NCBI RefSeq assembly: GCF_003991225.1
Contig: NZ_JTFC01000022.1
Coordinates: forward strand, 1-40,689
Source of the DNA: Candidatus Kurthia intestinigallinarum
Lineage (GTDB): Bacteria; Bacillota; Bacilli; Bacillales_A; Planococcaceae
DNA: 40,689 bases
Reading direction: 5' to 3'
Part shown: piece by piece, positions 1 to 40,689 of the stretch
Layout of the letters: each line of letters opens with the position of its first letter
How positions within the stretch are numbered: position 1 is the first letter of the stretch
Program-made: the position numbers and the translations under genes
Notes under the pieces: model-generated
Databases searched by the model: none
Seen by the model: the letters and a program-made list of their open reading frames with translations, nothing else
What the model was told of the DNA's origin: nothing

Positions 1-472
1 TACCTAACGCACTTGTTCTTCCCTTACAACAGAGTTTTACGATCCGAAAACCTTCATCACTCACGCGGCGTTGCTCCATCAGACTTTCGTCCATTGTGGA
101 AGATTCCCTACTGCTGCCTCCCGTAGGAGTTTGGGCCGTGTCTCAGTCCCAATGTGGCCGATCACCCTCTCAGGTCGGCTATGCATCGTTGCCTTGGTAG
201 GCCGTTACCCCACCAACTAGCTAATGCACCGCGGGCCCATCCTGTAGTGACGCCGAAGCGCCTTTTAGCTTAAAGCCATGAGGCTAAAAGAATTATCCGG
301 TATTAGCTCCGGTTTCCCGAAGTTATCCCAGTCTACAGGGCAGGTTGCCCACGTGTTACTCACCCGTCCGCCGCTAAATCAGAGAAGCAAGCTTCTCATC
401 ATTCGCTCGACTTGCATGTATTAGGCACGCCGCCAGCGTTCGTCCTGAGCCAGGATCAAACTCTCCATAAAA
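1..472 (-). rRNA. rrs: 16S ribosomal RNA, 5' part (cut by window edge)
   Basis: Read on the minus strand, the sequence starts near 472 with GGAGAGTTTGATCCTGGCTC (the universal 27F site) and continues through the GACGAACGCTGGCGGCGTGC block. It also holds the conserved ACTCCTACGGGAGGCAGCAG region near 107-126. Only about the first 470 bases of the gene are inside the window; the rest, and presumably 23S and 5S, lie to the left. The exact mature 5' end is estimated. The gene points away from oriC, so it is transcribed with the replication fork. Confidence 0.98.
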
Positions 473-570
473 AGTGTTTGAAAGCTCATTTGCTTTGCTA
501 GCGTTATCTTGCTTGATAACATTTTTTTCGATTCAATTGAACCGAATTTATTGTGATTACATCTTGCTTG

Positions 571-587
571 TTCAGTTTTCAAGGTTC
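571..587 (-). promoter_or_regulatory. rRNA leader boxA-like element
   Basis: On the minus strand the leader between promoter P2 and the 16S gene contains AACCTTGAAAACTGAAC. This resembles the boxA antitermination element (core CTTTGAAAACT) found in Bacillales rrn leaders. The assignment rests on sequence likeness and position only. Confidence 0.5.
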
Positions 588-619
588 ATTTTGTTTGCCG
601 TTATCTTAACGACTTATAT

Positions 620-648
620 ATAATAACACATCTTTTTAAAGTTGTCAA
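620..648 (-). promoter_or_regulatory. rrn promoter P2
   Basis: On the minus strand a perfect -35 TTGACA (643-648) is followed after exactly 17 bases by TATTAT (620-625). It lies about 150 bases upstream of the 16S gene. It shares the 13-base string AAAAGTTGTTGAC with promoter P1, so the two look like duplicated promoters, as is usual for Bacillales rrn operons. Confidence 0.85.
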
Positions 649-714
649 CAACTTTTTCAAAAGAAATTTTATTATGTTTTTGTCGGTCACGCTCTTGGCG
701 ACTCAACATAATTT

Positions 715-743
715 ATTATATAGAGATTCCCCATTGAAGTCAA
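715..743 (-). promoter_or_regulatory. rrn promoter P1
   Basis: On the minus strand TTGACT (738-743) is followed after 17 bases by a perfect TATAAT (715-720). It stands 95 bases upstream of P2 and drives the same 16S gene. No gene lies between 473 and 857; apart from the two promoters and the leader I see nothing else there. Confidence 0.85.
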
Positions 744-857
744 CAACTTTTGTGAAATAATTTTAAAGAAAACTATTTGAATGAAAATAACGTATGAAAG
801 CGTATTACGTACGCATTATATACAATACAAAGCCCCTATAAGTTCATTCTTCTATTA

Positions 858-1949
858 TTAATCTTTCACTAAAACTTTCTCTATATATAAATCTTTGCTT
901 TTTGAAAGATCAATCGTTTCATCAAAACCTACAATCTTTACAACTGGACGTGTTGGATTATTCTTATTCGTAAAAACAATTTGTCCTATTGAATGATTGG
1001 ATAACATAACACTCGTTCCTAAGCCAACATCTGTCACACAATCTAATAACGCTTGCACAGGTTCAATATGGAATTTACCGAACTCTTCTTTTTGAATCAT
1101 TTCAATTACATTAAAGGAAGACGTTGCTTTCTTATATATACGCTCACAAGTCATGGCATGAAATACATCTGCAACAGCTAAAATATGTGCGCACACAGTA
1201 ATCGTATTACCAACAGAGTTACATGGATAGCCACTACCATCTAAACGTTCATGATGCTGAAAAATCGCAATCTTCATTTCTGTTTTAACTAATGGAAGTT
1301 CTTTTACCATAAGAAGACTGTCGCGAGGATGCTCTTTAATCATCTGAAATTCATACTGTGAAAGAGGACCAGCCTTTTCACGAATTTTTTTCGGTATTTT
1401 AGCCATTCCACTGTCTGCAATCATAGAAGCAAGTGCCAACTGAATCACCTCACCTTTCGTGTAATTCATTTTTTGCGCGATTACCGCTGTAATAAGTGCT
1501 GTTGAAATGGCATGATTGTAAATATAGTCACGTGGATTTGAATATTCGTTCAGTGTAAAAATCCGTAGACGGTAGCGCAGCGTATCATTAATAAGAGGTA
1601 GAATGATTTCTCGTACATTTGGAATTGAAATCTTCGCACCTGACTCCCAGCTTAAAAATTCATTTTTAAATTTTTCAACGGCATTACGATAGCGCTTCTT
1701 AAATGGTGTTAATGGTTCATCAAAATTGAGCGGTGTTGTAATCATGGTCTGCTGCTCAATAACATCCGTAGACATAACAGGTCCCGTAACATATGCCGTC
1801 TTCACCTGAAAGGCATTAAATACTTGAATCACTTCACGCGTTACCTTTGTCCCTTTTTTAATAATTGGTGACTGAGTACTTCCCATAATATCTTCACACA
1901 CAATACTTCCTAAGCGAACTTCTGGTATTTTCGTTAATACACCTTCCAT
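858..1949 (-). CDS. HD-GYP domain protein, one signature His missing
   Basis: This is a 363-residue protein. The HD-GYP domain spans about residues 140-330: H146, D179, H207, the HHERLDGSGYP stretch (H232, H233, G240-Y241-P242) and D261. HD-GYP proteins are usually cyclic-di-GMP phosphodiesterases. Here the signature HD of the HD-IGK motif reads A178-D179-S-G-M, so one of the metal-binding His residues is replaced by Ala (codon GCA at 1416-1418) and the motif Lys by Met. Enzymatic activity is therefore uncertain. The first 130 residues show no domain I recognise. I chose the start at 1949 because AAGAGGTG lies 5 bases before this ATG; an in-frame ATG 39 bases upstream has no such site. The gene sits between gyrA and an rRNA operon and is separated from gyrA by a terminator. 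A TTGACC at 2038-2043 could be part of its promoter, but I see no good -10. Confidence 0.85.
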   Translation of the reverse strand: MEGVLTKIPEVRLGSIVCEDIMGSTQSPIIKKGTKVTREVIQVFNAFQVKTAYVTGPVMSTDVIEQQTMITTPLNFDEPLTPFKKRYRNAVEKFKNEFLSWESGAKISIPNVREIILPLINDTLRYRLRIFTLNEYSNPRDYIYNHAISTALITAVIAQKMNYTKGEVIQLALASMIADSGMAKIPKKIREKAGPLSQYEFQMIKEHPRDSLLMVKELPLVKTEMKIAIFQHHERLDGSGYPCNSVGNTITVCAHILAVADVFHAMTCERIYKKATSSFNVIEMIQKEEFGKFHIEPVQALLDCVTDVGLGTSVMLSNHSIGQIVFTNKNNPTRPVVKIVGFDETIDLSKSKDLYIEKVLVKD

Positions 1950-2091
1950 ATGAACACCTCTTCTTTTAATTTGATTCAAATGCTTCATTAAATTTACTTT
2001 TATATAGCATTAGTATTATTTTTTTACTCCAATAATAGGTCAATAGTATCTTATCATATTTTAAATATGATTAACATTATTTAATTTACAT

Positions 2092-2124
2092 AAAAAAGAG
2101 ACCAGGAATAAATCCTAGTCTCTT
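2092..2124 (-). terminator. Terminator after gyrA
   Basis: Reading the minus strand, an imperfect stem (AGAGACTAGGA with TCCTGGTCTCT, loop of about 5) is followed by TTTTTT. It starts 12 bases after the gyrA stop codon and isolates the gyrA transcript from the HD-GYP gene. Confidence 0.85.
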
Positions 2125-2135
2125 ATAGTTATAAA

Positions 2136-4613
2136 TTATTCTTCTGATTCAGACGCTTCATCGCCATCGATATCATCTTCAGGTACTTCTTTTTCTACTT
2201 TTGCAACAGTCGCAACATGTTCGCCATCTGATAAACGGATTAAACGAACACCTTGTGTACTACGTCCAATTACAGAAATATCTTCAACGTCCATACGGAT
2301 CAACATACCATTATCCGTAATCAGCATAATATCTTCTTCACCAGTTACTGTTTTCACAGCAGCCATTGGACCATTTTTATCTGTTACTTGGATGGTTTTA
2401 ATACCGACACCACCACGAGTTTGTAGACGATACTCATCTTCTGACGTACGTTTACCGTAACCATTCGCTGTAACAACTAATACTTCTTGACCCGGCTCTA
2501 GAATTTCCATGCCGACTACGAAGTCATCATTTTTCAAACGAACACCACGGACACCGCCGGCAGTACGTCCCATTGGGCGAATGTCTTCTTCTTTGAAGCG
2601 GACAAGCATCCCGTTATGTGTACCGATAACGATTTCTTTCGTGCCATCTGTTAGACGTACTGAAATTAACTCATCGTCCTCACGTAATGAAATAGCGATT
2701 AAGCCGTTCGTACGAATGTTGGCGAATTGCGATAATGAAGTACGTTTTGTTACACCTGTACGTGTTGTAAAGATAAAGTACGCATCTTCTTCGTATGAAG
2801 GAACACGAATCATCGCAGTGACATGCTCACCCTTATCAACGTTTAATAAGTTGACGATTGGCAAGCCTTTCGCAGTACGACCGTATTCAGGGATTTCATA
2901 GCCTTTTGCTTTGAATACTTTACCTTTTGATGTGAAGAATAAAATCGTATCATGCGTTGATGTATACAATAGATGTTCTACAAAGTCATCTTCATGCGTA
3001 TTCATACCTTGTACACCACGACCACCACGTCGCTGACTACGGTAAGTGTTAGCAGGTAGACGTTTGATATAACCATTATGCGTTAATGTAAGTACTGAGT
3101 TTTCACGAGGGATTAAATCTTCATCCTCGATCATACCAGCGCCACCTGCGATAATTTCTGTACGACGAGCATCATTGAATTTTTCACGAATTTCGTTTAA
3201 TTCGGTATGAATGATTTCAATAATTTTTTCCTCATTCGCTAAGATATCACGTAATCGGTGGATTAACGCTTGAAGCTCATTGTATTCTGCTTCAATTTTA
3301 TCGCGCTCTAAACCTGTTAAACGTTGTAGACGCATATCTAAAATTGCTTGTGCTTGGCGTTCAGATAATTTGAATTCCTCAATTAAACCACGTTTCGCAA
3401 CATCTGATGTTTGTGAACCACGAATTAGCGCGATGATTGCATCGATATGATCAAGTGCAATACGTAAACCTTCCAAGATATGTGCGCGGTCTTCTGCTTT
3501 TTTAAGTTCAAACTCTGTACGACGACGAATGACTTCTTTTTGGTGCTCTAAGTAATGGTATAAACATTCTTTTAGGCTTAATGTTTTTGGTTGGCCATTG
3601 ACTAAAGCTAATGTATTAATACCGAAACTTGATTGCATCGCTGTTTGTTTGTAAAGGTTGTTTAATACGACATTCGCATTCGAATCTTTACGCACATCGA
3701 TTGTGACACGCATACCAGTACGGTCAGATTCATCACGTAAACTTGTGATACCATCGATTTTTTTATCACGTACAAGCTCTGCAATTTTTTCGATTAATTT
3801 TGCTTTATTGACTTGGTAAGGAAGTTCATGAATGACGATTACTTCTTTGCCACTCGCTTTTTCTTCGATTTCAACTTTTGCACGAATCATAATTGAGCCT
3901 CGACCTGTTTCGTACGCTTGACGAATACCGCTGCGGCCTAAAATAATACCGCCAGTTGGGAAATCGGGTCCTGGAATAATTTCCATTAGTTCTTCGGTTG
4001 TAATCGCTGGATTTTCAGAAAGCGCTAATACACCGTTGATGATTTCACCTAATTGGTGAGGTGGAATATTTGTTGCCATACCTACTGCGATACCAGAAGC
4101 ACCATTTACTAAAAGGTTCGGGTAACGCGCTGGTAATACAGCTGGCTCTTTTTCATTGCCATCGTAGTTGTCTTTATAATCGATTGTGTTTTTGTTAATA
4201 TCACGTAGCATTTCCATTGCGATTTTTGACATACGAGATTCCGTATAACGCATCGCAGCGGCGCCGTCACCATCAACAGAACCGAAGTTACCATGACCAT
4301 CAACGAGCATATAGCGGTAGCTGAAATCTTGAGCCATGCGGACCATCGCTTCGTAAATAGAAGAGTCACCATGAGGGTGATACTTACCCATTACATCCCC
4401 GACGATACGTGCTGACTTTTTGTATGGTTTATCAGATGTACTACCTAGTTCTTGCATTCCGTATAAAATACGACGTTGTACTGGCTTTAAGCCGTCACGT
4501 ACGTCTGGTAGAGCACGTGATACGATAACACTCATCGCATAATCTAAGAATGCCGTTTTAATTGTCTTTGTAATATTTACTCCCTTTACACCGGAGTTAT
4601 TTGCTTCAGTCAA
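2136..4613 (-). CDS. gyrA: DNA gyrase subunit A
   Basis: GyrA carries the DNA breakage-reunion activity of the A2B2 gyrase that puts negative supercoils into DNA. The protein is 825 residues. Visible are the catalytic Tyr (Y123 in AAMRYTE), the quinolone-determining region [12 protein letters not shown] with S84 and E88 unmutated, and the GyrA box QRRGGRG that begins the C-terminal DNA-wrapping domain. The tail is acidic. The start is taken as TTG at 4611-4613, which lies 9 bases after GGGAGG; the GTG at 4635-4637 touches the gyrB stop but has no ribosome site of its own. It follows gyrB closely in the order recF-gyrB-gyrA, as in Bacillus, and almost certainly shares its transcript. Confidence 0.98.
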
Positions 4614-4637
4614 CGTATGTGACCTCCCTTCGCTCAC

Positions 4638-7741
<3,104 letters not shown>

Positions 7742-7744
7742 TGG

Positions 7745-7963
7745 CTACTCTCCAGTAACAATTTCGAAGCGGCCTTCTCCAGGAATATCAACTTCATCGC
7801 CAATATACAATTTACGTCCTCGACGGTCTTCTAATTCCTCGTTGACATACACTTCATATTCTTGTAAAAACCATTTTGCTTGACCGCCTGAACTAATAAT
7901 ATCTGCTAATTTTAAAAATTGTCCTAGCGTAATAAACTCATCTTTGATTTTAATTTGATTCAA
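7745..7963 (-). CDS. yaaA: S4-domain RNA-binding protein YaaA
   Basis: This small S4-like RNA-binding protein is known in Bacillus between dnaN and recF, and has been connected to ribosome assembly. The core reads ITLGQFLKLADIISSGGQAKWFL, followed by VNEELEDRRGRKLYIGDEV, which are the typical S4 and RGRKL blocks. I place the start at TTG 7961-7963: GAAGAGG stands 9 bases upstream, and the resulting 72 residues match the usual length of about 71. The ATG at 7970-7972 touches the Shine-Dalgarno sequence and is less likely. The gene heads the yaaA-recF-gyrB-gyrA run. Confidence 0.9.
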   Translation of the reverse strand: MNQIKIKDEFITLGQFLKLADIISSGGQAKWFLQEYEVYVNEELEDRRGRKLYIGDEVDIPGEGRFEIVTGE

Positions 7964-8000
7964 ATTTTTCATCCTCTTCAATTTTGCTCATTATTACTAT

Positions 8001-8029
8001 ATTGTACCGAAATTTTGGCTAGAAGTAAA
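8001..8029 (-). promoter_or_regulatory. Candidate promoter for yaaA-recF-gyrBA
   Basis: On the minus strand TTTACT (8024-8029), 17 bases and TACAAT (8001-8006) precede yaaA. It is the first promoter-like sequence after the dnaN terminator. The -35 is weak. Confidence 0.5.
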
Positions 8030-8070
8030 AGAAGCTGAAGTTATTCACAGCGTGCCTTTTTCTCTATTGA

Positions 8071-8131
8071 AAAAACGAGGACTCAGACTCCCATCCATTC
8101 TTGTCGGAGGGGGAGTAGAGTCCTCGTTTTT
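8071..8131 (-). terminator. Terminator after dnaN
   Basis: A long hairpin begins with AAAAACGAGGACTC and GACTCCC and closes with GGGAG and GAGTCCTCGTTTTT. It has U-runs on both strands and could act in both directions. It separates dnaA-dnaN from yaaA-recF-gyrBA. Confidence 0.85.
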
Positions 8132-8138
8132 GTTAAAG

Positions 8139-8159
8139 TTATCCACATATTGTGGATAA
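8139..8159. promoter_or_regulatory. Inverted pair of perfect DnaA boxes after dnaN
   Basis: TTATCCACA (8139-8147), a 3-base spacer and TGTGGATAA (8151-8159) form a 21-base palindrome. It lies 5 bases beyond the dnaN stop codon, between it and the terminator. Another exact box lies inside dnaN at 8412-8420. Confidence 0.75.
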
Positions 8160-8164
8160 GGCTG

Positions 8165-9301
8165 TTAATAAGTTCGAACTGGTAAGATTAATTGTAAAAT
8201 AGCATCGTCATGGACAGAACGTAAAATGAACGGACGCATTGCACCTGTGAATTGAATCACTACTTCTTGGCCATCAATGGCTTTTAGCGCGTCCATCATA
8301 AATTTCGCACTAAATGAAATGCGTAAATCATCGCCTTCAAATACTTCAACTGGAATTTGTTCTTCTACTTTACCCACTTCAGGTGAGTTAGAAGAAATTT
8401 CGATTGTTTGGTTATCCACAATTGATAAACGGACCACATTGTTACGGTCGCCACGTGCAAGTAATGACGCACGGTCGATTGCTTGTAATAATTCTTTACC
8501 GTTTAGTTTAATTGTTGTTTGGTATTCTTCTGGAATTAAACGAGATGTGTCAGGGTAGTTGCCTTCTAATAAACGAGAATAGAACACAACATCATTTGTT
8601 TTAAAGACAACTTGCTGTGCATTTAAATAAATATCCACAGATGTTTGATCATCTGGTAGGACTTTACTTAGTTCATTTAAGCTTTTCCCTGGAATTGCAA
8701 CACCTGTCATATTCGTTGGTAAATTATCTAAAGCTACTTTACGACGAGCAAGACGGTGACTATCTGTTGCAACGCAAACTAAGTCTTTGTCTTTTACTTG
8801 CCAGTTTACGCCTGTTAATACGGGACGAGATTCACTTGCTGATACCGCAAATACAGTTTCACGAATAATTTGTTTTAATAAATCCGCTGCTAAAGTGAAT
8901 TGGCTATCATTCGTTACATCTGGTGTCATTGGATATTCAGAAGCATCTAAGCCGATTAAATGGAAATCTGATTTTCCTGAACGAATACGTGTTTCATAGC
9001 TATCTGCTACTTCAATCTCAACATCGTTTGTAGGAAGCTTACGAACGATTTCATTAAACATGCGTGCCTGTAACACGATTGAACCTGGTTCTGTTACATG
9101 GATTAACTCTTCACCATCTTTTTCAGCTGGAATGAATGCTTGGATTGTAATATCTGCATCACTCCCTGTTAAAGCTAGTCCATCTTTAGTGGCATCTAAT
9201 TTAATCCCAGTCAAAATAGGAATCGTTGTTTTTGAACTTACAGCTTTTAAAACGTCATTTACACCATTTAATAAATGGTCACGTTGGATATCAAATTTCA
9301 T
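8165..9301 (-). CDS. dnaN: DNA polymerase III beta sliding clamp
   Basis: The beta clamp is a ring-shaped dimer that tethers DNA polymerase III to DNA and recruits repair and regulatory proteins. The 378 residues equal the Bacillus length. Typical blocks are TTIPILTGIKLDA, SGKSDFHLIGLDASEYP, FAVSASESRPVLTGVNWQ, ATDSHRLARRK and the C-terminal LILPVRTY, part of the partner-binding pocket. It lies downstream of dnaA with the unwinding region between them and is probably cotranscribed with it. Confidence 0.98.
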   Translation of the reverse strand: MKFDIQRDHLLNGVNDVLKAVSSKTTIPILTGIKLDATKDGLALTGSDADITIQAFIPAEKDGEELIHVTEPGSIVLQARMFNEIVRKLPTNDVEIEVADSYETRIRSGKSDFHLIGLDASEYPMTPDVTNDSQFTLAADLLKQIIRETVFAVSASESRPVLTGVNWQVKDKDLVCVATDSHRLARRKVALDNLPTNMTGVAIPGKSLNELSKVLPDDQTSVDIYLNAQQVVFKTNDVVFYSRLLEGNYPDTSRLIPEEYQTTIKLNGKELLQAIDRASLLARGDRNNVVRLSIVDNQTIEISSNSPEVGKVEEQIPVEVFEGDDLRISFSAKFMMDALKAIDGQEVVIQFTGAMRPFILRSVHDDAILQLILPVRTY

Positions 9302-9317
9302 GTAATAAGACCTCTCT

Positions 9318-9361
9318 TATATTATATATATATTTAGTATTTAAAAAAGAAATAATAGTAG
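9318..9361. other. oriC unwinding element with DnaA-trio repeat
   Basis: The segment 9318-9346 is almost pure A/T (TATA-type repeats). It is bordered by six 3-base steps at 9344-9361: AAA, AAG, AAA, TAA, TAG, TAG on the plus strand. Read 3' to 5' these are GAT, GAT, AAT, AAA, GAA, AAA, which fit the DnaA-trio motif known from Bacillus origins. A short G/C stretch and two DnaA boxes (9366-9383) follow directly. This is the order box, GC spacer, trio, AT-rich DNA seen in B. subtilis between dnaA and dnaN, so I take this as the site where DnaA opens the duplex. Confidence 0.85.
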
Positions 9362-9365
9362 GGCC

Positions 9366-9467
9366 TGTGGATACTGTGGATAAGTGCCTTCAAGCACTGG
9401 TATATCAACAATCCACCTGTGGATAAACTGTGGATAACTCTGTGGATAACTTAGTGACTTATCCACA
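9366..9467. promoter_or_regulatory. oriC: oriC DnaA-box cluster between dnaA and dnaN
   Basis: I find five exact boxes: TGTGGATAA at 9375-9383, 9418-9426, 9429-9437 and 9441-9449, and TTATCCACA at 9459-9467. A one-mismatch box lies at 9366-9374. Three boxes follow one another within 32 bases, with start-to-start distances of 11 and 12 bases. Together with the trio element on the left this forms the second half of a bipartite origin. Confidence 0.95.
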
Positions 9468-9480
9468 GGTTAAAAACAGC

Positions 9481-10839
9481 TTATGACTGGCCTAATGTAA
9501 TCTTAATCTGTTTCACATCTTCTTGTAAAAGAATATCTTCTTTTAAGAGTGAACTGATTTTTTCATGTGCGTGTAAAACTGTCGTGTGATCTCGACCACC
9601 AAATTCATCACCAATTTTCGGCAGTGAATTATCGGTCAATTCACGCGATAAATACATCGCAACTTGACGAGGAAATGCGATAGTTTTCGTACGTTTTTTA
9701 GACGCAAATTCATCGATTTCAATATGATAATGTTCGCCAACAGAGCGTTTAATATCGCCAATATTAAGTGAGCTTGGTGCCCCCTCCTGAATGATACTTT
9801 TCAGCGCACGTGCCGCCACATCGGGTGTGATGGTCTCCCCTACTAATGAAGAGTAGGCGACAACACGCGTTAAAGCACCTTCAAGTTCACGAATATTTGA
9901 ATCAATTTGATTCGCAATATATAGCATGACCTCATTTGGCACTGTTAGTTTATCTGCAATGGCTTTTTTGCGTAAAATCGCAATACGCGTCTCTAAATCA
10001 GGAGGCGCAATATCCGTAATCAAACCCCATTCAAAGCGTGAGCGTAAGCGGTCTTCTAATGTAGGAATTTCCTTTGGTTGTCGATCACTTGAAATAACGA
10101 TTTGTTTTGATTCTTCGTGAAGGGTATTAAAGGTGTGGAAAAACTCTTCCTGTGTAGATTCTTTCCCCGCTAGGAACTGAATATCATCAATTAATAGCAC
10201 ATCTACTTTGCGGTATTTGTTGCGGAATTCTTCGGTTTTATTGTCACGAATCGAGTTAATAAACTCGTTTGTGAATTTCTCAGAAGATAAGTAAACGACC
10301 TTTGCACTTGGGTTATGCTCTAATACGTAATGCCCGATAGCATGCATTAAATGCGTTTTCCCAAGTCCAACGCCGCCGTAAATAAATAGGGGGTTGTAGG
10401 CCTTTGCAGGTGCTTCAGCTACAGCAAGTGATGCTGCATGCGCAAAGCGATTACCCGAACCAATAACGAATGTATCGAATGTATTTTTCGTATTTAACAT
10501 CGTTGCCTGGTCAAATATCGGCTCTTCTTCCTCTTTTTTCTCTTTAGGTTTAGGTTTCATTGGTTTCGATTCAAAATCCTCTAGGTCGGCATCTTGCTGC
10601 ACGATAAAGCGAATTTGTAATGATTCGCCCGTTAATTCCTCTAATATAGATGAAATCAACGTTACATAGTGATTCTCTAACCATTCACGACCGAATGAGT
10701 TCGGTGCAACAACGGTTACAGCATCACCAGTATAAGCAAGAAGCTTTGTAGATTTAAGCCAAGTTTCAAAGCTTGGTTTAGAGATTTTTTCTTTCGCTTC
10801 AGATAAAACCTTTTCCCATAGTTCATCTAAGTGATCCAA
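9481..10839 (-). CDS. dnaA: Chromosomal replication initiator DnaA
   Basis: DnaA is the AAA+ protein that binds DnaA boxes, melts oriC and helps load the helicase; it also acts as a transcription regulator. The protein is 452 residues. Domain I covers about 1-80 ([13 protein letters not shown]), and a charged [13 protein letters not shown] linker forms domain II. Walker A is GGVGLGKT (155-162), Walker B is LLIDDIQF (215-222), and the domain IV signature GGRDHTTV lies at 414-421. The start is taken as TTG at 10837-10839, 8 bases after AAAGGGAG. This gives an N-terminus that aligns with Bacillus DnaA; an in-frame start 51 bases upstream adds an unrelated extension. DnaA boxes on both sides imply autoregulation. 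Confidence 0.98.
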
Positions 10840-10910
10840 GCTGGCTTCTCCCTTTCTTAAAAAAATATTGTGTGAGAAAATACCACACAATATAGTTCAG
10901 TGCATGTATG

Positions 10911-11204
10911 TTATCCACACTATCCACAAGCAAAAAAAAAACTATCCACACCCTGTGGATGAAAGTTATCCACAGCCTGTGGATAGTGTGGATAAGTTTT
11001 GTATATAAAAAGTTATCCACAAGGTTATGCACAGATAGCATACCAATAAATCGTTATTAAATCAATAGTTTGAAGTACTTATCCACAGAATGTATATTTA
11101 TACACAGGCAAGTTATGCACACCCTGTGGATTTGTGGATAACCTGTGGATAAGTGCTGTGTATAACTTTTTTACTGAAAAATATTATCCACAGAGTTATC
11201 CACT
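10911..11204. promoter_or_regulatory. oriC: oriC DnaA-box cluster upstream of dnaA
   Basis: Eight exact boxes lie at 10911-10919, 10966-10974, 10987-10995, 11013-11021, 11079-11087, 11133-11141, 11144-11152 and 11184-11192. About ten near-matches are interspersed, for example 10920-10928, 10942-10950, 10978-10986, 11025-11033, 11098-11106, 11113-11121, 11157-11165 and 11196-11204. They occur in both orientations. The region fills the 553-base gap between dnaA and rpmH and corresponds to the upstream half of the B. subtilis origin, where it also controls dnaA transcription. I see no coding sequence in it. Confidence 0.95.
11037..11065 (-). promoter_or_regulatory. Candidate dnaA promoter
   Basis: On the minus strand TTGATT (11060-11065), 17 bases and TATGCT (11037-11042) stand about 200 bases upstream of the dnaA start. 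DnaA boxes lie on both sides of it, at 11025-11033 and 11079-11087. This is the best-spaced candidate I see, but the hexamers are imperfect. Confidence 0.4.
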
Positions 11205-11300
11205 GTTCTTGTGGAAAAGTGAGACGGAATGTGACTAACTTTACCACAGAAAATAATGCATTGCACTCCCCTATTTTCAGAAACATTTTAATAAACAAAC

Positions 11301-11330
11301 TTGACAATAGATAGGAGAAACCACTATAAT
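11301..11330 (+). promoter_or_regulatory. Promoter for rpmH
   Basis: A perfect TTGACA (11301-11306) and a perfect TATAAT (11325-11330) are separated by 18 bases. They lie about 60 bases before the rpmH start codon. Confidence 0.85.
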
Positions 11331-11392
11331 AGCAAGGACTGTCTGTAATGAATTTTTTTTAATAGACTTTCATGTAGTAGGAGGTGTATATA

Positions 11393-11527
11393 ATGAAACG
11401 CACATACCAACCAAAAAAACGTAAACACAGCAAAGTGCACGGATTCCGCGCACGTATGTCTACTAAAAACGGTCGCCGCGTATTAGCAGCTCGCCGTCGT
11501 AAAGGCCGTAAAGTTTTATCAGCATAA
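11393..11527 (+). CDS. rpmH: 50S ribosomal protein L34
   Basis: This 44-residue, very basic protein of the large ribosomal subunit begins [20 protein letters not shown] and ends with GRKVLSA, an essentially invariant bacterial L34. AGGAGGTG precedes the ATG at good spacing. The gene is the first on the rightward side of oriC, as in almost all bacteria, and has its own promoter and a terminator directly after it. Confidence 0.99.
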
Positions 11528-11528
11528 G

Positions 11529-11556
11529 TCCACTGACCAATTCAGTGGTCTTTTTT
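11529..11556 (+). terminator. Terminator after rpmH
   Basis: The stem CCACTGA/TCAGTGG with loop CCAAT is followed by C and then TTTTTT. It starts right after the rpmH stop codon. Some read-through into rnpA is likely, since L34 is needed in larger amounts than RNase P protein. Confidence 0.8.
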
Positions 11557-11599
11557 CTTTAAAGAGCTTGATCGAACAAGTTAAAAAGAGGAAGAAGAT

Positions 11600-11637
11600 G
11601 AAAGGCGTTCCCAGTGGTCTGAATGGGAACGTCTTTC
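11600..11637 (+). other. Long hairpin upstream of rnpA
   Basis: GAAAGGCGTTCCCA (11600-11613) pairs with TGGGAACGTCTTTC (11624-11637) over 14 positions with one G-U pair and a 10-base loop. No T-run follows, so it does not look like a terminator. It lies 56 bases before the rnpA ATG, in a stretch of about 135 bases after the rpmH terminator. It could stabilise or process the rnpA mRNA; this is inference. Confidence 0.55.
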
Positions 11638-11693
11638 CGTACTATTACGACAAATTTCTTCTATATACAATAGAGGATAAAGCAGGTGCAAGA

Positions 11694-12074
11694 ATGAAAA
11701 AAGAACGCAGAGTGAAGAAAAACGGCGATTTCCAAAAGGTGTTTAAAAAAGGGAAATCATTCGCTAACCGTCAATTTGTTGTTTACTGTTTGGAAAAGCC
11801 ACAGCAAACAGAATTTCGCATCGGGCTGTCAGTGAATAAAAAGCTAGGCAATGCCGTAGTGCGTAACCAAATCAAACGCCATATCCGTCAAGCGTTCCAT
11901 GAACTGGATCAAGAATTGGCCCAGTCCATGGATTATGTCATTATCGCCAGAAAACCGGCGGCCACTATGGACTTTTTCGACACAAAGAAAAGTCTGGAAC
12001 ATGTATTAAAAGTTGCGAAAGTTTTAAAAAGAACGGGTAGAGCAAAACACGTAAACCATGCTAAAATAAATTAA
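11694..12074 (+). CDS. rnpA: Ribonuclease P protein component
   Basis: RnpA is the protein subunit of RNase P, which with the catalytic RNA removes 5' leaders from tRNA precursors. It has 126 residues. The blocks [45 protein letters not shown] (the RNR motif region) and [10 protein letters not shown] are diagnostic. I chose the ATG at 11694, six bases after AGGTG, because it gives the usual N-terminus and length; the reading frame stays open for another 42 codons upstream. In Bacillus the next gene would be the YidC-type insertase spoIIIJ, which is absent here. Confidence 0.97.
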
Positions 12075-12087
12075 GATTTTCCCACAA

Positions 12088-12487
12088 AGTGGATAACTTT
12101 GTGGATAACTGGATGATGACCTGGAATTTAGGGGGGCTTTAACATGAAACAAGCAACTCAAATCGGCAAGACTGTGGATGAGGCAATCGACTTGGCGCTT
12201 AAAGAATTAAATTTAAGTTATGCACAGGTGGATATCTCAATCCTGCAACAACCGAAAAAAGGTTTTTTAGGACTTGGCGCGAAAAAAGCGCGTGTACTTG
12301 TCACTGAAAAAGAGTTATCCCCTACCCCAACTGTGGACAAACCACAGGATGTTGTGGAGAGTGTGGATAACCAGGCCGACATATCCACAGATATTGTGGA
12401 TACAGTGGATAACTCAGTGGATAATGTGGATAACACTTCAGAAAAGTCTGAAAGTTTTCCACAACCAGTGGATAACTCGGTGGATAA
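12088..12487. repeat. DnaA-box-like cluster in the jag leader and coding sequence
   Basis: Exact TGTGGATAA occurs at 12100-12108, 12362-12370 and 12425-12433. One-mismatch forms occur at 12088-12096, 12218-12226 (TTATGCACA), 12332-12340, 12381-12389, 12395-12403, 12404-12412, 12416-12424, 12467-12475 and 12479-12487. From 12362 on, most plus-strand copies share the reading frame and the codons GTG GAT AAC, giving Val-Asp-Asn six times in the Jag linker. Whether DnaA binds here is not known. Confidence 0.75.
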
Positions 12488-12995
12488 CTCACAACCAGCG
12501 CCAGAAATTATCGAAAAAACGCCAAAGCGCCGCGATAATTCTAAAACAATTGCTGCAGTACAAGAGTACTTATACACAGTAGCTGCTGGTATGGGCATCG
12601 ATGATTTGACGATGGATGTGGAAGAAAAAAAAGGCAAACTGTTGTTAATTAATTTGAAAAGCGAAAAAGCAGCTCTATTAATTGGCAAGCGTGGACAAAC
12701 ATTAAATTCTTTACAACAATTAACGCAATTAGTCATTTATAAACACACAAATCATTTTCTTATGGTAGAATTGGATGTGGAAAATTATCGTAATCGCCGC
12801 GAAGAATCACTTGTTGATTTTGCGAATAATATGGCGGATAAAGCAGTGCGTACGCGCAAGGCAGTCGTGCTTGAACCTATGCCATCGGCGGAGCGAAAAG
12901 TCGTCCATCATGCGTTGTCAAAACGTTTGGACGTTGATACATTTTCAGAAGGCGAAAATAATCGCCGTCACTTAGTGATCGAACCAGTTTTATAA
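12144..12995 (+). CDS. jag: Jag/KhpB RNA-binding protein with a VDN-repeat linker
   Basis: Jag (KhpB/EloR) is a cytoplasmic RNA-binding protein that in Gram-positives works with KhpA and influences cell elongation; in Bacillus it is named SpoIIIJ-associated. It has 283 residues. The Jag-N domain covers 1-50 (QPKKGFLGLGAKKARV). An acidic low-complexity linker covers about 60-130. A KH domain has GKRG at 181-184, and an R3H domain has R251-x3-H255. The linker carries six VDN triplets (74-76, 88-90, 92-94, 95-97, 109-111, 113-115) encoded by DnaA-box-like DNA. The start ATG follows AGGGGGG. Its normal neighbour yidC/spoIIIJ is missing: only 69 bases separate rnpA from jag. Confidence 0.95.
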   Translation: MKQATQIGKTVDEAIDLALKELNLSYAQVDISILQQPKKGFLGLGAKKARVLVTEKELSPTPTVDKPQDVVESVDNQADISTDIVDTVDNSVDNVDNTSEKSESFPQPVDNSVDNSQPAPEIIEKTPKRRDNSKTIAAVQEYLYTVAAGMGIDDLTMDVEEKKGKLLLINLKSEKAALLIGKRGQTLNSLQQLTQLVIYKHTNHFLMVELDVENYRNRREESLVDFANNMADKAVRTRKAVVLEPMPSAERKVVHHALSKRLDVDTFSEGENNRRHLVIEPVL

Positions 12996-13017
12996 CGTTT
13001 AATAAGGATTGTGAAAG

Positions 13018-13047
13018 AGTCCTTCTCATATTTTTGAGAAGGGCTTT
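13018..13047 (+). terminator. Terminator after jag
   Basis: The 11-base stem AGTCCTTCTCA/TGAGAAGGGCT (one G-U pair, loop TATTTT-like) is followed by TTTATTATT. It ends the rnpA-jag transcript. Confidence 0.75.
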
Positions 13048-13108
13048 TATTATTGTATGGAGGAAAATTTTTCCTTCAAACAGCTCGCTATAACGTGAGC
13101 GTAGAATA

Positions 13109-13117
13109 TGTTAGAAT
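13109..13117 (+). promoter_or_regulatory. Candidate extended -10 for mnmE
   Basis: TG, one base and TAGAAT (13112-13117) form an extended -10 element 58 bases before the mnmE ATG. No convincing -35 is present. An exact DnaA box (13145-13153) lies between it and the gene. Confidence 0.4.
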
Positions 13118-13144
13118 CAACAGTTAGGAAATTACTTATTCACA

Positions 13145-13153
13145 TGTGGATAA
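13145..13153. promoter_or_regulatory. DnaA box upstream of mnmE
   Basis: An exact TGTGGATAA ends 8 bases before the AGGAGGG ribosome site of mnmE. Its place in the 5' leader could allow DnaA to affect mnmE transcription; this is inference from position. Confidence 0.6.
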
Positions 13154-13174
13154 CTATTTAGGAGGGAATCTTTT

Positions 13175-14560
13175 ATGGAGTTTGATACAATTGCTGCGAT
13201 TTCAACCCCTATGGGTGAAGGTGCGATTGCTATCGTACGCTTAAGTGGTGATGAGGCAGTTGCAATTGCCGATAAAATCTTTCATTCACCAAGTGGCAAA
13301 AAATTAGTGGACCAAGCGTCGCATACAATTCATTATGGCCATTTAAAGGAAGTCGACACAGGAGAAATCGTCGAGGAAGTGATGTTGTCATTAATGAAGG
13401 GTCCTAAAACATTTACGCGTGAAGATGTTGTCGAAATTAACTGTCACGGTGGGCTTGTAACAGTCAATCGCGTACTACAGTTAGTCCTTCGTAATGGTGC
13501 GCGCATGGCAGATCCAGGAGAATTTACGAAACGTGCCTTTTTAAATGGCCGTATTGACCTTTCTCAAGCAGAAGCTGTAATGGATTTAATTCGTGCAAAA
13601 ACAGACCGCGCGATGAATGTCGCACTTGGTCAAATGGACGGTAAATTATCACGCTTAGTGAAATCACTCCGCCAAAAGATTTTAGAAGTTTTAGCTCAAG
13701 TTGAGGTAAATATCGACTACCCAGAGTATGACGACGTCGAAGAAGTGACGATTCCGTTAATGCTTGAAAACTGCGGTTGGGTAGAATCGGAAATTACGAA
13801 ACTTTTAAATACATCCTCACAAGGTAAAATTTTACGTGAAGGTTTATCAACGGTCATTTTAGGCCGTCCAAATGTCGGTAAATCATCCCTTTTAAATAAT
13901 TTAGTGCAAGAAAATAAAGCAATCGTGACAGATGTTGCGGGGACAACTCGTGATATTATTGAGGAATACGTCAATGTTCGCGGCGTACCACTTCGTCTTG
14001 TCGATACGGCTGGTATTCGTGAAACGGAAGATATCGTTGAACGAATCGGTGTAGAGCGTTCGCGTGAAGCACTGCGCGACGCCGATTTAACTTTATTGTT
14101 AATGAACTATAATGAAGTGCTATCTCCAGAGGATGAGCGCCTGTTTGAAACGGTACAAGATATGAACTATATCGTCGTCGTGAATAAAACAGACCTTGAA
14201 CAAAATATTGATTTAGACCGTATTAAAGAACTCGCGGCCGGTCATGAAGTAATTACGACGTCGATTTTACAAGACGAGGGCATCGAGCAACTCGAGGAAG
14301 CCATCGCGCGTCTATTCTTCTCTGGTCAAGTGGAAGCGGAAGACCCAACTTATGTGTCAAATGCGCGCCACATCGCCCTACTTCACCAAGCGAAGGACCG
14401 CATTCGCGATGCCATCGATGCTGCTGAAGCAGGTGTTCCTGTGGATATGATTCAAATGGATTTAACACGCTCTTGGGAAATTCTCGGTGAAATTATTGGG
14501 GAAACAGTACAAGATGAATTAATCAATCAGCTGTTCTCTCAATTCTGTTTAGGTAAATAA
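13175..14560 (+). CDS. mnmE: tRNA modification GTPase MnmE
   Basis: MnmE with MnmG installs the 5-carboxymethylaminomethyl group (and related groups) on U34 of tRNAs that read two-fold degenerate codons. The 461-residue protein has an N-terminal tetrahydrofolate-binding domain ([21 protein letters not shown]), then a G domain inserted in a helical domain. The G motifs are G1 GRPNVGKS (230-237), switch VAGTTRD, G3 DTAG (277-280) and G4 NKTD (337-340). The tail is FCLGK, with the conserved Cys at 458. AGGAGGG precedes the ATG. mnmG follows 33 bases later. Confidence 0.98.
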
Positions 14561-14593
14561 TAAATTCGAAAATAGAGAGGAAGTATATGAGTC

Positions 14594-16474
14594 ATGCAAA
14601 CTCATGAAGCAGGAACGTTTGATGTTATCGTCGTCGGTGCTGGTCACGCAGGTGTAGAATCTGCATACGCTTCAGCACGTATGGGCGCAAAAACATTAAT
14701 GCTAACAATTAATTTAGATATGATCGCCTTTATGCCATGTAATCCATCTGTCGGGGGTCCTGCAAAAGGGATTGTCGTACGTGAAATCGATGCGATGGGC
14801 GGTGCGATGGGTAAAATCATCGATAAAACGCACATTCAAATGCGTATGCTAAACACTGGTAAAGGCCCTGCTGTGCGTGCATTACGTGCGCAAGCAGATA
14901 AATTCCAATACCAACACGCAATGAAACAGCTACTTGAACAACAAGATGATTTAATGATTCGCCAAGGTATGGTTGAGGAGTTAATGGTTGAAGATGGAAA
15001 AGTAGTCGGTGTCATTACGCAAACAGGTGACATTTACCGTGCGAAAACCGTCGTGATTACAACGGGTACATTCCTACGTGGTGAAATCATTATTGGGGAT
15101 TTAAAATATTCTTCAGGTCCAAACAACCAACAACCATCAATCAAATTAGCCGACAACTTAAAAGAATTAGGCTTTGACTTAGTGCGCTTTAAAACAGGTA
15201 CACCACCTCGCGTCAATAGTAAAACGATTGATTACTCAAAAACAGAAATTCAACCAGGGGATCCAGAACCACGTGCATTCAGCTTTGAAACAACTGAATT
15301 CATTACAGACCAAATCCCTTGCTGGTTAACTTATACTAGCGAAGAAACACATAAAATCATTAACGATAACCTAGATCAATCACCAATGTATACAGGTGTG
15401 ATTGTAGGTACAGGTCCTCGTTATTGCCCATCAATTGAAACAAAAATCGTTCGTTTTGCTGACAAACCTCGTCACCAACTATTCCTAGAGCCAGAAGGTC
15501 GTAATACGGAAGAAGTTTATGTACAAGGGTTATCAACAAGCCTACCAGAGCACGTACAACGTAAAATGCTTGAATCAATTCCTGGCTTAGAAAAAGCAGA
15601 AATGATGCGTGCTGGTTACGCAATCGAGTACGATGCGATTGTACCGACTCAATTATGGCCAACACTTGAAACAAAACGTATCCAAAACTTATACACAGCT
15701 GGACAAATTAATGGTACTTCAGGTTATGAAGAAGCGGCTGGTCAAGGGATGATGGCTGGTATCAACGCAGCAGCTCGCGCCCTAGGTAAAGAGGAAATCA
15801 TTTTAAACCGTTCAGAAGCATACATCGGTGTATTAATCGATGACCTTGTGACAAAAGGAACAAATGAACCTTACCGCCTACTAACTTCTCGCGCCGAGTA
15901 CCGCCTATTATTACGTCATGATAATGCGGATATGCGTCTAACTGAAAAAGCGTATAAAGCGGGTCTTGTATCAGCAGAGCGCTTCGAAAAATTTGAAGCG
16001 AAAAAAGCGCTAGTAGATGCCGAAATAAAACGTTTACGCGAGTTTGGTATTAAACCACGTCTTGTAAACGAACAACTGACAGCACTAGGTAGTAGCCCAT
16101 TAAAAGATGGTATTCACGGTACGGATTTATTAAAACGTCCTGAGCTTGATTATAGCTTCGTTGCAGAAGTAACAGATGCGCCAGAGCTTGATGAAGAAGT
16201 AACTGAACAAGTTGAAATTCAAGTGAAATATGAAGGCTATATCGAAAAAGCAATGCAACAAGTAGAGAAAATGAAAAAAATGGAAACAAAACGTATTCCA
16301 GAAAACATTGACTACGATGCCATCAGCGGTATTGCTTCAGAAGCAAAAGAAAAATTAAAAGAAGTTCGCCCATTATCGGTTGCACAAGCATCTCGTATTT
16401 CAGGTGTAAACCCTGCCGATATTTCAATTTTACTTGTGTATATTGAACAAGGTAAAATCGCGAAAATTCATTAA
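14594..16474 (+). CDS. mnmG: tRNA U34 modification FAD enzyme MnmG
   Basis: MnmG (GidA) is the FAD-dependent partner of MnmE in forming cmnm5U34 in tRNA. The 626 residues are the usual length. The dinucleotide-binding motif GAGHAG is at 15-20. [13 protein letters not shown] (Cys 49) and [12 protein letters not shown] are GidA signatures, as is [12 protein letters not shown] further on. The C-terminal helical domain ends in [22 protein letters not shown]. The start used follows GAGAGGAAG; another ATG 6 bases upstream is out of frame. It forms an operon-like run with mnmE and rsmG. Confidence 0.98.
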
Positions 16475-16480
16475 TCAACC

Positions 16481-16517
16481 AAAATAATCCACAGCCTGTG
16501 GATTATTTTGTGGATAA
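16481..16517. promoter_or_regulatory. Perfect palindrome plus DnaA box before rsmG
   Basis: AAAATAATCCACAG (16481-16494) and CTGTGGATTATTTT (16496-16509) are perfect inverse complements around one C, and contain DnaA-like half-sites. An exact TGTGGATAA follows at 16509-16517, overlapping the last base, and the rsmG ribosome site comes next. As RNA it would form a stem ending in UUUU and might weakly terminate mnmG. As DNA it could bind DnaA. Another exact box lies at 16578-16586, inside rsmG. Confidence 0.6.
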
Positions 16518-16529
16518 AAGGAGAAAACG

Positions 16530-17246
16530 ATGAACGAACAGCAATTTTTCGATGCATTAAAAGAAAAAGGCATTGAGTTATCCACAGAACAACTTCAGCA
16601 GTTTAAAACATATTTCGAAACATTAGTAGAATGGAACGAAAAAATGAATCTAACTGCTATCACTGATTTAGAATCGGTTTATTTAAAACACTTTTATGAT
16701 TCAATCAGCGCAGCATTCTACGTTGATTTCGCAAAAGTAACGACTCTTTGTGACGTTGGCGCTGGCGCTGGCTTCCCAAGTATCCCAATTAAAATTTGTT
16801 TCCCACATCTTCACATCACGATTGTGGATTCATTAAATAAACGTATCCAGTTCCTCAATCACCTAAGCAAAGAGCTAGGCTTATCTCATGTGAATTTTGT
16901 GCATTCACGCGCTGAAGATTTCGGACGTAATCCACAATACCGCGAGCAATTTGACTTAGTGACAGCACGTGCCGTTGCGCGTATGTCTGTGCTATCAGAG
17001 CTTTGTGTACCACTTGTCAAAGAAGGCGGCCAATTTGTCGCAATGAAAGCTGCTAGTGGCGAAGATGAAGTGAAGGATGCGAAAAAAGCATTAACAACAC
17101 TTGGTGTAAAACTTGATGAAGAGCATCATTTCTTATTACCAGTAGAAGAAAGTGATCGTGTGATTTTCACGTTTAATAAAGTGAAAGCGACACCGAAAAA
17201 GTACCCTCGTAAACCGGGTGTACCGAATAAATCACCTATTCAATAA
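16530..17246 (+). CDS. rsmG: 16S rRNA m7G527 methyltransferase RsmG
   Basis: RsmG (GidB) methylates N7 of G527 in the 530 loop of 16S rRNA; its loss gives low-level streptomycin resistance in several bacteria. The 238-residue protein has the SAM-binding motif [14 protein letters not shown] at 73-86 and the downstream [15 protein letters not shown] block typical of the family. The basic tail ([15 protein letters not shown]) is also typical. AAAGGAG precedes the ATG at 16530. It is the third gene of the mnmE-mnmG-rsmG run and is followed by a strong terminator. Confidence 0.97.
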
Positions 17247-17251
17247 GCCTT

Positions 17252-17287
17252 AAAAAGAATCGTACAATGGTGCGATTCTTTTTTTGT
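17252..17287 (+). terminator. Terminator after rsmG
   Basis: The stem AAAGAATCGTAC/GTGCGATTCTTT (one G-U pair, loop AATG) runs into TTTTTTT. It begins a few bases after the rsmG stop codon. Confidence 0.9.
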
Positions 17288-17346
17288 GTGTTACGTCATG
17301 AAAACGAGCAAATGGGAGTCGGACTTTCTTTTTTCCACACTTAGTC

Positions 17347-17375
17347 ATGTATTTTTGAGGGAAATTCACTATAAT
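17347..17375 (+). promoter_or_regulatory. Candidate noc promoter
   Basis: A perfect TATAAT at 17370-17375 stands 37 bases before the noc ATG, after the rsmG terminator. No good -35 hexamer is present at 16-18 bases, so the site rests on the -10 and its position. Confidence 0.45.
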
Positions 17376-17412
17376 GGTAAGTAGCAAATATCGAAAAAGG
17401 TGGTGCTCGTAA

Positions 17413-18255
17413 ATGAGAAGTGCTTTTTCACGATTTTTTGGTAGTAGCGACCAGACGCCAACTAAAAATCATGAATCAGTAGTACAGCTTCCAATGGATA
17501 AAATTCAACCGAATCGCTATCAACCGCGAACGATTTTTGATAGTGGCAAATTAGCAGAGCTTGCGCAAACAATTGAGTCCCATGGCGTGATTCAGCCGAT
17601 TGTTGTGCGTGAGGTAGAGGACGGGATTTTTGAAATTATCGCAGGAGAGCGTCGTTATCGTGCGATGCAATCCTTAAATTGGACAGAGGCACCTGCAATT
17701 ATTCGTGAAATGAGCGAACGTGAAACGGCATCGATTGCGTTGATTGAAAACTTACAGCGCGAAGAATTGACGGCGATTGAGGAGGCCCATGCGTATCAGG
17801 CATTACTTGAAATGCATGAGCTGACACAAGGTGCGCTTGCAGAAAAATTAGGGAAAGGTCAATCAACGATTGCGAATAAACTGCGCCTGTTGAAGTTGCC
17901 GCAGGAAATCCAAGACGCGATTTTAAATCGCCAAATTTCTGAGCGTCATGCACGCGCCCTTATTCCGTTGAAAGATGAAGCGCAGCGTCTACTACTTTTC
18001 AATGAAACATTAGAAAAAGATTATAATGTGCGTCAGTTGGAGCAACGTATTGAACAACTGACCGAAGCAGATAAAAAGCCGAAGAAAAAACGTGTGCGTC
18101 GTATCGTTAATAAAGACGTACGCATCGCGCTTAATACGATTCGTGAATCGGTGTCGGTTATTCATGATAATGGCATTGCGATTGATACGCAGGAAGAAGA
18201 GAACGATGATTACTTCCAAGTAACGGTACGCATCGCGAAAAAGAAATCAAAATAA
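17413..18255 (+). CDS. noc: Nucleoid occlusion protein Noc
   Basis: Noc is a ParB-family CTP-dependent DNA clamp that binds its own DNA sites and the membrane and prevents division over the nucleoid. In the 280-residue protein the start MRSAFSRFFGSS can form the short amphipathic membrane-binding helix known from Bacillus Noc. The ParB-N domain shows NRYQPRTIF, GERRYRA (78-84, CTP binding) and ENLQREELTAIEEA. The helix-turn-helix GALAEKLGKGQSTIANKLRLLKLP shares its closing residues with B. subtilis Noc (GKGQSTIANKLRLLKLP). The same helix in the downstream ParB reads differently (GKSRSYIANHVRLLTLP), which separates the two paralogues. It is followed by a terminator and then a gap where soj is expected. 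Confidence 0.95.
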   Translation: MRSAFSRFFGSSDQTPTKNHESVVQLPMDKIQPNRYQPRTIFDSGKLAELAQTIESHGVIQPIVVREVEDGIFEIIAGERRYRAMQSLNWTEAPAIIREMSERETASIALIENLQREELTAIEEAHAYQALLEMHELTQGALAEKLGKGQSTIANKLRLLKLPQEIQDAILNRQISERHARALIPLKDEAQRLLLFNETLEKDYNVRQLEQRIEQLTEADKKPKKKRVRRIVNKDVRIALNTIRESVSVIHDNGIAIDTQEEENDDYFQVTVRIAKKKSK

Positions 18256-18260
18256 CAACG

Positions 18261-18304
18261 TAGCGATGATGCCAGAAATGGTTTTGTCATCGCTATTTTT
18301 TTTT
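18261..18304 (+). terminator. Terminator after noc
   Basis: The perfect 9-base stem TAGCGATGA/TCATCGCTA, with a 17-base loop, is followed by nine T. It begins 5 bases after the noc stop. Confidence 0.9.
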
Positions 18305-18501
18305 GCGCATTTTTCTCCTGCATTCACGATAACCTCAGGAAGCGGGTTTTAGATACGACATATTTTTGGATATGCGTCAGAGCTATGTATATAGGGCTGT
18401 AAATCTAGTGATTATTTCGCCAAAACGCCCTTTTTCAAAGATATTTATTAATTCTGTGGTGATAGTTACGATAACTTTGTACAGATGATGAATAAAAACG
18501 G

Positions 18502-18668
18502 GCAAAAAACACCCCATACGGGCCGATTTTGAGCCCGTTTTGCGTTATTTCGGGAACCTTTTTGCCTTTGTAACATCAAATCGGAGTTTGTATTTGTCGC
18601 TTTTTATGAAAACTAAATAAATGACAGTGCAGCGCGATTGTATAAACTATTTGTGCAAAAAACACCCC
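18502..18668. repeat. 14-base direct repeat in the noc-parB gap
   Basis: GCAAAAAACACCCC occurs at 18502-18515 and again at 18655-18668, exact and in the same orientation. Each copy is followed by a short G/C-rich hairpin-like sequence. It is the only clear repeat in this gap. Confidence 0.6.
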
Positions 18669-18777
18669 TCGGAGAAGCCGAAAGGGCGATTTTTCACTTA
18701 TTTTGGGGTAGTTGAGGACATATTTAATAATTAAAAATAGTAACGATATGAGGAAAAATAGTGAATAAAAATTTTCA

Positions 18778-18806
18778 TTGACAGACTTTTGCGGGATACT
18801 TATTAA
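18778..18806 (+). promoter_or_regulatory. Promoter for parB
   Basis: A perfect TTGACA (18778-18783), 17 bases and TATTAA (18801-18806) lie 172 bases before the parB start. parB therefore probably has its own transcript instead of relying on a noc-soj operon. Confidence 0.65.
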
Positions 18807-18977
18807 TCTGTCCTTTTTTCGTAAGTGAAATGGCTTGCTTTGGCACTTATTTTAAACTATGTTGTAGTCAAAACACGCTTTCTAAGGTGAGGGGCTATTT
18901 CTGATAAACGATTTCGTGACATTTTTTATGTTCTGAAATAAGAAATTTTAGGATATCTGTTACACTAAAGGAAATGC

Positions 18978-19814
18978 ATGAAAGGGGGAATCATTGTGGA
19001 GGAGACATTTATTGATGTAGCAGATGGCGATATTGTGGAAAATATAGCGGTGCGAAAAATCCGACCAAATCCGTTTCAGCCTCGTCGTATTTTTAATGAG
19101 GAGGCGCTTGAAGAATTATCACAATCGATTAAAGAGCACGGGATTTTGCAGCCGATTATCTTGCGAAAAACCGGTAACTTCTATGAGATTGTTGCAGGGG
19201 AACGACGCTTTCGTGCAACGAAAAAAGCTTTGATTCCTGAAATTCCAGCGGTTGTGCGTAACTACAATGACCGCGAAATGATGGAGCTTGCGACGCTTGA
19301 AAATTTACAGCGTGAAGATTTGACGCCGATTGAAGAGGCGGAATCGTATCGTAAGCTGATGGATGCGCTAAATATGACGCAGGAAGTACTTGCAGAGAGA
19401 CTCGGTAAGAGTCGTTCATACATTGCTAATCATGTGCGCCTATTAACGCTACCAGAGGATATTCAAAAGATGGTAGATCGCGGCGAATTGTCGATGGGGC
19501 ATGGTCGCGCATTAATCGGTATTAAGCGAAAAAATATTATTCCGATTGTGGCGAAAAAAGTTATCGACCAGCAGATGAATGTCCGTCAGCTAGAGAGTTA
19601 TGTACATGCGCTAAATAAAGATGTTTCACGTGTAACTAAAAAGAAATCGGTTAAAAACTTGTACCTGGACGAGGCGGCGGCAGAACTGCGCGATTATCTA
19701 GGTACAAGCGTATCGATTAAGTCATCAAAAAATAAAGGGAAAATTGAAATCGACTTTTTCTCAGACGAAGATTTGGAGCGTATTATCAATTTATTAAAAG
19801 AACGCGGGGAATAG
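18978..19814 (+). CDS. parB: Chromosome partitioning protein ParB (Spo0J)
   Basis: ParB is a CTP-dependent sliding clamp that loads at parS and recruits SMC condensin to the origin. It is 278 residues with this start. The CTP-binding motif GERRFRA is at 74-80 and ENLQRED at 108-114. A helix-turn-helix covers about 133-155 (LAERLGKSRSYIANH), and the C-terminal dimerisation domain ends KGKIEIDFFSDEDLERIINLL, close to B. subtilis Spo0J. The N-terminus is unusual: the MAKGLGKGI-type basic segment that stimulates ParA ATPase is reduced to MKGGII, followed by acidic residues. If the GTG at 18996, which follows GGGGG, is the true start, the segment is absent. This agrees with the missing soj gene. 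A parS-like site lies inside the gene. Confidence 0.95.
   Translation: MKGGIIVEETFIDVADGDIVENIAVRKIRPNPFQPRRIFNEEALEELSQSIKEHGILQPIILRKTGNFYEIVAGERRFRATKKALIPEIPAVVRNYNDREMMELATLENLQREDLTPIEEAESYRKLMDALNMTQEVLAERLGKSRSYIANHVRLLTLPEDIQKMVDRGELSMGHGRALIGIKRKNIIPIVAKKVIDQQMNVRQLESYVHALNKDVSRVTKKKSVKNLYLDEAAAELRDYLGTSVSIKSSKNKGKIEIDFFSDEDLERIINLLKERGE
19622..19637. promoter_or_regulatory. parS-like site inside parB
   Basis: TGTTTCACGTGTAACT matches the parS consensus TGTTTCACGTGAAACA at 14 of 16 positions. B. subtilis also carries a parS inside spo0J, which supports the call. Confidence 0.65.
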
Positions 19815-19817
19815 AGA

Positions 19818-20540
19818 GTGATTTTACTAGGTTCATTAATTAATGGCGCACTCATTTTACTTGGAGGGTTTATTGGTCGTCTGCTGCAAAATATTCCAGA
19901 TCGCGTCAAAGAGACGGTCATGCTTGTCATTGCACTAGCAATTGTTGTGCTTGGTGTGCAAATGGGGATTCAGAGCGATAATTTTATTATTGTCATGGTA
20001 AGTCTCGTGTTTGGGACCATTATCGGTGAGTTAATTGACATTGATGGAATGTTGAACCGACTTGGTCAATGGATGGAAGGCAAGCTCGATGGGGGTAAGC
20101 TATCGAATAAAGAGGCGAATAAGGGAAGTCTTGCGCAGGGCTTTGTGACAGGAACCTTGATTTTTGTTATTGGCTCGATGAGTATTATTGGAGCGCTTGA
20201 TGGGGGTTTACGTAACGACCATTCAGTATTAATTACAAAGGGAATCATCGATGGTTTTACAGCGATGATATTAGCGTCAACAATGGGTGTTGGTGTGTTG
20301 ATAGCGGCAATACCAACTGTGCTATATGAAGGGCTTATTGCGATTTTTGCAGGCTTCATTAGTGCATTTATTCCGCAGGAGGCACTTGATTTATTTTTAA
20401 AGCAATTAACAGCGACAGGTGGGATTATGATTGCGGCCATTGGATTGAATATGCTTGGCTTAACGAAAATACGCGTAGCGAATACGTTGCCGGCGATTCC
20501 AGTTGTGGCAATTATTGTCGCAATTATGTACGTTCTCTAA
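19818..20540 (+). CDS. DUF554 membrane protein
   Basis: This 240-residue protein of the DUF554 (YdfK-like) family has unknown function. It has about six hydrophobic segments and Gly-rich family blocks: LGSLINGALILLGGFIGRL at the start, VSLVFGTIIGELIDID, and GTLIFVIGSMSIIGALDGGL in the middle. GTG start, 3 bases after the parB stop, so it is probably cotranslated with parB. In B. subtilis the gene after spo0J is yyaC, which is absent here. Confidence 0.9.
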   Translation: MILLGSLINGALILLGGFIGRLLQNIPDRVKETVMLVIALAIVVLGVQMGIQSDNFIIVMVSLVFGTIIGELIDIDGMLNRLGQWMEGKLDGGKLSNKEANKGSLAQGFVTGTLIFVIGSMSIIGALDGGLRNDHSVLITKGIIDGFTAMILASTMGVGVLIAAIPTVLYEGLIAIFAGFISAFIPQEALDLFLKQLTATGGIMIAAIGLNMLGLTKIRVANTLPAIPVVAIIVAIMYVL

Positions 20541-20557
20541 ATTCCGCATAAAATCAA

Positions 20558-20586
20558 TCGAAATTGCGACGTATTTTGACTATAAT
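20558..20586 (+). promoter_or_regulatory. Candidate promoter for the mscS-like gene
   Basis: A perfect TATAAT (20581-20586) is preceded at 17 bases by TCGAAA (20558-20563), one mismatch from a TTGAAA-type -35. It lies between the DUF554 stop and the mscS-like gene. Confidence 0.5.
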
Positions 20587-20597
20587 GAATGATAGAC

Positions 20598-20632
20598 AAA
20601 ACAGCTATTTACGTTTCGTAGATGGCTGTTTT
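20598..20632 (+). other. Hairpin in the mscS-like leader
   Basis: AAACAGCTAT (20599-20608) pairs with ATGGCTGTTT (20622-20631), and TACG with CGTA inside, closing a 3-base loop. It starts 12 bases after the candidate -10 and ends 26 bases before the ATG. It may be a weak terminator for parB-DUF554 or a leader structure. Confidence 0.5.
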
Positions 20633-20657
20633 CAATATGAAGAAGAGGAGACGACTT

Positions 20658-21566
20658 ATGTTACAGAATGCATATGATACGGTGATGAATTATATCATCG
20701 ATGAAAAAATGTGGATTACACTTGGCGTAAACTCGTTGAAAATTATTAGCATTATTCTTGGTGCGATGATTATCGTCCGTATTGCACGCGCTGCGATTAC
20801 AAAAACGTTTACGATGCGTGTGAGTCTAACTGACAAGCTACAAGCTGGCGGTTATAAAACGTATAATGCAGATCGTCGTTATCGAACGGTACTTCGTCTA
20901 TTGAAGAGTATTGTTGGGTATGTCGTGTACTTTATCGCGGGCGTGGCCTGTTTATCGGTTGTTGGCATTAACATCACCGGTTTAATTGCCGGTGCTGGGG
21001 TTGTTGGTTTAGCAATCGGTTTTGGTGCGCAAAGCTTAGTGAAAGATGTCATTACAGGATTTTTTATTATTTTCGAGGATCAATTTGGTGTAGGAGATTA
21101 TATTCGTTTAACGAATATTGAAGGAACCGTACTTGAAATTGGTCTGCGTACGACGAAAATTAAAGGAGCGGGTGGCGAAATTAATATTGTGCCAAACGGT
21201 TCAATTACTGAAGTTATCAACTATTCGATTAATAACTCAACAGCAATTATCGATGTCAGTGTGGCGTATAGCTCAGACATTAATAAAGCTGAGGAGCTCA
21301 TTATAGATTATTTACGTACATTACCTCAAAAGGATGAAAATATCGTTGGAGAACCGACACTTCTAGGTGTGCAAAGTGTCGTTGGCGCAGAAGTGGTTTT
21401 ACGAATTTCTGTTGAAACATTGCCGATGCAGCATTTTGGTATCTCACGTATGATTCGCCGCGATGTGAAGGAGATGTTTGATGCAAATGGTATTGACATT
21501 CCGTATCCGAAAATGATGGTTTATGAGCGTGAAGCAACACCGATTTCAGAGGAGGGCGAAGAGTAG
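20658..21566 (+). CDS. MscS-family small-conductance mechanosensitive channel
   Basis: A 302-residue membrane channel that opens on hypo-osmotic stress to release solutes. Hydrophobic segments lie at about 22-42 and 80-100. The pore-lining TM3 contains the Gly/Ala-rich GLIAGAGVVGLAIGFGAQSLVKDVITG. The beta domain follows with EDQFGVGDYIRL and INIVPNGSI, both strong MscS signatures. The start at 20658 is chosen because GAAGAGGAG stands 7-8 bases before it. The gene overlaps the DUF951 start by one base. It resembles YkuT of B. subtilis, but I cannot assign orthology. Confidence 0.93.
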   Translation: MLQNAYDTVMNYIIDEKMWITLGVNSLKIISIILGAMIIVRIARAAITKTFTMRVSLTDKLQAGGYKTYNADRRYRTVLRLLKSIVGYVVYFIAGVACLSVVGINITGLIAGAGVVGLAIGFGAQSLVKDVITGFFIIFEDQFGVGDYIRLTNIEGTVLEIGLRTTKIKGAGGEINIVPNGSITEVINYSINNSTAIIDVSVAYSSDINKAEELIIDYLRTLPQKDENIVGEPTLLGVQSVVGAEVVLRISVETLPMQHFGISRMIRRDVKEMFDANGIDIPYPKMMVYEREATPISEEGEE

Positions 21567-21766
21567 TGGAAGCGAAAACGTATAAGTTAAATGATGTCGT
21601 CGAAATGAAAAAGCAACATCCATGTGGCACAAATGCATGGAAAATTATTCGCTTAGGTGCAGATATCCGCATTAAATGTACAGGTTGCCAGCATAGTGTG
21701 CTGATTCCTCGTCGTGAGTTTGAGAAGAAATTAAAAAAAGTGCTTATTGAGGCACCAGAACAATAA
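21566..21766 (+). CDS. yyzM: DUF951 small protein (YyzM-like)
   Basis: This 66-residue protein of the DUF951 family has unknown function. It reads YKLNDVVEMKKQHPCGTNAW and has Cys at 20, 38 and 41 (CTGC), suggesting a small metal-binding or nucleic-acid-binding fold. Its GTG start overlaps the last base of the mscS-like stop codon (TAGTG), so translation is likely coupled. The mscS-DUF951-ychF order is common in Bacillales. Confidence 0.9.
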   Translation: MEAKTYKLNDVVEMKKQHPCGTNAWKIIRLGADIRIKCTGCQHSVLIPRREFEKKLKKVLIEAPEQ

Positions 21767-21795
21767 TAGACTTTTACGTGCTGAAAAATTATAAT
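21767..21795 (+). promoter_or_regulatory. Promoter for ychF
   Basis: TAGACT (21767-21772), 17 bases and a perfect TATAAT (21790-21795) lie in the short DUF951-ychF gap, 46 bases before ychF. Confidence 0.6.
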
Positions 21796-21841
21796 AGACA
21801 GGTTAAACACGTAGGAACAATTTGAAAGGTTGTGGATGAAC

Positions 21842-22942
21842 ATGGCTTTAACAGCCGGTATCGTAGGTTTACCTAACGTAGGGAAATCAACATTATTTAA
21901 CGCAATTACAAAAGCAGGCGCGCTTGCAGCGAACTATCCGTTTGCAACAATCGACCCAAACGTAGGAATCGTAGAAGTGCCAGATGCTCGTTTAGATAAA
22001 TTAACTGAATTAGTAGAACCAAAGAAAACAGTGGCAACTTCATTTGAATTCACTGACATTGCTGGTATTGTACAAGGTGCTAGCCAAGGTGAAGGTTTAG
22101 GGAATAAATTCTTATCTCATATTCGTGAAGTAGATGCGATTACACAAGTTGTACGTTGCTTCGAAGATGAAAACATCACACATGTTGCAGGTAAAGTAGA
22201 CCCACTTAGTGACATCGAAGTAATCAACTTAGAATTAATTCTTGCCGATTTAGAATCAGTTGACAAACGCTATGCGAAAGTAAGTAAATTAGCGAAACAA
22301 AAAGATAAAGAATCAATGGAAGAAGCAGCTGTGCTTGAAAAAGTAAAAGAAGCATTCGCAAACGAAATGCCAGCTCGCTCAGTTGACCTAAGTGATGAAG
22401 AGAAAAAAATCATCAAGGGCTTAAGTCTATTAACGCTAAAACCAGCATTATACGTAGCAAATGTTGCAGAAGATGAAGTAGCAGACGCTGACAACAATAA
22501 GTACGTGCAACAAGTACGTGACTACGCTGCAAAAGAAGGCGCTGAAGTAATCGTTGTTTGTGCGAAGATTGAAGAAGAAATCGCGCAATTAGATGACGAT
22601 GAAAAAGCAATGTTCTTAGAAGAGCTTGGTATCGAAGAATCAGGTTTAGATAAATTAATCAAAGCGGCATACAGCCTACTTGGTTTAGCTACTTACTTCA
22701 CTGCAGGTGTACAAGAAGTACGCGCATGGACATTCCGTAAAGGCATGAAAGCACCACAATGTGCCGGCGTTATCCACTCTGATTTCGAACGCGGGTTCAT
22801 CCGTGCCGAAACGATTTCATTTGAGGACCTAGTTGCTTACGGTTCAAAACCAGCCGCAAAAGAAGCGGGTCGCCTTCGTCTTGAAGGGAAAGAATACGTT
22901 GTACAAGATGGCGACGTAATGGAATTCTTATTTAACGTTTAA
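21842..22942 (+). CDS. ychF: Redox-regulated ATPase YchF
   Basis: YchF is an Obg-related P-loop protein that prefers ATP to GTP, binds ribosomes and affects stress responses. It has 366 residues. Visible are G1 [33 protein letters not shown]3 [20 protein letters not shown] and the C-terminal TGS-like domain ([27 protein letters not shown]). The ATG at 21842 gives the near-universal [12 protein letters not shown] start. The ATG two codons upstream is better placed from AAAGG and cannot be excluded. A terminator follows at once. Confidence 0.97.
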
Positions 22943-22944
22943 TC

Positions 22945-22986
22945 AAAAAAGGACACGGCCTTAGCTGGCGGTGTCCTCTTTTTTTT
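22945..22986. terminator. Bidirectional terminator between ychF and the DUF3267 gene
   Basis: The stem GGACACGGCC/GGCGGTGTCC is flanked by AAAAAA on one side and a T-run on the other. It serves the converging genes and contains the stop codon of the minus-strand gene. Confidence 0.8.
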
Positions 22987-23545
22987 CGACTGGATGAAGT
23001 GTATATAGATGGAGCCGTGGAAATTTCTCATCATCTTTTACAAGGCAGTTTTTCGGATATTTTAACAGTCCGGCATACATCGCAAAGTCACCCACTGCGC
23101 CAGCGATTAGCCAAGCACCTGCTAGCACGAGCATCTGACTTTGAAGCCAGAAGCCTAAAATGACGGGTACGACCCCCGTTAGCCAAAACGGGAGTAACAG
23201 CGCCTTTCGCATCACAGCGTTTGGAAGTAACTCCGTCGTTGTGGCATAGGCAATGCCCATTTTTAAATTAACGCCGTATTTAAGCGATGATAAGGGCACA
23301 CGTCCAAAGAGTACAAAGCCGATGAGATGGCAGATCTCATGGAGCACAATTAAGAGCATATAGAGCCCAGCAAATAATAAAAGATCGACTAAAAAGCGCC
23401 ATGATTCAAAATGATTAGTAAAACCAAAAAAGTAGGCATAGATGCCAACTAAAATGACCGATGCACCGATTGTGACCCATAAATTTTGCTTGCCTACTTC
23501 GTGCATATCTAGCTCGATCACAGCGAATTTTACTGGTTCTCGCAT
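22961..23545 (-). CDS. DUF3267 membrane protein with a zincin-type HExxH
   Basis: A 194-residue membrane protein with about four hydrophobic segments. One of them carries IVLHEICHLIGF, a zinc-protease-like HExxH motif at H69-E70-H73. The DUF3267 family is predicted to contain membrane zincin peptidases; the substrate is unknown. TTAGGAGGTGGGG precedes the ATG. It lies head-on to its neighbours and to the replication fork, between ychF and rpsF. In B. subtilis these two are adjacent, so this gene looks inserted into a conserved core block. Confidence 0.85.
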   Translation of the reverse strand: MREPVKFAVIELDMHEVGKQNLWVTIGASVILVGIYAYFFGFTNHFESWRFLVDLLLFAGLYMLLIVLHEICHLIGFVLFGRVPLSSLKYGVNLKMGIAYATTTELLPNAVMRKALLLPFWLTGVVPVILGFWLQSQMLVLAGAWLIAGAVGDFAMYAGLLKYPKNCLVKDDEKFPRLHLYTLHPVEKKEDTAS

Positions 23546-23604
23546 GACCCCACCTCCTAACCTTTAGTATTGCAAAACGTTCATAAAATAGCGAATAATA
23601 ATCG

Positions 23605-23633
23605 TTGCGAACAAAAGTCGAATATGGTAATAT
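23605..23633 (+). promoter_or_regulatory. Promoter for rpsF-ssb-rpsR
   Basis: TTGCGA (23605-23610), 17 bases and TAATAT (23628-23633) lie 87 bases before rpsF. This leaves an untranslated leader of about 80 bases. Confidence 0.6.
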
Positions 23634-23670
23634 TTAAAGATGTGAGTAGTACACGTTACTAACTCTCCTT

Positions 23671-23691
23671 GCCTATCTACGGTAGGTAGGC
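23671..23691 (+). promoter_or_regulatory. Candidate S6:S18 autoregulatory leader hairpin
   Basis: GCCTATCTA (23671-23679) pairs with TAGGTAGGC (23683-23691), one G-U pair included, around a CGG loop. It sits 11 bases before the GAGGAGGTG ribosome site of rpsF. A CTCTCCTT stretch just upstream could pair with that site. rpsF leaders in many bacteria bind the S6:S18 complex; I infer the same here from position and structure. Confidence 0.45.
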
Positions 23692-23719
23692 CAAAGACCA
23701 TGAGGAGGTGCAAATACAA

Positions 23720-24010
23720 ATGCGCAAATACGAATTAATGTACATCATTCGTCCAAACATCGAAGAAGAAGCTAAAAAAGCTCTAGTTGAACGTTTCAAC
23801 GAAATCTTAACTTCTAACGGTGCTGAATTAGTTGAATCTAAAGATTGGGGCAAACGTCGTCTTGCTTACGAAATCAATGACTTCCGTGAAGGTTTCTACC
23901 AAATCATGAAAGTTAATGCTCCAACTGAAGCTATCAACGAATACACTCGTCTAGCTAACATCAGCGAAGACATCATCCGTCACATCGCTGTACGCGAAGA
24001 AGAAAAATAA
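23720..24010 (+). CDS. rpsF: 30S ribosomal protein S6
   Basis: S6 binds the central domain of 16S rRNA together with S18. The 96 residues begin [17 protein letters not shown] and contain [19 protein letters not shown] and the R-x-E-rich tail HIAVREEEK, all typical. The ATG at 23720 follows GAGGAGGTG by 9 bases; an in-frame start 12 bases upstream is unlikely. The gene heads the rpsF-ssb-rpsR operon conserved across Firmicutes. Confidence 0.98.
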
Positions 24011-24047
24011 TCAGTTATAATATATAAAGTAAGGAGGTTGTATTCTG

Positions 24048-24626
24048 ATGATTAACAATGTCGTATTAGTCGGTCGCTTAACAAAAGACCCTGAACTTCG
24101 CCAGACACAATCTGGTGTTGCTGTAGCTCGTTTCACACTTGCTGTAAACCGTCCTTTTTCTAGCCAAAATGGTGAAAAACAAGCGGACTTCATTAGCATC
24201 GTTGTTTGGCGCAAACAAGCGGAAAACTGTGCACAATTCCTGCACAAAGGAAGCTTAGCGGGCGTTCAAGGACGTATCCAAACAGGTAGCTATGAAGGCC
24301 AAGACGGTAAACGTGTCTACACGACAGAGGTGATCGCTGATAACGTTCAGTTCCTAGAACCGAAAAACGCTAACAGCAATTATCAACAAGGTCAAGGCGG
24401 TTTCCAACAACAAGGTGGATACCAACAACAGCCTTATAATGGCGGCAATCAAAACCAATTTGGTGGCAACCAGTTCGGTAATTCTCAACAAGGCGGTTAT
24501 CAACAACCATCTTATCAACAGAATCAGCCAACTAATCAAAACTACACAAACATGAATGAGGATCCTTTTGCAACACCAACTGACAACAAAAAAGTTGATG
24601 TGTCTGAAGACGATCTTCCATTCTAA
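24048..24626 (+). CDS. ssb: Single-stranded DNA-binding protein
   Basis: SSB coats single-stranded DNA at forks and recruits repair proteins by its C-terminal tip. It has 192 residues. The OB fold covers about 1-106 ([34 protein letters not shown]). A Gln/Gly/Asn-rich disordered linker follows, and the tip SEDDLPF is the standard partner-binding end. AAGGAGG precedes the ATG. Its place between rpsF and rpsR is the conserved Bacillales arrangement. Confidence 0.98.
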
Positions 24627-24650
24627 TTTTAAGAAGGAGGGAAATTGAAC

Positions 24651-24887
24651 ATGGCACCACGTCGAGGAGGCCGCAAACGCCGTAAAGTTTGTTATTTCAC
24701 ATCTAATAACATCAAACACATCGATTATAAAGATGTTGATTTATTAAAAAAATTCATCTCAGAACGAGGCAAAATCTTACCACGTCGCGTAACTGGTACT
24801 AGCGCTAAATACCAACGTAAATTAACTCTAGCTATCAAAACTGCACGTGTAATGGCTTTACTTCCATTCGTAGCTGAAGAAAAATAA
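24651..24887 (+). CDS. rpsR: 30S ribosomal protein S18
   Basis: S18 pairs with S6 in the 30S platform. The 78-residue, basic protein reads [19 protein letters not shown], followed by [26 protein letters not shown], unmistakable for S18. The ATG at 24651 follows AAGGAGGG by 9 bases. It has an intact Cys (residue 15) near the N-terminus. It is the last gene of the rpsF operon. Confidence 0.98.
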
Positions 24888-24901
24888 GACACTGTTCTTA
24901 G

Positions 24902-24932
24902 AGAGACTAGGCATTCGCTTGGTCTCTTTTCT
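24902..24932 (+). terminator. Terminator after rpsR
   Basis: AGAGACTAGGC pairs with GCTTGGTCTCT (two G-U pairs, loop ATTC) and is followed by TTTCTT. It closes the rpsF-ssb-rpsR transcript. Confidence 0.8.
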
Positions 24933-25012
24933 TATGCTCTTTTTTAAAGAAATAAGGTGTAATTTTACTTCCTATCGTACGATTTTAGGGACCAATGACC
25001 TCTGTCGTTTTT

Positions 25013-25041
25013 TTGTTAGGTACTATGAAACATGGTACAAT
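25013..25041 (+). promoter_or_regulatory. Promoter for yybS-gdpP-rplI-dnaC
   Basis: TTGTTA (25013-25018), 17 bases and TACAAT (25036-25041), with TG just before the -10, stand 47 bases before yybS. Confidence 0.65.
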
Positions 25042-25088
25042 GGGAAGATGAAATATTAAAAGTTTCTCTTAAAAAAGGAAGGTACAAC

Positions 25089-26042
25089 ATGCCAGAAAAT
25101 CGTACGCGTCGCCTTACACATGGCGCGATGATGGTCGCTATTTTTACGGTGCTTCTTGCGGTATCTACATATATTCCGCTTACATCGATATTGATTACTT
25201 GGGTGCTACCATTACCAATTGCTTGGTATAGCGCAAAGTATAATATGAGCTCATCAGTTGCTGTAACAATTGCTGGGATTATGTTGTCATTTATCGTTGG
25301 AGGCGGCTTTTTAGCGCTACCAGTAGCCTTTATGTATGCTGTGATTGGCCTCGTGCTTGGGACGATGCTTCGTCTAAAGAAAAACAAGGCGACTATCTTT
25401 TTAGCAACCAGTGGCGCGATTCTTGCAACATTCGCCATCGTTTATTTTGCTTTTGTAAAAATCTTAAATATTAATATTATCCAGCAAACACTCGACCTCT
25501 CGATGCAATCATTTGATACATCACGTAAAATGATGGAGGCGTCAAATGTGCCTGCTGACCAGTTGGCAAGCTTTGAAAAACAGCTTGAGTTAATGGAGAA
25601 GACAGCTACGTATTTAGTACCTTCTCTACTCGTATTTGCGGTCCTTGGCATCGCATTTATTATTCTTGCAGTGAATTTGCCGCTGTTAAAACGTTTAAAA
25701 CTAGAGGTGCCAAAATTTAAACCGTTTCGTTATATGCAGTTACCACGTTCCATTCTTTGGTATTACTTCATCGTTCTTATTATTTCGTTGTTTGTAAGAC
25801 CAGAAGAGGGTACATATCTTTATGTGGCAATCTTAAACTTATCCTCTATTTTGACAATGCTATTGGCACTACAAGGCTTGTCACTGATTCACTTTTTCAT
25901 TTTGGAAAAGGGAATGCCAAAAGGTGTGGTAGTGATCGCAACAATTATTGCGCTGCCGTTTTTACAGTTTGTTTCACTAATTGGCTTAGTGGATTTAGGA
26001 TTTAATATTCGTGGATTTATCACTGGTGAGACAAAGAAATAG
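25089..26042 (+). CDS. yybS: DUF2232 membrane protein YybS
   Basis: This 317-residue integral membrane protein of the YybS family (DUF2232) has unknown molecular function. It has about eight hydrophobic stretches, among them MMVAIFTVLLAVSTYIPLTS, VAFMYAVIGLVLGTML and a C-terminal VVVIATIIALPFLQFVSLI. A soluble, amphipathic stretch lies near residues 130-170. The ATG at 25089 follows AAGGAAGGT. It leads the yybS-gdpP-rplI-dnaC block and ends 11 bases before gdpP. Confidence 0.88.
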   Translation: MPENRTRRLTHGAMMVAIFTVLLAVSTYIPLTSILITWVLPLPIAWYSAKYNMSSSVAVTIAGIMLSFIVGGGFLALPVAFMYAVIGLVLGTMLRLKKNKATIFLATSGAILATFAIVYFAFVKILNINIIQQTLDLSMQSFDTSRKMMEASNVPADQLASFEKQLELMEKTATYLVPSLLVFAVLGIAFIILAVNLPLLKRLKLEVPKFKPFRYMQLPRSILWYYFIVLIISLFVRPEEGTYLYVAILNLSSILTMLLALQGLSLIHFFILEKGMPKGVVVIATIIALPFLQFVSLIGLVDLGFNIRGFITGETKK

Positions 26043-26053
26043 GAGTTGATTTT

Positions 26054-28027
26054 TTGGATACTCTATTTAGAAAAAGGCCGGTTCGATATCCGCTCATCAT
26101 CTTGTCATTGCTTGCGGTCATTAGCATCGTTGTTATCGTCATGAAATTCCCGATAATAGGTGCCATTTATGGAGTCGTTATTATTGTCGTACTAGCGATT
26201 GCATTTAAAGCTGAAAGTGAAGCATATGAGCAAACAGAGAAGCATATCGAACTCTTATCCTACAGACTAAAGGAAGTCGGGGAAGAGGCATTATTAGAAA
26301 TGCCACTTGGGGTGTTATTAATAAATGATAATTTCCAGGTGGAATGGGCAAACCCATTTATGAAGCGTGTCATGCAGGTAGATACACTTGTAGGAATCGA
26401 TTTACTAGAGATTTCTGAGGAACTACAGGCACTTGTAAAGCATGCGGATTTAAATGAAACGACGGTTACAATTAAAAATCGTCAGTATCAAACACTTTAT
26501 AAACGCAATGAAAAGCTCTTATACTTCTTTGATATTACAGAGCAAGTTGAAATTGAAGAACTGTATTATGATGATCGGACGGTTATCGGGATTTTATTTA
26601 TTGATAACTACGATGATATTACTGAAAATATGGACGATCAGCATAAGAGTCAAACGAATGCGCTTGTGACATCGCTTGTGAATCGCTGGGGAAATGCACA
26701 TGATATTTACATTAAACGTATTTCCACAGACCGCTTTATTGCGATTATGAATGAGTCGATTTTACAACAGCTTGAGAAAAAGAAATTTGCGATTTTGGAT
26801 GACATTCGCGAAGAAACAGCGCAGCAAAGTCTACCACTAACGCTAAGTATTGGTATCGGTGCGGGTTCGCCCTCTCTATCAGAGCTTGGTGAGCTTGCGC
26901 AGTCGAGTCTTGATTTAGTACTTGGGCGAGGTGGGGACCAGGTGGCGATTAAGCAGCCTGATGGTAAGGTGAAATTTTACGGCGGGAAAACAAACCCGGT
27001 TGAAAAACGTACGCGTGTGCGTGCACGTGTCATTTCCCATGCGCTACGTGATTTAATCCAAGATAGTGACCAAGTGTTTGTTATGGGACATAAAATGCCG
27101 GATATGGACGCGATTGGTGCGGCCATTGGTGTGCGTAAAATGGCCGATATGAATAATATAAACGGCTATGTGGTCATTGATTTTGATAATATCGACAACA
27201 GTACAACACGTCTGATGCGTGTCATTAAGGAAAAATCGGATTTATTCGATAAATTCTTAACGCCAGAGCAGGCGATGGAGCGTATGACGGAGAAATCATT
27301 ATTAGTCATTGTCGATACGCATAAGCCGTCGATGACGATTGATGAGCGTTTATTAGAGCGTACCGATAAAGTCGTCGTTATCGACCATCACCGACGTGGT
27401 GAGGAGTTCGTTAATAGACCGATGCTTGTTTATATGGAGCCTTATGCTTCATCAACAGCGGAACTTGTGACCGAATTACTCGAATATCAGCCAAAAAATG
27501 ATAAACTAACTATGTTGGAAGCAACATCTCTTCTTGCGGGAATCATCGTTGATACGAAAAGCTTTACGCTTCGTACAGGGGCGCGTACATTTGAGGCTGC
27601 ATCTTACCTTCGTACAAACGGCGCAGACACTGTGCTCGTGCAGAACTTACTGAAGGAAGATATGGATACGTATATTATGCGTTCAAAAATTGTCGAAACG
27701 GCAGAGATTTATCACAAGACGATTGCTATTGCTCGTGGGCAAGGGACAAAAGTATATAACTCAGTATTGATTGCACAAACAGCGGATATTTTATTGTCGA
27801 TGCAAGGCATTTCCGCATCCTTTGTTGTCGCGCATCGTGCAGATGGCCGTATCGGTATTTCTGCACGTTCATTAGGGGATATTAATGTACAACTCGTAAT
27901 GGAAGAGCTTGGCGGCGGTGGGCATTTAACGAACGCCGCAAGTCAGCTTGAAGCGGATACAATTGAAGAGGCAATGACACGCTTAAAAACAGCAATCGAT
28001 CATGTAATAGAAGGGAGCTCGGAATAA
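26054..28027 (+). CDS. gdpP: Cyclic-di-AMP phosphodiesterase GdpP
   Basis: GdpP degrades the essential messenger c-di-AMP to pApA and so sets potassium and cell-wall homeostasis. The 657 residues show two membrane segments (about 14-30 and 33-50), a PAS-like domain (about 80-165), a degenerate GGDEF (about 170-305, STDRF in place of the signature) and the catalytic DHH/DHHA1 domains. DHH metal ligands are visible: H346, D350 and D352 (MGHKMPDMD), D421 and DHH at 444-446. DHHA1 shows GGGGH near 620-624. The start is TTG at 26054, 8 bases after AGGAG. The stop overlaps the rplI ATG by one base (TAATG). Confidence 0.96.
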
Positions 28028-28476
28028 TGAAAGTTATTTTCTTAGAAGACGTAAAAGGTAAAGGTAAAAAAGGTGAAGTGAAAGAAGTATCGGATGGATA
28101 CGCACGTAACGTTTTACTAAAACAAAAAAAAGCAGTTGAAGCAACAAGTGCTGAAATGGCGAAATTACGCGCTAACAATAAACGCGCTGAAGAAAACGCT
28201 GCACAAGAGCTTGAAGATGCAAAACAATTAAAAGAAACATTAGAAAAATTAACAATTGAATTAACAGCGAAACCAGGGAAAGATGGTCGCTTATTCGGTT
28301 CAATTACATCAAAACAAATTGCTGAACAACTGCAAAAAGATCACGGCATCAAAATCGATAAACGTAAAATGGATTTAAAAGATGCTATCCGTACATTAGG
28401 TGTAACGAATGTGAACGTAAAATTACACCATGAAGTAACGGCTGTTCTTAAAGTACATGTTGCAGAAGAAGCGTAA
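28027..28476 (+). CDS. rplI: 50S ribosomal protein L9
   Basis: L9 binds 23S rRNA with its N-terminal domain and extends along the ribosome surface. It has 149 residues. The start [20 protein letters not shown], followed by [19 protein letters not shown], is the L9 signature. A long charged connecting helix (about 40-75) and the C-terminal domain with [16 protein letters not shown] follow. The ATG overlaps the gdpP stop. Confidence 0.98.
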
Positions 28477-28491
28477 GAAAGGGAGACGCGT

Positions 28492-29844
28492 ATGAACGAA
28501 ATGGACCGCGTCATGCCTCACAATGAGGAGGCGGAGCAATCTGTTATCGGTGCTATTTTCTTAGAGCCACAAGCACTTGTGACTGCATCGGAGGTATTGG
28601 TGCCAGAGGATTTCTATAATGCTGCACATAAGCTCATCTTTGAAACGATGCTCACATTGAACGACCAACGTACAGCGATTGATACAGTGACGGTAGCAGA
28701 AGAGCTATCGAACAAAAATATGCTGGATGATGTCGGTGGTATCATGTACATTACGGAAATTGCGAGTGCGGTACCAACTGCAGCAAACGTCGCGTTTTAC
28801 GCAAGCATTGTTGCGGAAAAATCGGTACTACGTCGCTTAATTCGTACCGCTACAAAAATCGTTGAAGATGGCTATACGCGTGAGGATGAAGTCACTGAGC
28901 TTTTAGGCGAAGCGGAGAAGCAAATCATGGAAGTGGCGAGCCGTAAAAACTCGTCTGACTTCAAGCACATCAAGGGTGTTCTTGTAGAAACGTATGACCA
29001 TGTGGAGCAACTTCAAAATCGCCAAGGAGATATCACAGGGATTCCAACAGGCTTCCGAGATTTAGATAAGTTAACGGCAGGATTTCAGCGTGGCGATTTA
29101 ATTATCGTTGCGGCACGTCCATCGGTAGGTAAAACGGCGTTTGCGCTAAATGTAGCACAGGCGGTTGGTACAAAAACCGATGAAAATGTCGCCATCTTCT
29201 CACTAGAGATGGGTGCAGAACAACTTGTTATGCGTATGCTTTGTGCAGAAGGAAATATTGATGCACAGGTGCTGCGTACGGGTGCACTAACGACAGAAGA
29301 CTGGGGTAAATTGACGCTTGCGATGGGTGCACTATCGCGTGCGGGCATTTACATTGATGATGCGGCTGGCATTCGTATAAATGATATACGAGCAAAATGT
29401 CGTCGTCTGAAACAAGAGCATGGCCTTGGCATGATTTTGATTGATTATCTTCAATTGATTCAAGGACCCGGAAAAGCCGGTCAAAACCGTCAACAAGAAG
29501 TATCGGATATTTCACGTTCATTAAAAGGGCTTGCCCGTGAATTAGAAGTTCCTGTAATCGCGTTATCTCAGTTATCTCGTGGTGTTGAGCAACGTCAAGA
29601 CAAGCGCCCGATGATGAGTGATTTACGTGAATCAGGTTCGATCGAGCAAGATGCCGATATCGTAGCCTTCCTATATCGTGAAGACTACTATGATAAAGAA
29701 ACTGAAGATGCTAATACAATTGAAATTATTGTAGCAAAACAACGTAACGGTCCAACCGATACGGTAAAACTGGCATTTAAAAAAGAATATAATAAGTTTG
29801 TCAGTGTGGATTGGTCTCAACAGATGCCACCGTCAAGCTATTAA
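28492..29844 (+). CDS. dnaC: Replicative DNA helicase (DnaB-type)
   Basis: The hexameric fork helicase, called DnaC in B. subtilis and DnaB elsewhere, moves 5' to 3'. It has 450 residues. The N-terminal collar domain starts MPHNEEAEQSVIGAIFL. The RecA-like domain has Walker A ARPSVGKTA (208-216), IFSLEM, the Walker B-containing MILIDYLQLI, and motif H4 RDLRESGSIEQDADIVAFLYR in the form LRESGSIEQDAD. Its place between rplI and purA is conserved. A strong hairpin follows. Confidence 0.97.
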   Translation: MNEMDRVMPHNEEAEQSVIGAIFLEPQALVTASEVLVPEDFYNAAHKLIFETMLTLNDQRTAIDTVTVAEELSNKNMLDDVGGIMYITEIASAVPTAANVAFYASIVAEKSVLRRLIRTATKIVEDGYTREDEVTELLGEAEKQIMEVASRKNSSDFKHIKGVLVETYDHVEQLQNRQGDITGIPTGFRDLDKLTAGFQRGDLIIVAARPSVGKTAFALNVAQAVGTKTDENVAIFSLEMGAEQLVMRMLCAEGNIDAQVLRTGALTTEDWGKLTLAMGALSRAGIYIDDAAGIRINDIRAKCRRLKQEHGLGMILIDYLQLIQGPGKAGQNRQQEVSDISRSLKGLARELEVPVIALSQLSRGVEQRQDKRPMMSDLRESGSIEQDADIVAFLYREDYYDKETEDANTIEIIVAKQRNGPTDTVKLAFKKEYNKFVSVDWSQQMPPSSY

Positions 29845-29851
29845 TTTTCTC

Positions 29852-29899
29852 AAAACACGAACAATGATGTCTGACCTTGGCATCACGTTCGTGTTTTTT
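29852..29899 (+). terminator. Terminator after dnaC, possibly doubling as PurBoxes
   Basis: AACACGAAC pairs with GTTCGTGTT, with ATGATG/CATCA pairing inside, and a run of T follows. The two arms contain inverted CGAAC motifs (29858-29862 and 29887-29891), the core of the PurR-binding PurBox, just upstream of the purA promoter. The terminator call is firm; the PurBox reading is a suggestion. Confidence 0.75.
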
Positions 29900-29910
29900 C
29901 GCATTTTTGG

Positions 29911-29939
29911 TTGACTATTATCGATTTGGTTGATACAAT
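29911..29939 (+). promoter_or_regulatory. Promoter for purA
   Basis: TTGACT (29911-29916), 17 bases and TACAAT (29934-29939) stand 54 bases before the purA ATG. Confidence 0.8.
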
Positions 29940-29992
29940 AAGTCTGTTTGAATCAGGGCATACATAATTTGCCTGACGGAGGTGCTGATTAA

Positions 29993-31282
29993 ATGACATC
30001 AGTTGTAGTAGTAGGAACACAATGGGGAGACGAAGGTAAAGGTAAAATTACTGACTTCCTATCTAAACAAGCAGACGCGATTGCCCGTTACTCAGGTGGC
30101 GACAACGCAGGACACACAATTCAATTCGAAGGCGAAACGTATAAATTACACTTGATTCCATCAGGTATTTTCTATAGCGACAAAACGTCAGTAATGGGTA
30201 ACGGTATGGTTATCAACCCACAATCTTTAGTTAAAGAATTGACTGGTCTTCAAGACCGCGGTATCGATACTTCTAACTTACGTATCTCTAACCGTGCTCA
30301 CGTAATTCTTCCTTACCACGTGTACCAAGATAAAGTGGATGAAGAATCACGCGGCGACGCTAAAATTGGTACGACTTGTAAAGGTATCGGACCATGTTAC
30401 ACAGACAAAGTACAACGTATGGGTATCCGTGTAGCTGATCTTTTAGATAAAGAAGTATTTGAACAAAAACTTCGCTCTAACCTAGAAATGAAAAACCGTC
30501 TATTCACGAAATTCTATGAAGTAGAACCTTTAAACTTCGATGATATGTTCGAACAGTTCTACGAATATGGCCAACAAATCGCGAAATACGTAACGGATAC
30601 TTCTAAAGTATTAAACGACGTAATCGATTCAGAAGGCAAAGTATTATTTGAAGGCGCTCAAGGCGTATTATTAGACGTTGACCATGGTACGTACCCATAC
30701 GTAACATCTTCTAACCCTGTAGCGGGTGGTGTTACAACTGGTACTGGTATCGGACCTTCTGCTGTAACACGCGTAATCGGCGTTTCAAAAGCGTACACTT
30801 CTCGTGTAGGTGATGGTCCATTCCCTACTGAATTATTTGACGAAGTAGGTCACCAAATCCGTGAAGTAGGCCGTGAATACGGTACAACTACAGGCCGTCC
30901 ACGTCGTGTAGGTTGGTTTGACTCAGTAGTCGTACGTCACTCTCGTCGTGTATCTGGTATTACAGACTTAGCACTTAACTCAATTGACGTATTAACAGGT
31001 TTAGATACAGTTAAAATCTGTGTAGCATATGATTACAATGGTGAACGCATCACTGAATATCCTGCAAACAACCACATCATCGAAGATTGTAAACCAATCT
31101 ACGAAGAACTTCCTGGTTGGGAAGAGGATATCACAGGCGTACGCCGTCTAGAAGACCTTCCAGAAAACGCACAAAACTATGTGAAACGTGTAAGCGAATT
31201 AACTGGTATTAGCATTGCGACTTTCTCTGTAGGTCCAGACCGTGACCAAACAAATGTATTAGTAGACGTTTGGGATAACTAA
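29993..31282 (+). CDS. purA: Adenylosuccinate synthetase
   Basis: PurA joins IMP and aspartate with GTP to give adenylosuccinate, the first committed step to AMP. It has 429 residues. The N-terminal P-loop and catalytic block reads [14 protein letters not shown], followed by [12 protein letters not shown]. The GTP-specificity region and [13 protein letters not shown] are also present. GGAGGTG precedes the ATG. It forms its own transcription unit between strong terminators. Confidence 0.98.
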
Positions 31283-31414
31283 TCCATTTAAGCATTGCAA
31301 TTGTTTAAATTTTCCTCTATCATCGATAATAGAAGTAAGAAATGAAATACGGTACTATTGCTCCCTATCTTTTAGATAGTGAAGCGTTTCAATAACGTAC
31401 AAAATAATTGCAGA

Positions 31415-31450
31415 AAAGGCATCCGCTCGGCAAAGGCGGGTGTCTTTTTA
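31415..31450 (+). terminator. Terminator after purA
   Basis: GGCATCCGC pairs with GCGGGTGTC (wobble pairs included) and is followed by TTTTTA. It lies about 130 bases after the purA stop; the sequence between holds no gene that I can see. Confidence 0.75.
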
Positions 31451-31457
31451 TTTCATC

Positions 31458-31490
31458 AAAAAAGAGGTCAGGAGTAATCCCTGGCCTCTT
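31458..31490 (-). terminator. Terminator after the YitT gene
   Basis: On the minus strand AAGAGGCCAGG pairs with CCTGACCTCTT and TTTTTT follows, 5 bases after the stop. It lies back to back with the purA terminator. Confidence 0.85.
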
Positions 31491-31495
31491 GCATT

Positions 31496-32383
31496 TTAGT
31501 GAATGTTTTTCTTTTTAAAGCGACCGCCGCGCACTTCGGCGATATTGCCAATTGCAAGGAAGGCAGTCGGATCCTTCTCTTCAACAATCGAGATGAGCTT
31601 TGACTCCTCAAGACGTGTGACAACGGTGAAGATGACATTTTTCGGGTCTCCCGTATAGCCACCAGCACCATTTAAAAACGTTACACCACGTCCTAGACGA
31701 TTCATAATAGCAGAGCCGATTTCCTCGTATTCGTCGCTAATAATGTAAATCGCCTTAGACTCTTCAAGCCCTTCAATGACAATATCAATCGTCTTATAGG
31801 CGATAAAATAAGCGAGCATTGAATACATCGTTTGCTCCCAATTAAAAACAAAGCCGGCGACGATGAAAATGAGAATATTAAAGAACATAATGATTTCTCC
31901 AACAGAAAAAGGCAACTTTCGGTTGAATAAAATCGCCATAATCTCTGTACCGTCGAGTGAGCCACCGTAGCGAATGACGATACCGACACCTGTACCGAGA
32001 ATGACGCCACCAAAGACGGTGCTAAGCAGCAGGTCATCTGTAAAGGCGGCAACAGGGTGCAGCATGATTGTCGCAAACGATAGCACCGTAATACCGAGTG
32101 CTGTCGATAATGCGAATGTTTTACCGATTTGCTTGTAGCCAATAAAGAAAAAAGGAATATTCAAAATAAAAATAAAGACGCCTAATGGAATGCCAAAAAG
32201 ATGTGAGGCAATGATTGAAATGCCGACAATACCACCATCTAAAATTTTATTCGGTACGAGAAATTGTTCGAGGCCAAGTGCCATAATAATGGCACCGATA
32301 ATGACCATGATAATGCGCATGAAGACTCGAGACTTTGGTACGGGTTTCGAGAGAGGCTGCGCATGCTTAAGCGGATTGTCCAT
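31496..32383 (-). CDS. YitT family membrane protein (DUF2179)
   Basis: A 295-residue protein of the YitT family with about five membrane segments in the first 190 residues (IIMVIIGAIIMALGLEQFLVP, LGVFIFILNIPFFFIGYK and others). A cytoplasmic DUF2179 domain follows at the C-terminus (GRGVTFLNGAGGYTGDPKNVIFTV). Family signatures include ILDGGIVGISII and GGSLDGTEI. Function is unknown. GAGGAGGT precedes the ATG. The gene is head-on to replication and sits between purA and walR, where Bacillus species often carry other genes or tRNAs. Confidence 0.9.
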   Translation of the reverse strand: MDNPLKHAQPLSKPVPKSRVFMRIIMVIIGAIIMALGLEQFLVPNKILDGGIVGISIIASHLFGIPLGVFIFILNIPFFFIGYKQIGKTFALSTALGITVLSFATIMLHPVAAFTDDLLLSTVFGGVILGTGVGIVIRYGGSLDGTEIMAILFNRKLPFSVGEIIMFFNILIFIVAGFVFNWEQTMYSMLAYFIAYKTIDIVIEGLEESKAIYIISDEYEEIGSAIMNRLGRGVTFLNGAGGYTGDPKNVIFTVVTRLEESKLISIVEEKDPTAFLAIGNIAEVRGGRFKKKNIH

Positions 32384-32614
32384 AAGTACCTCCTCATCTT
32401 TAATAACTACCTGTCTTTATTTTATTATAAAATTGTCATGTTTGTCTTTAATTGGAAGGTTATTTTTCAAGTTCGTTACAAGTGTGTAAAATCAGTAAAC
32501 TAGCTAGTTCTTTTATGATACGTTAAAATAAGGGAATGGGAATCTTTAGATATTCCTAGTAAATAACGTCAAAAATATATTGATATAGATTATATTTCGA
32601 AAGGAAGAAACAGT

Positions 32615-33325
32615 TTGGAAAAAACAATTTTAGTTGTAGATGATGAAAAACCGATTGCAGATATTCTGCAGTTTAACTTAATTAAAGAGGGCTACAAAGT
32701 AGTTTGTGCATATGATGGTGAGGAAGCACTCGAGAAGGTAGAGGAAGTTCAACCGGATTTAATGCTGTTAGATATTATGCTACCAAAGCGCGATGGGATG
32801 GAAGTATGTCGTGAAGTACGTAAAAAATACGATATTCCAATCATTATGCTAACAGCGAAGGATTCAGAAATCGATAAAGTATTAGGCCTTGAATTAGGTG
32901 CAGATGACTATGTCACAAAACCATTTAGTACACGTGAATTAATCGCGCGTGTAAAAGCCAATATGCGTCGTCACCAAGCCGTGGCGCAGCCAGAGGAAGA
33001 AGTTGAAGAAAACAATGACATTGTTGTTGGTTCATTAACCATTCAACCAGATGCCTACTTAGTGCTAAAACGCGACCAAACAATTGAATTAACACACCGT
33101 GAATTTGAATTACTGCATTACTTAGCGCGTCATATTGGTCAAGTGATGACACGTGAGCATTTACTACAAACTGTGTGGGGCTATGATTACTTCGGTGATG
33201 TCCGTACAGTCGACGTAACGATTCGTCGTCTACGTGAAAAAATCGAGGACAACCCAAGTCATCCTGCATGGATTGTGACACGTCGTGGTGTCGGTTACTA
33301 TTTAAGAAACCCTGAACAGGAGTAG
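32615..33325 (+). CDS. walR: Response regulator WalR
   Basis: WalR (YycF) is the essential OmpR-type regulator of cell-wall hydrolase genes in low-GC Gram-positives. The 236-residue protein shows the receiver domain with D9-D10, the phospho-acceptor D53 (LLDIML) and K102. T101, the site phosphorylated by PrkC in B. subtilis, is also present. The winged-helix domain reads [14 protein letters not shown], then [22 protein letters not shown]. The start is TTG at 32615, 7 bases after AAGGAAG. It opens the walRKHIJ operon. Confidence 0.98.
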
Positions 33326-33331
33326 GAGCCA

Positions 33332-35155
33332 ATGCAAAAAGTGAGATTCTATAAATCAGTACAAATGAAAATTGTACTGATTTATATGCTTTTAATCATC
33401 ATTGCGATGCAAATTATGGGTCTCTACTTTGCCAATAAACTAGAAGCTACGTTGAAGACGAATTTTGAAACATCAATTTTAGAGCGCCTGAAAATTGTAG
33501 AGTTTAGCGTCAAGGAAGAGATGAATAAAACGCAAAATGAAGATGGTACCCAGCTTGAAGACAATCTATCATCGATTATTAATGGGCTATCATCGGGTGA
33601 TATTACAGAAGTACAAATTATCAGTACACATTCGCGTATTTTAGCGACAAGTGATGAGAATAACCAAAAGAGCATAGGCCAGCGCTCAAGTGAGGCTATT
33701 GTCCAGTCAGCGCTCAATTCTGCGACACAAATGGAAAACATCGCACTTGATGATTCCTCTAAGCGTATTTGGGTTGTGGCGAAGCCGATTCAGTCCGGTG
33801 GCAAGGTCATTGGCGCGTTATATGTGAAGGCAAATATCGAATCGGTATTTGACCAGATGAATACAATTAACAAAATTCTTGCTGGTGGTACTGCACTCGC
33901 ACTATTAATTACGATGGTGCTCGGAATCTTCATTTCAAAAACGATTACGAAGCCAATTTCAGACATGCGTCGCCAAGCACAGGCAATGGCGAAGGGAAAC
34001 TATTCGCGTAAAGTAAAAGTGTATGGTGATGACGAGATTGGTCAGCTTGCGGTAGCGTTTAACCATTTAACGAACCGACTGCAAGAGGCACAATCGACGA
34101 CGGAAGGGGAAAAGCGTAAGCTCGCATCTGTATTAACAAATATGACAGATGGTGTGATTGCGACTGACCGTAAAGGGAAAATTATGTTGATTAATGCCCC
34201 AGCGCAAAAGCTATTAAAGAGTGAGCAAAACGAGTTAATGGGTCGTTCACTTACAGCAGTGCTTGGGCTAGATGAGGAATATACATTTGAGGATTTAATT
34301 CATATGCAAGAATCGATTAACCTCAACTTTAGCACATTAGAACAGCCGTATATTTGGCGTGCAACATTTTCAGTTATTCAAAAGGAAACAGGCTTTGTTA
34401 ACGGTCTGATTACGGTGCTGCATGATATTACAGAGCAAGAAAAAATCGAAATGGAGCGCCGCGATTTCGTATCGAATGTATCGCATGAGCTGCGTACGCC
34501 GCTAACGACGATGCGTAGTTACTTAGAGGCATTATCTGACGGTGCAATCAATGAGCCAGAGCTTGGGAAGCAATTCCTTAGCGTGGCACAGACGGAGACA
34601 GAGCGTATGATTCGTCTTGTGACGGATTTACTGCAGCTGTCACGTATGGATAGCCGCGAATATGAGCTGAATACTGATTTTGTGGATTTTGTGAAATTCT
34701 TTAATCGGATTATCGACCGCTTTGAAATGGCGAAATCAAAGGAAATCACGTTTATTCGTGAACTTCCGGTGACGCCATTATATGTGGAGATTGATACGGA
34801 TAAGGTGACGCAAGTAATCGACAATATTATTTCGAATGCGCAAAAATATTCACCAGATGGTGGGAGCATTCGCTTTACGGTAACAGCAAATGACGGCGAG
34901 CTTCTTGTCGAAATCAAAGATACAGGAATGGGGATTCCAAAAGAACAAGTGGACCGCATCTTTGACCGTTTCTACCGTGTTGACCGTGCGCGTGCTCGTT
35001 CGATGGGTGGTACAGGTCTTGGCCTGGCCATCTCACGCGAAATGATTATTGCCCATAACGGGAAGATTTGGGCGGAAAGTATCGAAGGAAAAGGGACATC
35101 CATCTTCTTTACACTGCCATATGGTCTTGTAGATGAGGAGGATGAATGGGATTGA
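33332..35155 (+). CDS. walK: Sensor histidine kinase WalK
   Basis: WalK (YycG) is the membrane kinase that phosphorylates WalR. It has 607 residues. TM1 is at about 13-33, an extracellular Cache-like domain at 34-182 and TM2 at 183-202. A HAMP domain covers about 203-255 and a PAS domain 262-372. The HisKA motif has H385 in SNVSHELRTPL. The ATPase domain shows DNIISNAQKYSP, DTGMGIPKE and GGTGLGLAISREM. The gene begins 6 bases after walR and overlaps walH by 10 bases. Confidence 0.98.
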   Translation: MQKVRFYKSVQMKIVLIYMLLIIIAMQIMGLYFANKLEATLKTNFETSILERLKIVEFSVKEEMNKTQNEDGTQLEDNLSSIINGLSSGDITEVQIISTHSRILATSDENNQKSIGQRSSEAIVQSALNSATQMENIALDDSSKRIWVVAKPIQSGGKVIGALYVKANIESVFDQMNTINKILAGGTALALLITMVLGIFISKTITKPISDMRRQAQAMAKGNYSRKVKVYGDDEIGQLAVAFNHLTNRLQEAQSTTEGEKRKLASVLTNMTDGVIATDRKGKIMLINAPAQKLLKSEQNELMGRSLTAVLGLDEEYTFEDLIHMQESINLNFSTLEQPYIWRATFSVIQKETGFVNGLITVLHDITEQEKIEMERRDFVSNVSHELRTPLTTMRSYLEALSDGAINEPELGKQFLSVAQTETERMIRLVTDLLQLSRMDSREYELNTDFVDFVKFFNRIIDRFEMAKSKEITFIRELPVTPLYVEIDTDKVTQVIDNIISNAQKYSPDGGSIRFTVTANDGELLVEIKDTGMGIPKEQVDRIFDRFYRVDRARARSMGGTGLGLAISREMIIAHNGKIWAESIEGKGTSIFFTLPYGLVDEEDEWD

Positions 35156-36528
35156 TGAAATATATTGAGCCAATCAAAACATTTGTGTTAATCATCCTTG
35201 TGCTACTAAGTATTACGTTAACGTTTTCAATTTGGTCATACAGCCCAAATTACCAAACAATCGAAAAAACAGTCCCACAAAATGTGGTAATTGATAAAAA
35301 GAAAACTATCTCACAAGTCGTGAAACCATATAAACTCATTGCCCAGCACGACGATGAATTTTCAGGTACGGTGAAGACAAGTGATATCGATGCATTATAC
35401 GATGTGCTTAAAAACTCACAGCTATCGGATTTATCAATGATTAGTGAAAAGCTATCACACGAAAAAATGTATGAGCTAATGAAGGCGAATGATACGGTAT
35501 CTCTTATGTTTTCAGATGAAGTACCGATGTCGATTTTCCAAAGTATTTTACCGACTGTGAATAAAAAAGTGTCAGGCATTGAGTTTTCACAAATGATAAT
35601 TTCATTAAAGAAACCAAATAATGAAAGCATTAATGATAATGAGCTAGACGTTTATTTTGCATCACCAGAAACACATGAACTCTATAGCGCGAAGCTGCAT
35701 CTTAAAAAATCAGAAGCATTCATTGCGAAACAGTTAAAAATGACGAAGAAATATGATGAATATACCGTCATTGAAACATCTAGTGGCCGTATCATGTATG
35801 TGCTTGCTGATAAGCCAAAATTTGCGAAGCAGCAATACTTTGCGCGTAATGTTAGTGCGAAGGTCGATCAATTTAAAAATGCCTTGTTCACGAATCCTAA
35901 AATCGTAAAAACGAGTCAGGACTCCATGACGAATATTGATAAATACTCTGATGACCGCTCTGTTATGACGATTTACAATAACCAGTACACATTGAACTTT
36001 GCGAATATGTCTGCTGAAAGCGATGAACGAATTTCAAAATCACATTTAATTGATCATACGATGAGCTTCGTCAATGAGCATGGTGGCTTCACGAATGACT
36101 ATCGCTATGAAAGCGTCAATTACGGCGAGCAGAAGGTACTGTATCAGCTCTTTATGTCTGATTTACCGGTAGAGCCAGCGACGCAAACGACATCAACGGA
36201 AATCGAAGTGAAAATTAATAATGGCACAGTCGCGCGTTATGCACGTCCTTATTATCAGCTTGAAACGATTCCAGATGATGAAAGCAATAACTTAACGATG
36301 CTCAAAACAGCGCGTCAAGTGTATCGTATGCTTGTGACAGAACAGGTTGTAAAAAGAAATCAAATTGAAGATTTACGCCTTGGGTACAGTATGTCGTTTA
36401 AAGAACGCGATAACGGTGCCGTCGTCTTTACGCTTGAGCCAACATGGTTTTATAAAGTAAAAGAGGACTGGATTACGGTCGCGCCAGAACAAGCAACTGT
36501 TGGAGGTGACCAATATGGATTGGAATAA
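35146..36528 (+). CDS. walH: WalRK regulatory protein WalH
   Basis: WalH (YycH) has one N-terminal membrane helix and an extracytoplasmic domain, and with WalI it modulates WalK activity at the membrane. It has 460 residues. The helix covers about 10-30 (TFVLIILVLLSITLTFSIW), followed by the family motif SYSPNYQTIEKT. The rest is divergent, as usual. The start overlaps the end of walK, with GAGGAGG just before it, and its end overlaps walI by 14 bases. Confidence 0.93.
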   Translation: MGLMKYIEPIKTFVLIILVLLSITLTFSIWSYSPNYQTIEKTVPQNVVIDKKKTISQVVKPYKLIAQHDDEFSGTVKTSDIDALYDVLKNSQLSDLSMISEKLSHEKMYELMKANDTVSLMFSDEVPMSIFQSILPTVNKKVSGIEFSQMIISLKKPNNESINDNELDVYFASPETHELYSAKLHLKKSEAFIAKQLKMTKKYDEYTVIETSSGRIMYVLADKPKFAKQQYFARNVSAKVDQFKNALFTNPKIVKTSQDSMTNIDKYSDDRSVMTIYNNQYTLNFANMSAESDERISKSHLIDHTMSFVNEHGGFTNDYRYESVNYGEQKVLYQLFMSDLPVEPATQTTSTEIEVKINNGTVARYARPYYQLETIPDDESNNLTMLKTARQVYRMLVTEQVVKRNQIEDLRLGYSMSFKERDNGAVVFTLEPTWFYKVKEDWITVAPEQATVGGDQYGLE

Positions 36529-37348
36529 GACGAAAACGATTTTTATTATCGTCTTTTCGATTTTAAATGTCTTTCTTTATTCGATGTATGTCAACAGCTA
36601 CAATGAGGCAAAAAAACTCGAAACACTTGGCCAAATCAATGTGGATGATGAGCTAAAAGCATCGCATATTACAATTGACCAACTTCCAACAGATGTCAAA
36701 AAAATCTCGTATATTTCCGGTAAAACAAGACCGTTTGAAGAAGCGGATTTAGCATCTTATAAAGAGAATCAAAAGTTTGTGATTAGCACCTCGGGGTTAA
36801 TTCTTCGAAGCGCGCTGATTACACCTTATCCAGTGAAGGAATTTAATGAGCAGTCATTAAGTGCATTTGTTGCGAGCTATGCGCCACTAGGTGAGGAGTA
36901 TAAGCTATTTTCAATTGATAATGAAAAACGAATCGCTATCTTCTTCCAAACGATTCAAAACCATACGATTTTCTATAATGAAAGTGCGTATATTAAAGTT
37001 ACCTGGAATGAAGACAATGCGATTACCGGTTATGAACAAACGGCCTTTCAAAATTTAAAAACATTCGGTGAGAAAAATACGCTGATTGGTGCGAATCAGG
37101 CTGTGAAAACTTTATTTGAAAAAGGCTATTTACCAGAGTATGCACATGTAAAATCTGCAGAGCTTGGCTACTCAACGCTTGTGCCACTAACAGAAACGCG
37201 TGTATTGTCGCCAACTTGGCGCATCCATGTGGAACTAAAAGAGAAAGATGATACAATAAGAGAAGCCGATTTCTTCGTGAACGCCAATGCAGTCGATGGA
37301 CAAGTGATCGATATGCAGGAAAACAAGGAATCAATTGAATCAAATTAA
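36515..37348 (+). CDS. walI: WalRK regulatory protein WalI
   Basis: WalI (YycI) is the partner of WalH, with a single N-terminal membrane helix (about 7-27, TIFIIVFSILNVFLYSMYV) and an extracytoplasmic YycI domain. It has 277 residues. MDWNKTKTIFI and the domain end VDGQVIDMQ fit the family. The ATG at 36515 follows GGAGGTG by about 6 bases, inside the last codons of walH. walJ follows after 12 bases. Confidence 0.93.
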   Translation: MDWNKTKTIFIIVFSILNVFLYSMYVNSYNEAKKLETLGQINVDDELKASHITIDQLPTDVKKISYISGKTRPFEEADLASYKENQKFVISTSGLILRSALITPYPVKEFNEQSLSAFVASYAPLGEEYKLFSIDNEKRIAIFFQTIQNHTIFYNESAYIKVTWNEDNAITGYEQTAFQNLKTFGEKNTLIGANQAVKTLFEKGYLPEYAHVKSAELGYSTLVPLTETRVLSPTWRIHVELKEKDDTIREADFFVNANAVDGQVIDMQENKESIESN

Positions 37349-37360
37349 GGGGTTTTAGCG

Positions 37361-38149
37361 ATGAAGTTTAGTGTTTTAGCAAGTGGGAGTACAGGAAACT
37401 CCATTTATGTTGAGAATGGTCAGCACGCGTTTATCGTCGATGCGGGTTTAACCGGTAAAAAGATGGAAGCGCTACTTGCACAAATCGACCGTGAGGCAAA
37501 ACAGCTAAGCGGCATTCTTGTGACGCATGAGCATTCAGATCATATTAAAGGAGTTGGCGTGCTTGCACGTAAGCATAACATCCCTGTATTCGCGAATGCT
37601 AAAACATGGGAAGCGATGAACTCATCGATTGGGAATATCCCCCTTGACCAACGCTTTGAATGGAAGACCGACGAAGTGAAAACATTCGGTGGACTCGATA
37701 TCCAGTCGTTTGCGGTGTCTCACGATGCGGCAGAGCCGATGTTCTACACATTCCAAGAAGATGGCCGTAAACTCGTTGTGATGACGGATACGGGCTATGT
37801 GAGCGACCGTATGAAAGGGTTCATTTCAACAGCTGATGCGTATGTGTTTGAAAGCAACCATGACGTGAGCATGCTGCAGATGGGGCCATACCCGTGGAAA
37901 ATCAAACGTCGTATTTTAAGCGATGTGGGCCATGTGAGTAATGAGGATGCAGCGGTTGCGATGAGTGAAGTCGTTGCTGAAAAAGAAACACAAATTTACT
38001 TAGCCCATTTAAGTAAAGATAATAATATGAAAGAGCTCGCACGTATGAGTGTCTCTCAAACGCTTGAATCATGTGGTATTCGTGCTGGTGAATTTCTGCA
38101 CTTACATGATACAGACGCTGAGAAGCCGACACCACTTGTGCTTGTTTAG
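37361..38149 (+). CDS. walJ: Metallo-beta-lactamase fold exonuclease WalJ
   Basis: WalJ (YycJ) is a cytoplasmic metallo-beta-lactamase-fold protein. Homologues have 5' exonuclease activity and have been linked to mismatch repair and to coordination of cell division with replication. It has 262 residues. The metal-binding motif THEHSDH gives H56, H58, D60 and H61; further ligands are expected at SHDAAEP and MTDTGYVSD. The tail is [17 protein letters not shown]. It is the last gene of the walRKHIJ operon before a strong terminator. Confidence 0.95.
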
Positions 38150-38150
38150 A

Positions 38151-38182
38151 CAAAAAACCTCCAGAGATGGAGGTTTTTTTTA
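38151..38182 (+). terminator. Terminator after walJ
   Basis: AAAAACCTCCA pairs with TGGAGGTTTTT around GAGA, followed by more T. It starts right after the walJ stop codon. Confidence 0.92.
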
Positions 38183-38293
38183 ATGGAAAGCGGGCACATT
38201 AATTTTGAACAAATTTTTAAGTGATTTTAATCTAATTTTCATGTTCGGCTATTAAACTATAACTAACAACAAAATACGTAGGAGGTAACAATT

Positions 38294-39565
38294 ATGGGGT
38301 ATTACGACCAAGATCCAAATCAAGCGCCAAGACGCAGTAAAGGAGGCAGTAAGGCAGGCTATTTCTTTACAGGGCTTATTGGTGTACTCATCGGCGCATT
38401 ACTTGTGTGGCTGATTATTCCAAATGTGATGAATACGACAAATAATGTAGCGAGCAATTCAGAAACACAAGTTCAAACAACAGAGCCCGTTCAACTTTCA
38501 ACGGACGTTTCAACGGATACAACGAAGGTTGTCGAAAAGGTTGATAGCGCGGTTGTTGGCGTTGTAAATATGCAAAAAACACAGCAGGACCTATGGGGCT
38601 CATCACCATTCGGTGGTAGCCAACAAGGTGGTACAACACAGGATAATAACGAATCATCCATTACAGAAGAAGCGGGCACAGGCTCAGGCGTTATCTATAA
38701 AAAAGATGGCGATAAAGCATATGTTGTTACAAATAATCACGTTGTCGAAGACGCAGATGAATTAGAAGTAAAATTAGCAGACGGCACAAAGGTCAAGGCT
38801 AAATTAGTCGGTACTGATATTTGGACAGACTTAGCTGTTATTTCGATTCCAAGTAAGGATGTAAAAGCTGTCGCAACATTTGGTGACTCATCAAAACTGA
38901 AAAAAGGTGAATCGGTTATCGCGATTGGGAACCCACTTGGCCTTGATTACTACGGCTCTGTGACAACAGGTGTTATCTCAGGCTTAAACCGTTCTGTACC
39001 GGTTGATTTAAATTCTGACGGCACAGCAGACTGGAATGCCGATGTTCTTCAAACAGATGCGGCCATTAACCCAGGGAACTCAGGCGGCGCGCTAATTAAT
39101 ATGGCAGGCCAAGTCATCGGTATTAACTCAATGAAAATCTCAAATACACAAGAATCTGTAGAAGGTATCGGCTTTGCGATTCCAAGTGATACAGCCGTAC
39201 CAATTATCAATGAGCTTGAGAAAAATGGTAAAGTGGAACGTCCATCGATGGGGATCACATTAGCAGATCTAACAGATGTCCCTTCTTACTACCAACAAGG
39301 ACAATTAAAATTACCATCAGATATTACAAAAGGTGTCGTTATTTCAGGTGTTCAAAGTGGCACAGCTGCCGCAAAAGCGGGTCTTGAAAAATATGATGTC
39401 ATCGTCGAAATTGATGGTCAAAAAATAGACGATGCGATTGGTCTTCGCAAAATTTTATACAACGATAAAAAAGTCGGCGATGAAATGAAAGTGAAGGCAT
39501 ATCGTAACGGGGAAATAATTAATAAAACATTAACACTCACTGGCTCATTGAGCGAAAGTAAGTAA
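38294..39565 (+). CDS. htrC: HtrA-type membrane serine protease
   Basis: A DegP/HtrA family protease for misfolded surface proteins, often found next to the wal operon. It has 423 residues. A cytoplasmic, charged tip is followed by one membrane anchor (about 22-43) and a low-complexity linker (46-125). The trypsin-like domain has the triad H149 (VTNNHVV), D179 (TDLAVI) and S263 (NPGNSGGAL). A PDZ domain covers about 315-415 (GVVISGVQSGTAAAKAGLEKYDVI). AGGAGGT precedes the ATG. Its promoter is not obvious to me. Confidence 0.95.
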   Translation: MGYYDQDPNQAPRRSKGGSKAGYFFTGLIGVLIGALLVWLIIPNVMNTTNNVASNSETQVQTTEPVQLSTDVSTDTTKVVEKVDSAVVGVVNMQKTQQDLWGSSPFGGSQQGGTTQDNNESSITEEAGTGSGVIYKKDGDKAYVVTNNHVVEDADELEVKLADGTKVKAKLVGTDIWTDLAVISIPSKDVKAVATFGDSSKLKKGESVIAIGNPLGLDYYGSVTTGVISGLNRSVPVDLNSDGTADWNADVLQTDAAINPGNSGGALINMAGQVIGINSMKISNTQESVEGIGFAIPSDTAVPIINELEKNGKVERPSMGITLADLTDVPSYYQQGQLKLPSDITKGVVISGVQSGTAAAKAGLEKYDVIVEIDGQKIDDAIGLRKILYNDKKVGDEMKVKAYRNGEIINKTLTLTGSLSESK

Positions 39566-39574
39566 TCCACAAGA

Positions 39575-39583
39575 TGTGGATAA
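39575..39583. promoter_or_regulatory. DnaA box after htrC
   Basis: An exact TGTGGATAA lies 10 bases after the htrC stop and just before its terminator, about 30 kb from the unwinding element. A TCCACA half-site precedes it in inverted orientation. Confidence 0.5.
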
Positions 39584-39586
39584 CTC

Positions 39587-39629
39587 AGTGGATAGAAAAG
39601 TCGTACAATGCTTTTCTATCCACTTTTTG
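39587..39629 (+). terminator. Terminator after htrC
   Basis: AGTGGATAGAAAAG (39587-39600) and CTTTTCTATCCACT (39611-39624) are a perfect 14-base stem with a 10-base loop, followed by TTTT. Confidence 0.92.
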
Positions 39630-39678
39630 TTTGTTAAAATGGACATAACAACGGATAGACGTGAAAGGACGTAATTAA

Positions 39679-39843
39679 ATGAAAACATATAGCTGTGAGG
39701 ACCACGTAGGCCACGCGCTTGACATGTTTGTAGCGAATGAGAAAGATTTTCCAATTATGGATAAACTCGAAGAAAACGACGAAGAAACGCAAAAATGCGC
39801 GTATTGTGACGCGAAAGCAACATATATTGTGGCGAACAAATGA
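39679..39843 (+). CDS. yyzF: CxxH/CxxC small protein (YyzF-like)
   Basis: This 54-residue protein begins MKTYSCEDHVGHALDMFVAN. C6-x2-H9 and C40-x2-C43 (KCAYCDAKATYIV) together could hold one zinc ion. It matches the CxxH/CxxC protein family found between the htrA-type gene and rlmH in Bacillales. The function is unknown. GAAAGGACG precedes the ATG. The start and end are clear from the sequence, although the gene is very short. Confidence 0.9.
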   Translation: MKTYSCEDHVGHALDMFVANEKDFPIMDKLEENDEETQKCAYCDAKATYIVANK

Positions 39844-39867
39844 GCCCCTACAATATCTAGTGTAGCC

Positions 39868-39897
39868 TGTGGATAACTTTCAGAATTCTGTGGATAA
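39868..39897. promoter_or_regulatory. Two DnaA boxes upstream of rlmH
   Basis: Exact TGTGGATAA copies at 39868-39876 and 39889-39897 are 21 bases apart, in the same orientation and on the same DNA face. They lie 40 bases before the rlmH start. Confidence 0.6.
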
Positions 39898-39936
39898 CTC
39901 AGATAATTGCTTTGTAAATTTAAGGAGGAACTCGCA

Positions 39937-40416
39937 TTGAGCGTGACCATTATTTCGGTTGGGAAATTAAAAGAGAAATATTTAAAGATGGGCATTGAAG
40001 AGTATGTGAAGCGTCTAAATGGCTACACAAAAATCGATTTAGTTGAGGTGCCAGACGAAAAAGCACCCGAGCAATTAAGCGATGCCGAGATGGAGATTGT
40101 GAAGAAAAAAGAAGGCGAGCGCATCCTAGCGAAAATTCCACAAGATGCCTACGTTTTTGCACTCGCAATCAACGGCAAAATGCGCTCATCTGAACAGCTC
40201 TCAAAAGACATCGAAAACTGCATGACATACGGCCATAGTAAAATCGTCTTCGTCATCGGCGGCTCACTCGGACTACATGATGATGTTCTAGGCCGCGCAA
40301 ATGACCTGTTATCATTCGGTAAAATGACGCTGCCTCATCAGTTAATGAAGCTTGTGTTAGTTGAGCAGGTGTATCGTAGTTTTAGAATTATGAAAAATGA
40401 ACCGTATCATAAGTAA
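39937..40416 (+). CDS. rlmH: 23S rRNA pseudouridine-1915 methyltransferase RlmH
   Basis: RlmH is a small SPOUT methyltransferase that methylates N3 of pseudouridine 1915 in 23S rRNA. With the TTG at 39937, 8 bases after AAGGAGG, the protein has 159 residues, the family length. The start reads [20 protein letters not shown]. The SAM-binding knot shows [14 protein letters not shown], and the tail is the conserved [10 protein letters not shown]. The gene is the SCCmec target (orfX) in staphylococci; here the 3' end is intact. Confidence 0.97.
40402..40416. other. SCC-type attachment-site-like 3' end of rlmH
   Basis: CCGTATCATAAGTAA differs at one position from the attB core used by staphylococcal SCC recombinases (GCRTATCAYAAGTAA form). 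This is simply the conserved PYHK-stop coding end of rlmH. No ccr recombinase or second att copy is in the window. A short stem AACCG/CGGTT with TTTTT overlaps it (40400-40427) and may be the rlmH terminator. Confidence 0.3.
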
Positions 40417-40480
40417 GTGCGGTTTTTATATAACACTATAAAAAGAAGAGGCTGGGACATAAGTAAAAATTCCAGTCTTT

Positions 40481-40526
40481 AATAGAGAAGGTGATGTCGA
40501 ATTTGACATCACCTTCTCTATTTTTA
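40481..40526. terminator. Bidirectional terminator at the IS end
   Basis: AATAGAGAAGGTGATGTC (40481-40498) and its perfect 18-base complement (40505-40522) close a 6-base loop. T runs lie on both sides. It would stop transposase transcription and protect the element from, or block, transcription out of rlmH. Confidence 0.88.
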
Positions 40527-40541
40527 TGCGCAAATTGGGAA

Positions 40542-40689
40542 TTACCATTCCCTTATTGCGTATTTTCTTAAGTTTGTCGCCATTAATGCGAGGCCAATTT
40601 CATTTTTTACTTTCGATTTTCCTCGGACGGAGAATCGAGTGAAACCTAAATTAGCCTTCAGAAATCCAAAAACTGGTTCTACGTCAATT
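40542..40689 (-). CDS. IS1182-type transposase, C-terminal fragment
   Basis: The last 48 codons of a minus-strand gene are present, ending in TAA at 40542-40544. The sequence contains VEPVFGFLKANLGFTRFSVR, then GKSKVKNEIGLALMATNLRKYA. This is the C-terminal block of IS1182/IS5-like DDE transposases, where the E of EPVFG is expected to be the third catalytic acid. The gene continues beyond the right edge; whether it is intact cannot be seen. Confidence 0.85.
   Translation of the reverse strand, partial: IDVEPVFGFLKANLGFTRFSVRGKSKVKNEIGLALMATNLRKYAIREW

Follow-up and report, generated by a model that had tools for sequence, protein, structure and literature searches.

A candidate DnaA-box cluster within the disordered-linker coding sequence of jag in Kurthia

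The window analyzed here, a stretch of 40,689 nucleotides from Candidatus Kurthia intestinigallinarum (contig NZ_JTFC01000022.1), has its densest cluster of DnaA boxes after the dnaA-rpmH origin region inside a gene: ten boxes lie in the DNA for the linker of Jag. The linker DNA carries modules of the origin type, in both orientations and often with the 9- or 12-bp spacing of the noncoding clusters, and in three Kurthia species its boxes are more numerous and better preserved than the protein requires. We lean towards reading it as an origin-proximal DnaA-box cluster in coding DNA, of the titrating or regulating kind found in Bacillus subtilis. Judged from the sequences, selection on the DNA is favored over slippage alone, and the array would most simply be an enlargement of the origin-proximal box set into coding DNA. 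The broader proposition is that Planococcaceae carry DnaA-box clusters in coding sequences (in one Kurthia clade the linker of jag, in several genera a histidine kinase), with replication-control DNA dictating part of a protein and VDN-S-VDN being a translated origin module; we regard it as evenly balanced between true and false.

The box array and its surroundings

The genes run in the order dnaN, dnaA, rpmH, rnpA, jag, mnmE, mnmG, and rsmG. Pfam was the basis for rnpA, jag, mnmE, and rsmG, and DnaA was assigned by alignment to PDB 8btg; dnaN, rpmH, and mnmG are presumed identities, assigned by reading the open reading frames (ORFs). The window's genome is Kurthia-like. When Jag is compared, its closest named relatives are K. 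huakuii (L014), K. massiliensis (L013), and K. senegalensis (L015), with tblastn identities of 89%, 80%, and 59%, respectively. Between rnpA and jag (window 12074-12144), yidC/spoIIIJ is absent in seven of eight genus genomes and present in G001; the window's genome retains one PF02096 member at another locus (C183:29025-29582).

The sequence-only reading had called the Jag linker disordered, and the AlphaFold2 model, made from an alignment of only four sequences, agrees: residues 59 to 127 lack secondary structure and have pLDDT values under 50. On this model, a need of the protein for these particular codons is not expected.

Table 1 Features of jag and DnaA-box clusters in the window
Feature	Position	Strand	Basis or remark
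GC-poor stretch beside dnaA-dnaN boxes, candidate unwinding element	9321..9360		7% GC over 40 bp
dnaA-dnaN intergenic DnaA-box cluster (other oriC half)	9366..9467		box scan
dnaA-rpmH intergenic DnaA-box cluster (oriC half)	10911..11218		18 boxes in 300-bp count
Two-box module in rnpA-jag leader	12088..12108	-	one-mismatch box at 12088; exact box at 12100-12108
jag (khpB) CDS	12144..12995	+	283 aa; Jag_N, KH, and R3H domains; Pfam PF14804, PF13083, and PF01424 above cutoffs
DNA for Jag disordered linker, residues 59-127	12318..12524	+	AlphaFold2
Linker DnaA-box array	12332..12487	8 minus, 2 plus	2 exact, 8 one-mismatch
Exact box TTATCCACA	12362..12370	-	exact in K. massiliensis too
Inverted box pair	12381..12403	both	plus-strand box encodes STD with rare Ser codon TCC
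Box-CTC-box module encoding VDN-S-VDN	12404..12424	-	motif search
Exact box TTATCCACA	12425..12433	-	letter match
Three-box module TTTTCCACA / AGTGGATAA / GGTGGATAA	12455..12487	both	resembles 11184-11218 of dnaA-rpmH origin region
Inverted box pair between jag and mnmE	13136..13153	both	place of B. subtilis trmE DnaA-binding region
Small DnaA-box cluster, mnmG to rsmG, entering rsmG start	16485..16586		box scan and Pfam
DnaA boxes upstream of rlmH	39563..39897		has box-CTC-box module as in oriC and jag

We scored as a box any exact or one-mismatch copy of TTATCCACA, and counts combine both kinds and both strands. The positions 12218-12487, which had been read as linker throughout with two exact and about eight one-mismatch boxes, contain the two exact and nine one-mismatch boxes. 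Eight of the nine are in the linker; the ninth, at 12218 (TTATGCACA, which fits TTATNCACA), belongs to the Jag N-terminal domain, since the linker starts only at 12318. The six VDN triplets noted earlier are there, five written GTGGATAAC and one, at 12417, GTGGATAAT, and so is the exact box in the jag leader (Table 1). The description of the array as a Val-Asp-Asn repeat holds for the VDN boxes but not for the two plus-strand boxes at 12381 and 12455, which encode STD and FPQ. Nearness to the origin also stands, with a correction: the linker boxes begin and end 1.1 to 1.3 kb, not 1.3 to 1.6 kb, beyond the end of the dnaA-rpmH cluster at 11218. Exact boxes make up 2 of the 10 linker boxes in the window's genome, 3 of 9 in K. 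huakuii, and 1 of 11 in K. massiliensis, and in the window's genome 4 of the 10 have a mismatch at position 9. The inverted pair at 12381 keeps identical spacing in K. huakuii and K. massiliensis. Between boxes, the EKSES codons (12441-12455), box-free except for the last base, are identical at every base in the three species.

The likeness to the origin lies mainly in modules. A two-box module, GTGGATAA-NTC-N-GTGGATA, occurs five times in the genome: between dnaA and dnaN, between dnaA and rpmH, twice in jag, and upstream of rlmH. There are four copies in K. huakuii and three in K. massiliensis. It was present in 10 of 121 family genomes searched (7 of 113 outside the genus), with 0 for the control. 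In jag it translates as VDN-S-VDN, which the linker is proposed to tolerate because it is disordered. Among box spacings of at most 30 bp, 12 bp (10 cases) and 9 bp (4) are the commonest in noncoding DNA of the window, and in coding DNA 12 bp occurs four times (three in jag) and 9 bp twice (both in jag), which is weak evidence by itself because the reading frame also gives multiples of three. In a greedy 300-bp count over 36 to 41 kb around the origin, jag ranked second in the window's genome, K. huakuii, and K. massiliensis with 11, 11, and 12 boxes, the dnaA-rpmH region having 18, 18, and 17 and the dnaA-dnaN region 6, 6, and 7.

With such modules and similar spacing 1.1 to 1.3 kb away, the array might belong to the origin itself as one more box cluster, the third, that helps unwinding, and a stretch of 22% GC over 60 bp (12701-12760) lies about 0.2 kb past it, in the KH-domain coding part of jag. 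The array itself contains no GC-poor dip, all 60-bp windows starting from 12160 to 12580 having at least 37% GC, and the dip beyond it is weaker than the one of 7% (40 bp) that adjoins the dnaA-dnaN boxes, the usual place. An unwinding site in jag is unlikely for these reasons, and we consider membership in the origin proper very improbable; the earlier suggestion that the array could extend the origin finds little support.

Other clusters are given in Table 1. A box pair occupies the place between jag and mnmE in K. huakuii, K. massiliensis, and K. senegalensis as well. An exact box at 16578 is close to the start of the rsmG ORF. The boxes upstream of rlmH are about 27 kb from jag; we take the window's rlmH to be B. 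subtilis yydA, presumably a DnaA-binding place in that species.

Box numbers, codon choice, and conservation

The whole window contains 74 boxes, compared with 12.0 expected from shuffling. Intergenic DNA (5,890 bases) accounts for 39 of these and the ORFs (34,799 bases) for 35, of which 14 are in jag. When codons were randomized synonymously in the 32 mechanically called ORFs of the window, the jag coding sequence stood out, with 14 boxes against 3.3 expected (z 7.5); the next highest z was 2.0. For the linker, the same randomization gave 2.6 boxes against 10 observed in the window's genome, 2.3 against 9 in K. huakuii, and 2.9 against 11 in K. massiliensis, and the observed count was reached in 0 of 10,000 trials for each species. 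When the linker codons were instead shuffled among themselves, so that the excess of GTG was retained, 6.5, 4.7, and 6.7 boxes resulted, respectively (P of 0.0024, 0 of 5,000, and 0.0006). Exact boxes alone number 2 (P 0.04), 3 (P 0.002), and 1 (P 0.33) in the same order, a clear excess only in K. huakuii and not in the window's genome or K. massiliensis. Because they are few, the case for an excess rests on exact and one-mismatch boxes jointly. Chance was tested and set aside as the main explanation, as were slippage alone and origin extension.

Codon choice goes in the same direction. GTG serves for 9 of the 10 linker valines, against 227 of 911 in the window's ORFs. The serine of the plus-strand box at 12381 is TCC in all three species, a codon used for 25 of 655 serines in the window's ORFs. 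Genome-wide, 25 of the 80 exact boxes in 3.93 Mb are in this 40.7-kb contig. Tandem GTGGATA pairs with a gap of 1 to 8 bp number 13 in the genome; every one is on the contig, four of them in jag, and the reversed-pattern control gave none in the genome; of four inverted TATCCAC-GTGGATA pairs (gaps of 1 to 10), three are on the contig and one in jag.

A neutral coding repeat would account for the array if VDN had spread by slippage with a coincidental likeness to boxes, or if an acidic linker were kept for the protein's sake. Repeat units do exist (4.6 copies of a 9-bp unit, matching at 73%, and 1.9 copies of a 12-bp unit), the linker is predicted to be disordered, and by eye many relatives have an acidic-looking linker in Jag. 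K. huakuii differs by seven array codons, as unequal exchange would produce, so slippage, which the earlier proposal set beside selection for DnaA binding, or unequal exchange had a share as well; one of the window genome's VDN triplets falls in this gap, and another is VDE in K. huakuii, with the DNA word broken. We rejected a simple coding tandem repeat, in which a single unit recurs head to tail in the same frame, as two boxes are inverted in other contexts and only the two repeat arrays just given were seen. Against the neutral account more generally stand the two opposite-strand boxes in other frames, the choice of GTG and TCC, box counts above those of synonymous or permuted codons, and a genome that elsewhere has no comparable tandem pairs.

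The comparison between species adds to this. The sequence-only reading had looked to the codons of relatives, where a DNA word kept under shifting residues would favor selection and other codons would speak against it. Of the window genome's six VDN triplets, two are VDN and four VDK in K. massiliensis, and GTGGATAA is intact in three of the four Asn/Lys differences, the fourth being broken by a silent GAT/GAC difference; the word is kept for the most part while the residue changes. In K. huakuii and K. massiliensis every VD triplet has GTG and all but one have GAT, as selection would have it, although the lone VDN of the more distant relative G002 uses GTA and K. senegalensis lacks the repeat.

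Silent divergence between the window's genome and K. massiliensis is about 35% outside the linker. Among same-residue codons with the third base in a box of the window's genome, 2 of 25 differ silently, versus 62 of 176 codons in the other domains (Fisher 0.005). The corresponding fractions are 2/22 and 63/177 for K. huakuii against K. massiliensis (p 0.014) and 2/23 and 29/189 for the window's genome against K. huakuii. Linker codons outside boxes are also rather low in silent change in some comparisons, as the neutral account would have it: 4 of 18 for the window's genome against K. massiliensis by the window genome's boxes, and 7 of 18 for K. huakuii against K. massiliensis by those of K. 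huakuii. With K. massiliensis's boxes as the reference, silent changes are 4/28 inside and 2/15 outside against the window's genome and 3/22 inside and 6/18 outside against K. huakuii. The third base of valine codons changed in 0 of 10 cases in the linker and 5 of 16 elsewhere between the window's genome and K. massiliensis.

When all changes between these two are counted, 7 of 90 columns in the window genome's boxes differ, compared with 46 of 117 other linker columns (p 1.3e-7). With boxes defined by K. massiliensis, the fractions are 16/99 and 37/108 (p 0.004), and with boxes pooled over the three species they are 18/108 and 35/99 (p 0.0024). Against K. huakuii, the window's genome shows 3/72 and 23/129 by its own boxes (p 0.0045) and 9/90 and 17/111 by pooled boxes (p 0.3), so this comparison alone is weak. 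We also ran a forward null, 5,000 simulations with the protein and the silent rate held fixed. Starting from the window's genome or from K. huakuii, it predicted 5.1 or 5.2 boxes for K. massiliensis, where 11 are seen (0 of 5,000 and 0, respectively). For the window's genome it gave 5.4 boxes against 10 seen (8/5,000), and for K. huakuii 4.5 from K. massiliensis (15/5,000) and 6.4 from the window's genome (268/5,000) against 9 seen. With this conservation beyond the null, a neutral coding repeat appears improbable to us.

Marginally less probable still is a relic, origin DNA that an ancestral Kurthia copied into jag, that stayed open by chance, and that is now functionless. The module at 12455-12487 does resemble 11184-11218 (blastn, 88.6% over 35 columns), but since most of the likeness comes from the boxes, it does not prove copying from the origin. 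A weaker version in G002 and its absence from K. senegalensis would fit such a history; the slower change of box bases than of other linker bases among the window's genome, K. huakuii, and K. massiliensis would not.

Occurrence in relatives and boxes in a histidine kinase gene

Matches to jag were found in 199 of 200 family genomes; 134 loci were taken and 133 parsed (L078 was excluded, and L009 to L015, being repeats, were left out). The coding sequence is free of boxes in 103 of the 133 and has 12 to 14 in three, those of the window's genome, K. huakuii, and K. massiliensis. The remaining 130 all stay below that number, the highest being 6 in G002. There the linker reads HPQTVDNSVEK where the window has FPQPVDNSVDN, with three one-mismatch boxes and the CTC spacer, against 0.41 boxes expected at this place with the window's codon usage (10 of 5,000 reach three). 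Given this excess, a weak form of the array may predate the clade. K. senegalensis has a single one-mismatch box in the whole jag coding sequence and no VDN-type repeat, and no compensation by denser clusters elsewhere near its origin was seen; the tree is compatible with either branching order for K. massiliensis and K. senegalensis. In 60 of the 133 family loci, the 200 bp downstream of jag include an exact box. Outside the family, 57 loci from 117 class-level genomes with a jag match had at most 2 boxes, some of the ORF calls being too short to include the linker; an order-level search yielded the same family only. Our literature search, which subscription papers mostly escaped, found no title dealing with Kurthia replication or with DnaA boxes in the coding sequence of jag.

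Boxes also occur in the ATPase-domain coding sequence of a two-component histidine kinase gene (G000:C2:32949-34391; L142:1450-2895; matches L234 to L238 and L245 to L252). The window's genome has three exact boxes there in three frames (AFIHN, SYPQ, and KLST). Five further genus genomes with close matches (44 to 76% identity) have 2 to 5 exact boxes, and the YPQ and KLST boxes are conserved in position in all six; two other genus genomes have distant matches only (30%). The window's genome and K. senegalensis disagree at 2 of 27 bases within boxes and at 548 of 1,389 outside them, and silent differences are 2/9 and 126/252. Outside the genus, 47 family genomes had a match at 1e-90, and we looked at 24. 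Eight, from two other genera, have 5 to 9 boxes (1 or 2 exact), and the other 16 have 0 to 2. The synonymous null reached the observed number in 0 to 4 of 300 trials for those eight and in 13 to 92 of 300 for the six genus members, so the signal within the genus lies in exact, conserved boxes and not in their number.

Elsewhere in the genome, an intergenic site on contig C175 (L145:2599-2653) has three exact boxes, two of them as the inverted pair TTATCCACATGTGGATAA. This inverted core occurs once each in G004 and G005, off the origin contig.

Possible roles and comparison with known DnaA-box clusters

The Kurthia DnaA aligns to PDB 8btg, which we take to be B. subtilis DnaA, over residues 5 to 449 of 454. 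Its GRDHTTV motif, presumably in the helix-turn-helix that reads the box, is unchanged. DnaA would bind the linker array cooperatively, 1.1 to 1.3 kb from the dnaA-rpmH cluster. The array would be copied very soon after initiation, and the nearby DnaA-binding capacity would then double. Doubled capacity would leave less free DnaA, a titration of the kind proposed for B. subtilis DnaA-box clusters. DnaA on the array may also dampen transcription through jag.

Were transcription the actual task, the array would be a selected DnaA-binding cluster that controls or blocks the transcription of the jag unit, and of mnmE, in place of titration. Boxes lie on both sides of jag, in the leader and between jag and mnmE, and mnmE may have its own promoter near the box pair, since a terminator-like hairpin (13015-13048) separates it from jag. 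In B. subtilis, the available text of one study indicates that DnaA appears to repress trmE-noc (PMC4447404). The linker boxes, though, are deep in the gene and distant from any supported promoter, promoter-like sites being near chance (6 found versus 4.0, sd 2.1, in shuffles), and the mnmE-proximal pair could suffice for repression. We consider transcription control unlikely as the main task.

If the titrating or regulating cluster is real, it would give a clear example from nature of a protein-coding stretch whose bases double as a dense replication-control element, the disordered linker being tolerant ground, and initiator titration would become testable through synonymous recoding alone. 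Linker sequences may then reflect selection at the level of DNA rather than protein.

Among the closest known systems are the oriC-proximal clusters of B. subtilis, which resemble those of Kurthia in having boxes clustered near the origin but outside oriC, and at the jag-mnmE and rlmH-upstream places. As far as the accessible parts of the sources go, B. subtilis DnaA binds upstream of yydA and, strongly in vitro, upstream of trmE and downstream of jag (fifth listed, Kd of 0.33 uM for the ATP form) (PMC4447404), and the loss of six non-origin clusters leads to early initiation (PMC5295017, PMC13220808). The eight strongest B. subtilis regions are described there as lying between genes, one spanning the small gene yyzF (PMC4447404). 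What sets the window's genome apart is that the main extra cluster is in coding DNA, some 0.65 kb upstream of the pair between jag and mnmE, and that its modules determine protein sequence. With 11 boxes per 300 bp, a place near oriC, and, in three species, boxes more numerous and better preserved than chance or coding need would give (less clearly between the window's genome and K. huakuii alone), the jag array resembles a cluster of the B. subtilis type, except that its site is not intergenic; an intergenic location is perhaps common to the strong known examples without being defining.

DnaA sites inside genes, as in Kurthia jag, are also reported for B. subtilis (codV, rplB, and others), where they were bound in vitro (PMC4447404, in part). 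They have 2 to 5 sites per 300 bp and an ATP-form Kd of at least 1.1 uM according to the same partial text, compared with 11 boxes per 300 bp in jag; the definitions of a site differ, so the densities are only roughly comparable. Escherichia coli datA, like the jag array on our reading, is a DnaA-box locus outside oriC, and excerpts of PMC5295017 state that it lowers active DnaA and works with IHF, a protein that a 2026 review, in its available portion, lists among those absent from B. subtilis (PMC13220808). Unlike datA, which is called noncoding in the accessible text of PMC4585315, the jag array is coding DNA.
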